Shown here in pieces: positions 1-64,000 of a DNA stretch of 64,000 bases. The position numbers were made by a program, and so were the translations under genes. Under the pieces are notes generated by a model, which had not been told where the DNA came from, searched no databases, and was given only the letters and a program-made list of their open reading frames with translations. Each line of letters opens with the position of its first letter. Within the stretch, counting starts at the first letter, position 1. This DNA is from an uncultured bacterium (lineage in GTDB: Bacteria > Bacillota > Clostridia > Lachnospirales > Lachnospiraceae), in the NCBI GenBank assembly GCA_947383005.1, contig CANDBT010000013.1:37639-101638 (forward strand), written 5' to 3'.

Positions 1-2223
1 CAAAAACAGCCGGAGCATAAACCGGAAAGCAGCAATTCGGAAAGCGGCAAACCGGGAAGCAGTAATTTGCAAAGCAGCAATTCGAAAAGCAGTAAACCGG
101 AAAGCAGCAATTCGGAAAGCAGCAATTCGGAAAGCAACCATCCGGAAAAGGAAAGGAAAAGGACGGCGGCGCCGGGAAAGAACGAATACCAGGAAGAAGC
201 CAAAAGGCAGGCGCAAAAGGCGAAAAAGAAAAAAAAGAGGATTTTGATGATCCTTTTGCCTGTGGGGGCAGCGTCCCTTATAGCTTGTTTCGGTTTGTTT
301 CTGATTTTGGCGGTAATGTTCAATCCTTTTCGGGAGAGAAGCCTTGTTTCGCTTTCTACGATTGAAGACCGGGTTTTGGGCAGCAAGGAAATTAAACAGA
401 TACAGAGAGATAAAAAATGCACGGATTTGAATTTGTGGAATTGTGAAATCAGTGACGAGGTGTTAAGCCAGATGACAGCTCTGGACAGGCTGGAGGCAAT
501 TGACTTTAACCAATGCTACGGATTTACCTCATTAGACCCCCTGGCGCAAATGGCCGGCCTGGAACGCCTGACAATTAATGGAGACGGTATACAGGATTTT
601 ATACAGGACAAGTGTTTTGACGGGGACGATTGGTTTTCTGTGGATTTCCCCAATGTCAAGCAGCTCCACATCTATGGGTTCAATCGAATGGAAAATACGG
701 AATTTCTTAAGCATTTTCCTTCGCTGGAATATATGTTTCTGTCAATGGAGGGGTTTGACAGCTTGGATTTTTTGAATTGTATGGATAACTTAAAACAGAT
801 AGAGATCCATGACGATTTGTCCGGAGTCGATGTAAGCCCCATAGGGAATTGCCAGAATCTGCAGGATTTGTATCTGTCGGATACGGGAATCTGCGATTTA
901 TCCATGCTTCGCGGAATGCAGAAATTGACCAATATTGAAGCGATGAATTGCCAGATATCCGATATCAGTGCGTTGGAAGATTGCCCGAATTTATATACGC
1001 TGGTTCTGGACGGAAACCAGATTTCCGATCTGTCCGCGCTGGAGGGGAAAGAGGGATTGAGGACGTTGTGCCTTAACCAAAACCAGGTGACGGATTTGTC
1101 TCCCCTTGAGGGCAGCGGCCTTTTCCGTCTGGAGCTGGCGGGCAACCAGATTGAAGATATTTCCTTCCTGGGTAACTGCAAAGAGTTGAACCAGCTTTAT
1201 CTCCAAGATAACCAGATTTCCAGCCTGGAGCCGATCGCAGGCTGCCAGAAGCTTATTTCCCTGAACGTTTCTGGCAACCGGCTGGTTGATCTGAAAGGGT
1301 GTGAGGGGTTGATTGCCCTGACCGGATTTTATGCAGGCAATAACCAATTGACGGATATCAGCGGGATTGCCAACAGCACGTCAATCAAACACATGGATGT
1401 AAGCGGCAACCGGCTGACGGATATTAGGGCGCTGGATACGGGCTTTGCTGCGCTGCGAGGGCTGAATATCAGTGATAATCAGGTGGAAGATATCGGGCCG
1501 TTGGCAAAATCATCGGAACTGCGCTATCTGATTGCCAATCACAACCGGCTTTCCAGCCTGGCCCCGTTAAAGGGGATTTCCCAGTTGAATGCTGTCTTTG
1601 TCGACGGCAACCGGCTTACCGGCCTGGAAGGCTTGGAAAACAAAGAAAACCTTTTTGCCCTTACGGCTTATGAAAACCAGATCGAAAATATCCAGCCGAT
1701 TGCCGGTTCGGCAAACCTGCTTTACCTTGATTTGGGGAGGAATCAGATAAAGGATATTGCCCCTTTGAAGAATTTGTCCTTTGCCTACAAGGGGATGGTT
1801 CTTTTGGAGCATAATCAGATTCGGGATATTTCCCCGCTCCCGGTTGCTTCCGGCTATTATTTATTGTCTCTGTATGATAATCCGATAGGAGATTTGTCTG
1901 TCCTTAATGGGATGACGGAGTACAATTTTCAGAGTGATAAAATGTACCTTCCCTATGTGGCAGGAACGGATCACCAGGCGATGAGCGAGCTGCGGCATGG
2001 AGATACGTTATGTATGGTGGATGTGCCTTTGGATAAACAGGCAGAAATCCTGAAGCAGGCGAGCGAGCTGGTTATTAACCGTTCCTGGGGTTCAATCCGT
2101 TTTGCTGACGGCGGAAAAGCCGATGAAGAAATGGAAGAACATCGAACTACATTAAACGAGAAGAGCAGCGAGGAAATTCAGAGACTGGAAGGAGACGCGG
2201 CTATTGCCGGTTTGTTTGAATAG
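1..2223 (+). CDS. Membrane-anchored leucine-rich-repeat protein, 5' end outside window
   Basis: The reading frame is open to the first base, so the true start lies upstream; the TTG at 67 is not a convincing start. The first 50 codons are a Ser/Asn/Glu/Lys/Pro repeat built from a degenerate 15-bp unit. A Lys-rich stretch follows, then one membrane segment (visible codons about 81-106). From about codon 120 to 620 there are roughly twenty 22-residue leucine-rich repeats of the internalin/SDS22 type, with recurring N-Q-I-x-D-I/L-S-x-L patterns. The tail shows no LPXTG signal. A short disordered N-terminus before a single helix suggests the LRR domain is outside the cell. It is followed by an FHA-ABC ATPase and permease, so it may be a partner of that transporter (inference). 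Its ligand is unknown. Confidence 0.8.
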   Translation, partial: QKQPEHKPESSNSESGKPGSSNLQSSNSKSSKPESSNSESSNSESNHPEKERKRTAAPGKNEYQEEAKRQAQKAKKKKKRILMILLPVGAASLIACFGLFLILAVMFNPFRERSLVSLSTIEDRVLGSKEIKQIQRDKKCTDLNLWNCEISDEVLSQMTALDRLEAIDFNQCYGFTSLDPLAQMAGLERLTINGDGIQDFIQDKCFDGDDWFSVDFPNVKQLHIYGFNRMENTEFLKHFPSLEYMFLSMEGFDSLDFLNCMDNLKQIEIHDDLSGVDVSPIGNCQNLQDLYLSDTGICDLSMLRGMQKLTNIEAMNCQISDISALEDCPNLYTLVLDGNQISDLSALEGKEGLRTLCLNQNQVTDLSPLEGSGLFRLELAGNQIEDISFLGNCKELNQLYLQDNQISSLEPIAGCQKLISLNVSGNRLVDLKGCEGLIALTGFYAGNNQLTDISGIANSTSIKHMDVSGNRLTDIRALDTGFAALRGLNISDNQVEDIGPLAKSSELRYLIANHNRLSSLAPLKGISQLNAVFVDGNRLTGLEGLENKENLFALTAYENQIENIQPIAGSANLLYLDLGRNQIKDIAPLKNLSFAYKGMVLLEHNQIRDISPLPVASGYYLLSLYDNPIGDLSVLNGMTEYNFQSDKMYLPYVAGTDHQAMSELRHGDTLCMVDVPLDKQAEILKQASELVINRSWGSIRFADGGKADEEMEEHRTTLNEKSSEEIQRLEGDAAIAGLFE

Positions 2224-2323
2224 TTGCAGGATACCGGAAGCAAAGCAGCGAGCTTGTTTGCGCCTGGAAAAAGCTGAACAGTCACTGCTGTCGCCGCCAG
2301 GGAGACCAGGAGGAGAGGATAAA

Positions 2324-3883
2324 ATGGCAGAAACGATATATTGGAAACCACCGGCGTTTGAAGTCCCCAGGGCGGTAGTTTTTGGAAGGCAGGGATATGA
2401 AGGGGAGTATGAGCTTTGCGGGCGCAAAAAATTGGGGAGATTTGTTCCTGGGAACACACCGGATATTGTGCTGTTTTCCTCAATTGTCTCCCGAAAACAG
2501 GGGGAGTTTGGGATAGTGGAAAGCCGCTGTTTTTATCGGGATTTGGGCAGCAAGAATGGTACATGGATTGGAGATGTGCATTATAGAGGAGAAAATAGCA
2601 CATGCGAACTTTTTGATGGCGACGTACTGTCCTTTTGCCCTGGCGGCGGCAGGGACAATCCACAGGAAATCATACTTTTGCTTACCGGGGACGCAAAACG
2701 GAGGGAGTGGAAATCCATCCCTTTTTCCGACAAAATTGCCGGGATTACCATAGGCCGCGGCTTGGGGGATTTGTCCCTTGAGGAGGAGACGGTTTCAGAA
2801 AAGCATGCCGTTTTTTTTCACGCCCGGCAGGGATGGGCGATTATGGATTGCGGAAGCAAAAACGGCGTTTTTTGTAATGGCCGGAAGGTAGAGGGCAATG
2901 CCTGCTTAAATCCTCTGGATGTCCTCCGTATAGGAGATGTGTGGTTTGTTTATACCGAGGAGGGATTGTGGATGGGGCGGAAGATGCCGGCAGCGGACCG
3001 GCAGGAGGCAGCAGAAAAACCTTCTTTTTCGGTATCCTCATCCAGCATAGAGGAGGGGAATTATCTGTCCATATCGATTGAGGAACGGAATGTATGGCAA
3101 AGGTTTAAGAAAAAAACGTTGCTGAAAGATATCCATTTAACCATAGCCGACGGGGAGATGGTGCTGGTTTTGGGCGGTTCCGGTGCGGGCAAAACGACAT
3201 TTATGAATGCGGTTATGGGCTATGAGAAGGCGGACGGGGCCATGGTTTACGGTGATCGGAATATTTATGAAGAATATCAGCAGATGAAGTATGAGATTGG
3301 CTTTGTTCCTCAGCAGGATCTGCTCCGGGAAACGGACAGTGTTTATGAAACGCTGAAAAATGCCGCTATGCTCCGGCTCCCCGTTTCTTTTCCAGAAACG
3401 AAACGTTTGGAACGGGTAGAAGAGGTTTTAGCCATTATGGGGCTGAAGCCGGAGCAGGATTCCCTGGTATCCAAACTGTCCGGAGGCCAGCGCAAGCGGT
3501 TGAGCATTGCCGTGGAATTTATCAGTGATCCAAAGCTGTTTTTTTTGGATGAGCCGGATTCCGGCCTTGACGGGATTATGTCCAGGAGCCTGATGGAGAA
3601 TCTGCGTCAGATTGCCGATACGGGGAAAATCGTTATGGTAATTACGCATGCTCCGGATCGGGCGGCGGATTTGTTTCATAAGGTTGTGGTTTTGGCCAAA
3701 AGTACAAAAGACCAAAGCGGCCATCTGGCATTTTTCGGGACGGTAGAAGAGGCATATGCTTTTTTTGATACAGACAGTCTGGAGGGAGTAGTCCGGCGGA
3801 TTAACCGCGCCGACGAAGGCGGGGACGGCCGGGCGGACGAGTATATCCGTAAGTTTGCGGCGGGGCGGTTTGGCTTTCACTGA
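2324..3883 (+). CDS. Double-FHA-domain ABC transporter ATPase
   Basis: 519 aa from an ATG preceded by AGGAGGAGAGG; longer in-frame starts overlap the LRR gene and lack a site. Two FHA domains come first: residues about 37-105 (SRKQ, DLGSKNGT) and about 142-210 (SEKHA, DCGSKNG). FHA domains bind phosphothreonine peptides. An ABCG-like ATPase domain begins near residue 250, with Walker A GGSGAGKTT at about 284-292, signature LSGGQRKR and Walker B FFLDEPDSG. The order resembles mycobacterial Rv1747, but here the membrane part is a separate gene 29 bp downstream. It probably powers an exporter gated by Ser/Thr phosphorylation (inference from the family). No kinase is visible in the window. Confidence 0.88.
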   Translation: MAETIYWKPPAFEVPRAVVFGRQGYEGEYELCGRKKLGRFVPGNTPDIVLFSSIVSRKQGEFGIVESRCFYRDLGSKNGTWIGDVHYRGENSTCELFDGDVLSFCPGGGRDNPQEIILLLTGDAKRREWKSIPFSDKIAGITIGRGLGDLSLEEETVSEKHAVFFHARQGWAIMDCGSKNGVFCNGRKVEGNACLNPLDVLRIGDVWFVYTEEGLWMGRKMPAADRQEAAEKPSFSVSSSSIEEGNYLSISIEERNVWQRFKKKTLLKDIHLTIADGEMVLVLGGSGAGKTTFMNAVMGYEKADGAMVYGDRNIYEEYQQMKYEIGFVPQQDLLRETDSVYETLKNAAMLRLPVSFPETKRLERVEEVLAIMGLKPEQDSLVSKLSGGQRKRLSIAVEFISDPKLFFLDEPDSGLDGIMSRSLMENLRQIADTGKIVMVITHAPDRAADLFHKVVVLAKSTKDQSGHLAFFGTVEEAYAFFDTDSLEGVVRRINRADEGGDGRADEYIRKFAAGRFGFH

Positions 3884-3912
3884 ATTCTGGGATTACATAA
3901 AAAGGATTGATT

Positions 3913-4716
3913 ATGGAAAACAAGCATATTTCGAGAATAGGTCAGATAAGAGTTTATGTAGGGACGTTTTTTCGGCTTTTCTGTAATGAAAAGCGATGGA
4001 AGACATTTATCAGTGCGGTTTTAATTACCGTGATGATTTCCATGGTGACGGGAGAGGAGATGTTCCATGGATTTTCCGAAACCAAAAGCGGCGCTTTTGC
4101 TCTGGTCAGCGCCAGTATCTGGATAGGCATCTTTAACTCTCTCCGTTTGGTATGCCGGGAAAGGGCAATTTTAAAGAGGGAGCACCGTGTGGGGCTCCAC
4201 ATGTCTTCTTATATGACGGCGCAGATGATATACGGCGTGTTTATCTGCGGTGTGGAATCCCTGCTTATTACCGTTTTTGTGTGGATAGCCAATTTTCATT
4301 GGTTTCCTCTGTGGGGCGTGATCATGCCGGGGATAATGGAGTATTTTATATCGACGTTTTTGATTGTCTATGCGTCCCATAGTTTAGGACTGGCGATTTC
4401 GGCGGCGGTAAAGGATGAAAACACGGCGATGACGGTTATGCCTTTTGCCCTGATTTTGCAGTTGATCCTGGCTGGAGCCGTATTTGAGCTGGAAGGCATT
4501 GCCAAATGGTTTTCCGCATTGACGGTCAGCCGCTGGGGGCTGGCGGCTGTCTGTGCTACGGCTAATATTAATGACATGACTTTCTTTGCCGTGGATGATT
4601 ATGCCTCCGAACCTCTTCATTTGTTGTTTTTGTGGTTCCTGTTGTCTGTTTTTGCTTTGGCTTACGGAATAATCGGGACGATTTTTCTGGAATTTATCGA
4701 TCGGGACAAACGATAA
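3913..4716 (+). CDS. ABC-2 type membrane permease partner of the FHA-ABC ATPase
   Basis: 267 aa with about six hydrophobic segments, matching the size and topology of an ABC-2/ABCG half-transporter membrane domain. The ATG at 3913 is preferred over a TTG six bases earlier because AAAAGG lies at a better distance. It starts 29 bp after the ATPase gene on the same strand, so the two are probably one transcription unit and one exporter. A cytoplasmic N-terminus of about 25 residues precedes the first helix. The substrate cannot be read from sequence. Assignment rests on topology and position more than on a diagnostic motif. Confidence 0.7.
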   Translation: MENKHISRIGQIRVYVGTFFRLFCNEKRWKTFISAVLITVMISMVTGEEMFHGFSETKSGAFALVSASIWIGIFNSLRLVCRERAILKREHRVGLHMSSYMTAQMIYGVFICGVESLLITVFVWIANFHWFPLWGVIMPGIMEYFISTFLIVYASHSLGLAISAAVKDENTAMTVMPFALILQLILAGAVFELEGIAKWFSALTVSRWGLAAVCATANINDMTFFAVDDYASEPLHLLFLWFLLSVFALAYGIIGTIFLEFIDRDKR

Positions 4717-4729
4717 GCGGATGGTTATT

Positions 4730-4819
4730 TTACATCCGCGAATTCCTGAATTCGCTGGTCTGTGTCCCTGCATAGCTTTTAAATACCCGGCTGAAATAAA
4801 ATCCGTCTTTATAACCAAC
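4730..4819 (-). pseudogene. Remnant of an AraC-family regulator (C-terminal 29 codons)
   Basis: On the - strand the last 29 codons before a TAA read VGYKDGFYFSRVFKSYAG followed by a TSEFR-like end. This is the second helix-turn-helix and C-terminus of AraC/XylS regulators. Upstream codons in the same frame do not resemble the family, so only the 3' end survives. It lies at the boundary between the transporter genes and the AT-rich island. Confidence 0.65.
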
Positions 4820-5081
4820 CAGTACTGCATTGCGGAAATAACAGTGAATACAGCGCTTGATATTTTCGTCATCTGTGCGTCTGCAAAGCGACGTTCTACA
4901 CTCCGTTCCGGTCCTTGCTGAACAAGCGCCACTGGCGCTTAGCAACGTAGCGGTGCCTACGTCTAGCTTTGCAGGCGTGCAGAGGGCGGAAATAGCGAGT
5001 GCCGAATTCACTGAAATTTCCGCAAGGTAGTACTAGTTCCCCTATCATCTGGACTTTTATGTGCATTGCACAAACAATGTA
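4820..5081. repeat. Gene-free stretch with small hairpins
   Basis: No credible gene is seen here. Two short hairpins stand side by side: AAGCGCC/GGCGCTT (4924-4930 with 4934-4940) and ACGTAG/CTACGT (4945-4950 with 4957-4962). They look like intergenic palindromic debris. The remainder is unassigned. Confidence 0.4.
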
Positions 5082-5110
5082 TTGACATACTTCCTTCTGG
5101 GCAATATTAT
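5082..5110 (+). promoter_or_regulatory. Promoter of the dinJ-yafQ operon
   Basis: TTGACA at 5082-5087, a 17-bp spacer and TATTAT at 5105-5110, followed by an AAGGAG site at 5121 and the antitoxin ATG at 5135. DinJ-type antitoxins usually autoregulate, but no clear operator palindrome was identified. Confidence 0.7.
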
Positions 5111-5134
5111 GTTGTAAAGGAAGGAGTTGATGAT

Positions 5135-5407
5135 ATGGCAACGACTAATATAACAATGAGAATGGACGAGGATTTGAAGTTTCAGTTACAAGAACTTGTA
5201 TCTAATTTTGGAATGGATATGACAACTTTTTTTACAGTAGCAGCAAAACAGGCCGTAAGAGAACAACGAATACCATTTGCAATTTCTATGGATGTACCTA
5301 ACGTAGATACAAACAGAGCCATTGATGATGTAAGGCATGGAAGAAATTTGAGCCGTTCCTTTTCTTCTGTGGAAGAATTAATGGAGGATTTGAATGCTGA
5401 AGATTAG
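5135..5407 (+). CDS. dinJ: RelB/DinJ-family antitoxin
   Basis: 90 aa starting at an ATG 8 bp after AAGGAG. The first 50 residues form the ribbon-helix-helix DNA-binding domain typical of DinJ/RelB (TNITMRMDEDLK, then NFGMDMTTFF). The C-terminal part, with DVRHGRN and SSVEELMEDL, is the usual toxin-binding tail. It overlaps the toxin gene by 14 bp, the standard antitoxin-first arrangement, and should both neutralise YafQ and repress the operon. The surrounding DNA is visibly more AT-rich than the flanking chromosome, in line with acquisition together with the nearby integrase remnant. Confidence 0.88.
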   Translation: MATTNITMRMDEDLKFQLQELVSNFGMDMTTFFTVAAKQAVREQRIPFAISMDVPNVDTNRAIDDVRHGRNLSRSFSSVEELMEDLNAED

Positions 5408-5666
5408 GTATCATACTTCTTTTAAGAAAGATTATAAAAAGATTATCAAGAGAGGATATGATACAAAACTGATAGAAGACATTATTCAAAAATTAGCAAG
5501 AGACGAACAATTGCCAGAGAAAAATAAAGATCATCCTCTTGGTGGAGACTATAGTGGATGTAGGGAGTGTCATATAATGCCAGATTGGTTGCTGATTTAT
5601 GAAATTGACAATGGAGAATTGATATTATATCTGACAAGGACAGTAACGCACAGCGATTTGTTTTAA
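5394..5666 (+). CDS. yafQ: YafQ-family mRNA interferase toxin
   Basis: 90 aa, the usual size for the RelE/ParE superfamily YafQ branch. The N-terminus MLKIRYHTSFKKDYKK, the central HPLGGDYSGCRECHI and the end LTRTVTHSDLF match the YafQ pattern; the C-terminal His-Ser-Asp-Leu-Phe holds a catalytic histidine of the family. It should cleave mRNA on the ribosome when free of its antitoxin. It is intact in sequence and translationally overlapped with dinJ, so the pair is probably functional. Confidence 0.88.
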   Translation: MLKIRYHTSFKKDYKKIIKRGYDTKLIEDIIQKLARDEQLPEKNKDHPLGGDYSGCRECHIMPDWLLIYEIDNGELILYLTRTVTHSDLF

Positions 5667-5709
5667 AATTGAATTAGAAAAGAAATAGAAAGCATTTGGA
5701 AATAAAAGG

Positions 5710-5831
5710 TTCTTTTTGATGTTTGGGTAAATCCGTTATTCTCGTTTTGCTAAACTAAGCCAATTTGGTGGCTTATAGCAAAACCAAAGGATACGTAGAT
5801 ACCCAAAGCACAGAAAGATCCTCAAAAAGAA
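5710..5831. repeat. Small palindromic element with 10-bp terminal inverted repeats
   Basis: The ends are perfect inverted repeats TTCTTTTTGA (5710-5719) and TCAAAAAGAA (5822-5831). Inside, GTTTTGCTA (5744-5752) pairs with TAGCAAAAC (5776-5784), with an extra TAAGCCA/TGGCTTA inner stem; TTTGGGTA also pairs with TACCCAAA. The 122-bp unit has no coding potential and resembles a miniature transposable element. It lies just upstream of the integrase remnant. Confidence 0.5.
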
Positions 5832-5837
5832 AGGCAG

Positions 5838-6235
5838 ATGCTAAGAGGGTGTAGAACATTGCCAATGATGCCAAGTGCAGTAAACAATGTTCTGGAAAAT
5901 ATTGTAAACAAGTACAATAAAACGGCAGGAAAGGAATTAGTTCTCCCACACATATCGGCTCACAACCTTAAACATACTGGTTGTACAAGAATGGCAGAAG
6001 CTGGAATTGATCCAAAGGTATTGCAGTATATTATAGGAAGCAAAATCAGCTTCCTATAATCGGATTTACGGCGCAAAAGATGCGCCTTTTATCAAAATTT
6101 GCTTTGCAAATTCTGATAAGTTATATTATGGGGCATAGCAAAGTTGTCATTACTATGGAAGTGTATAACCATACGTTATCGGAACGTAACTGGAAAGAGA
6201 TGAGGAAAATGGAAAAAGTACGGCTGGTTGGGTGA
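5838..6235 (+). pseudogene. Tyrosine site-specific integrase, C-terminal fragment interrupted by a small insertion
   Basis: Codons from about 5865 read as the catalytic C-terminus of a Tn916/Tn1549-type tyrosine recombinase: PSAVNNVLENIV, then LPHISAHNLKHTGCTRMAEA and VLQYI. The frame is broken at 6035 by an insertion. Joining 6034 to 6130 restores YIMGHSKVVITMEVYNH and a TGA at 6233-6235. The catalytic H-x-x-H region, GH and tyrosine are therefore recognisable but split. The N-terminal two thirds are missing. It is the relic of an integrated element that may have carried dinJ-yafQ. Confidence 0.85.
6035..6129. mobile_element. About 87-bp three-hairpin insertion with 8-bp target duplication
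   Basis: TATATTAT occurs at 6027-6034 and again at 6122-6129, flanking 87 bp of foreign sequence. The insert holds three consecutive hairpins: GGAAGC/GCTTCC, GGCGCA/TGCGCC and TCAAAATTTGC/GCAAATTCTGA. It has no terminal inverted repeats and no ORF. Removing the insert plus one TATATTAT restores the integrase frame exactly, which is strong evidence that it inserted into a formerly continuous gene. Confidence 0.75.
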
Positions 6236-6377
6236 CTTACTACTTCATTTACTACTTCAAATTTTTGAAAAATATGAAGTAGTATGTAAAGGTTTGGATA
6301 TATTCTCATTCTTCGCATTTGTCAAGAATGCTTTAAAATAAGGGTTTGTAAGGGTTTGTAAAAAAAATTTCAAAAAT

Positions 6378-6404
6378 TTAGCACTCAACACTTGACAGTG
6401 CTAA
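6378..6404 (+). promoter_or_regulatory. CIRCE operator (HrcA binding site)
   Basis: TTAGCACTC, nine bases, then CAGTGCTAA: the CIRCE inverted repeat with a single mismatch in the right arm. It overlaps the -35 box of the groES promoter, where bound HrcA would block RNA polymerase. Confidence 0.92.
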
Positions 6405-6420
6405 CAACTCGTGGTATAAA
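6392..6420 (+). promoter_or_regulatory. groESL promoter
   Basis: TTGACA at 6392-6397, 17-bp spacer and TATAAA at 6415-6420. The -35 box lies inside the CIRCE element. The untranslated leader to the groES ATG is about 100 nt. Confidence 0.85.
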
Positions 6421-6529
6421 TGGTATTGTAAATCAAAAAGGAACCTTATTATCAGGTTGCCATAAGAAAACTGCCATAATAACGATAAGAAAAAGAGAAT
6501 GAAAAGAATTGATCAAGGAGGAATTATCC

Positions 6530-6814
6530 ATGAAATTAGTGCCATTATTTGATCGGGTTGTATTAAAGCAGTTGGTAGCAGAGGAGACGACAAAGTCCGG
6601 TATTGTACTGCCAGGCCAGGCTAAAGAGAAACCTCAGCAGGCAGAGGTCATTGCCGTAGGCCCCGGCGGCGTTGTGGACGGCAAAGAGATTACCATGCAG
6701 GTAAAAGTAGGGGATAAGGTTATTTACTCTAAGTACTCAGGAACAGACGTAGAACTGGATGAAGAGAAGTTCGTGATCGTTAAGCAGAATGATATTTTAG
6801 CAGTTATTGATTAA
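6530..6814 (+). CDS. groES: Co-chaperonin GroES
   Basis: 94 aa, the standard GroES length. The ATG at 6530 follows AAGGAGG at 6515-6521; an upstream in-frame start overlaps this site and is rejected. MKLVPLFDRVVLKQ is the typical N-terminus, the mobile loop lies around EETTKSGIVLPGQAKEKPQ, and KVGDKVIYSKYSGTDVEL is the conserved barrel strand region. GroES caps the GroEL chamber during ATP-driven protein folding in the cytoplasm. It is the first gene of a two-gene heat-shock operon under CIRCE/HrcA control. Confidence 0.97.
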   Translation: MKLVPLFDRVVLKQLVAEETTKSGIVLPGQAKEKPQQAEVIAVGPGGVVDGKEITMQVKVGDKVIYSKYSGTDVELDEEKFVIVKQNDILAVID

Positions 6815-6844
6815 GTGTAGTTGTTGGGCAGATAATTTATTTGA

Positions 6845-8506
<1,662 letters not shown>

Positions 8507-8512
8507 TTTACT

Positions 8513-8780
8513 ATGAAAGAGTTGCCCGGCAGCCATGGTGAATGCAAGCTTGCTTGCAATGAGCCATGGATATCGGGCAACCAAGCTGATATGAGCAAGT
8601 AGGCCGATAGGCCGGATTGCGAATAGCAGCGGCGATTGAGGGAGCGCCAAGGGCGCGGAACAATCGGCTTTCATAGGGCGGCAGGTGCAACGTCAAAGGT
8701 CGCAAGGAAGTTTATGATGAAAGAGTTGCCCGGCAGCCATGGTGAATGCAAGCTTGCTTGCAATGAGCCATGGATATCGG
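8513..8780. repeat. 64-bp exact direct repeat pair flanking a 140-bp spacer
   Basis: An identical 64-bp sequence occurs at 8513-8576 and 8717-8780. Each copy contains a hairpin (CCATGG outer stem, TGCAAGC/GCTTGCA inner stem). The 140 bp between them includes the repeated hairpin at 8633-8666. No gene is credible in this 314-bp gap between groEL and the next ORF. Confidence 0.8.
8633..8666 (+). repeat. Conserved GNGA/GGA-loop hairpin, copy 1 of 3
   Basis: CGATTG pairs with CAATCG outside, GCGCC with GGCGC inside, separated by a purine-rich internal loop and closed by a 3-nt loop. The same architecture recurs at 26281-26312 and 55653-55684. It lies 154 bp upstream of the next start codon. Confidence 0.6.
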
Positions 8781-8820
8781 AATTCCCCAAATACTCAATA
8801 CGCAAAAGGAGCATACGCAG

Positions 8821-9327
8821 ATGAATGAATCATACGCTGAATGTCTAGTAAGACGCCGAGTCCCCATATATTCATATGTAGTTAATATTTTAATGGGGGC
8901 AGTTACTGCATATTGTATCCTGCTTGCCTTTACGACTAATGTTATCGGAGTTATTTTGATGTTTTTGTCGGGATTTGGGGCTTATATTTTATATCGCAAT
9001 TCAAGGGTGGAGTTTGAATATCTCTATGTTGACAAAACTTTGTGCATAGATAAGATTCTTGGCAAGGCAAAAAGAAAGAAAGCCTGGGAGGGGAAGATTG
9101 AAGATATTCAGATTATTGCGCCATCGGATTCCCATGTGCTTGGAGATTATCAATCTGCGGGGGCAAAGGTGATGGATTTTTCCTCTCAGCTTTCCGATGC
9201 AAAGACATATACGGTTATCGTTCAGGCTGGTTCGGAATCACTGAAAATTATTTTTGAGCCTAATGAAAAGATGCTTAACTGTATTGCGCAGACAGCCCCC
9301 AGAAAGGTTGTCAAATATAAAAAATGA
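8821..9327 (+). CDS. Small membrane protein of unknown function
   Basis: 168 aa. The ATG at 8821 follows AAAGGAG at 8805-8811; an upstream in-frame start at 8770 lies inside the direct repeat and is rejected. Two hydrophobic segments span about residues 17-55, with a very short connection. A soluble domain of about 110 residues follows, rich in beta-type sequence (WEGKIEDIQIIAP, KTYTVIVQAG, SLKIIFEPNEKML), and the end is basic. The layout resembles small Firmicute proteins whose membrane hairpin carries a PH-like or YcxB-like cytoplasmic domain. I do not recognise the family with certainty and assign no function. It is monocistronic, with a terminator immediately after it. Confidence 0.65.
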   Translation: MNESYAECLVRRRVPIYSYVVNILMGAVTAYCILLAFTTNVIGVILMFLSGFGAYILYRNSRVEFEYLYVDKTLCIDKILGKAKRKKAWEGKIEDIQIIAPSDSHVLGDYQSAGAKVMDFSSQLSDAKTYTVIVQAGSESLKIIFEPNEKMLNCIAQTAPRKVVKYKK

Positions 9328-9331
9328 GATA

Positions 9332-9371
9332 AACAGCCGAACTGCGATGCTTGCGGTGTGGCTGTTTTTTT
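9332..9371 (+). terminator. Rho-independent terminator
   Basis: AACAGCC (9332-9338) pairs with GGCTGTT (9360-9366), with an inner ACTGC/GCGGT stem, and a run of T follows to 9371. It starts 5 bp after the membrane-protein stop codon. Confidence 0.85.
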
Positions 9372-9374
9372 GCT

Positions 9375-9630
9375 TCATAGGAAAGTGCGTCCTATAAAGC
9401 AAAAGCCCTCCGGGCAGGATCGCACTGCGGCGGAGAGGAATCATGTCGCTAAAGCGACCCGCCGCAGGCGGAGAATCCTGCGGAGCAGGATTCTTTGTTC
9501 TATCATAGGAAAGTGCGTCCTATAAAGCAAAAGCCCTCCGGGCAGGATCGCACTGCGGCGGAGAGGAATCATGTCGCTAAAGCGACCCGCCGCAGGCGGA
9601 GAATCCTGCGGAGCAGGATTCTTTGTTCTA
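9375..9630. repeat. Perfect tandem duplication of a 128-bp palindromic unit
   Basis: Bases 9375-9502 and 9503-9630 are identical. Each unit carries GC-rich hairpins, for example GCCGCAGGCGG-type and AATCCTGC/GCAGGATT arms, and opens with TCATAGGAAAGTGCGTCCTA. No coding sequence is evident. The first 20 bases begin again at 9631, forming a hybrid third copy. Confidence 0.85.
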
Positions 9631-9752
9631 TCATAGGAAAGTGCGTCCTATGATAGAAAACGCTCCGCGTGGATGCGCACTTCGCGCAAAGGAAGATGGT
9701 TGCTGTCGCAACCGCGCTCCGGCGCAAGTGTGCGTCAAGACACACACTTTTT
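9631..9752. repeat. Palindromic repeat shared with 18592-18716
   Basis: It opens with the same TCATAGGAAAG start as the tandem unit, then switches to a different module: ACGCTCCGCG, TGCGCACTTCGCGCA, GGTTGCTGTCGCAACC, and finally a GTGTGCGTC/GACACACAC stem. Nearly the same module occurs downstream of ptsI at 18592-18716. Confidence 0.75.
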
Positions 9753-9768
9753 TATTCTAAAAATGTAT

Positions 9769-9797
9769 TTGACAAGCGTACAGAAATTTGCTACACT
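9769..9797 (+). promoter_or_regulatory. guaB promoter
   Basis: TTGACA at 9769-9774, 17-bp spacer, TACACT at 9792-9797, 66 bp before the guaB ATG. No purine riboswitch-like structure is apparent in the short leader. Confidence 0.8.
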
Positions 9798-9814
9798 AGG
9801 ATACTAATAAGTGA

Positions 9815-11317
<1,503 letters not shown>

Positions 11318-11404
11318 ACTAAATGCCTTGGATTGATAACTGTGCCGGCCCATGACTAATCAGCGGAGCGATTAGTCATAACATAAACAGTATTAAAGGA
11401 TACT

Positions 11405-11449
11405 ATGGAGTTGTTGCAAAAGTGAAATTTTATTTTGCAACAACTCCAT
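11405..11449 (+). terminator. Terminator hairpin after guaB
   Basis: A 17-bp perfect stem: ATGGAGTTGTTGCAAAA (11405-11421) pairs with its complement at 11433-11449. The following T-run is weak. A smaller hairpin GACTAATC/GATTAGTC lies just upstream near 11353-11376. A TATAAT at 11457-11462 may serve the next gene. Confidence 0.7.
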
Positions 11450-11609
11450 TTTGTGATATAATTTCCATAGCGAAAGGAATACAGATGTTTCTGATAGAGT
11501 ACGATGTCAAATTTTGACAGGATAAGACAGGATGAGCGATCGGCTTTTGGCTTCTGACCGTGCGAAAATGAGAGATGCGGATCGCTGGAAGATTGAGGAG
11601 GGAGCGGGA

Positions 11610-12449
11610 ATGAATTACGGAATGAGGTGTCACGATATTTGCCCGAAAGGGAATGTGGATACCGTGCTGGATGCAGTAAAAGCGCTGGGGGTGGGGCAGA
11701 TCCAACTGGCTCTTGGCAAATCGATTGCCGGATATGATTTTGGTCCGGGGCACTATTCTCCAGGGCTGGCTCATATGTTGGCAGATAAGCTCAGGGAAAG
11801 GCATATTCATGTAGCAGTACTGGGATGCTATATCAATCCGACCGACCCGGATGAAGAAAAAAGGCAGGCTTCCGTAGCGAAATTTATTGAACATTTGAAA
11901 TATGCGAAAATAATGGGCGCCGACATGGTGGGGACAGAGACGGGGCGTTACAGTTCTTCTTTCGCGGTAGTGCCGGAAACCTATACGGAAGAATGCTATC
12001 GCTTGCTTTTGAAAAGTATGAGGGAAATTGTGGCGGCGGCTGAAAAAATAGGGGTGATTGTAGGTGTAGAAGCCGTCCATGACCATACCTTATACAGCCC
12101 GGAGATGATGAGGCGTTTTTTGGATGATGTGGGTTCTCCTATGGTGGAAGCTATTTTGGATCCGGTGAATTTGATCAGTGGGGAGAATTATCAGGATCAG
12201 GAAGCAGTAATCGGCCGCGCTTTCCGTCTGTACGGGGACAAGATTACCATGGTACATGTGAAGGATTTCCGTTTGGAAGAGGGTAGACCTATATTTGAAC
12301 ATGTAGGTAACGGCCTCTTTTGCTATGAACCTTTATTGGCATGGCTGAAAAAGGAAAAACCTTATATTACTATGCTTTTGGAAAATTCAACCAGTGAACG
12401 GTACCATAATGATGTAGCTTATTTACAAAAAATATACCAGCAGGTGTAG
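11610..12449 (+). CDS. Sugar phosphate isomerase/epimerase (TIM barrel, AP-endonuclease-2 fold)
   Basis: 279 aa from the ATG at 11610, which follows AGGAGG at 11597-11602; an in-frame ATG at 11532 has no such site. The fold family shows in GVEAVHDHTLY and in metal-ligand-like residues on successive strands: ETGRYSS, E in GVEAVHDH, D in ILDPVNL, H in MVHVKDF and E in LLLENST. Members isomerise or epimerise sugars or inositol derivatives using a divalent metal. The substrate cannot be determined, and no sugar genes flank it. Confidence 0.82.
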   Translation: MNYGMRCHDICPKGNVDTVLDAVKALGVGQIQLALGKSIAGYDFGPGHYSPGLAHMLADKLRERHIHVAVLGCYINPTDPDEEKRQASVAKFIEHLKYAKIMGADMVGTETGRYSSSFAVVPETYTEECYRLLLKSMREIVAAAEKIGVIVGVEAVHDHTLYSPEMMRRFLDDVGSPMVEAILDPVNLISGENYQDQEAVIGRAFRLYGDKITMVHVKDFRLEEGRPIFEHVGNGLFCYEPLLAWLKKEKPYITMLLENSTSERYHNDVAYLQKIYQQV

Positions 12450-12469
12450 CCTTGAGAAGAAAAATATGG

Positions 12470-12660
12470 TATAATCTCGGCAGAGATTATACCAGCGCCA
12501 GTTCGGGGCCGCGCGAAGCGCGGCAAAACACCGGGCCGAACTGTGCGCATCCCCCGGAGGGAGCATGTGAGAAGCACATGCTATAATCTCGGCAGAGATT
12601 ATACCAGCGCCAGTTCGGAGCCGCGCGGAGCGCGGTAAAACACCGAACCGAACTGTGCGC
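12470..12660. repeat. 79-bp repeat in two copies (12470-12548, 12582-12660)
   Basis: Each copy begins with TATAATCTCGGCAGAGATTATA, a palindrome containing a TATAAT -10-like box, and continues with a nested hairpin: CAGTTCGG...CCGAACTG outside, CCGCGC/GCGCGG inside. The copies are 112 bp apart and differ at a few stem and loop positions. No gene is present in the 275-bp gap apart from these repeats. Confidence 0.75.
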
Positions 12661-12724
12661 GGCAGAGTAAAAGGGAAAAACGGTGTCTTATGAGCACGAA
12701 AGCAGCGAATCGGATGGTGATAAT

Positions 12725-13171
12725 ATGCTGAATGAAGACAAAATTAAATTAATGACCGGAATTGCCATGTTCGAGAAAAAGGAAGGAAGGCGGATTTTTC
12801 CTATTAATCGTTTTTTTCAAGGCGATTATATCAGTAGGCATTTATTCCAATCGTTTTTTTCTTATACCATTTGTTATTTTCTTTGTATGGTGGTTTGGGT
12901 TGTATACAATGTAGAGAAGATACTTAATGCGATGACGGTAGAAGAGATTATTGCTACAGGGCAGGATATGGCATTTTTTTATGCGGCGGGTTTGCTTTTT
13001 TACCTTATTATTACATGGTTTGTGTATCGCAGAAGATACGAATATGCCAAACGCGGGATGAAAGTCTATGTGGCTAAACTAAAACGCCTGGAAAAGAGAT
13101 ATGAGTTCCAAAACCGGGCGAAAGAATTATCAAAGGAGGGCGGCCGCTATGCTCGTACTTCTCGAAGTTAA
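12725..13171 (+). CDS. Small two-helix membrane protein, unknown function
   Basis: 148 aa from the ATG at 12725. A GTG at 12683 would add 14 residues unlike the rest of the protein, so MLNEDKIKLMTGIAMFE is preferred; the ribosome binding site is weak for either start. A soluble N-terminus of about 35 residues is followed by membrane segments at about 42-66 and 84-104, then a basic, coiled-coil-like tail (YAKRGMKVYVAKLKRLEKRYEF). The next gene begins inside its 3' end, so the two are translationally coupled. The function is unknown. Confidence 0.65.
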   Translation: MLNEDKIKLMTGIAMFEKKEGRRIFPINRFFQGDYISRHLFQSFFSYTICYFLCMVVWVVYNVEKILNAMTVEEIIATGQDMAFFYAAGLLFYLIITWFVYRRRYEYAKRGMKVYVAKLKRLEKRYEFQNRAKELSKEGGRYARTSRS

Positions 13172-14120
13172 AGAATGGCTGAAATCATTTTATGGGAAAT
13201 ATGCTTTGTTGATGGATGCGTTATTTAAATTTTGCGTAAGCTTGGCAGCTTTGATTCTGCTCAATAACAATCTGGGATATATGGTGTGGATGAAGAATCC
13301 CCTGATTTTAATATTATTGGCGTTGGTTTGCGGATTTGTGCCGTATGGCGCTATCAGTTTGCTTATGGGTGCGTTGCTGCTGGGACAGATTTATGCGGTG
13401 TCTTTTGAATTGTCCATTTTGATTGCCGTGTTTTTGACATTGGTGGCGCTGCTTTATTACGGACTGCAGCCGCGGGACAGTTATTGGCTGATCCTGACGC
13501 CCATTGCGTTTGCGCTGAAGATCCCTTTTGTGATACCGCTGCTGGCAGGATTGTCAGGCAGCATTAACAGCGTCATTCCTGTGAGCTTTGGCGTGACGGT
13601 TCACTATATCATGCTTTATGTGAAACAGAATGCGGGTGTGCTGACTAATGACACTTCGGTGGAGATTACGGAAAAATATGTACAGATGATAAAAGTCCTC
13701 ATGTCAAATCAGACGATGATGATCATGATTGCGGTTTGTACGGCGGGAATTTTGATTGTATATTTGCTGCGGATACTTTCCGTGGATTATGCGTGGGTTT
13801 TGGCTATCATTATGGGAAGTGTGGCTCAAATTGCCGTGGTTTTCGTTGGAGATTATCTGTTTGATGTGCATATATCTATGATAGAGCTGATTATTGGGCT
13901 TTTAGTGTCGATGGTTATTGCCGGTTTGTATCATTTTTTTGTGTTTGCGGTGGATTACAGCAGGACGGAATATACTCAGTTTGAAGATGATGACTATGTA
14001 TATTATGTTAAAGCAGTACCAAAAGTAGTAGTGTCCAAACCGGATGTACGGGTTCAGAGAATCAATGACCCCAAAAAAGTGCGTAGAAGCGGACGTCGGG
14101 AAAGTGAGGCGGGATTATGA
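13149..14120 (+). CDS. Polytopic membrane protein upstream of cdaA, unknown function
   Basis: 323 aa from an ATG preceded by AAAGGAGGGC. Eight or so hydrophobic segments fill residues 25 to 270; a charged cytoplasmic tail of about 50 residues follows, with a DDDYVYYVKAVPKVVV stretch and a basic end. It overlaps the preceding small membrane gene by 23 bp and the cdaA start by 4 bp (ATGA), so it belongs to the cdaA-cdaR operon. No transporter motif is recognised. The operon position suggests a link to cell-envelope or c-di-AMP physiology (inference only). Confidence 0.7.
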   Translation: MLVLLEVKEWLKSFYGKYALLMDALFKFCVSLAALILLNNNLGYMVWMKNPLILILLALVCGFVPYGAISLLMGALLLGQIYAVSFELSILIAVFLTLVALLYYGLQPRDSYWLILTPIAFALKIPFVIPLLAGLSGSINSVIPVSFGVTVHYIMLYVKQNAGVLTNDTSVEITEKYVQMIKVLMSNQTMMIMIAVCTAGILIVYLLRILSVDYAWVLAIIMGSVAQIAVVFVGDYLFDVHISMIELIIGLLVSMVIAGLYHFFVFAVDYSRTEYTQFEDDDYVYYVKAVPKVVVSKPDVRVQRINDPKKVRRSGRRESEAGL

Positions 14121-15007
14121 CGGACGGGTTTCAGATAGAGGAGCTGTGGCGCATTTTCCGTTCCTGGCTTTCCTTTATGCCGAGAATAACCCTGACTAAT
14201 ATTTTTGAAATTATTATTATTGCTTTTTTGGTTTATGAAATTCTTTACTGGATTAAAAACACCAGAGCTTGGATTTTGCTTCGGGGATTGCTGGTTATCG
14301 GCGTTTTCGTGGCATTAGCCGCTATTTTTCATTTGAATACTATCCTGTGGATTTTGGAGAAAATTACCGCTATTGCTGTGACAGCGCTGATTATTATTTT
14401 TCAGCCGGAGCTGCGCAGGGTTTTGGAACAGTTGGGCAGCCAAAGCCTGATTGCGGATATTCTGGCCTTTGATGATAATAAAGATATCCAAGGCTTTACG
14501 GAAAAAACAGCCAATGAGATTGTGAGAGCCACTTTTGAAATGGCCAAAGTAAAGACCGGCGCATTAATTGTCATTGAAAGAAATATGCCGTTAAAAGAAA
14601 TTGAGCGTACAGGCATTGAAATCAATGGTCTGGTTACCAGTCAGCTTTTGATTAATATTTTTGAACATAACACGCCGCTTCACGACGGGGCTGTAGTGAT
14701 TCGGGGAAACCGGGTAGCGGCTGCTACTTGTTACTTACCGCTTACGGATAATATGATGATCAGTAAGGATCTGGGAACCAGGCATCGGGCTGCCGTGGGT
14801 ATCAGCGAAGTGACGGACAGCCTGACGATCGTTGTTTCGGAGGAAACCGGACGGGTGTCTTTGGTGGAAGGCGGCCTGCTGCGAAGAATTACCGACGGAG
14901 AGAATTTGCGCAGGGAACTGGGGCAGATAGAGAAACAGGAGGAATCCGGCGGAACCCGGTTTAAGATTTTGAAGGGAAGAAGGAAGAATGAAAGCAAGGC
15001 TGATTAA
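14117..15007 (+). CDS. cdaA: Diadenylate cyclase CdaA
   Basis: 296 aa. Three membrane helices in the first 95 residues precede the DAC domain. The catalytic DGA motif is in TPLHDGAVVIRGNR and the RHR motif in GTRHRAAVG; both are intact. The enzyme condenses two ATP to cyclic di-AMP, which controls potassium and osmolyte transport and cell-wall homeostasis. The start overlaps the previous gene by 4 bp, and cdaR follows with a 20-bp overlap, the classic cdaA-cdaR arrangement. A c-di-AMP receptor is encoded at 27743. Confidence 0.95.
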   Translation: MTDGFQIEELWRIFRSWLSFMPRITLTNIFEIIIIAFLVYEILYWIKNTRAWILLRGLLVIGVFVALAAIFHLNTILWILEKITAIAVTALIIIFQPELRRVLEQLGSQSLIADILAFDDNKDIQGFTEKTANEIVRATFEMAKVKTGALIVIERNMPLKEIERTGIEINGLVTSQLLINIFEHNTPLHDGAVVIRGNRVAAATCYLPLTDNMMISKDLGTRHRAAVGISEVTDSLTIVVSEETGRVSLVEGGLLRRITDGENLRRELGQIEKQEESGGTRFKILKGRRKNESKAD

Positions 15008-16400
15008 TAATCTGGGACTGAAGGTTCTTTCTATCTTTTTAGCGTTTTTTATCTGGCTGGTGGTTGTGAATGTGTCTAACCCTCTGGTCAGCAGCAGCAG
15101 GGAAGTGACGCTGGAGATTGAAAATGATGCGGTACTGACTGCGGCGCGGCGGGCTTATGAAATCAGTGGCAAGAATACGGTGACAGTGGTTTTTGATATT
15201 CATACCCGGGACGAATATAAGATTCGGGCATCAGATTTCCGCGCGTATATTGATTTGTCCGAACTTTATGATGTGACGGGGTCGGTGCCTGTAAAGATAG
15301 AAGTACTCAACAACAACGATATTTATAAAAATGTTTCTTCTAAACCAAGTGTAGTCAGGGTGAAGACAGAAGAGCTGCAGTTAAAACCTTTTGAATTGCA
15401 GACTGATATACAGGGGCAGGCGGCGGACGGCTATGCTCTTAACGGTGTGATATTGTCACCGGAGACGGTGGAAGTGGAAGGCCCGATTTCCCAAGTCCGT
15501 TTGATTAATCATGTAGGCGTAAGAATCGACATAGACGGATTGACCAGTGATGACCAAGGAAAAGCGAAACCGGTATTTTATGATGCGAATGGCAATGAGC
15601 TGGAAGTGGATTCCCGAGTCCATACCAATGCGGATGAGTCCGGGGTTGATTATTATGTATTTATCAATAAGGTTAAAGAAGTGCCTTTGGATTTCCAGGT
15701 ATCCGGAAATGTTGCGGCCGGGTATCGTTATACAGGAGTAGAGTGTTCCAGGAAAAGCGTGTCGGTTATGGGAATGAAATCCAGCCTGGCGTCTTTAAAT
15801 ACAATTGTTATTCCCTCCTCTTATCTGGATATTGAAAGGGCCAGTGAGGATCGGGTAGTGACGGTAGATATCCGCGATTTTTTGCCGGAGGAAGTAGAAA
15901 TTGCGGAATCAGACAGCCCTATGGTGGAAATCCGGTTGAAAGTGGAGCCTCTGGTAAACAGAACCCTGCGTTTGAATTTAAGGGATATTAGTCAGGACGG
16001 ACGGACAGAAGATTGGGAATACCAGTTCATGCCATCTTGGGTAGATGTAACGGTACAGGGGTTGGAAGAAGAGCTGGATGAGCTGAAGGAAGAGGATTTA
16101 AGAGCTTCTGTAAATCTTGCGGGACTGCCTGTAGGAACACATTCGGGCAGTTTGCAGTTGGGCAGCAGCAACAGTTATACGGTACTTTCCTATTCGAATT
16201 TTCAGATAGAAGTGACTTCTCCCGGCAGTACCGAGGCGGAGAACCAGCCGTCAGAGCAGGAGCCGGGTTCTGAAAGTCCGGAAGGGAAAGAGTTGGTTCA
16301 GTCGCCGGCAGAAACCTCACCTGCGGCGGAGTCAGGGGCTGCAGTAGTAGCCGGGGCGGCGCCGGAATCTACGGCAGGGGGGCCGGCGCACTCCCAATAG
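14988..16400 (+). CDS. cdaR: CdaR (YbbR-domain regulator of CdaA)
   Basis: 470 aa. One N-terminal membrane helix (residues about 9-28) is followed by an extracytoplasmic region containing several YbbR repeats of about 80 residues, for example VEVEGPISQVRLI and VSVMGMKSSLASL. The last 50 residues are a Pro/Glu/Ser/Ala-rich disordered tail that looks variable. In other Firmicutes YbbR proteins bind CdaA and adjust its activity. It overlaps cdaA by 20 bp and is followed after 34 bp by ptsH. Confidence 0.92.
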   Translation: MKARLINNLGLKVLSIFLAFFIWLVVVNVSNPLVSSSREVTLEIENDAVLTAARRAYEISGKNTVTVVFDIHTRDEYKIRASDFRAYIDLSELYDVTGSVPVKIEVLNNNDIYKNVSSKPSVVRVKTEELQLKPFELQTDIQGQAADGYALNGVILSPETVEVEGPISQVRLINHVGVRIDIDGLTSDDQGKAKPVFYDANGNELEVDSRVHTNADESGVDYYVFINKVKEVPLDFQVSGNVAAGYRYTGVECSRKSVSVMGMKSSLASLNTIVIPSSYLDIERASEDRVVTVDIRDFLPEEVEIAESDSPMVEIRLKVEPLVNRTLRLNLRDISQDGRTEDWEYQFMPSWVDVTVQGLEEELDELKEEDLRASVNLAGLPVGTHSGSLQLGSSNSYTVLSYSNFQIEVTSPGSTEAENQPSEQEPGSESPEGKELVQSPAETSPAAESGAAVVAGAAPESTAGGPAHSQ

Positions 16401-16434
16401 ACAGAATATTTAGATAACAGAAAAAGGAGATAAA

Positions 16435-16698
16435 GTGGTTAGCCAAAACATTATCATAAAAAATGCGTCTGGCCTGCACTTACGGCCTACGGGAATGTTA
16501 TGTAACGAAGCAATTAAGTATCAATCATCGGTTAAATTCCGTTTTCGTAATGAATTGACTAATGCAAAAAGTGTGCTAAGCGTATTGGGGGCTTGTATTA
16601 AGAGCGGCGACGAGGTGGAATTTATCTGTGAGGGTCCGGATGAGGAAGAAGCGTTGGCGGCGGTAATTGCTTTGGTAGAAAGCGGTTTGGGAGAGTAA
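16435..16698 (+). CDS. ptsH: Phosphocarrier protein HPr
   Basis: 87 aa from a GTG at 16435 following AAGGAGA. The phosphorylation site His15 is present in ASGLHLRPTG (Leu replaces the usual Ala after His), and the regulatory Ser46 lies in NAKSVLSVLG. HPr carries phosphate from enzyme I to sugar permeases, and its Ser46 form acts in carbon catabolite control. It is separated from ptsI by about 90 bp, so a ptsHI operon is likely. Confidence 0.93.
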   Translation: MVSQNIIIKNASGLHLRPTGMLCNEAIKYQSSVKFRFRNELTNAKSVLSVLGACIKSGDEVEFICEGPDEEEALAAVIALVESGLGE

Positions 16699-16791
16699 AT
16701 ATCGGCATAAAATGGATGGGAAAACACAGGAGTACAGGCAGTATCAATGATTTCTGTGTTTTACATAAATATTAATAAGGAGGAGATACAA

Positions 16792-18507
16792 ATGTATAAG
16801 GGAACAAATGCCTCTTCCGGCATTGGTATCGGAAAGGCGGTTATTGTTGAAGAAACAGAGCTGGTCATTGAGAGAAAGACTGTTGCGGATGCGGCTGCTG
16901 AGGTGGAGCGTTTTAAGGGAGCGCTGGAAAAAACCATGAAGGAAACCGAGGCACTTGCGGCAGATTTGGCGACCAGAGTGGGCGAAAAGGAAGCAGAAAT
17001 TTTACAGGGCCACATTATGCTTCTTCAAGACCCGGCATTAACCGGCGAGATTGAAAATACGATCAAAGGAGAATGTATTTGCAGTGAATTTGCGGTAGAA
17101 ATGGTATGCACGATGTATGCCAATGTGTTTGCTGGCATGGATGACGAGCTGATGCAGCAGCGTGCTACAGATATGCGGGATATCAAGACCCGTATGCAAA
17201 GAGTACTGATGGATGCCGAATCCGTGAATATTGCCGCGTTGCCGGAGGGAACCATTTTAATTGCGAAAGATCTGACTCCGTCGATGACAGCGGGAATCAA
17301 TCCGAAAAATGTTATGGGTATTGTTACGGAATTAGGAGGGAAGACCTCCCACAGCGCGATCCTGGCCAGAGCGCTGGAGATTCCGGCAGTAGTTGCTGTG
17401 GCAGATTTTATCAGCGGCGTCAAGAACGGCGACGAGGTGATCCTTGACGGTGATCAGGGTGATGTTTATGTCAATCCAGAGGCATCTGTCGAGAAAGAGT
17501 ACACGGCAAAGAGAGACGAGTTCCTGGCGGCAAAAGAAGAATTAAAGAAATATATTGGCAAACCAACAATCACTAAGGACGGCGTGACTGTAGAGCTGGT
17601 AGCGAATATCGGTAAACCGGCTGATGTGGATAAAGTGCTTCAATACGACGGGGAGGGCGTGGGCCTGTTCCGTACGGAGTTTTTGTTTATGGACAGGAAT
17701 TCCATGCCTACGGAGGAAGAACAGTTTGAAGCCTACAAGAAAGTGGCGGAAGCGCTTAAGGGCAAACCGGTAATTATCCGTACTTTGGATATTGGCGGTG
17801 ACAAAGAAATTCCTTATATGGGCCTGGAAAAGGACGAGAATCCTTTCCTGGGATATCGGGCTATCCGCCTGTGCCTGGATCGCAAGGAGGATATCTATAA
17901 ACCGCAATTGCGTGCTTTGCTGCGAGCCAGCGCCTTCGGCAATATTAAGATTATGATTCCTTTGGTTACTTGTATTGACGAGTATCGGGAAGTAAGAACG
18001 ATTATTGATGAGCTGATGTTAGAGATGGATCGTCAGGGAATTGAATATAATAAGGATATTCAGGTTGGTATTATGGTGGAGACGGCTGCCGCATCCCTTA
18101 TTGCCGATATTTTTGCCAAGGAAGTGGATTTCTTCAGTATCGGGACCAATGATCTGACCCAGTATACCATGTCGGTGGATCGTGGCAATGACAAGATTTC
18201 TTATTTGTATTCCACGTTTAATCCGGCAGTGCTTCGCAGTATCAAGCGGATTATTACCTGTGCGAGGGAAGCGGGAATTATGGTCGGCATGTGTGGAGAG
18301 GCGGCCAGTGATCCGATGCTGATTCCGTTGTTGCTGGCCTTTGGGCTTAATGAATTCAGTATGAGTGCTTCCGCTATTTTGTATTCCCGGAAGCTGATTA
18401 CCAATTTGAGCACAGAAGAGTTGCAAGAAGTGGCGGATAAGGCCATGAGTTTTGCCACCACTAAGGAAGTCGAAGATTATATGCGCAATTTTGTTGCCGG
18501 ATTATAA
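16792..18507 (+). CDS. ptsI: PEP-protein phosphotransferase (Enzyme I)
   Basis: 571 aa. The ATG at 16792 follows AAGGAGGAG; a 15-residue upstream extension is rejected. The phosphohistidine motif GGKTSHSAILAR sits near residue 190. The C-terminal PEP-binding barrel shows GLFRTEFLFMDR, the PEP-utiliser signature DFFSIGTNDLTQY and a catalytic-cysteine region GMCGEAA. It phosphorylates HPr from PEP. The gene is full length, and a hairpin terminator plus a palindromic repeat follow. Confidence 0.97.
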   Translation: MYKGTNASSGIGIGKAVIVEETELVIERKTVADAAAEVERFKGALEKTMKETEALAADLATRVGEKEAEILQGHIMLLQDPALTGEIENTIKGECICSEFAVEMVCTMYANVFAGMDDELMQQRATDMRDIKTRMQRVLMDAESVNIAALPEGTILIAKDLTPSMTAGINPKNVMGIVTELGGKTSHSAILARALEIPAVVAVADFISGVKNGDEVILDGDQGDVYVNPEASVEKEYTAKRDEFLAAKEELKKYIGKPTITKDGVTVELVANIGKPADVDKVLQYDGEGVGLFRTEFLFMDRNSMPTEEEQFEAYKKVAEALKGKPVIIRTLDIGGDKEIPYMGLEKDENPFLGYRAIRLCLDRKEDIYKPQLRALLRASAFGNIKIMIPLVTCIDEYREVRTIIDELMLEMDRQGIEYNKDIQVGIMVETAAASLIADIFAKEVDFFSIGTNDLTQYTMSVDRGNDKISYLYSTFNPAVLRSIKRIITCAREAGIMVGMCGEAASDPMLIPLLLAFGLNEFSMSASAILYSRKLITNLSTEELQEVADKAMSFATTKEVEDYMRNFVAGL

Positions 18508-18558
18508 AGAGAAGGCGCAGGAAAAGCTGCTTTGGCGATGTTGAGAGGGAGTGTTTTG

Positions 18559-18588
18559 GCTGCCACATCGATATGTGGCAGCTATTTC
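18559..18588 (+). terminator. Terminator after ptsHI
   Basis: GCTGCCACAT (18559-18568) and ATGTGGCAGC (18573-18582) form a perfect 10-bp stem with a CGAT loop, followed by a short T-rich tail. Confidence 0.75.
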
Positions 18589-18591
18589 ATA

Positions 18592-18716
18592 TCATAGGAA
18601 AGCGCGTCTATGATACGAAACGCTCCGCGAGGATGCGCACTTCGCGCAAAGGAAGATGGTTGCTGTCGCAACCGCGCTCCGGCGCGGGTGTGCGTCAAGA
18701 CGCACACTTTTTATAT
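18592..18716. repeat. Palindromic repeat, second copy of the 9631-9752 module
   Basis: It opens TCATAGGAAAGCGCGTC and continues with the ACGCTCCGCG, TGCGCACTTCGCGCA, GGTTGCTGTCGCAACC and GTGTGCGTC/GACGCACAC modules seen at 9631-9752, with a few substitutions (for example GGCGCGGG for GGCGCAAG). The TCATAGGAAA start then recurs at 18717. No gene lies in this gap. Confidence 0.75.
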
Positions 18717-18775
18717 CATAGGAAATTTTCATTATTGCCGTTGGTTTGGCCAGGAGATAGGATGGAAGATGGCAT

Positions 18776-20065
18776 ATGGCAGGATATTTGATTGGTTATA
18801 TCATAAGTTTTATTCTGGCTGGAAGAGAACATTATTATTTGTCCGGAACGGTGCTGATTTTGACAGCAATATGGCAGTATATCCGGGATTATAGCAATAC
18901 AAAGAATCTGATTCATTTACGGGGGCTGTTTTCATTGTTTTGGATTGGAGGGCAGGGGCTGTCCTGTTTGAAACTTAGCTGGCTTCAGAGAGAGTGGGCC
19001 TGGATGACCTGGCTTTGTTTTGTGTTGGCTTATGTTGGATTCTGGATAGTGTTTGAGACGCTTTGCCGGATGTATGGGGCGGGTTATGACAATTATAGCC
19101 GATGGAGAAAATTTACCGGCAACCCTAAACCTGTTTTTCATATGATGGCTATGTTGACCGTTGTATCCGTAGGGGCGTTTTGTCTGGAGGCTACAGTCCT
19201 GGGATATATTCCTCTGTTTGTCAGAGGGGTGCCCCATGCGTATTCCGAATTTCATTTGACAGGAATCCATTACCTGACTATCTCTTGTGTGCTGATTCCT
19301 TCATTGTCCGTACTGTATTTTCATATGGAGAGAGGAAGGGGAAGTGAGCAAAGGGAGGTGGCGGCGGTTTTTATGACCTTGATTGCTTTGGCGATTCCCA
19401 TTCTCTGCGTGTCCAGGTTTCAGTTCCTGTTTGCGGTTTTGCTGGCGGCCCTGGTTTTTATTTCTTTGCAGAGACAATTTAATCCTTTGCTTTTGTTGGG
19501 GCTTTTGCTGTTTATTATTCCGGTATATCTGATTTTATCCGTGGCCAGAAGCCATGATGTGGAGTATTTAAATGGGATTTTTGAGATGAAATATGCAAAG
19601 ATGCCTATTTTTATTACTCAGCCTTATATGTATATTGCCAATAATTATGATAATTTTAATTGCCTGGTGGAGGTACTGCCGGAACACAGTATGGGCTTGA
19701 GGGGGATGTTCCCTCTTTGGGCATTGACGGGGCTGAAATTTTTATTTCCGCAGTTGATTAATTTTCCTATATATGTGGATAAGGAAGAATTGACTACGCT
19801 GACTCTGTTTTATGACGCGTATTATGATTTTGGGTGGGCAGGGGTGCTGATATTTTCCTGTATAATAGGATTGGCAGCATATGTATTATCCGTCAAGCTG
19901 AGGGAGATGAGAAACCCTTTGGGATATTTGCTTTATGCCCAAATGGCCGCCTATTTTATGTTGTCTTTTTTTACCACTTGGTTCAGCAATGCAACTACCT
20001 GGTTTTATTTGATTTTGACAGGGCTGATGGCGGCCTATTATCATACGAATGAACATCGGCGTTAG
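18776..20065 (+). CDS. O-antigen-polymerase-like (Wzy-type) membrane protein
   Basis: 429 aa with about 12 hydrophobic segments. Between them lies a larger extracytoplasmic section (residues about 255-345, with NNYDNFNCLVEVLPEHS and LTLFYDAYYDFGWAG), a layout typical of oligosaccharide repeat-unit polymerases. The FYDAYYDFG motif near the C-terminus is characteristic of that group. It would join lipid-linked oligosaccharides on the outer face of the membrane. No glycosyltransferases or flippase are next to it, so it is a lone polymerase gene and the product cannot be named. Confidence 0.72.
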   Translation: MAGYLIGYIISFILAGREHYYLSGTVLILTAIWQYIRDYSNTKNLIHLRGLFSLFWIGGQGLSCLKLSWLQREWAWMTWLCFVLAYVGFWIVFETLCRMYGAGYDNYSRWRKFTGNPKPVFHMMAMLTVVSVGAFCLEATVLGYIPLFVRGVPHAYSEFHLTGIHYLTISCVLIPSLSVLYFHMERGRGSEQREVAAVFMTLIALAIPILCVSRFQFLFAVLLAALVFISLQRQFNPLLLLGLLLFIIPVYLILSVARSHDVEYLNGIFEMKYAKMPIFITQPYMYIANNYDNFNCLVEVLPEHSMGLRGMFPLWALTGLKFLFPQLINFPIYVDKEELTTLTLFYDAYYDFGWAGVLIFSCIIGLAAYVLSVKLREMRNPLGYLLYAQMAAYFMLSFFTTWFSNATTWFYLILTGLMAAYYHTNEHRR

Positions 20066-20127
20066 TGTGCTGACACATTTGAAAATCGTTTTTATGCCGG
20101 ATGGCAGACAGAAAGGGGAATAATGAC

Positions 20128-21318
20128 ATGATATCGGAAAGAGTAAAACCATTGGTAGCGAATAATTCAGTGATTCGCGTAATGTTTGAGGAGGGGAAGA
20201 GGTTGGCTGCTCTTTACGGATCTGAAAATGTTTTTGATTTCAGTCTGGGCAATCCCAATGTGCCGGCGCCGGATGAGGTTAAAGAAGCGATTTTAGATGT
20301 TTTGGAAGAGGAGGATTCGACCTTTGTCCATGGTTATATGAGCAATGCCGGTTATGAAGATGTACGTGAGACGGTGGCATGTTCCTTAAATAAACGGTTC
20401 GGAACGAATTTTTCCGGCAATAATATTTTAATGACCGTAGGTGCTGCCAGTGGATTGAATATAATTTTAAAAACCATTTTAAATCCGGGTGACGAAGTGA
20501 TCGTATTTGCCCCGTTCTTTTTGGAATATGGGAATTATGTACGTAATTATGACGGGGAATTGGTTGTGGTGGCGCCCAATACGGTCGATTTTCAGCCAAA
20601 CCTTGAGGAGTTTGAGCAAAAAATAACCGACCGCACCCGGGCGGTGATCATCAATTCTCCAAACAATCCCACAGGAGTAGTATATTCGGATAAAACGCTG
20701 CGGGCAATCGCACAGATTCTGCAGAGAAAAGAATGTGAGTTTGGGAACGCTATTGTGTTGATTTCCGACGAGCCTTACCGTGAGCTGGCTTATGACGGGG
20801 TGGAGGTTCCCTATGTGACGAAATATTATGCGGATACGGTGGTTTGTTACTCTTACAGTAAATCGTTATCCCTGCCAGGGGAACGGATCGGATATCTGGT
20901 TATCCCTGATGAATTGAAGGATAGCGCACAGGTGATTACGGCAGTGGCTATTGTGAACAGAGTGCTGGGCTGTGTAAATGCGCCATCTTTGATGCAGAGA
21001 GTGATAAAACGATGTATTGAGAGGAATGCATCCGTAGATCTGGCTGCTTATGACCGGAACAGGGAACGCTTGTATCAGGGGCTTAAGGAATGCGGATTTA
21101 CCTGCATAAAACCAGAAGGGGCGTTTTATCTTTTCGTGAAGTCCCCTGTGGAGGATGAGAAAGCTTTTTGCGCCAAAGCGGAAAAGCATAATTTGCTGCT
21201 GGTGCCGGGAAGCTCCTTTGCTTGTCCGGGTTATGTGAGAATTGCTTATTGTGTTTCTTATGAACAGATTGAACGCTCTATGCCGGCATTTCGTGCGTTG
21301 GCTAAGGAATATTTGTAA
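20128..21318 (+). CDS. Pyridoxal-phosphate aminotransferase, class I/II
   Basis: 396 aa from the ATG at 20128 (AAAGGGG upstream; a GTG/ATG 27 bp earlier is not preferred). Fold type I features are clear: the NSPNNPTGVVYS motif with the Asn contacting PLP, SDEPYREL with the Asp binding the pyridine nitrogen, and YSYSKSLSLPGERIGYL with the PLP lysine. It groups with aspartate/aromatic aminotransferases that begin by SLGNPNVPAPDEV. The exact amino acid substrate is uncertain. It is followed 53 bp later by a HisC-type enzyme. Confidence 0.88.
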   Translation: MISERVKPLVANNSVIRVMFEEGKRLAALYGSENVFDFSLGNPNVPAPDEVKEAILDVLEEEDSTFVHGYMSNAGYEDVRETVACSLNKRFGTNFSGNNILMTVGAASGLNIILKTILNPGDEVIVFAPFFLEYGNYVRNYDGELVVVAPNTVDFQPNLEEFEQKITDRTRAVIINSPNNPTGVVYSDKTLRAIAQILQRKECEFGNAIVLISDEPYRELAYDGVEVPYVTKYYADTVVCYSYSKSLSLPGERIGYLVIPDELKDSAQVITAVAIVNRVLGCVNAPSLMQRVIKRCIERNASVDLAAYDRNRERLYQGLKECGFTCIKPEGAFYLFVKSPVEDEKAFCAKAEKHNLLLVPGSSFACPGYVRIAYCVSYEQIERSMPAFRALAKEYL

Positions 21319-21371
21319 CAGTTCAGCGGTTGTATGACTTCGAATACTTGACTTAATAGGGAGGATGCAGG

Positions 21372-22433
21372 ATGAAGCCTTGGGAAAAAAATATAAGAAA
21401 AGTGGTTCCTTATACGCCGGGAGACCAGCCGGCCGGAACAAAATTAATCAAACTGAATACCAATGAAAACCCTTATCCGCCGGCGCCGGGAGTAAAAAAG
21501 GCGATGCAGGAGTTGGATTTTGCCTGCCTTCGGAAATATCCCGATCCGTCGTCATCTTTATTAGTCCGCTGTCTGGCCGAATATTATGGGGTGGAGGATG
21601 AGCAGGTATTTGTCGGTGTCGGGTCAGATGATGTGCTGGCTATGATTTTTTTGACTTTTTTCAACTCCGAAAAGCCGGTTTTATTTCCTGACGTCAGCTA
21701 TTCTTTTTATCCGGTGTGGGCAAAACTGTATGGCATCCCTTATCAGACACCGGCATTGGATGAGGAATTCCGTATTCGCAAGGAAGATTATTATCAGGAG
21801 AACGGCGGGGTGATTTTTCCTAATCCCAATGCGCCGACAGGGCTTTTGCTCTCTTTGGAGGAGATAGAAGATATCCTTAAGCACAATCAGGATGTGGTAG
21901 TCGTTGTGGACGAAGCATATATTGATTTTGGAGGGAAATCAAGCCTGGGTTTGACCCGGCAGTATCAGAATCTGCTGGTAGTACAAACGTTCAGTAAAGC
22001 GCGTTCTATGGCGGGACTGCGGATTGGCTTTGCCATCGGGCATCGGGATTTGATCCGTGCGTTAAATGATGTGAAATATTCGTTTAATTCTTATACCATG
22101 AATATCCCTTCCCTGGTTTTAGGGGCGGAAGCAGTGAAGGACCAGGAATATTTTCAAAAAACGGTTAAGAAAATTATCGACACCAGAGAACGAGCCAAGA
22201 TACGGCTCAGGGAACTGGGATTTTCTTTTCCCGATTCCAAGGCAAATTTTATTTTTGCCAGCCACAGCCGCATCCCGGCTGAAGAGCTGTTTGAAGTATT
22301 GCGCCAAAATCAAATTTATGTCCGCTATTTTAAACAGCCCCGCTTGGAGAATTCCCTGAGGATTACTATAGGGACGGATGAGGAAATGGAAGAATTGTTT
22401 GCTTTTCTGGCTGATTATTTGAAAACGCATTAA
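21372..22433 (+). CDS. hisC: Histidinol-phosphate aminotransferase family protein
   Basis: 353 aa, the normal HisC length, with a good ribosome binding site (GGAGGATG). LNTNENPYPPAPGV is the HisC N-terminal signature, FPNPNAPTG and DEAYIDFGG the cofactor segments, and TFSKARSMAGLRIGFAIG carries the PLP lysine. It should convert imidazole-acetol phosphate to histidinol phosphate with glutamate. No other his genes are nearby, so an orphan HisC acting on other substrates, such as aromatic amino acids, is also possible. Confidence 0.85.
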   Translation: MKPWEKNIRKVVPYTPGDQPAGTKLIKLNTNENPYPPAPGVKKAMQELDFACLRKYPDPSSSLLVRCLAEYYGVEDEQVFVGVGSDDVLAMIFLTFFNSEKPVLFPDVSYSFYPVWAKLYGIPYQTPALDEEFRIRKEDYYQENGGVIFPNPNAPTGLLLSLEEIEDILKHNQDVVVVVDEAYIDFGGKSSLGLTRQYQNLLVVQTFSKARSMAGLRIGFAIGHRDLIRALNDVKYSFNSYTMNIPSLVLGAEAVKDQEYFQKTVKKIIDTRERAKIRLRELGFSFPDSKANFIFASHSRIPAEELFEVLRQNQIYVRYFKQPRLENSLRITIGTDEEMEELFAFLADYLKTH

Positions 22434-22471
22434 TATTTTTCTCTATAGAAGCATCATATGCAGGAGGGTCG

Positions 22472-23602
22472 ATGGAAAGCGTAAAAAATTATATGAGGAT
22501 TCTGTTGAATATCGCTATTCCTTTGACGGGGATAGTTTTGGTCTGTTTAGCCGGGCCTAAGCTTCTGGTCTTTTTTATGCCCTTTGTCATTGGATGGCTG
22601 ATTGCCATGATTGCCAATCCGTTAGTCCGTTTTCTGGAAAAGCGAATGAAAATTGTCCGGAAGCACAGCTCGGCTATGATCATTGTAGCCGTGCTGGCTG
22701 TGGTTATCGGCCTGGGATATTTTCTGATTAGCCGTCTGTTGATTCAGGCTGTCAGTCTGGCCAAGGAATTGCCGGAGTTGTACGAAGCGCTGTCTTTGGA
22801 ACTGGATTCTCTGTTTTTGCGTTTTGACCGTCTGCTTTGGGTGCTGCCGGACAATATCCGCCAGATGTGGAGAGAATTTACCGGCAATGTGGGCCAGATG
22901 CTCAGTTTGCTGGTGCAAAAGATTGCTTCGCCCACGGTCGAAGCCGCGGGGAGCATGGCGAAAGGCATTCCGGCCGTATTGGTAAACGTGGTGGTGACGG
23001 TTTTGTCTTCTTATTTTTTCCTGGCGGAAAGGGAACAGATTTTTGGCTTTTGGGAGAAATATCTGCCGGAGGAGGGGAGGCAGTATGTCCATTTCCTTAA
23101 AGAGGATATAAAAAGGCTGATTGGCGGATATTTCCTGGCCCAATTCAAAATCATGTTTGTTGTGGCAGCGATTTTGCTGGCCGGTTTTCTGGTATTGGGC
23201 ATAAGGTATGCGTTCCTTTTGGCAATATTGATTGCCATGTTGGATTTCCTGCCTTTGTTTGGGACAGGTACAGTGCTGCTTCCCTGGGCTTTTTTAAGAA
23301 TTTTGTCCGGGAAATATATGCAGGCGTTGGGAATGGCTGCTCTTTATGTGCTGACTCAGGTAGTGCGCCAGATGATACAACCCAAAATTGTCGGAGATTC
23401 CATGGGGCTTCCTCCCATGTATACTTTGATTTTTCTTTATCTTGGTTTTAAGCTTCGCGGTATCTCTGGTATGATTGTGGCAGTACCTCTGGGCATTTTG
23501 GCGATAAAATTATATGAATACGGTTTTTTTAATTCCCTTATTGAAAATATCCGCATATTGGTGCATGATATTAATGCGTTCCGTAAGGATAGCCATAGAT
23601 AG
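22472..23602 (+). CDS. ytvI: AI-2E family / sporulation membrane protein YtvI-like
   Basis: 376 aa with the AI-2E topology: paired helices at the N-terminus, a soluble middle part (residues about 90-150, SLELDSLFLRFDRLL) and a cluster of C-terminal helices with DFLPLFGTGTVLLPWA and GLPPMYTLIFLYLGFKLRG. The LLFGTG-like and GDSMGLPP motifs match the YtvI subgroup, which in Bacillus is linked to sporulation. It starts with AGGAGGG upstream. This is one of the hints that the organism forms spores. Transport substrate unknown. Confidence 0.82.
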   Translation: MESVKNYMRILLNIAIPLTGIVLVCLAGPKLLVFFMPFVIGWLIAMIANPLVRFLEKRMKIVRKHSSAMIIVAVLAVVIGLGYFLISRLLIQAVSLAKELPELYEALSLELDSLFLRFDRLLWVLPDNIRQMWREFTGNVGQMLSLLVQKIASPTVEAAGSMAKGIPAVLVNVVVTVLSSYFFLAEREQIFGFWEKYLPEEGRQYVHFLKEDIKRLIGGYFLAQFKIMFVVAAILLAGFLVLGIRYAFLLAILIAMLDFLPLFGTGTVLLPWAFLRILSGKYMQALGMAALYVLTQVVRQMIQPKIVGDSMGLPPMYTLIFLYLGFKLRGISGMIVAVPLGILAIKLYEYGFFNSLIENIRILVHDINAFRKDSHR

Positions 23603-23681
23603 CCGATAAATTTCCCATAAATTTCCCATTAGATGGACTATGAAGAAGGGGATTGGGAAGTATACAAAGGAGTGCGAAAGA

Positions 23682-24317
23682 ATGACAAAAAAGCAACTGG
23701 CTTTGGAGATAATTGAGCGGTTGAAAAAAGAATACCCGGATGCCGGATGTACATTGGATTATGACCAGGCATGGAAATTGCTGGTCAGTGTGCGCCTGGC
23801 GGCACAATGTACGGATGCGCGGGTGAATGTGGTAGTGGAGAAACTTTATCAAAAGTATCCGGATATCGATGCCCTGGCGGAAGCTTCCGTGGAAGATATT
23901 GAACAGATTGTACGGCCTTGCGGCTTGGGACACAGCAAGGCCAGGGATATTCATGCCTGTATGAAGATTTTACGGGACAAGTATGGAGGAAAAGTTCCTG
24001 AAGATTTTGACGAAGTATTGAAGCTGCCGGGGGTAGGTCGGAAAAGCGCTAATTTGATTATGGGGGATGTATTCGGTAAGCCTGCTATAGTGACCGATAC
24101 GCATTGTATTCGTTTGGTCAATCGCATGGGCCTGGTGGATGGCATAAAGGAACCCCAAAAAGTGGAGATGGCATTGTGGAAAATCATCCCGCCAAAGGAG
24201 GGCAGCGATTTCTGCCATCGGCTGGTATATCATGGACGGGATGTATGTACAGCGCGGACAAAGCCTTACTGTGAGCGATGCTGCCTGAAGGATATCTGCA
24301 AGAAGGTAATACAATAA
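23682..24317 (+). CDS. nth: Endonuclease III
   Basis: 211 aa from the ATG after AAAGGAG; an in-frame ATG at 23640 is too far from any site. The helix-hairpin-helix is in LKLPGVGRKSANLIMG, with the catalytic Lys there, and the catalytic Asp in VTDTHCIRLVNRMGL. It removes oxidised pyrimidines and cleaves abasic sites. The [4Fe-4S] cysteines are C-x7-C-x2-C-x5-C, one residue longer in the first gap than the classic C-x6-C-x2-C-x5-C. Confidence 0.95.
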   Translation: MTKKQLALEIIERLKKEYPDAGCTLDYDQAWKLLVSVRLAAQCTDARVNVVVEKLYQKYPDIDALAEASVEDIEQIVRPCGLGHSKARDIHACMKILRDKYGGKVPEDFDEVLKLPGVGRKSANLIMGDVFGKPAIVTDTHCIRLVNRMGLVDGIKEPQKVEMALWKIIPPKEGSDFCHRLVYHGRDVCTARTKPYCERCCLKDICKKVIQ

Positions 24318-24435
24318 AAGTGCAGATTCTTGCCACAGGGATTCTTGCCATATGTCTGCGCAGGGCAGGCCCCGGCGAAAAGTACATTGACGAGCGTTTT
24401 CGGAGAGTACTCATTGACAGAAAATGGAGGAGAAT

Positions 24436-25638
24436 ATGAAATACAGGGTTCCTGTTTATTACGACAAATTTGTGTGCCTTGGAGCAGAGTGCCAGGATAC
24501 CTGCTGTAAGGATTGGCGGATTGCTATTGATGGGAATAGTTATAAAAACTACCGGCAGCAGCCCGGTGAATGGGGGCGCAGGCTTTTCCGGGAGATTGAT
24601 CACAAAAACAGGAGCTTTCGTCTGCATGGGCGGACTTGCGCTTTTTATAACAGGGAAGGCATGTGTGATATTTATAAAGAAATGGGCAGGCAGGGATTGT
24701 GTAGCGGGTGCAGGGATTATCCGCGGCACAGGGAAGATTACGGGGAGATACAGGAGATCATGTTGTCGCTGTCCTGCCCGGAGGCGGCAAGATTAATTTT
24801 GGAAGATGAATTCCAGGGCGCCTGGCGGGAACAATATAGGGAAGGAAAGCCCACAAATGCCGTGGCAGAGAAAGCGTTTTTGCAGGATTTGCAGGAGCTT
24901 CGTCAGGTCATGACTAATCTCATCAAAAACCGTGCGGTCGGCTGGAATCAGCGGATGGCCATGGTGTTGGCACTGGCACATGATTTTCAGTGCCATAACG
25001 AAAGAATCCGAAGATTGGATTATCCGCAGTCCGGTGAGAGGCGAAGGCGGTGGGTGAGGTGGCTTTCAAAACGGTATTTGAGCCGCGATGCGCCAGCCCG
25101 TTTTTGTGAGCAGATGCGTCCATATCAAAATGAGGGCACAAAGCGGATGGTTCGTATGGCGGCCTGGATGCGGCTGACTCAGCAGATGGAGCCGGTTTTG
25201 CCATATTGGCAGCAAAAACAAGACAGGGTCTGCACCAGTTTGTATCATGAACGAAAAACAGCAGAATATCTGGATCTGGAGCGTTCCTTTAGGCAGGAAT
25301 GTATGCAGTGGGAACAGGAATGGGAGAATTTGGCTTTGTATTTTATTCATACATTTCTTTTGGGGGCTGTTTATGACGGAGATGTATATGGAAAAGTTAA
25401 ACATATGATATTTGGATGCCAGGTGATTCGGGAGTGGTGCTTGTTCCGATATGGAAATACCGGTGCAGTTACCCGTGAGGATTTGATTGCTGCTGCTTAT
25501 CGCTATTCCAGGCAAGTGGAAAATTCCGATGCCAATTTGGAATATTTGGAGCGGCAGTTTAAAAATAACCGTTTGTTTCATCTGCATTCTATATTGGAAG
25601 TGTTGGCGGGACAGACAGGTACAGAAGCTGCATGGTAG
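24436..25638 (+). CDS. fliB: Flagellin lysine-N-methylase FliB-like protein
   Basis: 400 aa from ATG 24436, preceded by GGAGGAG. The N-terminal third is cysteine-rich: FVCLGAECQDTCCKDW, then CAFYNREGMCDIY and GLCSGCRDYPR, a pattern shared by FliB and YkgJ-type iron-sulfur proteins. FliB methylates flagellin lysines. The remaining 280 residues are helical and less conserved. No flagellar genes lie in the window, although a chemoreceptor gene does, so the target cannot be confirmed. Some FliB homologues occur in non-motile clostridia, leaving the role open. Confidence 0.78.
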   Translation: MKYRVPVYYDKFVCLGAECQDTCCKDWRIAIDGNSYKNYRQQPGEWGRRLFREIDHKNRSFRLHGRTCAFYNREGMCDIYKEMGRQGLCSGCRDYPRHREDYGEIQEIMLSLSCPEAARLILEDEFQGAWREQYREGKPTNAVAEKAFLQDLQELRQVMTNLIKNRAVGWNQRMAMVLALAHDFQCHNERIRRLDYPQSGERRRRWVRWLSKRYLSRDAPARFCEQMRPYQNEGTKRMVRMAAWMRLTQQMEPVLPYWQQKQDRVCTSLYHERKTAEYLDLERSFRQECMQWEQEWENLALYFIHTFLLGAVYDGDVYGKVKHMIFGCQVIREWCLFRYGNTGAVTREDLIAAAYRYSRQVENSDANLEYLERQFKNNRLFHLHSILEVLAGQTGTEAAW

Positions 25639-25744
25639 CTCCACAACAGACAAAACACGGCTGCCGATAAATTTTCAATAATGTACTCTCGGAGTCTCTC
25701 TGTGCCTGATTTTGTGAGATGATTTTTTGTCAGATGTGCATAAA

Positions 25745-25790
25745 TTTATGAGGCGTACGTGGAACGTACGTTGATTAAATTTATGCGCAT
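25745..25790. other. Small hairpin in the fliB-REC gap
   Basis: CGTACGT/ACGTACG forms a 7-bp stem with a GGA loop near 25754-25771, flanked by AAATTTATG and its partial inverted copy. Nothing else was identified between 25639 and 25862. Confidence 0.4.
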
Positions 25791-25862
25791 ATGACGGAAA
25801 ATCAGCCACAAAGGCAGGTGCAGGAGAGATTCCGAGAGTACATCAATAAGAAAAAGGTGGGT

Positions 25863-26261
25863 ATGAACATGAAACTCAGGGTTGTGGCGGTGGACAATGC
25901 GCCGGAACTGCTGGAAAAAATTTCGGGGATTTTTCGACAAAGAGAAGATGTGGAATTATTGGGCTGTTTTGAGGAAGCCGTAGCCGTGGTGGATTTTGTG
26001 AAATCACATCCAACCGACATGGTATTTACGGATGTCGTTATGCCGGATATCAGCGGTATCAGCCTGGCATCGGAGCTGCATAAGCTTTCGTCGCCGCCGG
26101 CAGTGGTTTTGATGTCCAGCATACCTGGATTTTCTTTGGAGGCGTGGAAAATCCAGGCGTTTGCTTTTATTGAAAAGCCTTATACGAGAAGGGATATTGT
26201 ACAAGTTTTGAATCGTTTTAGGGATGGATGGGGAAAAGTTGAGGGTAATAATGATGGATGA
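25863..26261 (+). CDS. Stand-alone receiver-domain (CheY-like) protein
   Basis: 132 aa. A single REC domain fills the protein: AVDN near the N-terminus for the acidic pocket, FTDVVMPDISG with the phospho-acceptor Asp, MSS for the conserved Ser/Thr and FIEKPY for the conserved Lys. There is no output domain. The start is ATG 25863 or ATG 25869 after AAGGTGG; an earlier in-frame ATG at 25791 would add a 24-residue basic leader. It could be a CheY-like signalling protein; no histidine kinase is nearby. Confidence 0.8.
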   Translation: MNMKLRVVAVDNAPELLEKISGIFRQREDVELLGCFEEAVAVVDFVKSHPTDMVFTDVVMPDISGISLASELHKLSSPPAVVLMSSIPGFSLEAWKIQAFAFIEKPYTRRDIVQVLNRFRDGWGKVEGNNDG

Positions 26262-26280
26262 GCAAATTTGGGGTGTTTTA

Positions 26281-26312
26281 GGATTGTGTGAGCGCGATGC
26301 GCGGAACAATCC
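26281..26312 (+). repeat. Conserved GNGA/GGA-loop hairpin, copy 2 of 3
   Basis: GGATTGT pairs with ACAATCC and GCGC with GCGC, with GTGA and GGA facing each other in the internal loop and a GAT terminal loop. It is 67 bp before the flavodiiron protein start. A second hairpin, GGGGTCAAAAG/CTTTTGACCCC, follows at 26323-26346. Confidence 0.6.
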
Positions 26313-26378
26313 GTGTATCATAGGGGTCAAAAGACCTTTTGACCCCAACATCATGATAAAGAAGAAGGAGAAAAAGAT

Positions 26379-27566
26379 ATGTGCGATATTTATATTTCCG
26401 ATTCCGTTCTCTATGTTGGCGTTGATGATAAAACGCTTGATTTGTTTGAGAGCCAGTATCCGGTTCCCAATGGGGTTAGCTACAATTCATATGTGATTTT
26501 AGATGATAAAATAGCTGTTTTGGATACAGTAGATGCCCGCGCGTCGGAGCAATGGTTTGATAATATAGACCGGATATTGGCCGGGCGTTCGGTAGATTAT
26601 CTGGTGGTTTCCCATTTGGAACCGGATCACGGGGCAAATATTGGGAATTTTATTTTACGGCATCCGGAAACAAGGATTGTGGGTAATGCAAAGACTTTTG
26701 GCATGATCAGTCAGTTTTTTGATTTGAACCTGGATGGCCGGAAAGTTGTGGTAAAGGAAGGAGATACACTGGATCTGGGCCATCATACCCTGCAGTTTTT
26801 TATGGCTCCTATGGTTCATTGGCCGGAGGTCATGGTCACTTATGAGCAGGCTGAAAAAATCCTTTTTTCTGCCGATGGATTTGGAAAATTCGGGGCTTTG
26901 GACACCGAGGAGGATTGGGCAGAGGAAGCTGCCCGCTATTATCTGAATATTGTAGGGAAATATGGTGTCCAGGTGCAAGCGTTGCTGAAAAAAGCCTCAT
27001 CATTGAATATATCTGTGATATGCCCGCTGCATGGGCCGATTTTAAAAGAAAATTTAGGTTACTATTTGAATAAGTATCAGGTATGGAGTTCTTATCAGCC
27101 GGAAAAGCATGGGGTTCTGGTGGCTTATGCTTCCATTCATGGAAATACCGCTCATAGCGCACGGCAGATGGCGGAGCTTCTGCGGGAAAAAGGAGAACAG
27201 GTGGAAGTAATCGACTTATCCCGGACGGATATGTCTTTGGCCGTTAGAAAAGCCTTCTATTATGATCGGATGGTTTTGGCGGCGGCTACTTATGACGGAG
27301 GGGTGTTTCCCAGCATGGAGGAATTTCTTCTTCATATAAAAGCGAAAAATTATCAGAAACGTACAATAGGCATGATGGAAAACGGCACTTGGGCGCCAAT
27401 GGCGGCCAAGGTTATGAGGAGCTATCTGGACGATATGAAGAATATCACTGTTTTAGATCCGGTAGTGACAATAAAATCAACGCTAAAGCCTGAAAACATA
27501 AAGGCAATGGAGGACTTGGCCGGGTTATTGTCCGGTTACTGTTCACAGGTATCCTGTGAACAGTAA
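26379..27566 (+). CDS. Flavodiiron protein (FprA-type)
   Basis: 395 aa, AAGGAG upstream. The metallo-beta-lactamase domain carries the diiron ligands His79-x-Glu81-x-Asp83-His84 (SHLEPDHGAN), a further His in APMVHWPE, an Asp in FSADGFG and a His in CPLHGP. From about residue 248 a flavodoxin domain begins with AYASIHGNTAHSA. The protein reduces oxygen or nitric oxide to water or nitrous oxide with electrons from rubredoxin or F420-type carriers. There is no rubredoxin domain fused or adjacent. It fits oxygen defence in a strict anaerobe. Confidence 0.93.
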   Translation: MCDIYISDSVLYVGVDDKTLDLFESQYPVPNGVSYNSYVILDDKIAVLDTVDARASEQWFDNIDRILAGRSVDYLVVSHLEPDHGANIGNFILRHPETRIVGNAKTFGMISQFFDLNLDGRKVVVKEGDTLDLGHHTLQFFMAPMVHWPEVMVTYEQAEKILFSADGFGKFGALDTEEDWAEEAARYYLNIVGKYGVQVQALLKKASSLNISVICPLHGPILKENLGYYLNKYQVWSSYQPEKHGVLVAYASIHGNTAHSARQMAELLREKGEQVEVIDLSRTDMSLAVRKAFYYDRMVLAAATYDGGVFPSMEEFLLHIKAKNYQKRTIGMMENGTWAPMAAKVMRSYLDDMKNITVLDPVVTIKSTLKPENIKAMEDLAGLLSGYCSQVSCEQ

Positions 27567-27681
27567 CCGCATATGCCCATATTAAATTGCCTTCGGCAAT
27601 GGGGCATATGCTTTGCTCCCATAATGATGTCTGCCCATGGTGTGAATAGTAACATTGTCCGAACGGTGACGAATATCCGCA

Positions 27682-27710
27682 TTTACACCAGCCTTGATTT
27701 GTGATAAAAT
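27682..27710 (+). promoter_or_regulatory. darA promoter
   Basis: TTTACA at 27682-27687, 17-bp spacer, TAAAAT at 27705-27710, about 33 bp before the start codon. Confidence 0.65.
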
Positions 27711-27742
27711 AAAAGCAGATTTTCACGGATGGAGGTATGGCT

Positions 27743-28078
27743 ATGAAGATAATTTATGCTATTGTAAGTTCAGATGACGGCAACCGTGTGACTGACGTAC
27801 TTAACGAGCATCATTATGGGGTGACAAAACTGGCTACTACGGGCGGATTCTTAAAAAAAGGAAACGCTACCCTGATGATTGGTACGGATGAGGAGCGGGT
27901 GGATGAAGCAATCACGTTGATTCGTGAGACGTGTGGGAAGCGGCAGAAGATTACTTGTGATATACCTTCACCAAATATCGGTTCAATTTCCGCAGGATAT
28001 GTGATGATGCCGGTTATTGTGGAATTGGGCGGCGCTACAATTTTTGTAACTGACGTGGAAAGATACGAGAAATTTTAG
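27743..28078 (+). CDS. darA: Cyclic di-AMP receptor DarA (PII-like)
   Basis: 111 aa. The ATG at 27743 is 8 bp after GGAGG and gives the usual MKIIYAIVSSDDG start; the ATG six bases earlier is too close to the site. TTGGFLKKGNATLMIG is the conserved loop of the DUF970/DarA/PstA family, and GGATIFVTDVERYEKF the C-terminal signature. These PII-like trimers bind c-di-AMP at subunit interfaces. It is single-gene, flanked by its own promoter and terminator, and complements the cdaA-cdaR synthesis genes at 14-16 kb. Confidence 0.93.
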   Translation: MKIIYAIVSSDDGNRVTDVLNEHHYGVTKLATTGGFLKKGNATLMIGTDEERVDEAITLIRETCGKRQKITCDIPSPNIGSISAGYVMMPVIVELGGATIFVTDVERYEKF

Positions 28079-28100
28079 GGACTTGATGATAAAGGGAAAG

Positions 28101-28143
28101 GGACGTTTTTTCAGCAGGCCGTAGGCTGTCAGAAAAAACGTCC
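28101..28143 (+). terminator. Terminator after darA
   Basis: GGACGTTTTTTC (28101-28112) pairs with GAAAAAACGTCC (28132-28143), a 12-bp perfect stem with further pairing in the loop. Confidence 0.75.
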
Positions 28144-28229
28144 TATTTAGTGGAATGAAAAAACAGTATTAAATTATCGGGAAACATGTTATAATTTTTG
28201 TGTCGGCTATTTGCGAGGGAGGTGAGAAA

Positions 28230-29237
28230 ATGACGATCAGAGAAGAACAGGAAGCCTGGGAGGCGCAGTATTTGAGCCAATATGCGTCTCTTAGCAGAAA
28301 TTCGGCAGGCAGGGACCGGACAGAAATCCCCTGTGATATCCGTACCGAATATCAGCGGGACAGGGACAGGATTCTGCATAGCAAGGCATTTCGCCGCTTG
28401 AAACATAAAACCCAGGTTTTTCTTGCGCCGGAAGGTGATCATTATCGAACTCGTTTGACTCATACCCTGGAAGTGGCTCAGATTGCCCGGACGATTGGAC
28501 GGGCTTTGCGGATGAATGAAGACTTGATTGAAGCGATTGCCCTTGGCCATGATTTGGGCCATACGCCGTTTGGCCATTCCGGTGAAAGTATATTGGATAA
28601 GCTTTGCCCGGAGGGGTTTGCCCATTATCGGCAAAGCGTACGGGTGGTGGAGGTTTTGGAGAAAAACGGCCGGGGCCTCAATTTGACCCGGGAGGTGCGG
28701 GACGGAATCCTCAACCACAGGACCAGCGGCCATCCTTCCACTCTCGAAGGATGGATCGTGCGTTTTTCCGATAAGATTGCTTATATCAATCATGACATTG
28801 ATGATGCTATCCGGGGAAAGATTTTTAAGGAAACGGATATTCCCAAGGTATATACGACAGTGCTGGGGCATAGCGTGCGGCAGCGGCTGAATACAATGAT
28901 TCATGATATCATCAATAGCAGCATTGGCCAGCCACGTATCGTCATGTCTCCCGGAATGGAGGAAACCATGCAGGGATTACGGGCATGGCTGTTTGAACAT
29001 ATGTATCTTAACGAGCGGCCCAAGGCCGAGGAAGGTAAGGCCCAGCAGTTGATTACATCCTTGTATCAGTATTATTTGGAGCATGAAGACCATTTGCCGG
29101 AGGAATACCGGAAACTGATTGAACGGCGGGGGGAAAAGAAGGAACGGGTGGTCTGTGACTATATTGCCGGCATGAGCGACAGCTATGCCATTTATCAATT
29201 TGAAGAACTGTTTGTGCCGAAGTCCTGGAAAGGCTAA
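28230..29237 (+). CDS. dgt: Deoxyguanosinetriphosphate triphosphohydrolase-like protein
   Basis: 335 aa from ATG 28230 after GGAGGTGAG. HD-domain ligands are visible: His in TRLTHTLEVAQ, His-Asp in IALGHDLGHTPFGHSGE and the distal Asp in YINHDIDDAI. SKAFRRLKHKTQVF is the family signature. It hydrolyses dNTPs to nucleoside plus triphosphate. It lies directly upstream of dnaG and rpoD, the usual clostridial macromolecular-synthesis order. A TATAAT at 28190-28195 is a likely -10 box for the cluster. Confidence 0.92.
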   Translation: MTIREEQEAWEAQYLSQYASLSRNSAGRDRTEIPCDIRTEYQRDRDRILHSKAFRRLKHKTQVFLAPEGDHYRTRLTHTLEVAQIARTIGRALRMNEDLIEAIALGHDLGHTPFGHSGESILDKLCPEGFAHYRQSVRVVEVLEKNGRGLNLTREVRDGILNHRTSGHPSTLEGWIVRFSDKIAYINHDIDDAIRGKIFKETDIPKVYTTVLGHSVRQRLNTMIHDIINSSIGQPRIVMSPGMEETMQGLRAWLFEHMYLNERPKAEEGKAQQLITSLYQYYLEHEDHLPEEYRKLIERRGEKKERVVCDYIAGMSDSYAIYQFEELFVPKSWKG

Positions 29238-29270
29238 TCGGGCATAGGAAAATGAGGAGGGAGGAAGCGC

Positions 29271-31049
29271 ATGTTTTATCCGGAAGAAGTCGTTGAGGAA
29301 GTAAGGATGCGCAGCGACATTGTGGATGTAATTTCAGGATATGTAAAACTGCAGAAAAAAGGCAGCAACTATTTTGGGTTATGTCCTTTCCATAATGAAA
29401 AATCTCCTTCTTTTTCCGTGTCGCCACAAAAACAGATGTATTATTGTTTTGGGTGCGGAGCCGGCGGGAATGCGATAACATTTGTGATGGAATATGAAAA
29501 TTACAGTTTTCCGGATGCACTTAAGTTGTTGGCCGACCGGGCGGGAGTTAAGCTGCCGGAGGCAGAGTATTCCCGGGAAGAACAACAAAAATCGTACAAA
29601 CGTGCCCGGCTTTTGGAGATTAATAAACTTGCCGCCAATTATTTTTATTACCAGCTCAATCAGCCTCAGGGCAGGGTAGGTTATGAGTATTTTAAAGAAA
29701 GAGGTTTGACTGACGAGACGATTCGGCATTTCGGCCTGGGTTTTTCGAACAAGGTTAGAAATGATCTTTATCAGTTCCTTAAGGCAAAAGGATATGAAGA
29801 TGATATCCTGAAAGAAACAGGTCTGGTATCGATAGAAGAGCGGGGAGCTTATGATAAGTTTTGGAACCGGGTAATGTTCCCCATTATGGATGTAAATAAT
29901 CGGGTAGTGGGTTTTGGCGGCCGTGTGATGGGAGGCGGAGAACCCAAATATTTGAATTCCCCGGAGACTTTAATTTTTGATAAGAGCCAGAATTTATACG
30001 GGCTTAATTACGCCCGGACAAGCAGAGAGAAATATCTCCTTCTCTGTGAAGGCTATATGGATGTGATCGCCATGCATCAGGCAGGACTTAGCCATGCGGT
30101 AGCTTCTCTGGGAACGTCCCTCACCGAACGCCATGCTAATTTGCTGAAACGGTATACACAGCAGATTGTTTTGACTTATGACAGTGACGGGGCAGGAGTG
30201 AAGGCGGCGCTGCGGGCAATTCCTATGTTGAAAGCGGTAGGGATATCGACAAAGGTATTGAACATGAAGCCGTATAAAGATCCGGATGAGTTTATCAAAA
30301 ATAAAGGCGTGGATGCGTTTAGGGAGCGGATTGATCAGGCACAGAACAGTTTTTTGTTTGAAATAGAAGTAATGAAAAAGGATTACCAATTGGATGACCC
30401 GGAGCAAAAGACCAGGTTTTATCATGCGGCAGCCAGAAAGCTACTGGAATTCGGCGAGGCACTGGAGAGGGATAATTTTACGCAGGCTGTAGCGCAAGCC
30501 CAGGGAATTCCCTTTGGGGATTTGCGAAGGCTGGTGAACCAGCTAGGGGCGAGGATGGGAGGCGCAGGTATGCCGGCGGTTTCCGCGCGGGAAGATTATC
30601 ATTCTCCCGGAGAGCGGAAGAAAAAGGAAAAGGATGACGGGATAAAGAAAGCCCAGCGCCTTTTGCTGACTTGGCTTATTGAGCGGCCGGCGTTGTTTGA
30701 AAAAATTGACGGAATTATAGGGCCGGAGGATTTTGTGGAACCATTGTATCATCAGGTGGCGGAGCTGGTATTTGCCGGACGGCGTCAGGGTATGCCAAAT
30801 CCCGCAGAAATCCTGAATCATTTTATCAATGATGATGAACAATACAAAGAGGTGGCAGCGTTATTTCACGCTCAACTGGAGGAATCGCTGGATAATGAGG
30901 GCCAGAAAAAGGCATTTTCGGAGATTGTATATCGAGTGAAGAAAAACAGCCTGGACTATGCCAGCCGACATGCGGCAGATATAGACGAACTGCAGAAAAT
31001 AATCCGTGAGCAGGCGGCATTGAAAACATTTTCGATAACCATCGATTAA
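29271..31049 (+). CDS. dnaG: DNA primase
   Basis: 592 aa. A CHC2 zinc finger lies at about residues 40-64 (CPFHNEKSPSF, YYCFGCGAGG). The RNA polymerase core carries the Toprim motifs LCEGYMDVIAMHQAG and YDSDGAGVKAA. The C-terminal 150 residues form the helicase-binding domain. It synthesises RNA primers at the replication fork with DnaB. It begins 33 bp after dgt behind GGAGGGAGG and is followed after 28 bp by rpoD. Confidence 0.97.
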   Translation: MFYPEEVVEEVRMRSDIVDVISGYVKLQKKGSNYFGLCPFHNEKSPSFSVSPQKQMYYCFGCGAGGNAITFVMEYENYSFPDALKLLADRAGVKLPEAEYSREEQQKSYKRARLLEINKLAANYFYYQLNQPQGRVGYEYFKERGLTDETIRHFGLGFSNKVRNDLYQFLKAKGYEDDILKETGLVSIEERGAYDKFWNRVMFPIMDVNNRVVGFGGRVMGGGEPKYLNSPETLIFDKSQNLYGLNYARTSREKYLLLCEGYMDVIAMHQAGLSHAVASLGTSLTERHANLLKRYTQQIVLTYDSDGAGVKAALRAIPMLKAVGISTKVLNMKPYKDPDEFIKNKGVDAFRERIDQAQNSFLFEIEVMKKDYQLDDPEQKTRFYHAAARKLLEFGEALERDNFTQAVAQAQGIPFGDLRRLVNQLGARMGGAGMPAVSAREDYHSPGERKKKEKDDGIKKAQRLLLTWLIERPALFEKIDGIIGPEDFVEPLYHQVAELVFAGRRQGMPNPAEILNHFINDDEQYKEVAALFHAQLEESLDNEGQKKAFSEIVYRVKKNSLDYASRHAADIDELQKIIREQAALKTFSITID

Positions 31050-31077
31050 AGGATGAAACAGGAAAGGGCGGGTAAAT

Positions 31078-32190
31078 ATGGAAGAACGCATACAAACATT
31101 GAAAGAAAAGCTTATGTTACTGTTGGAGGTGGCGAAACAGAAAAAAAATGTGCTGGAAAATCGGGAAGTTTTAGATTTTTTTCATGGGGAAATTCTTGAT
31201 CCGGATAAATTGGACAAGATATATGATTTTCTTGAGCAAAACAAGGTGGATGTATTGCGGATAGAGGAGGATATTGAACCGGACCTGTTTCTTGAAGAAG
31301 AGCTGGAGGACGAAGAGGAGATTAATGTAGAAGATATTGATTTATCTGTGCCCGATGGCGTAGGTGTAGAAGATCCGGTTCGCATGTATTTAAAGGAAAT
31401 CGGGAAAATACCGCTTTTAACTACGGAAGAAGAGGTGGAGCTGGCCAAAAAGATGGAGCAGGGCAGCGATGAGGCCAGGAAAAAATTGGCGGAAGCTAAT
31501 CTGCGGCTGGTAGTCAGTATTGCCAAAAGATATGGCGGCCGGGGAATGCAGTTTTTGGATCTGATTCAGGAAGGAAATTTAGGATTGATTAAAGCGGTCG
31601 AAAAGTTTGATTACCGTAAAGGCTATAAATTCAGTACTTATGCTACCTGGTGGATACGTCAGGCTATCACCCGTTCTATCGCGGACCAGGCCAGGACTAT
31701 TCGGATCCCTGTCCATATGGTAGAGACAATTAACCGGCTTATCCGGACTCAACGTCAGTTGGTGCAGGATTTGGGACGGGAGCCTACCGTGGAAGAAATT
31801 GCCGGGAAGATGGATTTAGCCGTAGAGAGAGTACAGGAGATCCAGAAGATTTCTCAGGAACCAGTCTCTTTGGAAACACCGATCGGGGAGGAGGAAGACA
31901 GCCATCTGGGTGATTTCATTCAGGATGATCAGGTGATGGTTCCTGTGGACCAGGCGACGTTTACCTTGCTTCATGAACAGCTTATGGAGGCGCTCGGCAC
32001 GCTGACTGAGCGTGAACAGAAAGTGCTAAGGCTCCGTTTTGGGCTGGATGACGGCAGGCCGCGTACATTGGAGGAAGTGGGAAAGGAATTCAATGTAACC
32101 CGGGAAAGAATACGGCAAATTGAGGCCAAAGCCCTGCGGAAACTGCGCCATCCCAGCAGAAGCAAAAAGTTAAAGGATTATCTGGATTAA
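31078..32190 (+). CDS. rpoD: RNA polymerase primary sigma factor
   Basis: 370 aa. After a short acidic region 1.1-like N-terminus comes region 1.2 ([17 protein letters not shown]), region 2 ([35 protein letters not shown]), region 3 and region 4 with [20 protein letters not shown]. All housekeeping sigma features are intact, and the length matches the compact Firmicute SigA. The many TTGACA/TATAAT promoters seen in the window are consistent with this factor. Confidence 0.97.
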
Positions 32191-32202
32191 AAGGAGACGG
32201 TT

Positions 32203-32943
32203 TTGGTTAAATTGTCAAAACGGATGATGGCTATTGCGCATATGGCTATATCCTGTATGCAGCAAAAAGAAACAGACAGCCGATGCAAAAAATGGCGGAT
32301 AGCGGATATAGGGACCGATCATGGATTTATTCCGATTTACCTGGTGCAGCAAAAACTGGCTGCTTATGCATTGGCTATGGATGTGAGAAAAGGCCCTTTG
32401 GCGAGGGCGAAGGAGCATGTTGAAGCTTATGGCTTGGAGGAAAAGATAGAACTTCGTCTAAGTGACGGCCTTGAGGGCCTGAAGCCGGGAGAAGCGGATT
32501 TGGTAATGATAACCGGTATGGGCGGGGAACTGATGCTAAAGATTCTCAGAGAAGGCGTCCATGTACGGGATTTTATCGGCTGTTGGATTTTTTCACCTCA
32601 GTCGGAGCTGGGATTGTTTCGTCACGGTCTTGAAGAGCTGGGGATGGAGATTTTTGATGAGGAGATGGTTGAGGAAGACGGGAAATATTATACGGTAATG
32701 GCAGTATCTCCGGGAAAGATGCATTATGGGGAAGAATACGAGTACCAATACGGATACTGGCTGATCCGGAAAAAGCCGGCAGTATTTAAAGAATATATAG
32801 AGAAAAAGGAGCGGCAGTTTTCGGCTCTTGTGAAGAAGATAGAAGGACAGAATACCCAAAAAGCTGAAAAGAGGCTTACAGAACTGAAAAGGGAATTGGG
32901 TTTGGTGAAAGGAGTTTATGATGCGATGCAAAGAGTTGATTGA
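32203..32943 (+). CDS. trmK: tRNA (adenine(22)-N(1))-methyltransferase
   Basis: 246 aa starting at a TTG seven bases after AAGGAG, 12 bp after rpoD. LSKRMMAIAHM is the family N-terminus; the SAM-binding motif is ADIGTDHGFIPIYLV, followed by the catalytic-site-like MITGMGGELMLKIL. The C-terminus is a charged coiled coil (residues about 195-240). TrmK methylates N1 of A22 in tRNAs. The position between rpoD and the Nif3-like gene is the conserved Firmicute order. Confidence 0.93.
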   Translation: MVKLSKRMMAIAHMAISCMQQKETDSRCKKWRIADIGTDHGFIPIYLVQQKLAAYALAMDVRKGPLARAKEHVEAYGLEEKIELRLSDGLEGLKPGEADLVMITGMGGELMLKILREGVHVRDFIGCWIFSPQSELGLFRHGLEELGMEIFDEEMVEEDGKYYTVMAVSPGKMHYGEEYEYQYGYWLIRKKPAVFKEYIEKKERQFSALVKKIEGQNTQKAEKRLTELKRELGLVKGVYDAMQRVD

Positions 32944-33718
32944 GAAGCTGGAAGAGCTGGCCTCTTCTCAATATGCTTGTGATTGGGATAATCCGGGTTT
33001 TTTGGCCGGACGGGGAGAAAAGGAAATTTGCAGAGTGGTGGTGGCTCTTGATGCGACAGATCAGGTGGTAGAGCAGGCGGTACAGGAAAAGGCAGATTTA
33101 TTGCTGACGCATCATCCTTTGGTGTTCAAACCGTTAAGGCGTGTAAATGACCAGGATTTTATCGGACGGAGGATGGTTCGCCTGATTCAGTCAGATATTT
33201 GCTATGTAGCGATGCACACTAATTTTGATATTGCGCCGGGGTGTATGGCAGATTTGGCCGCTGACCGCCTGGGGCTTTGCGCAGAAGGCCCTTTGGAGGT
33301 GACAGGCGAGGCAGAGGGAAAGCCGGTAGGAATAGGAAAAATCGGTTTTCTTAGTCAGGCGGTGACAATAGAGACTCTGGCGAAGCTGGTAAAAGAGAAG
33401 TTTGAGCTGCCTTTTGTAACCGTGTACGGTACAGAACAGATAACAGAGCCGATTAAGCGGGTTGCTCTGTCTCCGGGAGCGGGGGGGAGTATGCTCAGGC
33501 AGGGAATTGCCTGTGGGGCCCAGGCCATGATAACCGGCGATATCGGCCATCATGACGGCATTGATGCGGTAGCTAATGGCATGGCGGTGATCGATGCCGG
33601 ACATTACGGATTGGAGCATATATTTATTCCCTTCATGAAGGAGTACCTGGGAAAGATTTTGGGCGATGAGGCTACGATTATCCAGGCAAAACCGGCGTTT
33701 CCAGCGAGGGTAATATAA
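32918..33718 (+). CDS. Nif3-like dinuclear metal-binding protein
   Basis: 266 aa, overlapping trmK by 26 bp behind AAAGGAG. Typical Nif3/YqfO motifs: WDNPGFLAG near the N-terminus, LLLTHHPLVFKP with two metal-binding His, CYVAMHTNFDIAPGC and the late ITGDIGHHDG and DAGHYGLEH. The family makes toroidal hexamers with two metals per subunit; its biochemical role is unsettled, though GTP cyclohydrolase-like or tRNA-related functions have been proposed. It lacks the extra central PII-like insert of longer YqfO proteins. Confidence 0.93.
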   Translation: MMRCKELIEKLEELASSQYACDWDNPGFLAGRGEKEICRVVVALDATDQVVEQAVQEKADLLLTHHPLVFKPLRRVNDQDFIGRRMVRLIQSDICYVAMHTNFDIAPGCMADLAADRLGLCAEGPLEVTGEAEGKPVGIGKIGFLSQAVTIETLAKLVKEKFELPFVTVYGTEQITEPIKRVALSPGAGGSMLRQGIACGAQAMITGDIGHHDGIDAVANGMAVIDAGHYGLEHIFIPFMKEYLGKILGDEATIIQAKPAFPARVI

Positions 33719-33762
33719 CAACTAACTGATCAGAATGTCTGTTGGAAAGGAGGAGTACATAT

Positions 33763-35418
33763 ATGGTGCAGGTGAGGGTAGAAGGACTTAGACGGGAGTA
33801 TGGTGAGGGGACGCCGTTAAAAGAAGTGGCAGAGGAATTTCAGACGCAGTTTCCTTATGATATTTTGCTGGCAATAGTCAACGGAAAACTCCAGGAGCTA
33901 CATAAGCCCATAAGAGACGGTGTGGATATCCATTTCCTGACAGCTAAGGATAAGCCGGGGATGCAGACTTATCAGCGAAGCGTGACGCTTTTGATGCTTA
34001 AGGCTTTTTATGAGGTGGCAGGAACAGAGCATATAAGAAAGGTTTCCGTGGATTTTTCGGTCAATGGGGGATTGTTTATCGAGCCGGAAGGCGATTTTAT
34101 GTTAAACCAGCAGATGGTGGACAAGATAAAAGAGCAGATGCAGATTTATGTGGAGGCCCAGATGCCTATTCAGAAAAGAAGCGTGAATACGGATGAGGCT
34201 ATCGAACTGTTCCACAGACACAAAATGCACGATAAAGAACGGCTGTTTAAGTATCGCCGTGTTTCCCGGGTGAATATCTACAGTATCGGTGGATTTGAAG
34301 ACTATTATTATGGGTATATGGTGCCAAATACTCGCTATTTGCGGTATTTTGATTTGCAGCTTTACAAAAATGGTCTGGTTTTGTTGATGCCTAAAGCGTC
34401 AGACCCTATTTCTGTCGCCACCTTTAAGCCTCAGGAAAAGCTTTTTGGAGTATTAAAAGAATCGGGAGAGTGGGGCCGCAAAATGCAGGTGTCCAATGTG
34501 GGCGCTCTCAATGAAATGATTGCCAGAGGTAAGATGAATGAATTAATCCTGATTCAGGAAGCGCTGATGGAAAAGAAAATGGGGGATATTGCTGACCAGA
34601 TTACATCGGAACCGGATAAAAAATTCGTAATGATTGCAGGGCCGTCTTCTTCGGGAAAGACTACCTTTTCCCATCGTTTGTCTGTCCAGCTTAGGGCAAA
34701 GGGATTAAATCCCCATCCCATTGCTGTTGATAACTATTTTGTCAATCGGGTAGATACGCCCCGGGATGAAAAAGGGGATTATAATTATGAGATTCTGGAA
34801 AGCATAGACGTACGTCAGTTTAATCAGGATATGGGCGATTTGCTGGCGGGAAAAACCGTGAAAATGCCGGTATATAATTTTATTACCGGAGAAAGGGAAT
34901 ACCGGGGCGATACCCTTACGCTGGGAAAGGACGATATTCTGGTTATTGAAGGAATTCATTGCCTTAATGAAAAATTATCTTACAGCCTTCCTAAGGAAAA
35001 TAAATTTAAAATTTATATCAGCGCCCTGACACAGTTAAATGTAGATGAACATAATCGGATACCTACCACGGACGGACGGCTGATTCGGCGGATTATCCGG
35101 GATGCCAGGACAAGAGGGTCTACTGCGCAGCGTACCATTAATATGTGGCCTTCCGTGCGCAGAGGCGAAGAGGAAAATATTTTCCCTTATCAGGAAGATG
35201 CGGATGTGATGTTCAATTCTGCTTTGGTATATGAATTGGCTGTGCTAAAACAGTATGCGGAGCCGTTGCTGTTTGGGGTGCCCCGGGATAGCGCGGAGTA
35301 TTTGGAGGCAAAACGCCTGCTGAAGTTTTTGGATTATTTTTTGGGGGTCAGTAGCGAAGATATTCCCAGAAATTCTATTTTGCGGGAGTTTATCGGAGGA
35401 AGCTGTTTTAACGTGTGA
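33763..35418 (+). CDS. Nucleoside (uridine) kinase with TGS/ThrRS-like N-terminus
   Basis: 551 aa from ATG 33763 behind AAAGGAGGAG. The N-terminal 60 residues resemble a TGS domain, followed by a segment like the threonyl-tRNA synthetase second additional domain (LFHRHKMHDKERLFKYR). The kinase domain begins near residue 285 with the P-loop GPSSSGKTTF and includes DNYFVNRVDTPRDE and VIEGIHCLN. This architecture is a known Firmicute nucleoside kinase. The kinase part phosphorylates uridine-type nucleosides; the role of the N-terminus is unknown. Confidence 0.88.
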   Translation: MVQVRVEGLRREYGEGTPLKEVAEEFQTQFPYDILLAIVNGKLQELHKPIRDGVDIHFLTAKDKPGMQTYQRSVTLLMLKAFYEVAGTEHIRKVSVDFSVNGGLFIEPEGDFMLNQQMVDKIKEQMQIYVEAQMPIQKRSVNTDEAIELFHRHKMHDKERLFKYRRVSRVNIYSIGGFEDYYYGYMVPNTRYLRYFDLQLYKNGLVLLMPKASDPISVATFKPQEKLFGVLKESGEWGRKMQVSNVGALNEMIARGKMNELILIQEALMEKKMGDIADQITSEPDKKFVMIAGPSSSGKTTFSHRLSVQLRAKGLNPHPIAVDNYFVNRVDTPRDEKGDYNYEILESIDVRQFNQDMGDLLAGKTVKMPVYNFITGEREYRGDTLTLGKDDILVIEGIHCLNEKLSYSLPKENKFKIYISALTQLNVDEHNRIPTTDGRLIRRIIRDARTRGSTAQRTINMWPSVRRGEEENIFPYQEDADVMFNSALVYELAVLKQYAEPLLFGVPRDSAEYLEAKRLLKFLDYFLGVSSEDIPRNSILREFIGGSCFNV

Positions 35419-35424
35419 GTTGGC

Positions 35425-35453
35425 TTGACAGGTATTTTAATCAATGTTAAAAT
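35425..35453 (+). promoter_or_regulatory. rnpB promoter
   Basis: TTGACA at 35425-35430, 17-bp spacer, TAAAAT at 35448-35453, placing the transcription start about 35460, right at the 5' end of the RNase P RNA. Confidence 0.85.
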
Positions 35454-35462
35454 AAAAAACGC

Positions 35463-35837
35463 GTGAGTAAGGCAAATGGCCGCTGCCGCAGGGCCGAAAG
35501 GTGGCGGGAGAGGAAAGTCCGGGCTTCACAGGGCAGGGTGCCAGATAACGTCTGGCGGAGGTGACTCCAGGGACAGTGCAACAGAAATATACCGCCGGGA
35601 AGCAAATGCCGCTACGGCGTTTCTGCCGGTAAGGGTGGAATGGCAGAGTAAGAGACTACCGCCTGTCTGGCAACAGGCAGGGCACATGTAAACCCCATCC
35701 GAAGCAAGACCGAATAGAAAACATAAGGCGGCCCGTCTGTTTTCGGGTAGGTTGCTTGAGCCGGGCGGCGACGCTCGGCCTAGATAGATGGCCATTATCT
35801 TCAGGATAACAGAATCCGGCTTATTGCTTTGCTCATA
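35463..35837 (+). ncRNA. rnpB: RNase P RNA (bacterial)
   Basis: The conserved core is clear: GGCGGGAGAGGAAAGTCCGG near the 5' end, ACAGTGCAACAGAAA in the middle, GTAAACCCCATCCGAAGCAA, and ACAGAATCCGGCTTA near the 3' end. The terminal helix P1 forms between 35465-35475 and 35824-35834 with two wobble pairs. About 375 nt, a normal length. It is the catalytic RNA that trims tRNA 5' leaders. Its own promoter and terminator flank it. Confidence 0.95.
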
Positions 35838-35843
35838 GCTGTG

Positions 35844-35872
35844 CAAAAAGAGAGGATTATCCTCTCTTTTTG
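35844..35872 (+). terminator. rnpB terminator
   Basis: AAAAAGAGAGGATTATCCTCTCTTTTT is a strong hairpin with a T-run, ending the RNase P RNA. A palindromic repeat begins 5 bp downstream. Confidence 0.9.
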
Positions 35873-35877
35873 TTTAT

Positions 35878-36048
35878 GCACAGGCCCGCGTATGGAAGTT
35901 TGCTGCTGGCGCAGCACGCGGGCCGCGCGGCGAGCAGGGGAAGATGGCTCTTCCCTACTCGATTGCACAGGCCCGCGTATGGAAGTTTGCTGCTGACGCA
36001 GTATGCGGGCCGCGCGGCGAGCAGGGGGAAGGCTTCCTCTGCTCGATT
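35878..36048. repeat. GCACAGGCCCGC...CTCGATT palindromic repeat, two tandem copies
   Basis: Copies at 35878-35964 and 35965-36048. Each has a first hairpin (GGCCCGC with GCGGGCC) and a second one (CGAGCAGGGGAA with TTCCC and CTCGATT). A third copy occurs at 59117-59203 and a related second-half module at 38463-38549. In both the rnpB and 59117 cases the repeat starts 3-6 bp after a transcription terminator. Confidence 0.8.
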
Positions 36049-36076
36049 AGGAAACATATATAGGTTTGCTGAAAGG

Positions 36077-37066
36077 ATGAAGCCTGTGAAGAGGAAGAAA
36101 ATCGGCAGTTTGCTGTCTGTATTGGTTCTGTTTTTTTTGCGGGCCGTTCCTGCATATGCTATGGAGGCGCCGGGGGATGGGGAGCCGGGATGGTATTATG
36201 AGCAGAAAAAGCATTATTGGTATTATTATAATGAAGACAAAGCACGGCATACAGGCTGGTTGAAATATAATAACGAATGGTATTGGTTCGATTCCACGGG
36301 CCGGATGGAGGATAACGGAAATGCCGTAATTGACGGGATACCTTATTATTTTTTTATTAATGGCCATATGGCATGGAATCAATATGTAGGGATGAAATTT
36401 TATAATGCTGACGGTCAGCACCAGCAGGAACATGATGTTCGGATTATCGGCAGAATGTCGCCGGAAAATGTTGACAGGGATTTGTTTTCCGACTATCTTT
36501 ATGATATTCCCAGAAGCTGGATTGCCCGTTTTATTGACGAAGGCTGGGAATTTATGTTTTACAAGCAGAAAGAGTATTTTGCCGCACCGAATACCAGTCA
36601 GGGGATTTATTATGTTCATCACAGTGTAGATACCCATTATAAAAAGCTGAAATTCACGGATGTAGAGGATGTACAGCAGGCATTCGGGGAGTATGTGGGT
36701 TATGCGGCCGGCTGTTATGAAGAAGGGAATTCCTGGATGAAGGTGTTGTGGGAAGAGGAACCTGCCTTGAAAGACATATTGGAGCTGCCGGATTATTATG
36801 CCAATGATGATAAATTTTATTTCGGCCGGCTTTTTTGTGCTTATTTGGATAGTCAGGACAGAGAAAAGATAATACTTAGTTCCCGGAAAACTTGTGAGGT
36901 GATGGAAGAGATTCTGTCTTGCAATGATGACGAAAAGACAAAAGAACGGTTGAAAAAGAAGGCGGAAGCAGAGTGGGAAGATGCTAAAAGGCGGGCGGAA
37001 AGAATATTGCAGGAGGAAGGTTACGGGCCGGGGAGGAAGCCTCCTGAGACAAAAAAAGAGGAATAG
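36077..37066 (+). CDS. Secreted protein with cell-wall-binding-type repeats, unknown C-terminal domain
   Basis: 329 aa. A signal peptide covers the first 32 residues (basic MKPVKRKK, hydrophobic core, AYA cleavage site). Aromatic repeats of the choline/glucan-binding type follow ([18 protein letters not shown]). The C-terminal 200 residues are charged and Tyr-rich; they match no family I can name, and no protease HExxH is present. The ATG at 36077 abuts AAAGG, whereas a GTG at 36086 has better spacing, so the true start may be nine bases later. The end is a Lys/Glu-rich helix. Confidence 0.7.
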
Positions 37067-37089
37067 TATTTTTGATAGGAGGCAGATTG

Positions 37090-38439
37090 ATGAATGTTCA
37101 GGATAAATATCAAAAAAAACGGGTTACTCCGTCAGAAGCGGTAAAAGTGGTAAAATCAGGAGATTGGGTGGATTACGGTTTGTGTGTCATTCATCCGGTT
37201 GCCCTTGACCAGGCATTGGCCAGACGGCTGGCAGAAGAACCCTCTTTGCAGGATGTGAATTTCCGGGGAGGAATTGCTATGTGGCAGCCGGAGGTGACAA
37301 AAATACCTGACGCGAAAGGGCGGATTACGTGGAACTCCTGGCATAGCAGCGGTATTGAAAGGAAACTGATGGAAGCTGGTATTGGCTTTTACCAGCCTCT
37401 CCGTTATTCGGAGATGCTTCGTTATTATCGTGAGGATATCCGGCATGTGGATGTAGCGATGTTTCAGGTGTCTCCTATGGACCGGCATGGTTACTTCAAT
37501 TTCGGTATCAGTGCTTCTCATATGGCGGCGGTCTGTGAGGTTGCGGATATTATTATCGTGGAAGTAAACGAACATATGCCGGTGTGCCTGGGTGGCCATG
37601 AGACGGGAATTTCCATTGATCAGGTAACGATGGTAGTAGAGGGGGAGAATCCTCCCATAGCGGAAATGCCTTCGGGGAAGATTGGTGAGTCCGATAAAAT
37701 CATGGCCAGTTTTATCGTGCCGGAAATTCCTGACGGTGCCTGCCTGCAGTTAGGTATCGGCGGTATATCCGATGCGGTTGGCATGTTAATTGCCCAAAGT
37801 GAGATAAAGGATTTGGGAATACATACGGAGATGTATGTGGACAGTTTTGTGGAAATGGCTTTGCAGGGGAAAGTCACCGGGGCACGCAAATCAATTAATC
37901 GGGGGAGGCAGGTATTTACTTTTGCTGCGGGGACAAAAAAGCTTTATGATTATGTCCATGATAATCCGGCAATTATGGCGGCGCCGGTGGATTATGTAAA
38001 TGATATTCGGGTTATTTCCAGCCTGGAAAAATTTATTTCGGTAAACAATGCGGTGGAAGTGGATCTTTTTGGCCAAGTTGCCTCGGAAACCTCGGGAACC
38101 CGTCATATCAGCGGCGCCGGCGGACAGTTGGACTTTGTGCTGGGCGCTTATCTTTCCCCGGGAGGGAAAAGCTTTATTTGCTGCCCTTCAACCTTTAAAG
38201 GAAAAGATGGTATAGTGAAAAGCCGTTTGGTTCCCTATATTACCCCCGGAGGCATTATTACGGCTACGAGAGCCAACATTCAGTATTTAGTGACGGAATA
38301 CGGCCTGGTCAACCTAAAGGGGACGACTACTTGGCAGAGGGCGGAAAAAATAATTTCTGTCGCTCATCCGGATTTTCGGGATAAGCTGATTGCCGATGCG
38401 GAAAAGATGAACATTTGGCGTTATAGCAATAAGCGGTAA
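37090..38439 (+). CDS. Butyryl-CoA:acetate CoA-transferase family protein
   Basis: 449 aa from ATG 37090, six bases after AGGAGG. The sequence follows the butyryl-CoA:acetate / 4-hydroxybutyrate CoA-transferase pattern: [56 protein letters not shown] with the likely catalytic Glu, and [15 protein letters not shown]. It would move CoA from butyryl-CoA to acetate, the last step of butyrate formation in many gut Lachnospiraceae. The precise acyl specificity is not certain from sequence. No other butyrate genes are next to it. Confidence 0.85.
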
Positions 38440-38462
38440 AAGCCTTTGGGGATATGAGGGGA

Positions 38463-38549
38463 CGGTGAGCAGAGAAAGATGGTTGTTACCGCAGCCGCGC
38501 TTTGGCGCGGGAGTCCGGCGAGCAGGGAGAAAATCTTCCCTACTCGATT
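38463..38549. repeat. Palindromic repeat at the convergent but/ABC-F junction
   Basis: It combines a module like that at 9681-9735 (AAGATGGTTGTTACCGCAGC, CGCGCTTTGGCGCGGG) with the second half of the 35878 family (GCGAGCAGGGAGAAAATCTT, CCCTACTCGATT). Its right end overlaps the stop codon of the ABC-F gene. Confidence 0.65.
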
Positions 38550-40486
38550 TCAGCCAGACTTTCCCATTGCTCATAAAGATTTTCCAGGCGGACACGGACA
38601 GCTTCTTTTTCCTGGTTCAGTTCCATGAGTTTGGCCGTGTTGGTATAAATTTCTTCCTGCTGCAGCAGTTCATCGATGGCACTGTCCCGGTTTTCCAACT
38701 GCTGAATCTCTTCTTCTGTCTTTTTTAAATCATTTTGACGTTTGCGTACGCGCGCCTGCGCTTCTTTTTGTGCTTTCCAATTTTGTTTTACTTCCGATAT
38801 GGCTTCGGCAGGTTTTTGCTGGCTGTCGGTTAAGGATTCCTTAATTTGATCAGAAGAACCGGCAGGGATGCGGGTGGAAAGTTCATTTTTCTTGTTCCAG
38901 TAATAATCATAATTTCCAATATAATTAGTCAGGTTTTGTCCGGACAATTCCAAAATCCGGGTAGCTGTCCGGTTGATAAAATAGCGGTCATGGGATACAT
39001 AAAGTATGGTCCCGGTATAGTTTTGCAAAGCCTGTTCCAGAATCTCTTTTGAGGTAATATCTAAATGATTGGTCGGTTCGTCCAAAATCAGAAAATTTGC
39101 TTCGGACAGCATTAGTTTTGCCAAAGATACCCGTCCCCGTTCTCCGCCGCTCAAATCGGAAATCCGCTTAAATACATCATCCCCGGTAAATAAAAAAGCT
39201 GCCAGGATATTGCGTACCTGGGTGTTGGTCAGATTAGGATAGGCATCCTGGACTTCCTCAAATGCGGTTTTTTCCGGATGAAGGACATGATGTTCCTGGT
39301 CATAGTATCCGATGTGAACTTTGGAACCCAAGGTGATACTTCCCGAATCCGCGGGAAGCATTCCGTTGATCAATTTTAAAATTGTGGTTTTTCCGGTGCC
39401 GTTGTTGCCGATTAGGGCAACCCGTTCTCCCCGCCGGATATCCATATCGATATGGGAAAACAGATGGTTTCTGCCGAAGGCTTTGCTTAAATCCCGGATA
39501 GTCAGTACATCGTTTCCGCTGAGGATATTGGGTTCCAGTTGAATCCGCATCTCATCATGGATTTCTGCCGGTTTATCGAGAAGATCAATTTTGGCTAACA
39601 TTTTTTCGCGGCTTTCGGCGCGTTTGATGGATTTTTCCCGGTTAAATGATTTGAGCTTGGCGATTACTTCTTCCTGATGCCGAATTTCCTGCTGCTGGTT
39701 GAGCCAGGCTTTCATTTGCGCGGCACGGACCATGGCTTTTTTTTCGCTGTAAGCGGTATAGTTCCCCAGATATACACTGCACTGGCCTTGTTCCAGTTCT
39801 ATCACTTTGCCGACTACGCGGTTGAGGAAATAGCGGTCATGGGCAACGATAATTACGGCGCCTTTATAATTGAGAAGATAAGTTTCCAGCCAGGCAATGG
39901 ACTCCATGTCCAGGTGGTTGGTAGGTTCGTCCAGCAAGATGATATCCGGTCTGGAGAGCAACAGCCTGCCTAAAGACACCCGCGTTTTTTGTCCTCCTGA
40001 CAAGGTGGAAACGATTTTGCCAAAATCTTCTTCTTCAAACCCCAGCCCTTTTAAGACGCCAACGATTTCACTCTGCCAGGCATAGCCGTTTTCCAGTTCA
40101 AAAATATGGTTTAGGCGGCTGTAAGAAGAAAGCAATTGTTCCAAATGCTCGCCGGAGGCGTTTTTCATCTGTAGTTCCAGAGAACGGATCTGCTGTTCCA
40201 TCTGGATAATGGGACGTTTTACTTCCCGAAGCTCTTCATAGACAGAACGACTGCTGTCCAAATCCTGATGCTGGGCCAGATAGCCTAAAGATTTGCCCTT
40301 TGCCAGGACGACATCTCCCTGGTCGGCAGCCAGTTGACCTACAATAATTTTCAGTAACGTAGATTTGCCAGCACCGTTGATGCCGACAACGGCTGTTTTT
40401 TCCTGGTCCTCTATATGAAAAGATACTTCGGACAGGATTTGGTCTGTGCCGAAAGCTTTGCTGATATGGTTGCATGATAAAATCAT
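38540..40486 (-). CDS. ABC-F family ATPase
   Basis: 648 aa, two ABC domains and no membrane segments. Walker A motifs GINGAGKST and GNNGTGKTT, signatures LSGGQKTR and LSGGERGR, and Walker B ending DEPTNHLDM/DEPTNHLDI are all intact. A coiled-coil C-terminal extension of about 110 residues is typical of the Uup/YdiF branch. ABC-F proteins act on ribosomes in translation or antibiotic protection. The start at 40486 has GGAG upstream; a longer N-terminus is rejected. The stop codon TAG lies in a palindromic repeat. Confidence 0.93.
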   Translation of the reverse strand: MILSCNHISKAFGTDQILSEVSFHIEDQEKTAVVGINGAGKSTLLKIIVGQLAADQGDVVLAKGKSLGYLAQHQDLDSSRSVYEELREVKRPIIQMEQQIRSLELQMKNASGEHLEQLLSSYSRLNHIFELENGYAWQSEIVGVLKGLGFEEEDFGKIVSTLSGGQKTRVSLGRLLLSRPDIILLDEPTNHLDMESIAWLETYLLNYKGAVIIVAHDRYFLNRVVGKVIELEQGQCSVYLGNYTAYSEKKAMVRAAQMKAWLNQQQEIRHQEEVIAKLKSFNREKSIKRAESREKMLAKIDLLDKPAEIHDEMRIQLEPNILSGNDVLTIRDLSKAFGRNHLFSHIDMDIRRGERVALIGNNGTGKTTILKLINGMLPADSGSITLGSKVHIGYYDQEHHVLHPEKTAFEEVQDAYPNLTNTQVRNILAAFLFTGDDVFKRISDLSGGERGRVSLAKLMLSEANFLILDEPTNHLDITSKEILEQALQNYTGTILYVSHDRYFINRTATRILELSGQNLTNYIGNYDYYWNKKNELSTRIPAGSSDQIKESLTDSQQKPAEAISEVKQNWKAQKEAQARVRKRQNDLKKTEEEIQQLENRDSAIDELLQQEEIYTNTAKLMELNQEKEAVRVRLENLYEQWESLAEIE

Positions 40487-40620
40487 AGTTTGTACTCCGT
40501 TTCGCTCTGTGTTAGGCGGATAGCCATGAAAGATTTGGTGTCCTGCCTGTTTTAGTATAATATACCGCTTCGTTTTTTTCAAGATTTCCTGGAAAACATG
40601 GTGAATATTGCTCTTTATGC

Positions 40621-40973
40621 GTTATTATTCACGGAGTGGGGCATCTTCTTGCCCGTCTGCGCCGGACAGGAAGCATCGGGCGGGGGGTATCTTCTTGCCC
40701 GTCTGCGCCGGACAAGAAGCATCGTGCGTTCGCCCGATGGGGAAAAACAGATAAAATCAGTCTTACAAGCAAGCTTGACGCCTGTTTTTATCCGGTTTTC
40801 CTCGCTCCATAAATGTTATTATTCACGGAGTGGGGTATCTTCTTGCCCGTTTGCGCCGGACAAGAAGCATCGTGCGTTCGCCCGATGGGGAAAAACAGAT
40901 AAAATCAGTCTTACAAGCAAGCTTGACGCCTGTTTTTATCTGTTTTTCCCCGCCCCGTGAATTGTAATATATG
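40621..40973. repeat. Duplicated long inverted-repeat unit upstream of rex
   Basis: The unit GTTATTATTCACGGAGTGGG begins at 40621 and again at 40814. The second copy folds perfectly: an 18-bp stem, GGGGAAAAACAGATAAAA with its complement, spans about 40886-40950, and ATTCACGG pairs with CCGTGAAT outside. The first copy has lost pairing in its right arm and contains an extra internal duplication of the CTTCTTGCCCGTCTGCGCCG module. No gene is seen in the 584-bp gap from 40487 to 41070. Confidence 0.75.
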
Positions 40974-40991
40974 TATTCTAAAAAAACATAT

Positions 40992-41020
40992 TTGACATTG
41001 ATTTTGTGCAACAGTATAAT
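40992..41020 (+). promoter_or_regulatory. rex promoter (perfect consensus)
   Basis: TTGACA at 40992-40997, 17-bp spacer, TATAAT at 41015-41020. No convincing Rex operator was recognised around it. Confidence 0.85.
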
Positions 41021-41070
41021 GGTAATTGTACAAATATGTGGAGAAAACAGAAAGTAAAGAGGAGATTTTC

Positions 41071-41742
41071 ATGGAAGGAAGAGAAATATCGAAGGCAGTT
41101 ATTGGCCGCCTTCCTCGATATTACCGTTATCTTGGTGAGTTGCTGGAGCTGGGAGTGGAACGTATTTCATCAAATGAGCTGAGTATGAGGATGAAAGTGA
41201 CAGCTTCGCAGATCCGTCAGGATTTAAACAATTTTGGCGGTTTTGGACAGCAGGGATATGGTTATAATGTCAAGTATTTATATACGGAGATTGGTAAGAT
41301 TTTGGGGGTTGACCGGCAGCATAATTTGATTATTATTGGTGCGGGAAACTTAGGGCAGGCGATTGCCAACTATGCTAATTTTGAAAAGCGGGGATTTATG
41401 ATTAAGGGAATGTTCGATATTAACCCGCGTTTGATTGGCCTTGTAGTCCGGGGAATTGAGATTTGCGGCGTGGATGATTTAGAGCAGTTTATTGCCGACA
41501 ATGACGTGCAGATGGCGGCGCTGACTATTCCCAAGACCAAGGCGTCGGAGATTGCCGATCGTCTGGTTCATGCAGGAATCAAAGCTATTTGGAATTTTGC
41601 CCATGTGGATTTGAATGTACCTGAGGATGTGGTGGTGGAAAATGTCCATCTCTCAGAAAGCCTTATGCGTCTTTCTTATCGGGTGTGCAGTATGCAGGAT
41701 CAGAAAAAAGAGCAAGAGGATGAGGGAGAAGAATTATCGTAA
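41071..41742 (+). CDS. rex: Redox-sensing transcriptional repressor Rex
   Basis: 223 aa from ATG 41071 after AAGAGGAG. An N-terminal winged helix (ISKAVIGRLPRYYRYL, TASQIRQDLNNFGGFG) precedes a Rossmann domain with the NADH-binding GAGNLGQAI. Rex binds DNA when NAD+ is abundant and releases it when NADH rises, controlling fermentation and hydrogen genes in clostridia. It is the first gene of a probable rex-nnr-alr unit. The flavodiiron, CoA-transferase and hydrogenase-maturation genes in this window are plausible targets (inference). Confidence 0.95.
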   Translation: MEGREISKAVIGRLPRYYRYLGELLELGVERISSNELSMRMKVTASQIRQDLNNFGGFGQQGYGYNVKYLYTEIGKILGVDRQHNLIIIGAGNLGQAIANYANFEKRGFMIKGMFDINPRLIGLVVRGIEICGVDDLEQFIADNDVQMAALTIPKTKASEIADRLVHAGIKAIWNFAHVDLNVPEDVVVENVHLSESLMRLSYRVCSMQDQKKEQEDEGEELS

Positions 41743-41803
41743 CCGTTTAGACAGGCAAGAAGATCCTTCGCTTAAACGGTTACACAGCAGAGGGGGAACA
41801 GCG

Positions 41804-43351
41804 ATGAAATATTCGGTGACCGGATTGCAGATGAAGCAGATTGACCAGGATACTATTCAGCGGATAGGGATTCCTTCATTAGTGCTGATGGAGAGAGCGG
41901 CGCTGGCGGTAGCAGATATAGCGGAAAAAATGTTAAAGCAAAATGGCAGCGGACAGAAAAAGGCAAAGGCCGCTTCCGTCGCTATTGTCTGTGGTACAGG
42001 GAACAACGGTGCAGACGGAATTGCCGTTGGCCGGATTTTGCAGGGCCGGGGCTGTAAGGCAGATGTGTTTTTGGCTGGAAAGCAGGATTGCGGGACGGAA
42101 GAGTATCAGACACAGATACGGATAGCCAGACGGTTTGGCGTTCTCTTAAAAGAGGCAGATGAAATACAGCCTCATGATTATCCGGTGATTGTTGATGCTT
42201 TGTTTGGGATTGGTCTGACGCGGAATGTGGAAGGGGCATACCAACACTTGATTGAACGGATTCTCCGGGAAAAGAGGGCGGATGCGTCGGTGGTAGCGGT
42301 GGATATTCCTTCCGGTATCCATGCAGGAACTGGTGCGGTGATGGGCACGGCACTTGCAGCGACGGTGACGGTGACTTTTGGCTGGTTTAAAACAGGGCTT
42401 TTATTGTATCCAGGCCGGACATATGCCGGACAGGTGCAGGTTGCGGATATCGGGTTTCCGGCTCAGAGTCCTGTTCGGCTCGGCTGGGACGGGATGGTGC
42501 TGGAAATACAGGATCTGGTAAACCTGCCAAGGAGGAAGGCGGACAGCCATAAGGGGAGTTTCGGAAAAATGCTTTTGGTGGCGGGTTGTGCAGGAATGGG
42601 CGGAGCGGCTTATCTGAGTGCGCTGGCGGCCTACCGCGTCGGCGCCGGGCTTGTCAAAATCCTGACGGTACCGGAGAATTATCCGATGCTGCAGACCAAT
42701 ATTCCCGAGGCTGTTGTTGAATTGTTTTTGCCTGTGCAGTTTATGGAGCAGCGGGAAGCATTTCATCAAAAGATTAAAGCTTTGTGCCTTTGGGCAGATG
42801 CTGTGGTAATCGGTCCGGGATTGGGGCAGGAGCCATATGTGGAAGGATTATTGGAAGAGGTGCTGTCTTGTGTTGGCGTACCTGTGGTAGTGGATGCAGA
42901 TGCGCTGAACACTTTAGCGGTTTGTCCCAAGTTAAAGAAATATATCAATGAAAAGATGGTTTTAACTCCTCATATGGGGGAGATGTCCCGCCTGACCAAA
43001 CAAACAGTGACTGAGCTTAAAGCAGATCGGATGCGCGCTGCCCGGGATTATGCCGCAGAAACAGGTGCTGTCTGTGTGTTGAAGGATGCTTCTACGGTAA
43101 TTGCCGGCAGGGACAAGAAAGCCTATATCAATACAAGCGGGTCCAGTGCTATGGCAAAAGCTGGTTCCGGCGATGTGTTAGCTGGGATTATTGGCGGCTT
43201 GCTGGCTCAGGGAATGAAAGAACAGGAGGCGGCGGCTTATGGCGTATATCTGCATGGACTGGCTGGAGAAGCGGCGGCGGGCGCCAAGGGGGTACGGAGC
43301 GTACTGGCCCGGGATATAGCCAACCATTTAAAATCCGCGCTTCCTGCTTAA
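41804..43351 (+). CDS. nnr: Bifunctional NAD(P)HX epimerase/dehydratase
   Basis: 515 aa from ATG 41804 behind AGGGGG; a longer in-frame start runs back into rex and is rejected. The N-terminal epimerase domain has QIDQDTI and CGTGNNGADGIAVGR; the C-terminal dehydratase has GSFGKMLLVAGCAGMGGAA, PGLGQEP and SAMAKAGSGDVLAGIIGG. It repairs hydrated NADH and NADPH. A CGTTTA hairpin (AAACGG pairs) lies in the 60-bp gap after rex. Fusion of both activities is normal for bacteria. Confidence 0.95.
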   Translation: MKYSVTGLQMKQIDQDTIQRIGIPSLVLMERAALAVADIAEKMLKQNGSGQKKAKAASVAIVCGTGNNGADGIAVGRILQGRGCKADVFLAGKQDCGTEEYQTQIRIARRFGVLLKEADEIQPHDYPVIVDALFGIGLTRNVEGAYQHLIERILREKRADASVVAVDIPSGIHAGTGAVMGTALAATVTVTFGWFKTGLLLYPGRTYAGQVQVADIGFPAQSPVRLGWDGMVLEIQDLVNLPRRKADSHKGSFGKMLLVAGCAGMGGAAYLSALAAYRVGAGLVKILTVPENYPMLQTNIPEAVVELFLPVQFMEQREAFHQKIKALCLWADAVVIGPGLGQEPYVEGLLEEVLSCVGVPVVVDADALNTLAVCPKLKKYINEKMVLTPHMGEMSRLTKQTVTELKADRMRAARDYAAETGAVCVLKDASTVIAGRDKKAYINTSGSSAMAKAGSGDVLAGIIGGLLAQGMKEQEAAAYGVYLHGLAGEAAAGAKGVRSVLARDIANHLKSALPA

Positions 43352-43364
43352 AAACCGAACATGT

Positions 43365-43438
43365 CAGTACAGCATTGTTTTAATCTTGAAGTAATCAGCA
43401 TTCGCTGTTTATTCGAGAATTAATGCAACGCTGTACTG
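43365..43438 (+). terminator. Hairpin between nnr and alr
   Basis: CAGTACAGC (43365-43373) pairs with GCTGTACTG (43430-43438), with further imperfect pairing of the ATT-rich inner parts. There is no T-run, so it may be a processing or attenuating structure rather than a full terminator. Confidence 0.45.
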
Positions 43439-43466
43439 GTTTATAGCAAATGGGAGAAAAACAGAG

Positions 43467-44630
43467 ATGAAACAGTATACCCGGATTTATGCTACCATTG
43501 ATTTGGATGCGGTGATGTTTAATATTGAGTCTATGAAACAAAAACTGGCGCCTGGAGTCGGTGTAGCTGGCGTGGTAAAGGCGGATGGTTATGGACACGG
43601 AGCGGTTCCTGTGGCAAGAGCTATTGAGCCTTATGTTGAGGCTTATGCGGTAGCGACAGCAGAAGAAGCACTACAGTTGCGCCGTCATGGCATTTGCAAG
43701 CCGGTTATGATTTTAGGGCCGGTTCATCAAAGCTGTTATCGGATGCTGGTAGTGGAAAATATCCGGCCGGCAATATTTACTATGGAACAGGCCAGCGCCC
43801 TGTCGGAACAAGCCAAAGCTTTGGGAAAAACAGCGAATCTTCATTTAGTCGTCGATACAGGTATGGGACGCATCGGCATGAGCGCGGATCAGAAGGGTGT
43901 GGATTTGGCGGTTTCCATTTGCCGTTTGCCTGGTCTTCGCGTCGAGGGCCTGTTTTCGCATTTTGCCCGGGCAGATGAAACAGATAAAGCTTCTGCCATG
44001 TCCCAACTGCAGCGATATGGGAATTTTGTAAGCCTATTGGAAGGGCAGGGGATAAAGATACCGCTAAAACATTGTGCTAACAGTGCGGCTATTATCGATA
44101 TGCCCCAGGCTAATTTAAACTTAGTGCGGGCGGGGATTTCTTTGTATGGCATGTATCCTTCGAAGGAGGTAGATAAGGCAAGAGTATCGTTAAAGCCGGT
44201 CATGGGGCTGAAAAGTTTTATCACCTATGTTAAAGATGTTGAATCTGGACAGGAAATCAGTTACGGCGGGACGTTTAAGGCAGATAAGCCTATGCGGATT
44301 GCCACGATACCTGTAGGTTATGGGGACGGCTATCCCAGAAATTTATCGGGCAAAGGAAAGGTGCTGATCGGAGGAAAAAGCGCACCTATCCTTGGCCGTA
44401 TCTGTATGGATCAGTTCATGGTAGACGTATCACATATTCCACAGGCTGCTGTGGATACGGAGGTAACATTGCTGGGAACAGATGGGACGGAACAAATCCG
44501 TATGGAGGATTTGGCACAGTGGGGCGGCGGGTTTCACTATGAAATTGCCTGTAATATAGGCAAAAGGGTTCCGCGGGTCTATTTTTGCCATGGATATGTG
44601 ACAGAGACAAAAGATTATTTTGATGATTGA
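43467..44630 (+). CDS. alr: Alanine racemase
   Basis: 387 aa, full length. The PLP lysine is in VAGVVKADGYGHGA, the second catalytic residue, Tyr, in the C-terminal half near SYGGTFKAD and GYGDGYPRNLSGKG, and GRICMDQFMVDVS is also conserved. It makes D-alanine for peptidoglycan. It follows nnr, a common neighbour. A GGAAAGC/GCTTTCC hairpin lies 20 bp after the stop. Confidence 0.96.
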   Translation: MKQYTRIYATIDLDAVMFNIESMKQKLAPGVGVAGVVKADGYGHGAVPVARAIEPYVEAYAVATAEEALQLRRHGICKPVMILGPVHQSCYRMLVVENIRPAIFTMEQASALSEQAKALGKTANLHLVVDTGMGRIGMSADQKGVDLAVSICRLPGLRVEGLFSHFARADETDKASAMSQLQRYGNFVSLLEGQGIKIPLKHCANSAAIIDMPQANLNLVRAGISLYGMYPSKEVDKARVSLKPVMGLKSFITYVKDVESGQEISYGGTFKADKPMRIATIPVGYGDGYPRNLSGKGKVLIGGKSAPILGRICMDQFMVDVSHIPQAAVDTEVTLLGTDGTEQIRMEDLAQWGGGFHYEIACNIGKRVPRVYFCHGYVTETKDYFDD

Positions 44631-44690
44631 GATTTTAGGCTGGAATGAGCGGGAAAGCGGTTTTAGGGCTTTCCTTACACAAAAAATCTC

Positions 44691-44719
44691 TTGTTATTCT
44701 GTTATGTTGTTGGTATAAT
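44691..44719 (+). promoter_or_regulatory. Promoter of the chemoreceptor gene
   Basis: TTGTTA at 44691-44696, 17-bp spacer, TATAAT at 44714-44719. Confidence 0.6.
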
Positions 44720-44762
44720 TACAATACTAAAAAGAAGAAATGTCACTTAAGGGAGTATGAGT

Positions 44763-46766
44763 ATGGAACACAGAAAGAATGGGGCTTCCCAGGCTGGTAC
44801 CATCAGGCGAGGCTGGGGTATTACAGGAAAACTGGCATCTGCCATTGTCGTGAGTGTTGTGATTGCTGTAACGATTTTGTTTGCTGTAGTCTATTTTCAA
44901 ATGTCGCATGCGTTGTTGGACAAGAGTGAGGACTTGCTGCAAACTACCACAGAACGTACGCTCCAGGAAACCAGAGCATGGATGAACAATACGCTGACTA
45001 TGCTGGAAGCTCAGCGAGACACCATTGAGTACGAGGACATGGATGTTCCGGCTATGATGGATTATATTCGACATACAGTAGGGAAAAATGATGCCTATCC
45101 CGCTGGGCTGTATGTAGCTTTGACGGATGGTTCTCTGTATCACGCCTCTTTTGTACCTGGTCCGGACTTTGATGCTACGGCAAAGAGCTGGTATCAGGAT
45201 GGTATTAAGTCGGATTCGTTTATATTAGGTGACGTATATTTTGATGAGGACAGCCAGTCCTATGTGGTAGGAGCCTCCGGCGTGCTGAAGACCTCCGGCG
45301 GATCTATACGGGGTGTCGCTGCAGCAGACGTGTACCTGGAATCAATATCAAAAATAGTCAGTGAAGTCCAGCTTGAGGACACCGGAGGGATTTTCCTGGT
45401 GGATACCCGAACCAATACGATTATCGGCCATCGTGACAAGGCCGTTACGGGAAAAAAGCTGGATGAAATGAAAGAGAGCATGTATGTATATGCCGGCCAG
45501 CAGATTCACGAAGGAAAGACAGGGCTGTTTCTCAATGGAAATACTTATATCCAGGTAGAACATGTTCCCGGAAGCGATTGGACGGCTGTCGCTTATGTGT
45601 CTCGGACAGAGGTTCTGCGTGAACTGCATCAGTTGACCGCCAGTATGCTGTTTGTAGCGATTTTTGCCGTGTTGGTCCTGATTCTTTTGGTGGTGGTTCA
45701 GGTTCAGCGTGTTATTGGCCGTCCGGTTAAAGAATTAAGCCTGGTAGCTACCCGGATTGCCGAGGGGGAATTGGATCAGTCTATTCGCTATCAGTCCAGA
45801 GATGAGCTTGGCGTGCTTGCCAGTGACTTTAACCAAGTTACGCTTCGGCTTCGGGAATATGTGGCTTATATCAATGAGATTTCCGAAAAGTTGCGGGAAA
45901 TCGCAGCAGGAAATCTGGCGTTTACTTTGGAAAACAAATATACCGGTGAGTTTGAAAAAATAAAAATTGCGTTGGATGAGATATCTCATGCTTTGAATGG
46001 CACAATGGGACAATTACGTGCGGCATCCAGGGATGTAGCTGCAGGCGCCGAACAAGTTTCCAATGGTGCAGCTACTCTGTCCCAAGGTTCTACGGAGCAG
46101 GCGGCGGAAGTGGAAACTTTGGCCGGGCATATGGGTGCCGTATCCGAGAGTGTACATAATATTTCCAAAGGTGCTCAGGAGGCAAGCCGCATTTCTCAGG
46201 ATGTCAGAAGCGGGCTTTTGGCCAGTAATGATAAGATGCGGAATATGACGGTGGTAATACAGCGTATCAGTGACAAATCTACAGAGATACATAAGATTGT
46301 TAAAACGATTGAGGATATAGCTTTCCAGACAAATATTTTGGCGTTGAATGCTGCTGTGGAGGCCGCCAGGGCAGGAGCTGCTGGAAAGGGATTCGCTGTA
46401 GTTGCAGATGAAGTTCGTGCTCTGGCCGGCAAATCTTCCTCCGCCGCCAAGGAAACGACGGTTTTGCTGGGTCAGACTGTAGAGTCCATGGATGAAGGAG
46501 TCCGTGCAGCCTAGGATACGGCAGATTCCATACTTAAAGTAGTGGCTCATGCAGATGAGATGAACAAACTCATTGATGGTATTGCCGATTATACCAGACA
46601 ACAGGATGCCAATACGGCAGAGATTACCCGGGGAATTGAACAAATCTCTACGGTTGTGCAGACCAATGTGGTTACGGCAGAGGCCAGTGCTGCTGCCAGC
46701 GAGGAGCTGGCAAGCCAGGCTGCCATGCTTCGGGAGCTGGTTGCTAAATTCCGGCTTCGGGAGTAA
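44763..46766 (+). pseudogene. Methyl-accepting chemotaxis protein with in-frame amber codon
   Basis: The ATG at 44763 is seven bases after AAGGGAG. The protein has a membrane helix (about 25-47), an extracytoplasmic sensor of dCache type ([22 protein letters not shown]), a second helix (about 290-312), a HAMP domain and a signalling domain with the intact tip [23 protein letters not shown] at 46512-46514 stops it after 583 residues; the same frame then continues for 83 codons with normal receptor sequence (HADEMNKLIDGIADY) to TAA. A single base change from CAG or similar would explain it. The truncated product may still fold, but loses the descending signalling helix. Confidence 0.85.
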
Positions 46767-46829
46767 GAAAGGCGGCGGTTAAATTTTTAAAATATAAGTA
46801 ATAGAAGGATTTGGAGTTTTTTAAATATC

Positions 46830-46858
46830 TTGACTTTTTTTCGATCTTGAAGTATTAT
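46830..46858 (+). promoter_or_regulatory. Promoter of the DUF134-NifX gene
   Basis: TTGACT at 46830-46835, 17-bp spacer, TATTAT at 46853-46858, 34 bp before the ATG. Confidence 0.7.
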
Positions 46859-46891
46859 ATTATCGTCATATGTCGGAAACGAGGTGAGTGT

Positions 46892-47689
46892 ATGGCCAGA
46901 CCTATCCGATGCAGAAGAATCTGTTTTGAACCCCAATATGACCGTTTTGCGCCTTGTGGCGTGGAGGATAAAGAACAGGTTCTGCTGACAGTAGATGAGT
47001 TTGAGGCGATCCGTTTGATTGATTATGAAAAAAGGACTCATGAGCAATGTGCCAGGCAGATGGGGATTTCCCGTACTACGGTTACAGAAATGTACGAGAG
47101 GGCACGGACAAAAATTGCGGATTGTATTGTCAACGGAAAAACACTGCATATTTCCGGCGGAAATTATGTGCTTTGTGACGGTTCTGCTAAAAAGTGCTGT
47201 GGCAGGAAATGCAGCAAGGCAGAATATGCGGCTGAAACCGTCAAAGGGAGAAAGGAAGGTAAGATAATGAAGATTGCTGTTACTTATGAAAACGAAAAGG
47301 TATTCCCGCATTTTGGGCATACGGCTCAATTTAAGGTTTATGATGTTGAGGATGGCAAGGTTACAGGGACGCAAGTTGTGGATACGGAAGGGAGCGGCCA
47401 CGGAGCCTTGGCGGGGATGCTTTCTGCCTTAAAGGTTGATGTGTTAATCTGCGAAGGGATTGGGGCAGGTGCGCAGATTGCGCTGGCAGAAGCAGGGATC
47501 CGCCTTTATGGCGGGGTGTCCGGCAGTGCGGATGAAGCAGTAGAGGCGCTGCTTGCGGGAAACCTTGTCTTTAATCCGGATTTCCATTGTGACCATCATG
47601 GCCATGGGCATCATGAGGAAGGGCATCATTGCGGGGAAGATAAGCATGGCTGCCCAGGAAATGGGGATAGCTGTTCCTCCGTTTCATAA
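46892..47689 (+). CDS. DUF134 HTH protein fused to a NifX/NifB-type cofactor domain
   Basis: 265 aa from ATG 46892 after GAGGTGAG. Residues 1-100 are a DUF134 domain (MARPIRCRRICFEPQYDRF, then a helix-turn-helix CARQMGISRTTVTEMYERAR). A Cys cluster (CCGRKCSK) links to a dinitrogenase iron-molybdenum cofactor-type domain from about residue 126 (MKIAVTYENEKVFPHFGHT, ICEGIGAGAQIALAEAGI). The last 30 residues are very rich in His and Cys, likely binding metal. Such proteins bind iron-sulfur clusters; here a DNA-binding function seems combined. No nitrogenase genes are nearby. The role is unknown. Confidence 0.85.
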   Translation: MARPIRCRRICFEPQYDRFAPCGVEDKEQVLLTVDEFEAIRLIDYEKRTHEQCARQMGISRTTVTEMYERARTKIADCIVNGKTLHISGGNYVLCDGSAKKCCGRKCSKAEYAAETVKGRKEGKIMKIAVTYENEKVFPHFGHTAQFKVYDVEDGKVTGTQVVDTEGSGHGALAGMLSALKVDVLICEGIGAGAQIALAEAGIRLYGGVSGSADEAVEALLAGNLVFNPDFHCDHHGHGHHEEGHHCGEDKHGCPGNGDSCSSVS

Positions 47690-47727
47690 GCAGCTATATT
47701 CCTTTCCGCTCTATGAATGTAAAAGAT

Positions 47728-47831
47728 GGGGCTGTTGCAAAATTCAGTATTTCTACAATATATGGCAGGAGTACGCGTGACTACTATGCCATATATTGTA
47801 TACGTCTGTTATTTTGCAACAGCTCCTTTTT
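47728..47831. terminator. Long bidirectional terminator/cruciform
   Basis: GGGGCTGTTGCAAAAT (47728-47743) pairs with ATTTTGCAACAGCTCC (47811-47826), with an inner ACAATATATGGCA/TGCCATATATTGT stem, then TTTTT. It lies between two convergent genes and probably terminates both. The outer stem resembles the guaB terminator at 11405. Confidence 0.8.
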
Positions 47832-48539
47832 CTATAATACAGACAACATATTGTAAAGTTTCAGCAGCCGTATATCCTCGCGGGATACTCTTAACTTTTG
47901 GACAAGGGCAGCATCTTCGGTAAGCTTTGTTTTGGAAAACAGCATTTTTATGGCGATAGGCATCATGGGGTGGGAAGAGAAGCCGTTAAACAACCCCCAT
48001 TTTGTATCGGCATCCAGATACGAGGCCAGAATTTGTACGCTGGCTTTTTCAATCGGACTGTCCTGGTTGGTGAGCTGAATGTGGGTAAGCGCATCATAAT
48101 GTTCGATATAGCCCCAGTAGGTATTTTCACAGGTATGGTAGTTATCGTAATCCTTAAAATTCATATACATCATAATCTTGTAGGAAGAATCTGAGGTTTC
48201 CGATAATACATCAAACACACAGCGGGTAAGCTGATTGTTCCTTCCGTCAAACAGATAAGAATAAAATTGGGAGCAGCCGGCGAAAAAAGCCGGGCTGTTT
48301 TCCCGGGAAGCCATGGCGGTTCTCCCTGGCAGAACATAGAGAAACTGCTCTACATGAACCTGAAGGGCATCAGCAATATCATAAAGAGTTTCAATGTCCA
48401 AGGGAATTTCCCCTTTTTCATATTTGGAAATAGTAGATTTGCTTTTGCAGATGATGTGGGACAGATCATCTAAAGTCAAATTGCGCCGCTTGCGGAAGGT
48501 GCGGATCTGCTTTCCGATTTCTACATTGATTTCTGACAT
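47832..48539 (-). CDS. XRE-family transcriptional regulator
   Basis: 235 aa from the ATG at 48539, preceded by GGAGGAAG. Residues 5-62 are a Cro/C1-type helix-turn-helix (IRTFRKRRNLTLDDL, SKSTISKYEKGEIPLD). The other 170 residues are a conserved-looking helical domain with Tyr/Asn-rich parts (YGYIEHYDALTH-like) that probably senses a ligand. It is divergent from the malY-led operon, 356 bp apart, and is likely its regulator. No peptide-sensing TPR motif is obvious. Confidence 0.85.
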   Translation of the reverse strand: MSEINVEIGKQIRTFRKRRNLTLDDLSHIICKSKSTISKYEKGEIPLDIETLYDIADALQVHVEQFLYVLPGRTAMASRENSPAFFAGCSQFYSYLFDGRNNQLTRCVFDVLSETSDSSYKIMMYMNFKDYDNYHTCENTYWGYIEHYDALTHIQLTNQDSPIEKASVQILASYLDADTKWGLFNGFSSHPMMPIAIKMLFSKTKLTEDAALVQKLRVSREDIRLLKLYNMLSVL

Positions 48540-48741
48540 CTCTTCCTCCATTCTGTGCACGTTTCACCGCACAAACAGGTATTGGTGAACTATTTTTTTC
48601 TCCTTTGTTTCCCCCACCGATTTTTTCATTTTTGTCCGGGTTTTTCGGACAGATTTTTGGTAAAATTATCTATAAAAAGTTTCGTATAAATCAATAAACC
48701 AGCGAATTTTTCTGGTTTTCTAAGCGTTCTCTCTGATTCTA

Positions 48742-48808
48742 CCATAAATCATGGCAAAAATCTACTATGAAGAAAAAAATAAATAAAAATTCCACTGTGA
48801 AGAAAATT
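48742..48808. promoter_or_regulatory. Candidate operator repeats in the divergent region
   Basis: CCAT-AAATC-ATGG is a short inverted repeat at 48742-48754. ACTATGAAGAAAA (from 48764) and ACTGTGAAGAAAA (from 48794) are direct repeats 30 bp apart, about three helical turns, just upstream of the -35 box. These are plausible regulator sites (inference). Confidence 0.4.
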
Positions 48809-48816
48809 TGCCTTGT

Positions 48817-48845
48817 TTGATTTTGCAATTTTCCTCTGTTATAAT
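48817..48845 (+). promoter_or_regulatory. Promoter of the malY-led operon
   Basis: TTGATT at 48817-48822, 17-bp spacer, TATAAT at 48840-48845, 50 bp before the first ATG. Confidence 0.75.
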
Positions 48846-48895
48846 CGGCACATAAGAAAGAAACACACAAAAACTAACAAAAGGAGCTGGTAAAA

Positions 48896-50137
48896 ATGTA
48901 CAATTTTGACGAAGTAATTGACCGCAGACACACGAACGCCATGAACACCGACGGGTTCCGCAGCTACATCTTCCATGCGGATGAAACCATGACTTTTCCC
49001 TACAAGGATGAGGAATTTATCCGTATGTGGGTGGCAGACATGGAATTTGCAACTCCTGACGTAGTTATCGACGGGATGAGAGAGAGGCTGGATAAGCGGA
49101 TTTTCGGCTATACCAGGGTGTTTGAGAAGAGTTACTATGATGCCTTCCTTGCCTGGTGCGAGCGGCGGTACGGATGGAGCTTCCCCAGAAAAGAGCTGGT
49201 GATGTCCAATGGAATTATTCCGGCCCTGTACGAACTGGTGGAATATATCTGTAAGCCGGATGAAAAAGTGCTGTTTTTAACGCCCTCCTATGCGTATTTT
49301 AAGTATGCGGCGGACTTTAACAAGCGGGAGTATGTCTGCTCGGATCTGCTTTATCAGGACGGACGTTACCGCATTGATTTTGAGGACTTTGCGGCAAAGG
49401 CGGCAGAAGAAAAGAATACCCTGCTGATTTTATGTAATCCGCACAATCCCAGCGGGCGGGTGTGGACACAGGAGGAATTAGAAAAGCTGGCGGAGATTAT
49501 TGAAAAGAATCAACTCTGGGTAATTTTCGATGAAATCCACTGTGATCTGCTGCGCAGAAGCCAGAAGCACATTCCTTTAGGACTGGTAATGCCGGAGTAT
49601 CAGCGGCTGATTACCTGTATGGCGCCCAGCAAGACCTTCAACCTGGCAGGAATGATGATTTCCAATATTATTATCCGCGACGAAGGACTTCGGGCAGTCT
49701 GGCTTGACCGCCATTATAATTTTGATAACCCGTTAAGTATTGCCGCAGCGCAGGCAGCCTATGAAAAGGGAGAGCATTGGCTGGAAGAGCTTCGGGTTTA
49801 TCTGGATGGAAATTTTGCTTTTGTCGGGGAATATCTGGAAAAGCATCTTCCCAAAGCAAAGTATCAGCCCTCAGAGGCAACCTACCTGGCCTGGGTGGAC
49901 GTAAATGAATACTTTGAGCCGGACGAGAAACTTCCGCTGTTCTTTGCCTATAAAGCCGGTGTTCTTCTGGAAGGTGGAAATATGTTCGTGCAGAATTCCG
50001 ACGGCTTTATCCGCTTAAACCTGGCCTGCCCAAGGGCAACGCTTGAAGAGGGCTTAAAGAGGATTTGCGAGGCAGTCAATACAAAGCATACGGAAAAGTA
50101 TCTGGGAGAAGATTGGGAAGAAAAGCAGAAAAATTAA
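48896..50137 (+). CDS. MalY/PatB-family PLP C-S lyase, copy 1
   Basis: 413 aa behind AAAGGAG. MalY/PatB features: WVADMEFATPDVVIDGMRER, FGYTRV, CNPHNPSGRVWT with the PLP-ring Asn, FDEIHCDL and APSKTFNLAG with the PLP lysine. Such enzymes cleave cystathionine, cysteine or cysteine S-conjugates to thiol, ammonia and pyruvate through 2-aminoacrylate. It is the first gene of the operon, divergent from the XRE regulator. A second copy at 55793 is related but clearly not identical. Confidence 0.9.
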   Translation: MYNFDEVIDRRHTNAMNTDGFRSYIFHADETMTFPYKDEEFIRMWVADMEFATPDVVIDGMRERLDKRIFGYTRVFEKSYYDAFLAWCERRYGWSFPRKELVMSNGIIPALYELVEYICKPDEKVLFLTPSYAYFKYAADFNKREYVCSDLLYQDGRYRIDFEDFAAKAAEEKNTLLILCNPHNPSGRVWTQEELEKLAEIIEKNQLWVIFDEIHCDLLRRSQKHIPLGLVMPEYQRLITCMAPSKTFNLAGMMISNIIIRDEGLRAVWLDRHYNFDNPLSIAAAQAAYEKGEHWLEELRVYLDGNFAFVGEYLEKHLPKAKYQPSEATYLAWVDVNEYFEPDEKLPLFFAYKAGVLLEGGNMFVQNSDGFIRLNLACPRATLEEGLKRICEAVNTKHTEKYLGEDWEEKQKN

Positions 50138-50151
50138 AAAAGGAGAAAACC

Positions 50152-51495
50152 ATGGCAAAGGAACAGGTAGAGTTAAAACAGGTATTAGGATTTAAAGAAC
50201 TGTTTACCCAGGCAGTAGGAAATATTATCGGTGCCGGAGTTATGACACTTTTAGGATCGGCGATTGCGCTGACCGGGCGTTCGCTTCCGTTTTCATTTTT
50301 AGTTGCTACATTTATCGTAGTGGGCTATGCACTTCCCTACGTCCTGATTTGCAGCGTGGCGCGGGTAAAGGGCGGAACGTATACGATGATTGGCATGCTT
50401 GCCGGGACAAGGCTGACCGGGGTACAATGTATTATGAATATTCTGGGAAATCTGGGACTGGGAATGTACGGGTTGTCGCTGGCTTCCTATTTTATCAGCT
50501 TTTTCGGTTTTGGCAGCCCTAAGGTGGTTGCCCTGATTGCCGTAACGATTTTTTATCTGCTGAATGTATTCGGCATTGACAAGATGGCAAAGGCGCAGAA
50601 TGTTATTGTGATGATGCTTTGTATAGCCCTTGGCTTATTTGCCGCCTTTGGCATCGGCCATGTACAGTCCGATTATTTTACCAATGGATTTATGACTGGC
50701 GGGTGGATGGGTTTATTCCAGGCCGGGGCATTGATGACCAATGCAGTAGCCGGAGCATCGATGATTACCGCTCTTTCCGGCGAAGCAAAGAATCCGACCA
50801 GGGATATTCCACTGGTAATCATTATTGCCACCTTATCCGTATCGTTACTGTATGCTATTATCTCTGTTGTTGCAGCGGGTGTGCTTCCGGTAGAACAGGT
50901 GGCGGGGGAAAACCTGTCCATGGTAGCCAATATTGTATTATCTAAGCCATTGTATGTATTCTTTATGGTATTTGGAGCAATGTTTGCCATTATTTCTACG
51001 TTGAACGGACAGTTTGCCACAGCATCCAGACCGCCGCTGCAGGCGTGTAGAGATGGCTGGTTCCCGGAGTGGATGGGTTACGTGCATCCTAAATTCCGAA
51101 CACCTGTGGTTTTGCTGACCATGTTTTACCTGATTTCTGTATTTACGATTTTATCCGGGCTGAAAATCAGAACCATTGCCAATCTGACCATTATCTGCAG
51201 CGGGATTACGATTTTAATTACCTGTGTTGCTATTGTCCGGCTGCCCAAAGTATGCCCTACGGGCTGGAAATATTCCAAGTTCCGCTGTTCAAATGCTGTA
51301 CTGATTTTGATTGCCGTATATGCGACAGGAGCCGAACTGTTTAATATTTACCTGAATATGAAGCAGCTGTCACCTAAGATGCTGATGGGAAATATTGCTA
51401 TGATTATCGGAGCTGTGATTTTTGCTTTTGCCCGCTATAAGTACACCCACATTACGCCAAGTTATGTGGAAAATATGGGAGAAGATCAGAAATAA
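50152..51495 (+). CDS. APC-family amino acid permease
   Basis: 447 aa from ATG 50152 (AAAGGAG upstream), 14 bp after malY copy 1. About 12 membrane helices; the first has the GNIIGAGVMTLLGSAI motif of amino acid/polyamine/organocation permeases, and GASMITALSGEAKNPTRDIP is the conserved helix 6 to loop region. It probably imports the amino acid derivative processed by the neighbouring enzymes (inference). Confidence 0.88.
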   Translation: MAKEQVELKQVLGFKELFTQAVGNIIGAGVMTLLGSAIALTGRSLPFSFLVATFIVVGYALPYVLICSVARVKGGTYTMIGMLAGTRLTGVQCIMNILGNLGLGMYGLSLASYFISFFGFGSPKVVALIAVTIFYLLNVFGIDKMAKAQNVIVMMLCIALGLFAAFGIGHVQSDYFTNGFMTGGWMGLFQAGALMTNAVAGASMITALSGEAKNPTRDIPLVIIIATLSVSLLYAIISVVAAGVLPVEQVAGENLSMVANIVLSKPLYVFFMVFGAMFAIISTLNGQFATASRPPLQACRDGWFPEWMGYVHPKFRTPVVLLTMFYLISVFTILSGLKIRTIANLTIICSGITILITCVAIVRLPKVCPTGWKYSKFRCSNAVLILIAVYATGAELFNIYLNMKQLSPKMLMGNIAMIIGAVIFAFARYKYTHITPSYVENMGEDQK

Positions 51496-51559
51496 TGAAG
51501 CAAAACGAAAAAATAAAAGTTCATCTGTCAAATAAGACGAATATTCAGGAGGAAAGACA

Positions 51560-52726
51560 ATGATTAAAATTCAGGGCGGAACCATACATACTGCAGTGAA
51601 TAGAGAAGCTTTTTCAGGAGATATTTTGATTGACGGCGGGAAAATTAAAAAAATCGGCCTAAATCTTCAGGAAGAGGCAGAATTAGTAATTGATGCAAAA
51701 GGACTGGATATTTTTCCGGGATTTATCGATGCCCACTGCCATGTTGGGCTGGATGTTTTGGGCGGAGGCCCGGCAGGGATGGAATTTAACGAAACAAATG
51801 ACCCAGTTACTCCGCAGCTTCGGGCCATTGATGGACTCAATCCCTTTGATAAACACTTAGAACTGGCGAGAAAGGGTGGCGTTACCTGCATCGCCACAGG
51901 CCCAGGAAGCTCTAATGCGATTGGCGGAACCTTTGCTGCTGTTAAGACTTATGGAAAACGCGCAGACCGTATGATTGTCAAGGACCCGATTGGTATGAAA
52001 TGTGCATTTGGGGAAAATCCAAAAAAATTTTACCAGACAAAGGGGATTTCCAGTCGTATGACCAATGCTGCGGTTATCCGAAATATCTTGAAAAAAGCAC
52101 AGATTTACAGGGAAAAACTGGATGCTGCCGGAGAGGACAGGGCAAAATATCCGGCTTACGACCAGAAGCTGGAGGCGCTTCTTCCGGTGCTTCGCAGAGA
52201 AATCCCGCTGAAAGCCCATGTACATCAGGCAAATGATATATTTACTGCCCTGCGGATTGCCAGGGAATTTGATGTGGATATTACGTTAGAACATGTAACC
52301 GAAGGCTATCTTGTGGCGGATGAACTGGCAAAGGAAAACGTAAGTATGGCAGTAGGCCCCTTCTTCTGTTCTGGTTCAAAATTAGAATTTAGAAATGTCA
52401 GCATGGAAAATGCGGGAATTCTGGCAAATGCCGGATGTCATGTCTGCATTGTCACGGATGCGCCGTTAATTCCGCTGCAGGGCCTTCCTTTATATGCGGG
52501 GATGGCAGTGAAGGCGGGGATGGATGAATATGACGCCCTTAGAGCAATTACCATTAATGCCGCAGAACATCTGGGAATTGCTGATCGGGTTGGCTCCCTG
52601 GAGGAAGGCAAGGATGCCGATCTTGTGCTGGTGGATGGTTCCCTGTTTTCGGCCGTGTGTGATATCCGGTATGTGCTGATTGACGGAAAATTAATGGCCG
52701 GAGCGTCGGCAAATGAAGAAGGCTGA
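51560..52726 (+). CDS. Amidohydrolase superfamily protein
   Basis: 388 aa, GGAGGAAAG upstream. The HxH metal motif is in FPGFIDAHCHVGLD, further ligands are likely His in LKAHVHQAND and TLEHVTEGY and Asp in IVTDAPL. The C-terminal INAAEHLGIADRVGSLEEGK and DADLVLVDG parts form the usual composite beta-sandwich. It is closest in style to imidazolonepropionase-like hydrolases of unknown substrate. Its place between permease and RidA suggests hydrolysis of an amide or ring in the imported compound. Confidence 0.85.
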   Translation: MIKIQGGTIHTAVNREAFSGDILIDGGKIKKIGLNLQEEAELVIDAKGLDIFPGFIDAHCHVGLDVLGGGPAGMEFNETNDPVTPQLRAIDGLNPFDKHLELARKGGVTCIATGPGSSNAIGGTFAAVKTYGKRADRMIVKDPIGMKCAFGENPKKFYQTKGISSRMTNAAVIRNILKKAQIYREKLDAAGEDRAKYPAYDQKLEALLPVLRREIPLKAHVHQANDIFTALRIAREFDVDITLEHVTEGYLVADELAKENVSMAVGPFFCSGSKLEFRNVSMENAGILANAGCHVCIVTDAPLIPLQGLPLYAGMAVKAGMDEYDALRAITINAAEHLGIADRVGSLEEGKDADLVLVDGSLFSAVCDIRYVLIDGKLMAGASANEEG

Positions 52727-52802
52727 GGAATAAAAAAATAGACAAAATAAATAAAATCAGCAGAAAAAGGAACACGGATAAAAATTAAAGGAGGAAATCA
52801 AA

Positions 52803-53171
52803 ATGAAGTTAATTAACACAGAAAAAGCACCAGGGGCAATCGGGCCGTATTCTCAGGGATTTGAGGTAAATGGAGTTATTTATACCTCCGGGCAGATTCC
52901 CGTGAATCCGGAAAACGGGGAAGTGCCGGAAGGAATTGCAGCGCAGGCCCAGCAGAGCTGCAAAAATGTAGGGGCGATTCTGGAAGCTGCAGGAAGCAGT
53001 TTTGCAAAGGTATTTAAGACGACCTGCTTTTTGGCAGATATGGGAGATTTTGCAGCATTTAATGAGGTTTATGGAAAATATTTTGTGTCAAAACCGGCGA
53101 GAAGCTGTGTGGCGGTAAAAACCTTGCCTAAGGGCGTGCTGTGCGAGATTGAAGCTGCAGCGGAAAAGTAA
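52803..53171 (+). CDS. ridA: RidA family enamine/imine deaminase
   Basis: 122 aa with a good site (AAAGGAGG). RidA motifs: IGPYSQGFEVNG, YTSGQIPVNPENG, and the active-site region KPARSCVAVKTLPKG with the catalytic Arg, then CEIEAAA. It hydrolyses reactive 2-aminoacrylate formed by PLP beta-lyases. The presence of two MalY-type lyases in the same operon fits exactly this task. Confidence 0.93.
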   Translation: MKLINTEKAPGAIGPYSQGFEVNGVIYTSGQIPVNPENGEVPEGIAAQAQQSCKNVGAILEAAGSSFAKVFKTTCFLADMGDFAAFNEVYGKYFVSKPARSCVAVKTLPKGVLCEIEAAAEK

Positions 53172-53204
53172 AAAGGTATATGAAAATCAGGTGATAAAGG
53201 AAAG

Positions 53205-53254
53205 AACAGCCAGGTCAAAACTGCATAAAATGCAAATTGTCCTGGCTGTTTTTT
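53205..53254 (+). terminator. Terminator between ridA and the M20 gene
   Basis: AACAGCCAGG (53205-53214) and CCTGGCTGTT (53241-53250) form a perfect 10-bp stem with a TGCAT/ATGCA inner hairpin, followed by TTTT. It splits the cluster into two transcription units or attenuates read-through. Confidence 0.85.
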
Positions 53255-53289
53255 GAGAAAAAATGATTATGCAGGAAAGGAGAAGAACG

Positions 53290-54474
53290 ATGGAATTATC
53301 CAAGGTAAAGGAACTTGCAGCAGCGTATCAGGACTACATGGTAAAAATGCGGAGGGAATTTCACCGCCATCCGGAGCTTTCCGGGGAGGAATGGCATACG
53401 AGGGATATTCTTGTCCGGGAAATTGAAGCGATGAGCCTGCCGTATAAGCTGCTAAAGGGTACGGGAATTATCGCCATTATCGAAGGGGGAAAGCCGGGGA
53501 AGCATCGGGTGATCCGGGCGGATATCGACGGGCTTCCTGTGAAAGAAGAGGCATGCAATTTAAAGCAGCCGAAAGCCTGTGTATCTGAGATTGACGGTGT
53601 GTGCCATGCCTGCGGCCACGATGCTCACATGGCGGTGCTTTTAGGGACAATGAAGGTGTTGACTCAAATCCGGGAAGAGATTGAAGGAACCGTGTACTGC
53701 TGTTTTGAAGAAGGCGAGGAAACGAACTGCGGAATAGAAACGATGCTGGAGATGCTGGACGAATATCCGATTGATGAATGTTTTGCTTTTCATGTTTACA
53801 GCGGACTGGATGCAGGAAAGGTGAATATTGTTCCAGGGCCGAGGATGGCAGGGACGGTGGGTATTGGTTTTCATGTTAAGGGAAAGGCAGGTCACGGCTC
53901 CAGACCGGATCAGGCGGCAAATCCGATTGTGCCGGCAGCCCATATTGTTACCCAGATTGACTCGGCATTTTTAAATCAGATTAATGCAGAGGAAACCGTT
54001 ACTTTAGGTCTTTGTGTGTTCCAGGCCGGAGAAACCACGAATGTTATCCCGGAAGATGCCTATATCGGAGGCACGGTGCGGTACTTTAATAAAGAAGAAG
54101 GGGAGAAGGCCCTGGCAATCATCAATACCGTTGCCGAAAATACGGCGGTCTGTCACAAGTGTACCATAGAATTTGCCGAGCGCAATAAAATCAGCCTTCT
54201 TCCGGTGGTTAATGATGCAGGGGTCGCCAGCCGGGTGCAGGAGATGACCGGAAAGATCTGCGGTAAGGAGGTTCTTGGTGAATGTGACCGCTGGTACGCT
54301 TCGGAGTGTTACAGCATGTATCTGGAGAAATATCCGGGCGCTCTGGGATTTTTAGGAATCCGAAACGAAGATTACGGCAGCGGGGCGGCGCACCATAATG
54401 GGAAATTTGATATTGATGAAACTTCGCTGTATCTGGGCGTGTGCGCAGAGGTTGGATTTGTGCTGAGTAAATAA
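53290..54474 (+). CDS. M20-family N-acyl-amino-acid amidohydrolase
   Basis: 394 aa from ATG 53290. Motifs of the M20D/HipO group: RREFHRHPELSGEE, VIRADIDGLPV, CHACGHDAHMAVLLG with the Cys and His metal ligands, CFEEGEETNCG with Glu, and AGHGSRPDQAANP in the lid domain. It should remove acyl groups from amino acids such as N-acetyl-cysteine derivatives. It has its own strong site (GGAAAGGAG) and follows a terminator, so it may be transcribed separately from ridA. Confidence 0.9.
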   Translation: MELSKVKELAAAYQDYMVKMRREFHRHPELSGEEWHTRDILVREIEAMSLPYKLLKGTGIIAIIEGGKPGKHRVIRADIDGLPVKEEACNLKQPKACVSEIDGVCHACGHDAHMAVLLGTMKVLTQIREEIEGTVYCCFEEGEETNCGIETMLEMLDEYPIDECFAFHVYSGLDAGKVNIVPGPRMAGTVGIGFHVKGKAGHGSRPDQAANPIVPAAHIVTQIDSAFLNQINAEETVTLGLCVFQAGETTNVIPEDAYIGGTVRYFNKEEGEKALAIINTVAENTAVCHKCTIEFAERNKISLLPVVNDAGVASRVQEMTGKICGKEVLGECDRWYASECYSMYLEKYPGALGFLGIRNEDYGSGAAHHNGKFDIDETSLYLGVCAEVGFVLSK

Positions 54475-54574
54475 GCTGTCATGTAACAGAGGTTATATGG
54501 GCAGAGTATCCATGAACCAGATACTCGGCAAAGCAGAGGAATGAAAAAAGAATGTACATAAAGCGGAGGGAATA

Positions 54575-55632
54575 ATGGAAAAGAAAAAAGAGTTAAGATG
54601 CCGCATTTACTATGGATTATGACAGGAATTATCCTTCTTTCCTGTCTGGCGACTTATCTGCTTCCCGCAGGGCAGTTTGCCACAAATGAGGCAGGAGAAA
54701 TCGTGGGAACAGAATTTCAGTATCTGGGACATCAGACTCCGGTAAGTCCGTGGGACGCCATGATGCTGATGGGAGTAACCCCGTATTTTGCATTTTTTAC
54801 CCGTCTGGTGATTATGAACTTTTTCCTGGCAGTGGCGATTGTTATGGTGATGCGCTATGTGAAGAAGATTCAAAAGACCCCCAGGCATCCCTGATGTATT
54901 CCGCAGGCTGGAGGCCGGAAGTTTCTGCTTCCGGTGCGGAGGAATCCCAGGTGCTCAAGCAGGTGGAGATGAACTGGAGAAAAGTTGCCGTGATTGTTAT
55001 TTTCGTCCTTCAATATCTGATTATTGCCTTTTATCCGCTAATGGGCGGGGACGACAGCTTAACCCCTTTGACTTTATGATTGCTATTATGCTTTGCACCA
55101 TGGTGATTGTCGGATTGATTGGCGGAATGAGTTTTGAAAAGCTGGGGCAGAGTTTTGCCAGAGGACTTGGTTCCATGGCCTTTGTTGCCTTTGTTATCGG
55201 TCTTGCCAAGGTGATTTCTCTGATTTTGGGGAATGGAAATGTAATCCATACCATTGTCTATGTATTAACGAAGCCGCTCCTGGCTCTGCCAAAGTCGGTT
55301 TCTAGTATTGGTTTGACCTTGATTGTATCGATTATTAATCCGCTTATTCCTTCGACAACTTCCAAGGCGGCGATCCTTGTGCCGATTATGAAACCGGTGG
55401 CTTAGGCCCTGGGGATGCAGCTAATCTGGCTGTTGTGGCTTACCAGATGGGTAATAGTTTTACAAACCTGCTTTCTCCGCTTCTTGGATGGATGATTGGT
55501 TCCTGTGTTATGGCAGATGTTCCCTTTGCCAAGTGGTTCCAGTGGGTATTGCCTAAAGTATTGCTATTGATTGCCCTGGCCAGTGTGATTGTTTTCTTGC
55601 TGACGGTGACGGGATGGTCGGGCGTGATTTAA
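54575..55632 (+). pseudogene. YfcC-family transporter, broken by several frameshifts and a stop
   Basis: A normal start at 54575 (AGCGGAGGG upstream) gives MEKKKELR, then shifts frame into MPHLLWIMTGIILLS. Further shifts occur near 54885 (before SLMYSAGWRPEV) and near 55065, and a TAG at 55403 ends PIMKPVA, after which another shift gives VAYQMGNSFTNLLSPLLGW. Read across frames, this is a YfcC/C4-dicarboxylate-type membrane carrier of about 350 residues, shortened relative to the usual size of about 460. At least four lesions make it inactive. It probably once imported a substrate for the operon. Confidence 0.85.
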
Positions 55633-55652
55633 GAATTTCTTCAGTATAATGA

Positions 55653-55684
55653 GGATTGTGGGAGCACAAAGTGCGGAACAATCC
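55653..55684 (+). repeat. Conserved GNGA/GGA-loop hairpin, copy 3 of 3
   Basis: GGATTGT/ACAATCC outer stem, GCAC/GTGC inner stem, GGGA facing GGA in the internal loop, AAA end loop. It lies 108 bp before the second malY copy. Confidence 0.6.
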
Positions 55685-55792
55685 AGTATCAGAGGGTTAA
55701 AATCAAAAGGAAAAGCCTGTCCGTCCGTGTATCGCGACAAAGGGGCTGGCTGAATTCCGATAATTCAAGAAAAATAAATAAGGAGGAGCAAC

Positions 55793-56983
55793 ATGAATAA
55801 GCAGGAGTTTTTACAGAAATACGTGGCAGAGCGTCATGGGACGGACAGCATGAAATGGGATGGATTGGAAGAAAAGTTCGGAAAGGGAGAAAAAGATCTG
55901 CTTGCCATGTGGGTGGCCGATATGGAGTTTAAGACTTGTGATGCCGTGGTGGAAGCCATGACAGAGCGCTCCAAACATGGTGTATTCGGTTACAGCATTG
56001 TACCGGATGCTTACTATACGGTATTTTCCCAATGGATGGAGCAGCGGTATAATTTTCCGATAAAAAAAGAATGGCTGCGGTTTTCCACTGGTTGTGTAAC
56101 CGGGATTGCCTGGATGATCCATGCGTTTACGGATCCGGGAGATGCCTGTATGATCCTGACCCCGGTGTATTACCCTTTTCATAATGTCGTTACCAACAGC
56201 AGCCGAAAGCTGGTGAAGGCAGATTTGCATTACCAGGATGGCTATTTTACTATGGATATCGAGGCGATAGAAAAAACTGTTGTGGAAAATCAGGTAAAAA
56301 TGTTTCTTTTATGTTCTCCCCACAATCCGGCAGGAAGAGTATGGACAGAAGAAGAGCTGGACCAGGTGCTGGCAGTCTGTAAGAAACATAACGTGCTTGT
56401 AGTCAGTGACGAAATTCATCAGGATATCGTGTTCAAAGGGAATCGTTTTATTCCGGCGGCGGTAGTTTCCGGCGGAAAGTACCAGGATATCGTGGTTACA
56501 TTGAATTCAGCAACGAAAACATTTAATCTGGCAACCCTGATCCATTCCCATATCATTATAACAAATGAAAAATTACGGGGAATTTATGACCGGTTTGCAT
56601 CTGCCTTAAACCGCACGGAAGTCAGCATAATGGGGATGGTAGCAACGATGGCAGCCTATCAGCATGGTGGAGAATGGCTGAAAAATGTGCTGGAAGTGAT
56701 CGGGGATAATTACGATTATTTGAAAGAAACGCTGGAGAAAGGGCTTCCCGGGGCAAAGGTGTGTTGTATGGAGGGGACATATTTGCCCATGGTTGACCTG
56801 CGAAAATGCGTGAAAGCAGAAAAAACGCAGGAATTTATCCAGAAACGCTGCAGGCTGGCGGTTGATTATGGCGAGTGGTTCGGCGACGGGTATCAGGGAT
56901 TTGTGCGCTTTAACCTGGCTACGGACCCGCTATACATAAGGCAGGCTGTAGAACGGATGATCATAGAAGGGAAAAACGGTTGA
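55793..56983 (+). CDS. MalY/PatB-family PLP C-S lyase, copy 2
   Basis: 396 aa behind AAGGAGGAG. Conserved features: MWVADMEFKTCDAVVEAM, FGYSIV, CSPHNPAGRVWTEEEL, SDEIHQDIVF and NSATKTFNLATLIHSH with the PLP lysine. It belongs to the same family as the copy at 48896 but has diverged strongly, so the two probably differ in substrate rather than being a recent duplication. It is the last gene of the cluster, after the broken transporter. Confidence 0.9.
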   Translation: MNKQEFLQKYVAERHGTDSMKWDGLEEKFGKGEKDLLAMWVADMEFKTCDAVVEAMTERSKHGVFGYSIVPDAYYTVFSQWMEQRYNFPIKKEWLRFSTGCVTGIAWMIHAFTDPGDACMILTPVYYPFHNVVTNSSRKLVKADLHYQDGYFTMDIEAIEKTVVENQVKMFLLCSPHNPAGRVWTEEELDQVLAVCKKHNVLVVSDEIHQDIVFKGNRFIPAAVVSGGKYQDIVVTLNSATKTFNLATLIHSHIIITNEKLRGIYDRFASALNRTEVSIMGMVATMAAYQHGGEWLKNVLEVIGDNYDYLKETLEKGLPGAKVCCMEGTYLPMVDLRKCVKAEKTQEFIQKRCRLAVDYGEWFGDGYQGFVRFNLATDPLYIRQAVERMIIEGKNG

Positions 56984-57031
56984 TTTCCCGGCGCCTGAAA
57001 AATTACTGCATAAGATGAGTTGTATGTTTAT

Positions 57032-57769
57032 TTATGATGAAATTGTGCCGCTTTCTGTTATTTTTATCGATTGATTCAGATAGCCCAGGCAGTCAGCGGC
57101 CAGACGCCGGTAGGAATAGCCCCCTGCCAGAAACACATTTTTCATGGAAAGCCAGACGACGGTCATGGTAATTTCCATCAGCAAAATGCGGAGTAGTATT
57201 TCCAGGGGGCAGGATTTCAGCTTATGTAAAGTATAAGACTGAAATGCGATATGGAGCAGTTCGTCCTTGAGCATCTGCCGGCAAATGCTTTTTAGGGCAG
57301 GAGAAACTGTACATTCTGCCAGCGCCCGATAGTAGGAGAGGGCGATCATTTCGGCTGTTACCAGGACGATGATTTCTGACTTCAGGCCGCCTGTTTTTCT
57401 CAGTAAGCGGAAAATGCTATCCAAAAAGGAGCGGGAGCGGACAGGAATATGGTGATAATCCATATATTTTTTCAGGTAGCCGGAGTGCTGGTTCTCTTCC
57501 CGGACAAAACCTTTCATGGCTTCCAGATATTCCGGCGCCTGATGGCTATCGGCATAGCGTTTAGCACAGCGAAGAAGAAAAGCTCCCTCGGAAGCTTCAC
57601 CTTTTTGGAAGCTTTGGATGGAAGGAAAGATCAGGCGCTTTTCCTGTAGGGTCAGTTCCGGTTCTTTCGAGAAATCCACTTGCAGCCGGTGATGGTGATT
57701 ATGTTCAAAACAGGCAGTCCAGTCAAACTGCGATAAGTCTCCCAGAGAGAGTGTGGATAAAGAAATCAT
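57032..57769 (-). CDS. Ferritin-like diiron-domain protein
   Basis: 245 aa from ATG 57769 after AAAGGGG. The helical sequence carries paired carboxylate/His motifs: a Glu in FLLRCAKRYADSH-type helix 1, EENQH (about 106-110), a Glu in TAEMIALSYY and DELLH (about 182-186). This spacing matches a four-helix-bundle diiron centre as in ferritin-like oxygenases or rubrerythrin relatives. A hydrophobic segment follows at about 205-225. The function is unknown. It is downstream of tRNA-Thr on the same strand and convergent with malY copy 2. Confidence 0.65.
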   Translation of the reverse strand: MISLSTLSLGDLSQFDWTACFEHNHHHRLQVDFSKEPELTLQEKRLIFPSIQSFQKGEASEGAFLLRCAKRYADSHQAPEYLEAMKGFVREENQHSGYLKKYMDYHHIPVRSRSFLDSIFRLLRKTGGLKSEIIVLVTAEMIALSYYRALAECTVSPALKSICRQMLKDELLHIAFQSYTLHKLKSCPLEILLRILLMEITMTVVWLSMKNVFLAGGYSYRRLAADCLGYLNQSIKITESGTISS

Positions 57770-57822
57770 GTTTGTTCCCCTTTGATTTGCGATTCTCATG
57801 GCTGGTTTGGATAGTAGAATAA

Positions 57823-57868
57823 AAATAAAGACGTTTCAAAGAGCAATCTCCTTGAAAAGCCTTTATTT
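57823..57868 (-). terminator. Terminator downstream of tRNA-Thr
   Basis: On the - strand AAATAAAG and CTTTATTT form the outer stem with a TTTCAAGGAG/CTCTTTGAAA-like inner stem, followed by a T-rich stretch. It separates the tRNA from the ferritin-like gene. Confidence 0.65.
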
Positions 57869-57881
57869 TCAATTATTTCAG

Positions 57882-57954
57882 AGCTGCTAACCAGAATCGA
57901 ACTGGTGACCTCAACACTACCAATGTTGCGCACTACCGACTGTGCTATAGCAGC
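57882..57954 (-). tRNA. tRNA-Thr (anticodon GGT)
   Basis: Read on the - strand, a full cloverleaf forms: acceptor GCTGCTA/TAGCAGC, D stem GCAC/GTGC with AGTCGGTA loop, anticodon stem CAACA/TGTTG with loop TTGGTAG (anticodon GGT), variable AGGTC, T stem ACCAG/CTGGT with TTCGATT loop. The 3' CCA is not encoded. It decodes ACC and ACT codons. Confidence 0.95.
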
Positions 57955-57983
57955 AATTTTCTTTTTATTTCCAAACCTTTTTT

Positions 57984-58012
57984 ATCTTATCATGAGATTT
58001 GAATTTTGTCAA
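57984..58012 (-). promoter_or_regulatory. tRNA-Thr promoter
   Basis: On the - strand TTGACA (58012 to 58007), 17-bp spacer and TAAGAT (57989 to 57984), about 30 bp before the tRNA 5' end. Confidence 0.7.
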
Positions 58013-58102
58013 TTAAATTTTTAAATAGAATTTTTTGCCTTCCCATGCTATAATGGCAACAGGATTACAGATATCCAATATCGGGAACGGAAGTGAAGAA
58101 TC

Positions 58103-58822
58103 ATGACAGGATTAGGTACTTTGATTAATGTAGCCGGGATTTTGGCAGGCGGCTTTGGAGGAATGCTTTTTGGAAAGCGGATAGAAAAACGCTATCAGGA
58201 TATTTTGATGATGGCAAATGGAATTTGCGTATTGTTTTTAGGGATTGCCGGCGCTATGGAAAAAATATTGACAGTGGAGAACGGCGCGTTAAAAAGCAGC
58301 GGTACCATGATGATGATTGCCAGTTTGGCTTTGGGTGCTATGCTTGGTGAATGGATGGACATTGAAAAACATATGGAGGATTTCGGAAATTGGCTGAAGC
58401 TGAAGACGAAAAGTGATGGAGATGCCGGGTTTGTCGATGGCTTTGTGACGGCGTCTCTCACCGTTTGCATTGGCGCAATGGCAATAGTAGGCGCTATTCA
58501 GGATGGGATAATTGGCGATTATTCGATTTTGGCAGCGAAAGCGGTATTGGATTTGATGATTATTCTGGTGATGACGGCATCTATGGGAAAGGGCTGTTTG
58601 TTTTCTGCTATTCCGGTGGCAGTGTTTCAAGGGAGTATTACGGCTTTGGCCAGGCTGGTGGAGCCGTTGATGACCGAAAAAGCCCTTCACAACCTTTCTC
58701 TGGTTGGTTCAATTCTCATTTTCTGCGTGGGGCTGAATTTGGTGTGGGGGAAAAAAGTAAAAGTAGCCAATCTGCTGCCCGCGGTGGCAGTAGCGGCAAT
58801 GTGGGCATTTTTACCGTTTTAA
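58103..58822 (+). CDS. DUF554 family membrane protein
   Basis: 239 aa with seven or so hydrophobic segments. The N-terminal GTLINVAGILAGGFGGMLFGKR and internal GALLGEWMDIE-like and GAIQDGIIGDYSILAAKAVLD stretches are DUF554 (YdfK/YqgA) signatures. Proposed as transporters, but no function is established. It is a single gene with TATAAT at 58049-58054 upstream; an apparent new promoter begins right after its stop. Confidence 0.88.
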   Translation: MTGLGTLINVAGILAGGFGGMLFGKRIEKRYQDILMMANGICVLFLGIAGAMEKILTVENGALKSSGTMMMIASLALGAMLGEWMDIEKHMEDFGNWLKLKTKSDGDAGFVDGFVTASLTVCIGAMAIVGAIQDGIIGDYSILAAKAVLDLMIILVMTASMGKGCLFSAIPVAVFQGSITALARLVEPLMTEKALHNLSLVGSILIFCVGLNLVWGKKVKVANLLPAVAVAAMWAFLPF

Positions 58823-58830
58823 ATAAGCTC

Positions 58831-58859
58831 TTGACTTCCGGTGATGTTTTTATTACAAT
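58831..58859 (+). promoter_or_regulatory. Promoter of an unidentified RNA or the hyd operon
   Basis: TTGACT at 58831-58836, 17-bp spacer, TACAAT at 58854-58859. It begins 9 bp after the DUF554 stop. Confidence 0.65.
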
Positions 58860-58865
58860 AAACAA

Positions 58866-59114
58866 TAACAAAAAAGCTGAATGGCGAATAAAATATACCT
58901 CCATGTTTATTTATGGTGGCATCTGCAGAGCAGGTATGGGTTACTATTGATATATGGATTTTGCCATAAAGCGGGAATAGAATGGTCTGACCAAAAGAGG
59001 ATCTGATGGAAAGCGGAGTGTCTGCCGATGCAGGCTTGTTTTTTGTATCATGTGTTCTTTGCATGTTGTTATGTTATGGCTTACACAGGGAATCTTTGAG
59101 GATTCTCTTTTTTT
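58866..59114 (+). ncRNA. Candidate structured RNA, identity unknown
   Basis: About 250 bp without a credible ORF, bounded by a good promoter and by two terminator-like hairpins: GTCTGC/GCAGGC at 59020-59035 with a T-run, and GGGAATC/GATTCTC at 59088-59107 followed by seven T. Inside, CCTCCAT/ATGGTGG and GCCATA/TATGGC pairings are possible. It resembles no riboswitch, SRP, 6S or tmRNA pattern that I can identify. It is either a stand-alone small RNA or a leader that attenuates the hyd operon. Confidence 0.4.
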
Positions 59115-59116
59115 AT

Positions 59117-59203
59117 GCACAGGCCCGCAGAGAGGAATATGCCGCTAAAGCGGCGTGCGGGCCGCGCGGCGAGTGGGGGAAGCAAGTTCTCCCCTGCTCG
59201 ATT
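59117..59203. repeat. GCACAGGCCCGC...CTCGATT palindromic repeat, third copy
   Basis: Same two-hairpin layout as at 35878-36048, again starting a few bases after a terminator. The first loop differs (AGAGGAATATGCCGCTAAAG in place of the 35878 sequence), while CGGGCCGCGCGGCGAG and CTGCTCGATT are kept. Confidence 0.75.
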
Positions 59204-59224
59204 GTACTGAACATGGAGGAAAGT

Positions 59225-59479
59225 ATGACAGAACAGGAAAAACGAATTGCCGTAATCGGAATTGTTGTGGAAGATGTGCAGCAGGCGGGACAGGTTAATG
59301 GGTTGCTTCACCAATATGGTTCATATATAATCGGCAGAATGGGAATTCCCTATAAAGAAAAGCAGTTAAATATTATCAGTATTGTAGTTGATGCGCCGAT
59401 GGATATTATCAGTGCTTTGTCGGGAAAGCTGGGACGGCTTCCCGGAGTCAGTACAAAGGCGTTGTATTCCAAAGTATGA
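59225..59479 (+). CDS. TM1266-family iron-only hydrogenase system regulator
   Basis: 84 aa from ATG 59225 behind GGAGGAAAG; longer in-frame starts run through the palindromic repeat. The ACT-like, NikR C-terminal-type fold shows in KRIAVIGIVVEDV, IGRMGIPYKEKQLNIISIVVDAP and LSGKLGRLPGVSTKALYSKV. These small proteins occur with hydrogenase maturation genes and are presumed regulators. It starts the hyd operon, 27 bp before hydE. Confidence 0.9.
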   Translation: MTEQEKRIAVIGIVVEDVQQAGQVNGLLHQYGSYIIGRMGIPYKEKQLNIISIVVDAPMDIISALSGKLGRLPGVSTKALYSKV

Positions 59480-59506
59480 CAGAACAGCCGATAAAGGGGG
59501 GATTCC

Positions 59507-60577
59507 ATGTGCAAATACGGTCAGCAGGAGTTTGATAGATGTATACGGGTCTTGGAGCAGGAAGGCCGGTTGTCCCGGGAACAGTGGAAAATCCTTCTTG
59601 AGGGAAGGACGAAAGAGAGACAGGAGGTTTTGGCTCATAAAGCGGTATCCATATGCAGCCGGATTTACGGAAAGCAGGTATTTGTCCGTGGGTTAATTGA
59701 ATTTACCAATTATTGTAAAAACAACTGTTATTATTGTGGCATTCGCCGGGGAAACGGAAAGGCAGAACGATACAGGCTGACAGAGAATGAGATTTTGTCT
59801 TGCTGCAGGAGCGGATTTGCCATGGGGTTTCGCACTTTTGTCCTTCAAGGCGGGGAAGATTCGTATTTTACGGCGGATAAACTGGCTGCCATAGTCCGGG
59901 TGATTAAAAAGGAATTCCCCCAATGTGCGGTAACTCTTTCGGTGGGGGAGCTTGAGCCGGAAGATTACCGGAAATTGAGGGAGGCGGGCGCGGACCGGTA
60001 TTTGCTCCGTCATGAAACGGCGAACCCATCTCATTATCGGAGGCTTCATCCGCCGGAGCTTTCCCTGGACCATCGTTTGTCCTGCCTGGCTTTTATCAAG
60101 GAGCTGGGATTTCAGACAGGCGCCGGGTTTATGGTGGGATCGCCGGGACAAACCACAGATACCCTGATTGACGATTTGCTGTTTCTGGCCCGGCTTCAGC
60201 CGCAGATGGTCGGAATCGGCCCGTTTATTCCCCATAGGGATACGCCGTTTGGGGATGAGGCTCCGGGAAGCCTGGATTTAACTTTATATTTGTTGAGCCT
60301 TATCCGGATTTTGCTGCCCGGCGTGCTGCTTCCGGCGACTACCGCTCTGGGAACCATTGCCCGCGACGGGCGGGAAGCCGGGATTTTGGCGGGCGCCAAT
60401 GTGGTTATGCCAAATCTCTCGCCCGGAGAAGTCCGGCAAAAATATCAGCTCTATAACAACAAAATCTGTACGGGAAAGGAAGCCGCTGAATGTCTGGGAG
60501 AATTAAGAGCCTCATTAGCTGCTATCGGATATTCCGTGGCCATTGACCGTGGAGACTATATAACAACAAAAGCCTGA
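59507..60577 (+). CDS. hydE: [FeFe]-hydrogenase H-cluster radical SAM maturase HydE
   Basis: 356 aa behind AAAGGGGG. The radical SAM cysteines are in NYCKNNCYYCGIRRGN, the SAM-contact GGE motif in LQGGEDSYF, and HxP-type barrel motifs in DRYLLRHETANP and FMVGSPGQT. HydE helps build the diiron subcluster by acting on thiol-containing precursors. Full length and in the usual order ahead of hydG. Confidence 0.95.
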   Translation: MCKYGQQEFDRCIRVLEQEGRLSREQWKILLEGRTKERQEVLAHKAVSICSRIYGKQVFVRGLIEFTNYCKNNCYYCGIRRGNGKAERYRLTENEILSCCRSGFAMGFRTFVLQGGEDSYFTADKLAAIVRVIKKEFPQCAVTLSVGELEPEDYRKLREAGADRYLLRHETANPSHYRRLHPPELSLDHRLSCLAFIKELGFQTGAGFMVGSPGQTTDTLIDDLLFLARLQPQMVGIGPFIPHRDTPFGDEAPGSLDLTLYLLSLIRILLPGVLLPATTALGTIARDGREAGILAGANVVMPNLSPGEVRQKYQLYNNKICTGKEAAECLGELRASLAAIGYSVAIDRGDYITTKA

Positions 60578-60660
60578 AGGGAAAGTAGTACATACTATGG
60601 CTAATCACTCCGTTGGTTAGCCATGGGCGGATTCTGACCCGAGGCAGAAAGGGAAAAAAT

Positions 60661-62079
60661 ATGTATAATCCAAAATCAACACGCGCTGACGACTTTATTA
60701 ACCATGAGGAAATTTTGCAAACCCTTGCTTTTGCCGAGAAAAATAAAAATAATCGGCAGATGATTGACGGAATCTTGACAAAAGCCAGGGAAAGGAAGGG
60801 CTTAAGCCACCGGGAGGCGGCTGTTTTGCTGGATTGCGAGCTGGAAGACAAAAATCAGGAGATTTTTGCTTTGGCAGAACAGATAAAAAAAGATTTCTAT
60901 GGAAATCGCATTGTGATGTTTGCGCCGCTTTATCTGTCTAATTATTGCATCAACGGTTGTGTTTATTGCCCTTATCATACCAAGAACAAACATATCCCCA
61001 GAAAAAAGCTGACCCAGGAGGAGATTCGCCAGGAGGTGATTGCCCTTCAGGATATGGGACATAAGCGTCTGGCACTGGAAACGGGAGAGGATCCGGTGAA
61101 TAACCCCATTGAATATGTGCTGGAAAGCATTAAAACCATTTATGGCATTAAGCATAAGAACGGCGCTATCCGCCGGGTAAATGTCAATATTGCGGCAACT
61201 ACCGTGGAGAATTACCGCAAACTGAAGGAGGCAGGTATTGGTACTTATATCCTGTTCCAGGAAACGTATCATAAGGAGAGCTATTTAAAACTTCATCCCA
61301 CAGGGCCGAAACACGACTATGATTATCATACGGAAGCTATGGACAGGGCTATGCAGGGCGGAATTGATGACGTGGGCTGCGGCGTATTGTTTGGCTTAGA
61401 GCTGTATCGCTATGAATTTGCCGGCCTTTTGATGCACGCGGAGCATCTGGAGGCGGTCTATGGTGTAGGGCCTCATACAATCAGTGTGCCACGGATTCGC
61501 CGTGCCGATGATATTGACCCGAATGTATTTGATAACGGTATTGATGATGATACTTTCGCTAAGATTGTCGCTTGTATCCGGATAGCCGTCCCTTATACAG
61601 GCATGATTATTTCTACCAGGGAGAGCCAGAAATGCCGGGAAAGGGTGCTGCATTTGGGAATTTCCCAGATATCCGGCGGTTCCCGGACCAGTGTCGGCGG
61701 TTATCGGGAGCCGGAGCCGGAAGAGGAATCTTCGGAACAATTTGAAGTAAGCGACAAGCGTTCTCTGGATGAGGTGGTCAGATGGCTGATGGAGATGGAT
61801 TATATTCCCAGTTTCTGCACGGCCTGTTACCGGGAGGGAAGAACGGGGGATCGCTTTATGTCCCTTTGCAAAGCCGGACAGATTCATAATTGCTGCCTTC
61901 CCAATGCTCTGATGACGTTGAAGGAATATTTGCTGGATTATGCGTCGGAAAAAACCAGGCAAATCGGTTTGGATTTAATTGAGAAAGAAATTCATCATAT
62001 CCCCAAAGAAAAGGTACAAAAGATTGTGGAGGAGAGGCTTAAGGAGATAGAAAAAGGAAATCGGGATTTTCGCTTTTAA
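60661..62079 (+). CDS. hydG: [FeFe]-hydrogenase H-cluster radical SAM maturase HydG
   Basis: 472 aa from ATG 60661. The radical SAM motif is NYCINGCVYCPYHTKN; the C-terminal second cluster motif C-x2-C-x22-C is in CTACYREGRTGDRFMSLCK and the following NCCLPNAL. It splits tyrosine to give the CO and CN ligands of the H-cluster. An 83-bp gap from hydE contains a weak hairpin (GGCTAATC-type). Full length, with all ligands present. Confidence 0.96.
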   Translation: MYNPKSTRADDFINHEEILQTLAFAEKNKNNRQMIDGILTKARERKGLSHREAAVLLDCELEDKNQEIFALAEQIKKDFYGNRIVMFAPLYLSNYCINGCVYCPYHTKNKHIPRKKLTQEEIRQEVIALQDMGHKRLALETGEDPVNNPIEYVLESIKTIYGIKHKNGAIRRVNVNIAATTVENYRKLKEAGIGTYILFQETYHKESYLKLHPTGPKHDYDYHTEAMDRAMQGGIDDVGCGVLFGLELYRYEFAGLLMHAEHLEAVYGVGPHTISVPRIRRADDIDPNVFDNGIDDDTFAKIVACIRIAVPYTGMIISTRESQKCRERVLHLGISQISGGSRTSVGGYREPEPEEESSEQFEVSDKRSLDEVVRWLMEMDYIPSFCTACYREGRTGDRFMSLCKAGQIHNCCLPNALMTLKEYLLDYASEKTRQIGLDLIEKEIHHIPKEKVQKIVEERLKEIEKGNRDFRF

Positions 62080-62150
62080 CCGGACAGGCATGTTTGGGCA
62101 AGTAAGAGAAAATCGGGGAGAAACGGGAAACGACAGTGAAAGGAGAAACC

Positions 62151-63407
62151 ATGTCATTGAATACCACTCCTGCCGCACTGCGGCTTCATATTGGTTTTTT
62201 TGGAAGGCGTAATGCGGGAAAATCCAGCGTAATGAATGCGGTTGCCGCACAGGATTTATCCATAATTTCAAAACAGAAAGGAACGACTACCGATCCGGTG
62301 TATAAAACAATGGAGCTGCTTCCTTTAGGCCCGGTAATGCTGATTGATACGCCAGGCATTGATGATGAGGGATCTCTTGGGCTTTTGCGCGTGAAAAAGA
62401 CGAATCAGGTACTGGATAAAACGGATATTGCCCTGGTGATAATCGACGCCCTGGAAGGGCCGGCGAAGGAAGATGTGGAGCTGATTGAAAAAATACAAAA
62501 GAAAGGGATCCCTTATCTGATTGTTTTCAATAAAGAGGATCTGCTGGCAAAAGAGGAATTTCCCTGCCAGGAGGAGAAAACGGAAAAGCAGAAGATGTAC
62601 CAGTTTTTTCATCGCATGGGAATAGGGGCGGAAAAGCTTTTGTGGATCAGCACTGTCAGCCGTCAGGGGATTGAAGCGTTAAAAAACAGATTGGGAAATT
62701 TAATGGGACAGGAAGAAAACCAGCGAAAACTCGTTCAGGATTTGCTGCTTCCCGGAGATTTTGTTATTCTGGTAGTGCCTATTGACAAGGCAGCGCCGAA
62801 GGGGCGGCTGATCCTTCCCCAGCAGCAGACGATTCGCGATATTTTGGAAGTGGGCGCGACTGCAGTGGTAGTCAGGGATAAAGAATACCGGGAAACGTTG
62901 ATTCGTTTGGGAAAAAGGCCCCAATTGGTCATTACCGACAGCCAGGTGTTTGCCAGGATTTCCGCAGAGACGCCGACGGATATACCGTTGACTTCTTTTT
63001 CCATTCTGTTTGCCCGTTATAAAGGAATTTTGTATCCGGCAGTTTCGGGGGCAAGGACTTTGGAAAAGCTTGTGGACGGGGATAAGATATTAATCAGCGA
63101 GGGATGTACTCATCATCGGCAATGCGAGGATATCGGAACGGTCAAATTGCCAGGCTGGATTAATCGCTATACGGGAAAAAAGCTGGATTTTGCTTTTACT
63201 TCCGGTACGGAATTCCCGGAAGACTTGAAACCATACAAACTGATTGTCCATTGCGGAGGCTGTATGCTCAATGACAAAGAAATGGGCTGCCGTCTCAGAT
63301 ATGCTCAGGAACAGGAAATCCCCATGGCGAATTATGGTATTTTGATTGCCTATATGCAGGGAATTTTGGAAAGATGTATTGGTATGCTGGGAAAACCAAC
63401 GGGGTAA
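62151..63407 (+). CDS. hydF: [FeFe]-hydrogenase H-cluster maturation GTPase HydF
   Basis: 418 aa from ATG 62151 behind AAAGGAG. N-terminal GTPase: GRRNAGKSS P-loop, DTPGIDDEG, FNKED. The C-terminal cluster-binding motif is present as SEGCTHHRQCE (C-x-H) and later VHCGGCML (H-C-x-x-C). HydF is the scaffold that receives the diiron unit from HydE and HydG and passes it to HydA. No hydA structural gene is in the window. Confidence 0.95.
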   Translation: MSLNTTPAALRLHIGFFGRRNAGKSSVMNAVAAQDLSIISKQKGTTTDPVYKTMELLPLGPVMLIDTPGIDDEGSLGLLRVKKTNQVLDKTDIALVIIDALEGPAKEDVELIEKIQKKGIPYLIVFNKEDLLAKEEFPCQEEKTEKQKMYQFFHRMGIGAEKLLWISTVSRQGIEALKNRLGNLMGQEENQRKLVQDLLLPGDFVILVVPIDKAAPKGRLILPQQQTIRDILEVGATAVVVRDKEYRETLIRLGKRPQLVITDSQVFARISAETPTDIPLTSFSILFARYKGILYPAVSGARTLEKLVDGDKILISEGCTHHRQCEDIGTVKLPGWINRYTGKKLDFAFTSGTEFPEDLKPYKLIVHCGGCMLNDKEMGCRLRYAQEQEIPMANYGILIAYMQGILERCIGMLGKPTG

Positions 63408-63503
63408 GCCGTAAGCTGCAAGAGAAAAAATATAACATCAGGAGAAAAAATGTAATATCAGTAACAGCAGTTCAGGCGGGAAGTTTGTAAGAGGAGAAGA
63501 AGA

Positions 63504-63729
63504 ATGGGATTGGAGCATAAGATTGATCACACCATGTTGAAAGCAGATGCGAGCAAGGATACCATTATCCGCTATTGCAGGGAAGCAAAAAAGCATGGAT
63601 TTGCTTCCGTTTGTGTGAATAGCGGGTTTGTACCGCTGGTATCCGGGCAGCTTTCCGGAAGCGGCCAGGGCATTGATTGAAGCCGGAGCCGACCGTATCG
63701 GCGCAGGCAATGGGGTTGTGTTGCTGTAG
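63504..63729 (+). pseudogene. deoC: Deoxyribose-phosphate aldolase, internally deleted
   Basis: A normal start (GAGGAG upstream) gives 50 codons of DeoC: EHKIDHTMLKADASKD, then FASVCVNSGFV. The frame then meets the C-terminal end of the gene, read one frame over as FPEAARALIEAGADRIGAG to a TAG at 63727. About 150 codons with the catalytic lysines are missing. It is a remnant and inactive. Confidence 0.88.
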
Positions 63730-63740
63730 GAGGAAAAAAC

Positions 63741-63793
63741 TGCCTGCCGGGCAGAAATATGCAGGTAAAAATGCAGTTTCTGTCTGGCAGGCA
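63741..63793 (+). terminator. Hairpin after the hyd/deoC region
   Basis: TGCCTGCCGGGCAGAAA (63741-63757) pairs with TTTCTGTCTGGCAGGCA (63777-63793) over 17 bp, with two G-U positions. A short T-rich tail follows. Confidence 0.65.
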
Positions 63794-63848
63794 ATTTGGA
63801 TTATGTTATGGCAACAGTTCAGATACCCCTTGAACGGCTACACATGAT

Positions 63849-63944
63849 TTACAGCATAATATATTTTATGACAAACAGTATTGCCAGGACATACATCAGC
63901 GGACTGATTTTTTTCTGGGAAACTTTTCCCGTGGCAATATTCAT
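63849..63944 (-). CDS. Possible 31-residue single-helix membrane peptide
   Basis: On the - strand an ATG at 63944 opens 31 codons: a short polar start (MNIATGKVSQKK), then one hydrophobic stretch ISPLMYVLAILFVIKYIML before TAA. A weak GGGAAG lies upstream. The rest of 63794-64000 shows nothing else. Such tiny ORFs occur by chance, so this is tentative. Confidence 0.25.
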   Translation of the reverse strand: MNIATGKVSQKKISPLMYVLAILFVIKYIML

Positions 63945-64000
63945 AACTCAAACTTCCCTCATTAAAAAGGGATCCGCACCTTGAAAAATCAATACTTTAG

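Follow-up and report, generated by a model that had tools for sequence, protein, structure and literature searches.

A mobile repeat of about 95 bases with three hairpins, present in many copies in its host genome and found in related Lachnospiraceae

An insert in an integrase gene of an uncultured member of the Lachnospiraceae (positions 6027-6129 of the window, by which we mean the whole stretch of 64,000 nucleotides analysed) is a many-copy mobile DNA of about 95 bases, which is also found in related Lachnospiraceae. An earlier note on this DNA had proposed a small mobile palindromic element that is possibly undescribed. The first part of this proposal is supported by many near-identical dispersed copies, by empty sites and by tandem arrays, and the second agrees with the fact that no description was found in Rfam or in the literature searched. 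Concerning its way of moving, we regard it as probable, though far from certain, that the element is a non-autonomous three-hairpin repeat, which integrates in a site-directed manner near the sequence YTATAYTAY and is moved in trans.

The interrupted gene encodes a tyrosine integrase. Its left fragment (5838..6026, forward strand) matches the Phage_integrase family PF00589 with an E-value of 1.3e-8, and its right fragment (6122..6235, forward strand, stop codon at 6233-6235) contains the sequence YIMGHS...TMEVYNH..., which is recognized from homologs. Three integrase homologs, confirmed among 30 pattern-matching stretches and all located on viral contigs, run uninterrupted through the site as VLQ-xIMGH...TM-xYNH, one of them reading VLQYIMGHN...TMEVYNH. 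Therefore, the insert does break an integrase gene, as had been claimed before. The octamer TATATTAT is found at both 6027-6034 and 6122-6129 with 87 bp between the two copies, and since the right-hand copy is in frame as the integrase codons Y-I-M, TATATTAT was presumably part of the window's gene prior to the insertion. The DNA of the homologs reads TATATCAT, GTCATCAT and GCCATTAT at the insertion point, the first alone being close to the target. Genes for a RelB-like antitoxin and a YafQ-like toxin (window positions 5066-5666) adjoin the integrase remnant, and a Clostridiales-1 RNA is located at 8511-8676, directly downstream of groEL.

The 103-nt stretch from 6027 to 6129 is predicted to fold into three hairpins with -36.5 kcal/mol (z-score -6.75; none of 200 shuffled sequences folded as well), and inspection by eye revealed no terminal inverted repeats in the window copy or in the aligned copies, so that the earlier description of three hairpins without such repeats holds. 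On the forward strand, the left end TATATTAT (6027..6034) contains the core ATATT at 6028-6032, and its positions 6030-6034 double as the foot of hairpin 1 (6030..6060, ATTATAGGAAGC / GCTTCCTATAAT). The conserved linker CGGATTTAC (6061..6069), unpaired in the predicted fold, leads to hairpin 2 (6070..6086, GGCGC...GCGCC, then a short T run), hairpin 3 (6088..6120, TTTATC...GATAAG) and the right end TATATTAT (6122..6129, core ATATT at 6123-6127). In general, units consist of (N)ATAYTA(Y)AGG, hairpin 1, CGGATTTAC, hairpin 2, TTTTATC, hairpin 3 and GATAAGYTATAYT in this order, with hairpin 3 beginning inside the T run. Judged by eye, the ends of the element are ATAYTA(Y)AGG... on the left and ...GATAAGYTATAYT on the right.

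The fold is reflected in the differences between the copies. We aligned the window copy with 39 of the 79 listed copies, which were picked by eye, leaving out copies that were redundant or truncated on the left and some others. In these 40 copies compensatory, double-sided changes affect 22 of the 29 base pairs and all three hairpins (11/12 pairs in hairpin 1, 3/5 in hairpin 2 and 8/12 in hairpin 3). The covariation score was 0.354 compared to a shuffled mean of 0.129, and no shuffle out of 500 reached this value; for further pair types, which is the weakest among the five covariation measures, six of the 500 did as well. In the named structure 90.1% of the cells pair, but at most 44.7% do so if the partner is slid. 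At the same site in two related MAGs (L269:2750-3000 and L275:1280-1530, flanks 98 and 93% alike), hairpin 3 is swapped for a different palindrome, which suggests conversion between copies. Together with the covariation, this exchange indicates that the family keeps its fold while its sequences turn over.

Near-identical copies of the 87-bp insert are present elsewhere in the 4.99 Mb genome to which the window belongs, where a search returned 88 rows at E ≤ 10, weak and antisense rows included. With a covariance model based on 42 copies we obtained at least 124 matches with E ≤ 0.01 (150 of 3,539 candidates scored), and the occurrence of further copies in this genome, put forward as a check in the earlier note, is thereby established. 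Since 150 candidates were scored per genome, the model counts are lower bounds. Two genomes of the same genus, G019 and G006, contain at least 38 and at least six matches, and in the survey of the genus eight of the 24 genomes had matches and 16 had none with 150 candidates scored in each. A pattern of the conserved parts was found in at least 88 stretches of genome contigs, a stricter initial pattern in none. Among the matches listed, the hosts either belong to the Lachnospiraceae or have records with the label of clostridia or of unnamed bacteria; the named ones include Anaerocolumna, Lacrimispora, Lachnoclostridium phytofermentans, Clostridium sp. KNHs205, C. symbiosum and Hungatella. Eleven of the pattern-positive genomes were searched with the model and possess between 2 and 65 matches each.

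Carriage of the element by phages or plasmids was rejected, as a 653-bp region had no DNA match in the phage and plasmid collections and IMG/VR contained no exact match to the element pattern. A known RNA family was rejected as well: in the 64-kb window and 17 loci the element had no match to Rfam at the gathering score, and the sub-threshold matches around it are weak (E 0.28-3.7). A search of the open-access literature returned no paper describing the element. Two contigs of the same genome, C16 and C30, start within copies of the element.

Many of the copies are direct neighbors. In the 54 sequence pieces of the genome, 83 arrays comprise 128 units altogether; 48 arrays consist of one unit, 27 of two, seven of three and one of five, so that 35 have at least two units, and 26 of the 34 adjacent pairs are spaced by 95 bp. 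The identity of adjacent full-length pairs (n = 23) ranges from 0.40 to 1.00, with nine pairs at 1.00 after rounding, and adjacent pairs have a mean identity of 0.86 versus 0.78 between arrays. As neighboring units are often quite unlike, the arrays are not all simple amplifications; repeated insertion beside old copies and true tandem amplification both seem to occur. Truncated copies are common, often missing hairpin 3 or hairpin 1, and one loss of a hairpin is visible as a partial deletion between G021 and G022.

The core ATAYT is common to both ends at insertions, but the two ends behave differently. On the left, all 95 scored units have a core base at position 5 (T or C) that matches hairpin 1's inner arm (84 T-A and 11 C-G; 31 of 126 units were unscorable). 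This base pairs with the inner arm in 41 copies of the 42-copy alignment, the pair being broken in one, and one array in the other genomes has a T against a G in the inner arm. The right core base is independent of the inner arm. Both ends could be scored in 27 of the 83 arrays, and 20 of these have a T at both ends; in the seven arrays with a C at either end, a small number of informative cases, the ends disagree six times. This count uses the window's own genome (G000) alone, because the set from other genomes is biased by a search pattern requiring TATATTA at the right end and also counts some loci more than once. The disagreement in six of seven informative arrays indicates that the two core copies are probably of different origin, one end being probably borne by the element and the other one derived from a preferred target close to YTATAYTAY.

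The bases next to the core support such a preference. In the window's genome, the base following the core is A in 30/42 cases and is itself followed by T or C in 36/42, and the base ahead of the core is T in 33/54, with T or C ahead of that in 44/54. The background for A at +1 and T at -1 amounts to 14.8% and 21.5% over all sequence, and to 22.0% and 28.9% outside ORFs. Measured against ATAYT sites outside ORFs, the p-values are 1e-11 (A at +1), 4e-4 (the next Y), 9e-7 (T at -1) and 7e-8 (the preceding Y); the all-sequence background gives smaller values for all of these but the last. The junction between tandem units has the same sequence as the implied target, YTATAYTAY, and some bases that seem to be preferred in the target could belong to the element.

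These observations modify the 8-bp target duplication that the earlier note had deduced. The octamer is indeed present on both sides, but the common core is only ATAYT and the ends are discordant in the arrays just mentioned. Other copies do not carry duplications of varying octamers either: the same ATAYT recurs, and the stem of hairpin 1 includes its left copy. The 95-bp period of adjacent copies shows that the flanking octamer is largely the constant junction of the family and not a random duplicated target; the match beyond ATAYT at both ends is explained by preferred targets that resemble the element's own junction.

Empty sites in a relative, whose existence had also been suggested for checking, were found in two usable cases, both between G019 and G006 (the comparison genomes comprise one representative per species), and in both ATATTA is already present. 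G019 holds one unit at L188:8849-8951, and the G006 loci L327 and L328 are empty with a single ATATTAT each, their flanks being alike over 132 bp at 89-92% and over 72 bp at 86% identity. In the second case L186:3367-3472 of G019 is filled and the counterpart in G006 has a single TATATTA; here, a few bases at the left junction are different, and G006 also lacks a neighboring unrelated repeat. No clean empty site resulted from comparing the L185, L186:15426 and L186:5072 arrays with G006, L123 (G006) with L187 (G019), L250 with L218, G021 with G022, or L111 with G012 and G023.

According to the mechanism we favor, the element would enter pre-existing sites close to YTATAYTAY, and the ATAYT found at each end after integration would stem once from the element and once from the target. 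The element would be moved by an enzyme that acts in trans and most likely recognizes a folded or junction form, joining it at the ATAYT core in a site-specific or HUH-like cut-and-join reaction and not by means of a DDE transposase. The family, its structure and target, the empty sites, the arrays and the discordant ends are observed; we infer the class of this enzyme, the intermediate and which end is borne by the element. Tandem arrays with one ATAYT shared between units would then follow from two circumstances: the ends of the element are themselves good targets, and neighbors that are identical do occur. The motif ATATT/AY recalls TAATATT/AC, at which certain HUH replication proteins nick DNA. 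As regards an autonomous partner, the 40 largest clusters of ORFs (≥ 60 aa, within 1.5 kb of copies at 160 loci) were inspected visually on the basis of the initial part of their longest member, and none of them resembled a transposase.

A broader version of this mechanism is conceivable, but we consider it rather doubtful. The elements might be hairpin cassettes spread throughout the Lachnospiraceae, for which an undescribed recombinase or nickase acting in trans recognizes the folded single strand or a circle whose junction YTATAYTAY equals the target, so that integration occurs by short core homology and units are stacked head-to-tail. Such cassettes would be somewhat like those of integrons, but would lack an array platform.

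It is improbable that the element is of the REP or IS200/IS605 type and transposed as a single strand by a Y1 (HUH) transposase in a peel-and-paste manner, with a short target pairing with a guide in the element. The hairpins and the short fixed target on one side would fit, the pairing of the left core with the inner arm recalls guide-target pairing, and the window's genome has three matches to Y1 genes. However, eight element-bearing genomes have no match to the Y1 profile PF01797, namely G061 (52 copies), G063 (23), G064 (13), G065 (65), G068 (2), G069 (13), G070 (21) and G071 (20). Two of these, G061 and G070, have record titles that call them complete chromosomes, and the other six are drafts or MAGs, in which absence is weaker evidence; 5 of 14 control genomes gave a PF01797 match. 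IS200/IS605-derived elements are biased in their orientation to the lagging-strand template, whereas the orientation of the arrays ignores GC skew (42 of 83 along the G-rich strand). Nor does it track the coding strand (30 of the 53 arrays located where coding is mostly one-sided). Furthermore, a profile search detected no element near the local Y1 genes, giving two chance-level rows (E 0.87). The eight carriers and the missing orientation bias thus largely refute a Y1 or RAYT enzyme as the general mobilizer, and we rejected it, although a divergent HUH enzyme below the reach of Pfam would revive a reading of the Y1 type. The bridge-RNA transposase of IS110 was also rejected as the general enzyme: PF01548 is present in other carriers, but has no match in G019, G006, G061, G063, G068 and G070.

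It is equally unlikely that the element is a functional structured RNA or regulatory element, which is spread by recombination and keeps its fold because the RNA works in the host. The strong covariation is in line with this idea, 76 of the 83 arrays lie outside ORFs of at least 120 aa as determined by a simple ORF caller, and an orthologous array (L225/L229) is retained in two species with a flank identity of about 90%. On the other hand, one copy is inserted in a gene, 16 of the 24 genomes of the genus have no match, truncation is frequent, and the orientation relative to the neighboring genes is inconsistent (28, 16, 11 and 11 arrays over the four configurations among the 66 with both neighbors). 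A MITE of the classic type, belonging to a DDE insertion sequence and having an AT-rich target duplication of 5-8 bp, would account for the direct repeats at the flanks, the small size and the dispersed high-copy occurrence, but is very unlikely given the absence of terminal inverted repeats, a repeat that is nearly constant across insertions, the discordant ends and the lack of a recognizable transposase in the ORF clusters inspected.

We regard the element as a new family of a known kind of repeat. REP and BIME palindromes are intergenic hairpins with clustered copies and are non-autonomous, and the element resembles them in all these aspects. It differs in its length of about 95 bp, its three hairpins and hosts without Y1 matches, REPs being 20-40 bp long. 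Most REPs carry a GTAG or CGTC tag according to PMC3733652, whereas the aligned ends of the element show, by eye, ATTA(Y) feet and no such tag. Bacterial MITEs such as RUP, NEMIS, EFAR and others are likewise short, non-coding and dispersed, but have terminal inverted repeats, 15-30 bp long for MITEs in the same paper, which the element lacks. We found the closest analog in the Bacillus cereus group, namely bcr1 (group A repeats bcr1-bcr3), the likeness being one of anatomy at the level of description. Both combine mobility with a fixed short AT-rich end motif, ATAYT here and TTTAT in bcr1, but they differ in this motif and in host family. In PMC3446304 bcr1-3 are described as similar to MITEs, and PMC3733652 counts Bcr1 among the MITEs with terminal inverted repeats, in contrast to the Lachnospiraceae element.

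Some Lachnospiraceae are rich in members of this family, which supplies their genomes with structured intergenic DNA that is undescribed in Rfam and the literature searched. The family may also account for part of the contig breaks and interrupted genes in the assemblies of its carriers. Owing to its target preference, its discordant ends and its independence from enzymes of the Y1 and IS110 types, the way in which small structured repeats such as bcr1 move becomes testable in culturable anaerobes.

Two further repeats were noticed. One of them is abundant, measures about 160-190 bp and often lies beside the 95-bp elements, and its ends resemble inverted repeats (TAGTCCCTGAGAGG / CCTCTCAGGGAC); it occurs in G019 at L186:5165-5335, 15644-15831 and 3163-3358, and has dozens of matches in G006. 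The other one, a short repeat, is found in the L160 flanks of 7555-7655 and once in the window (about 27534-27640), and is shared by about a dozen sequence pieces of the window's genome.
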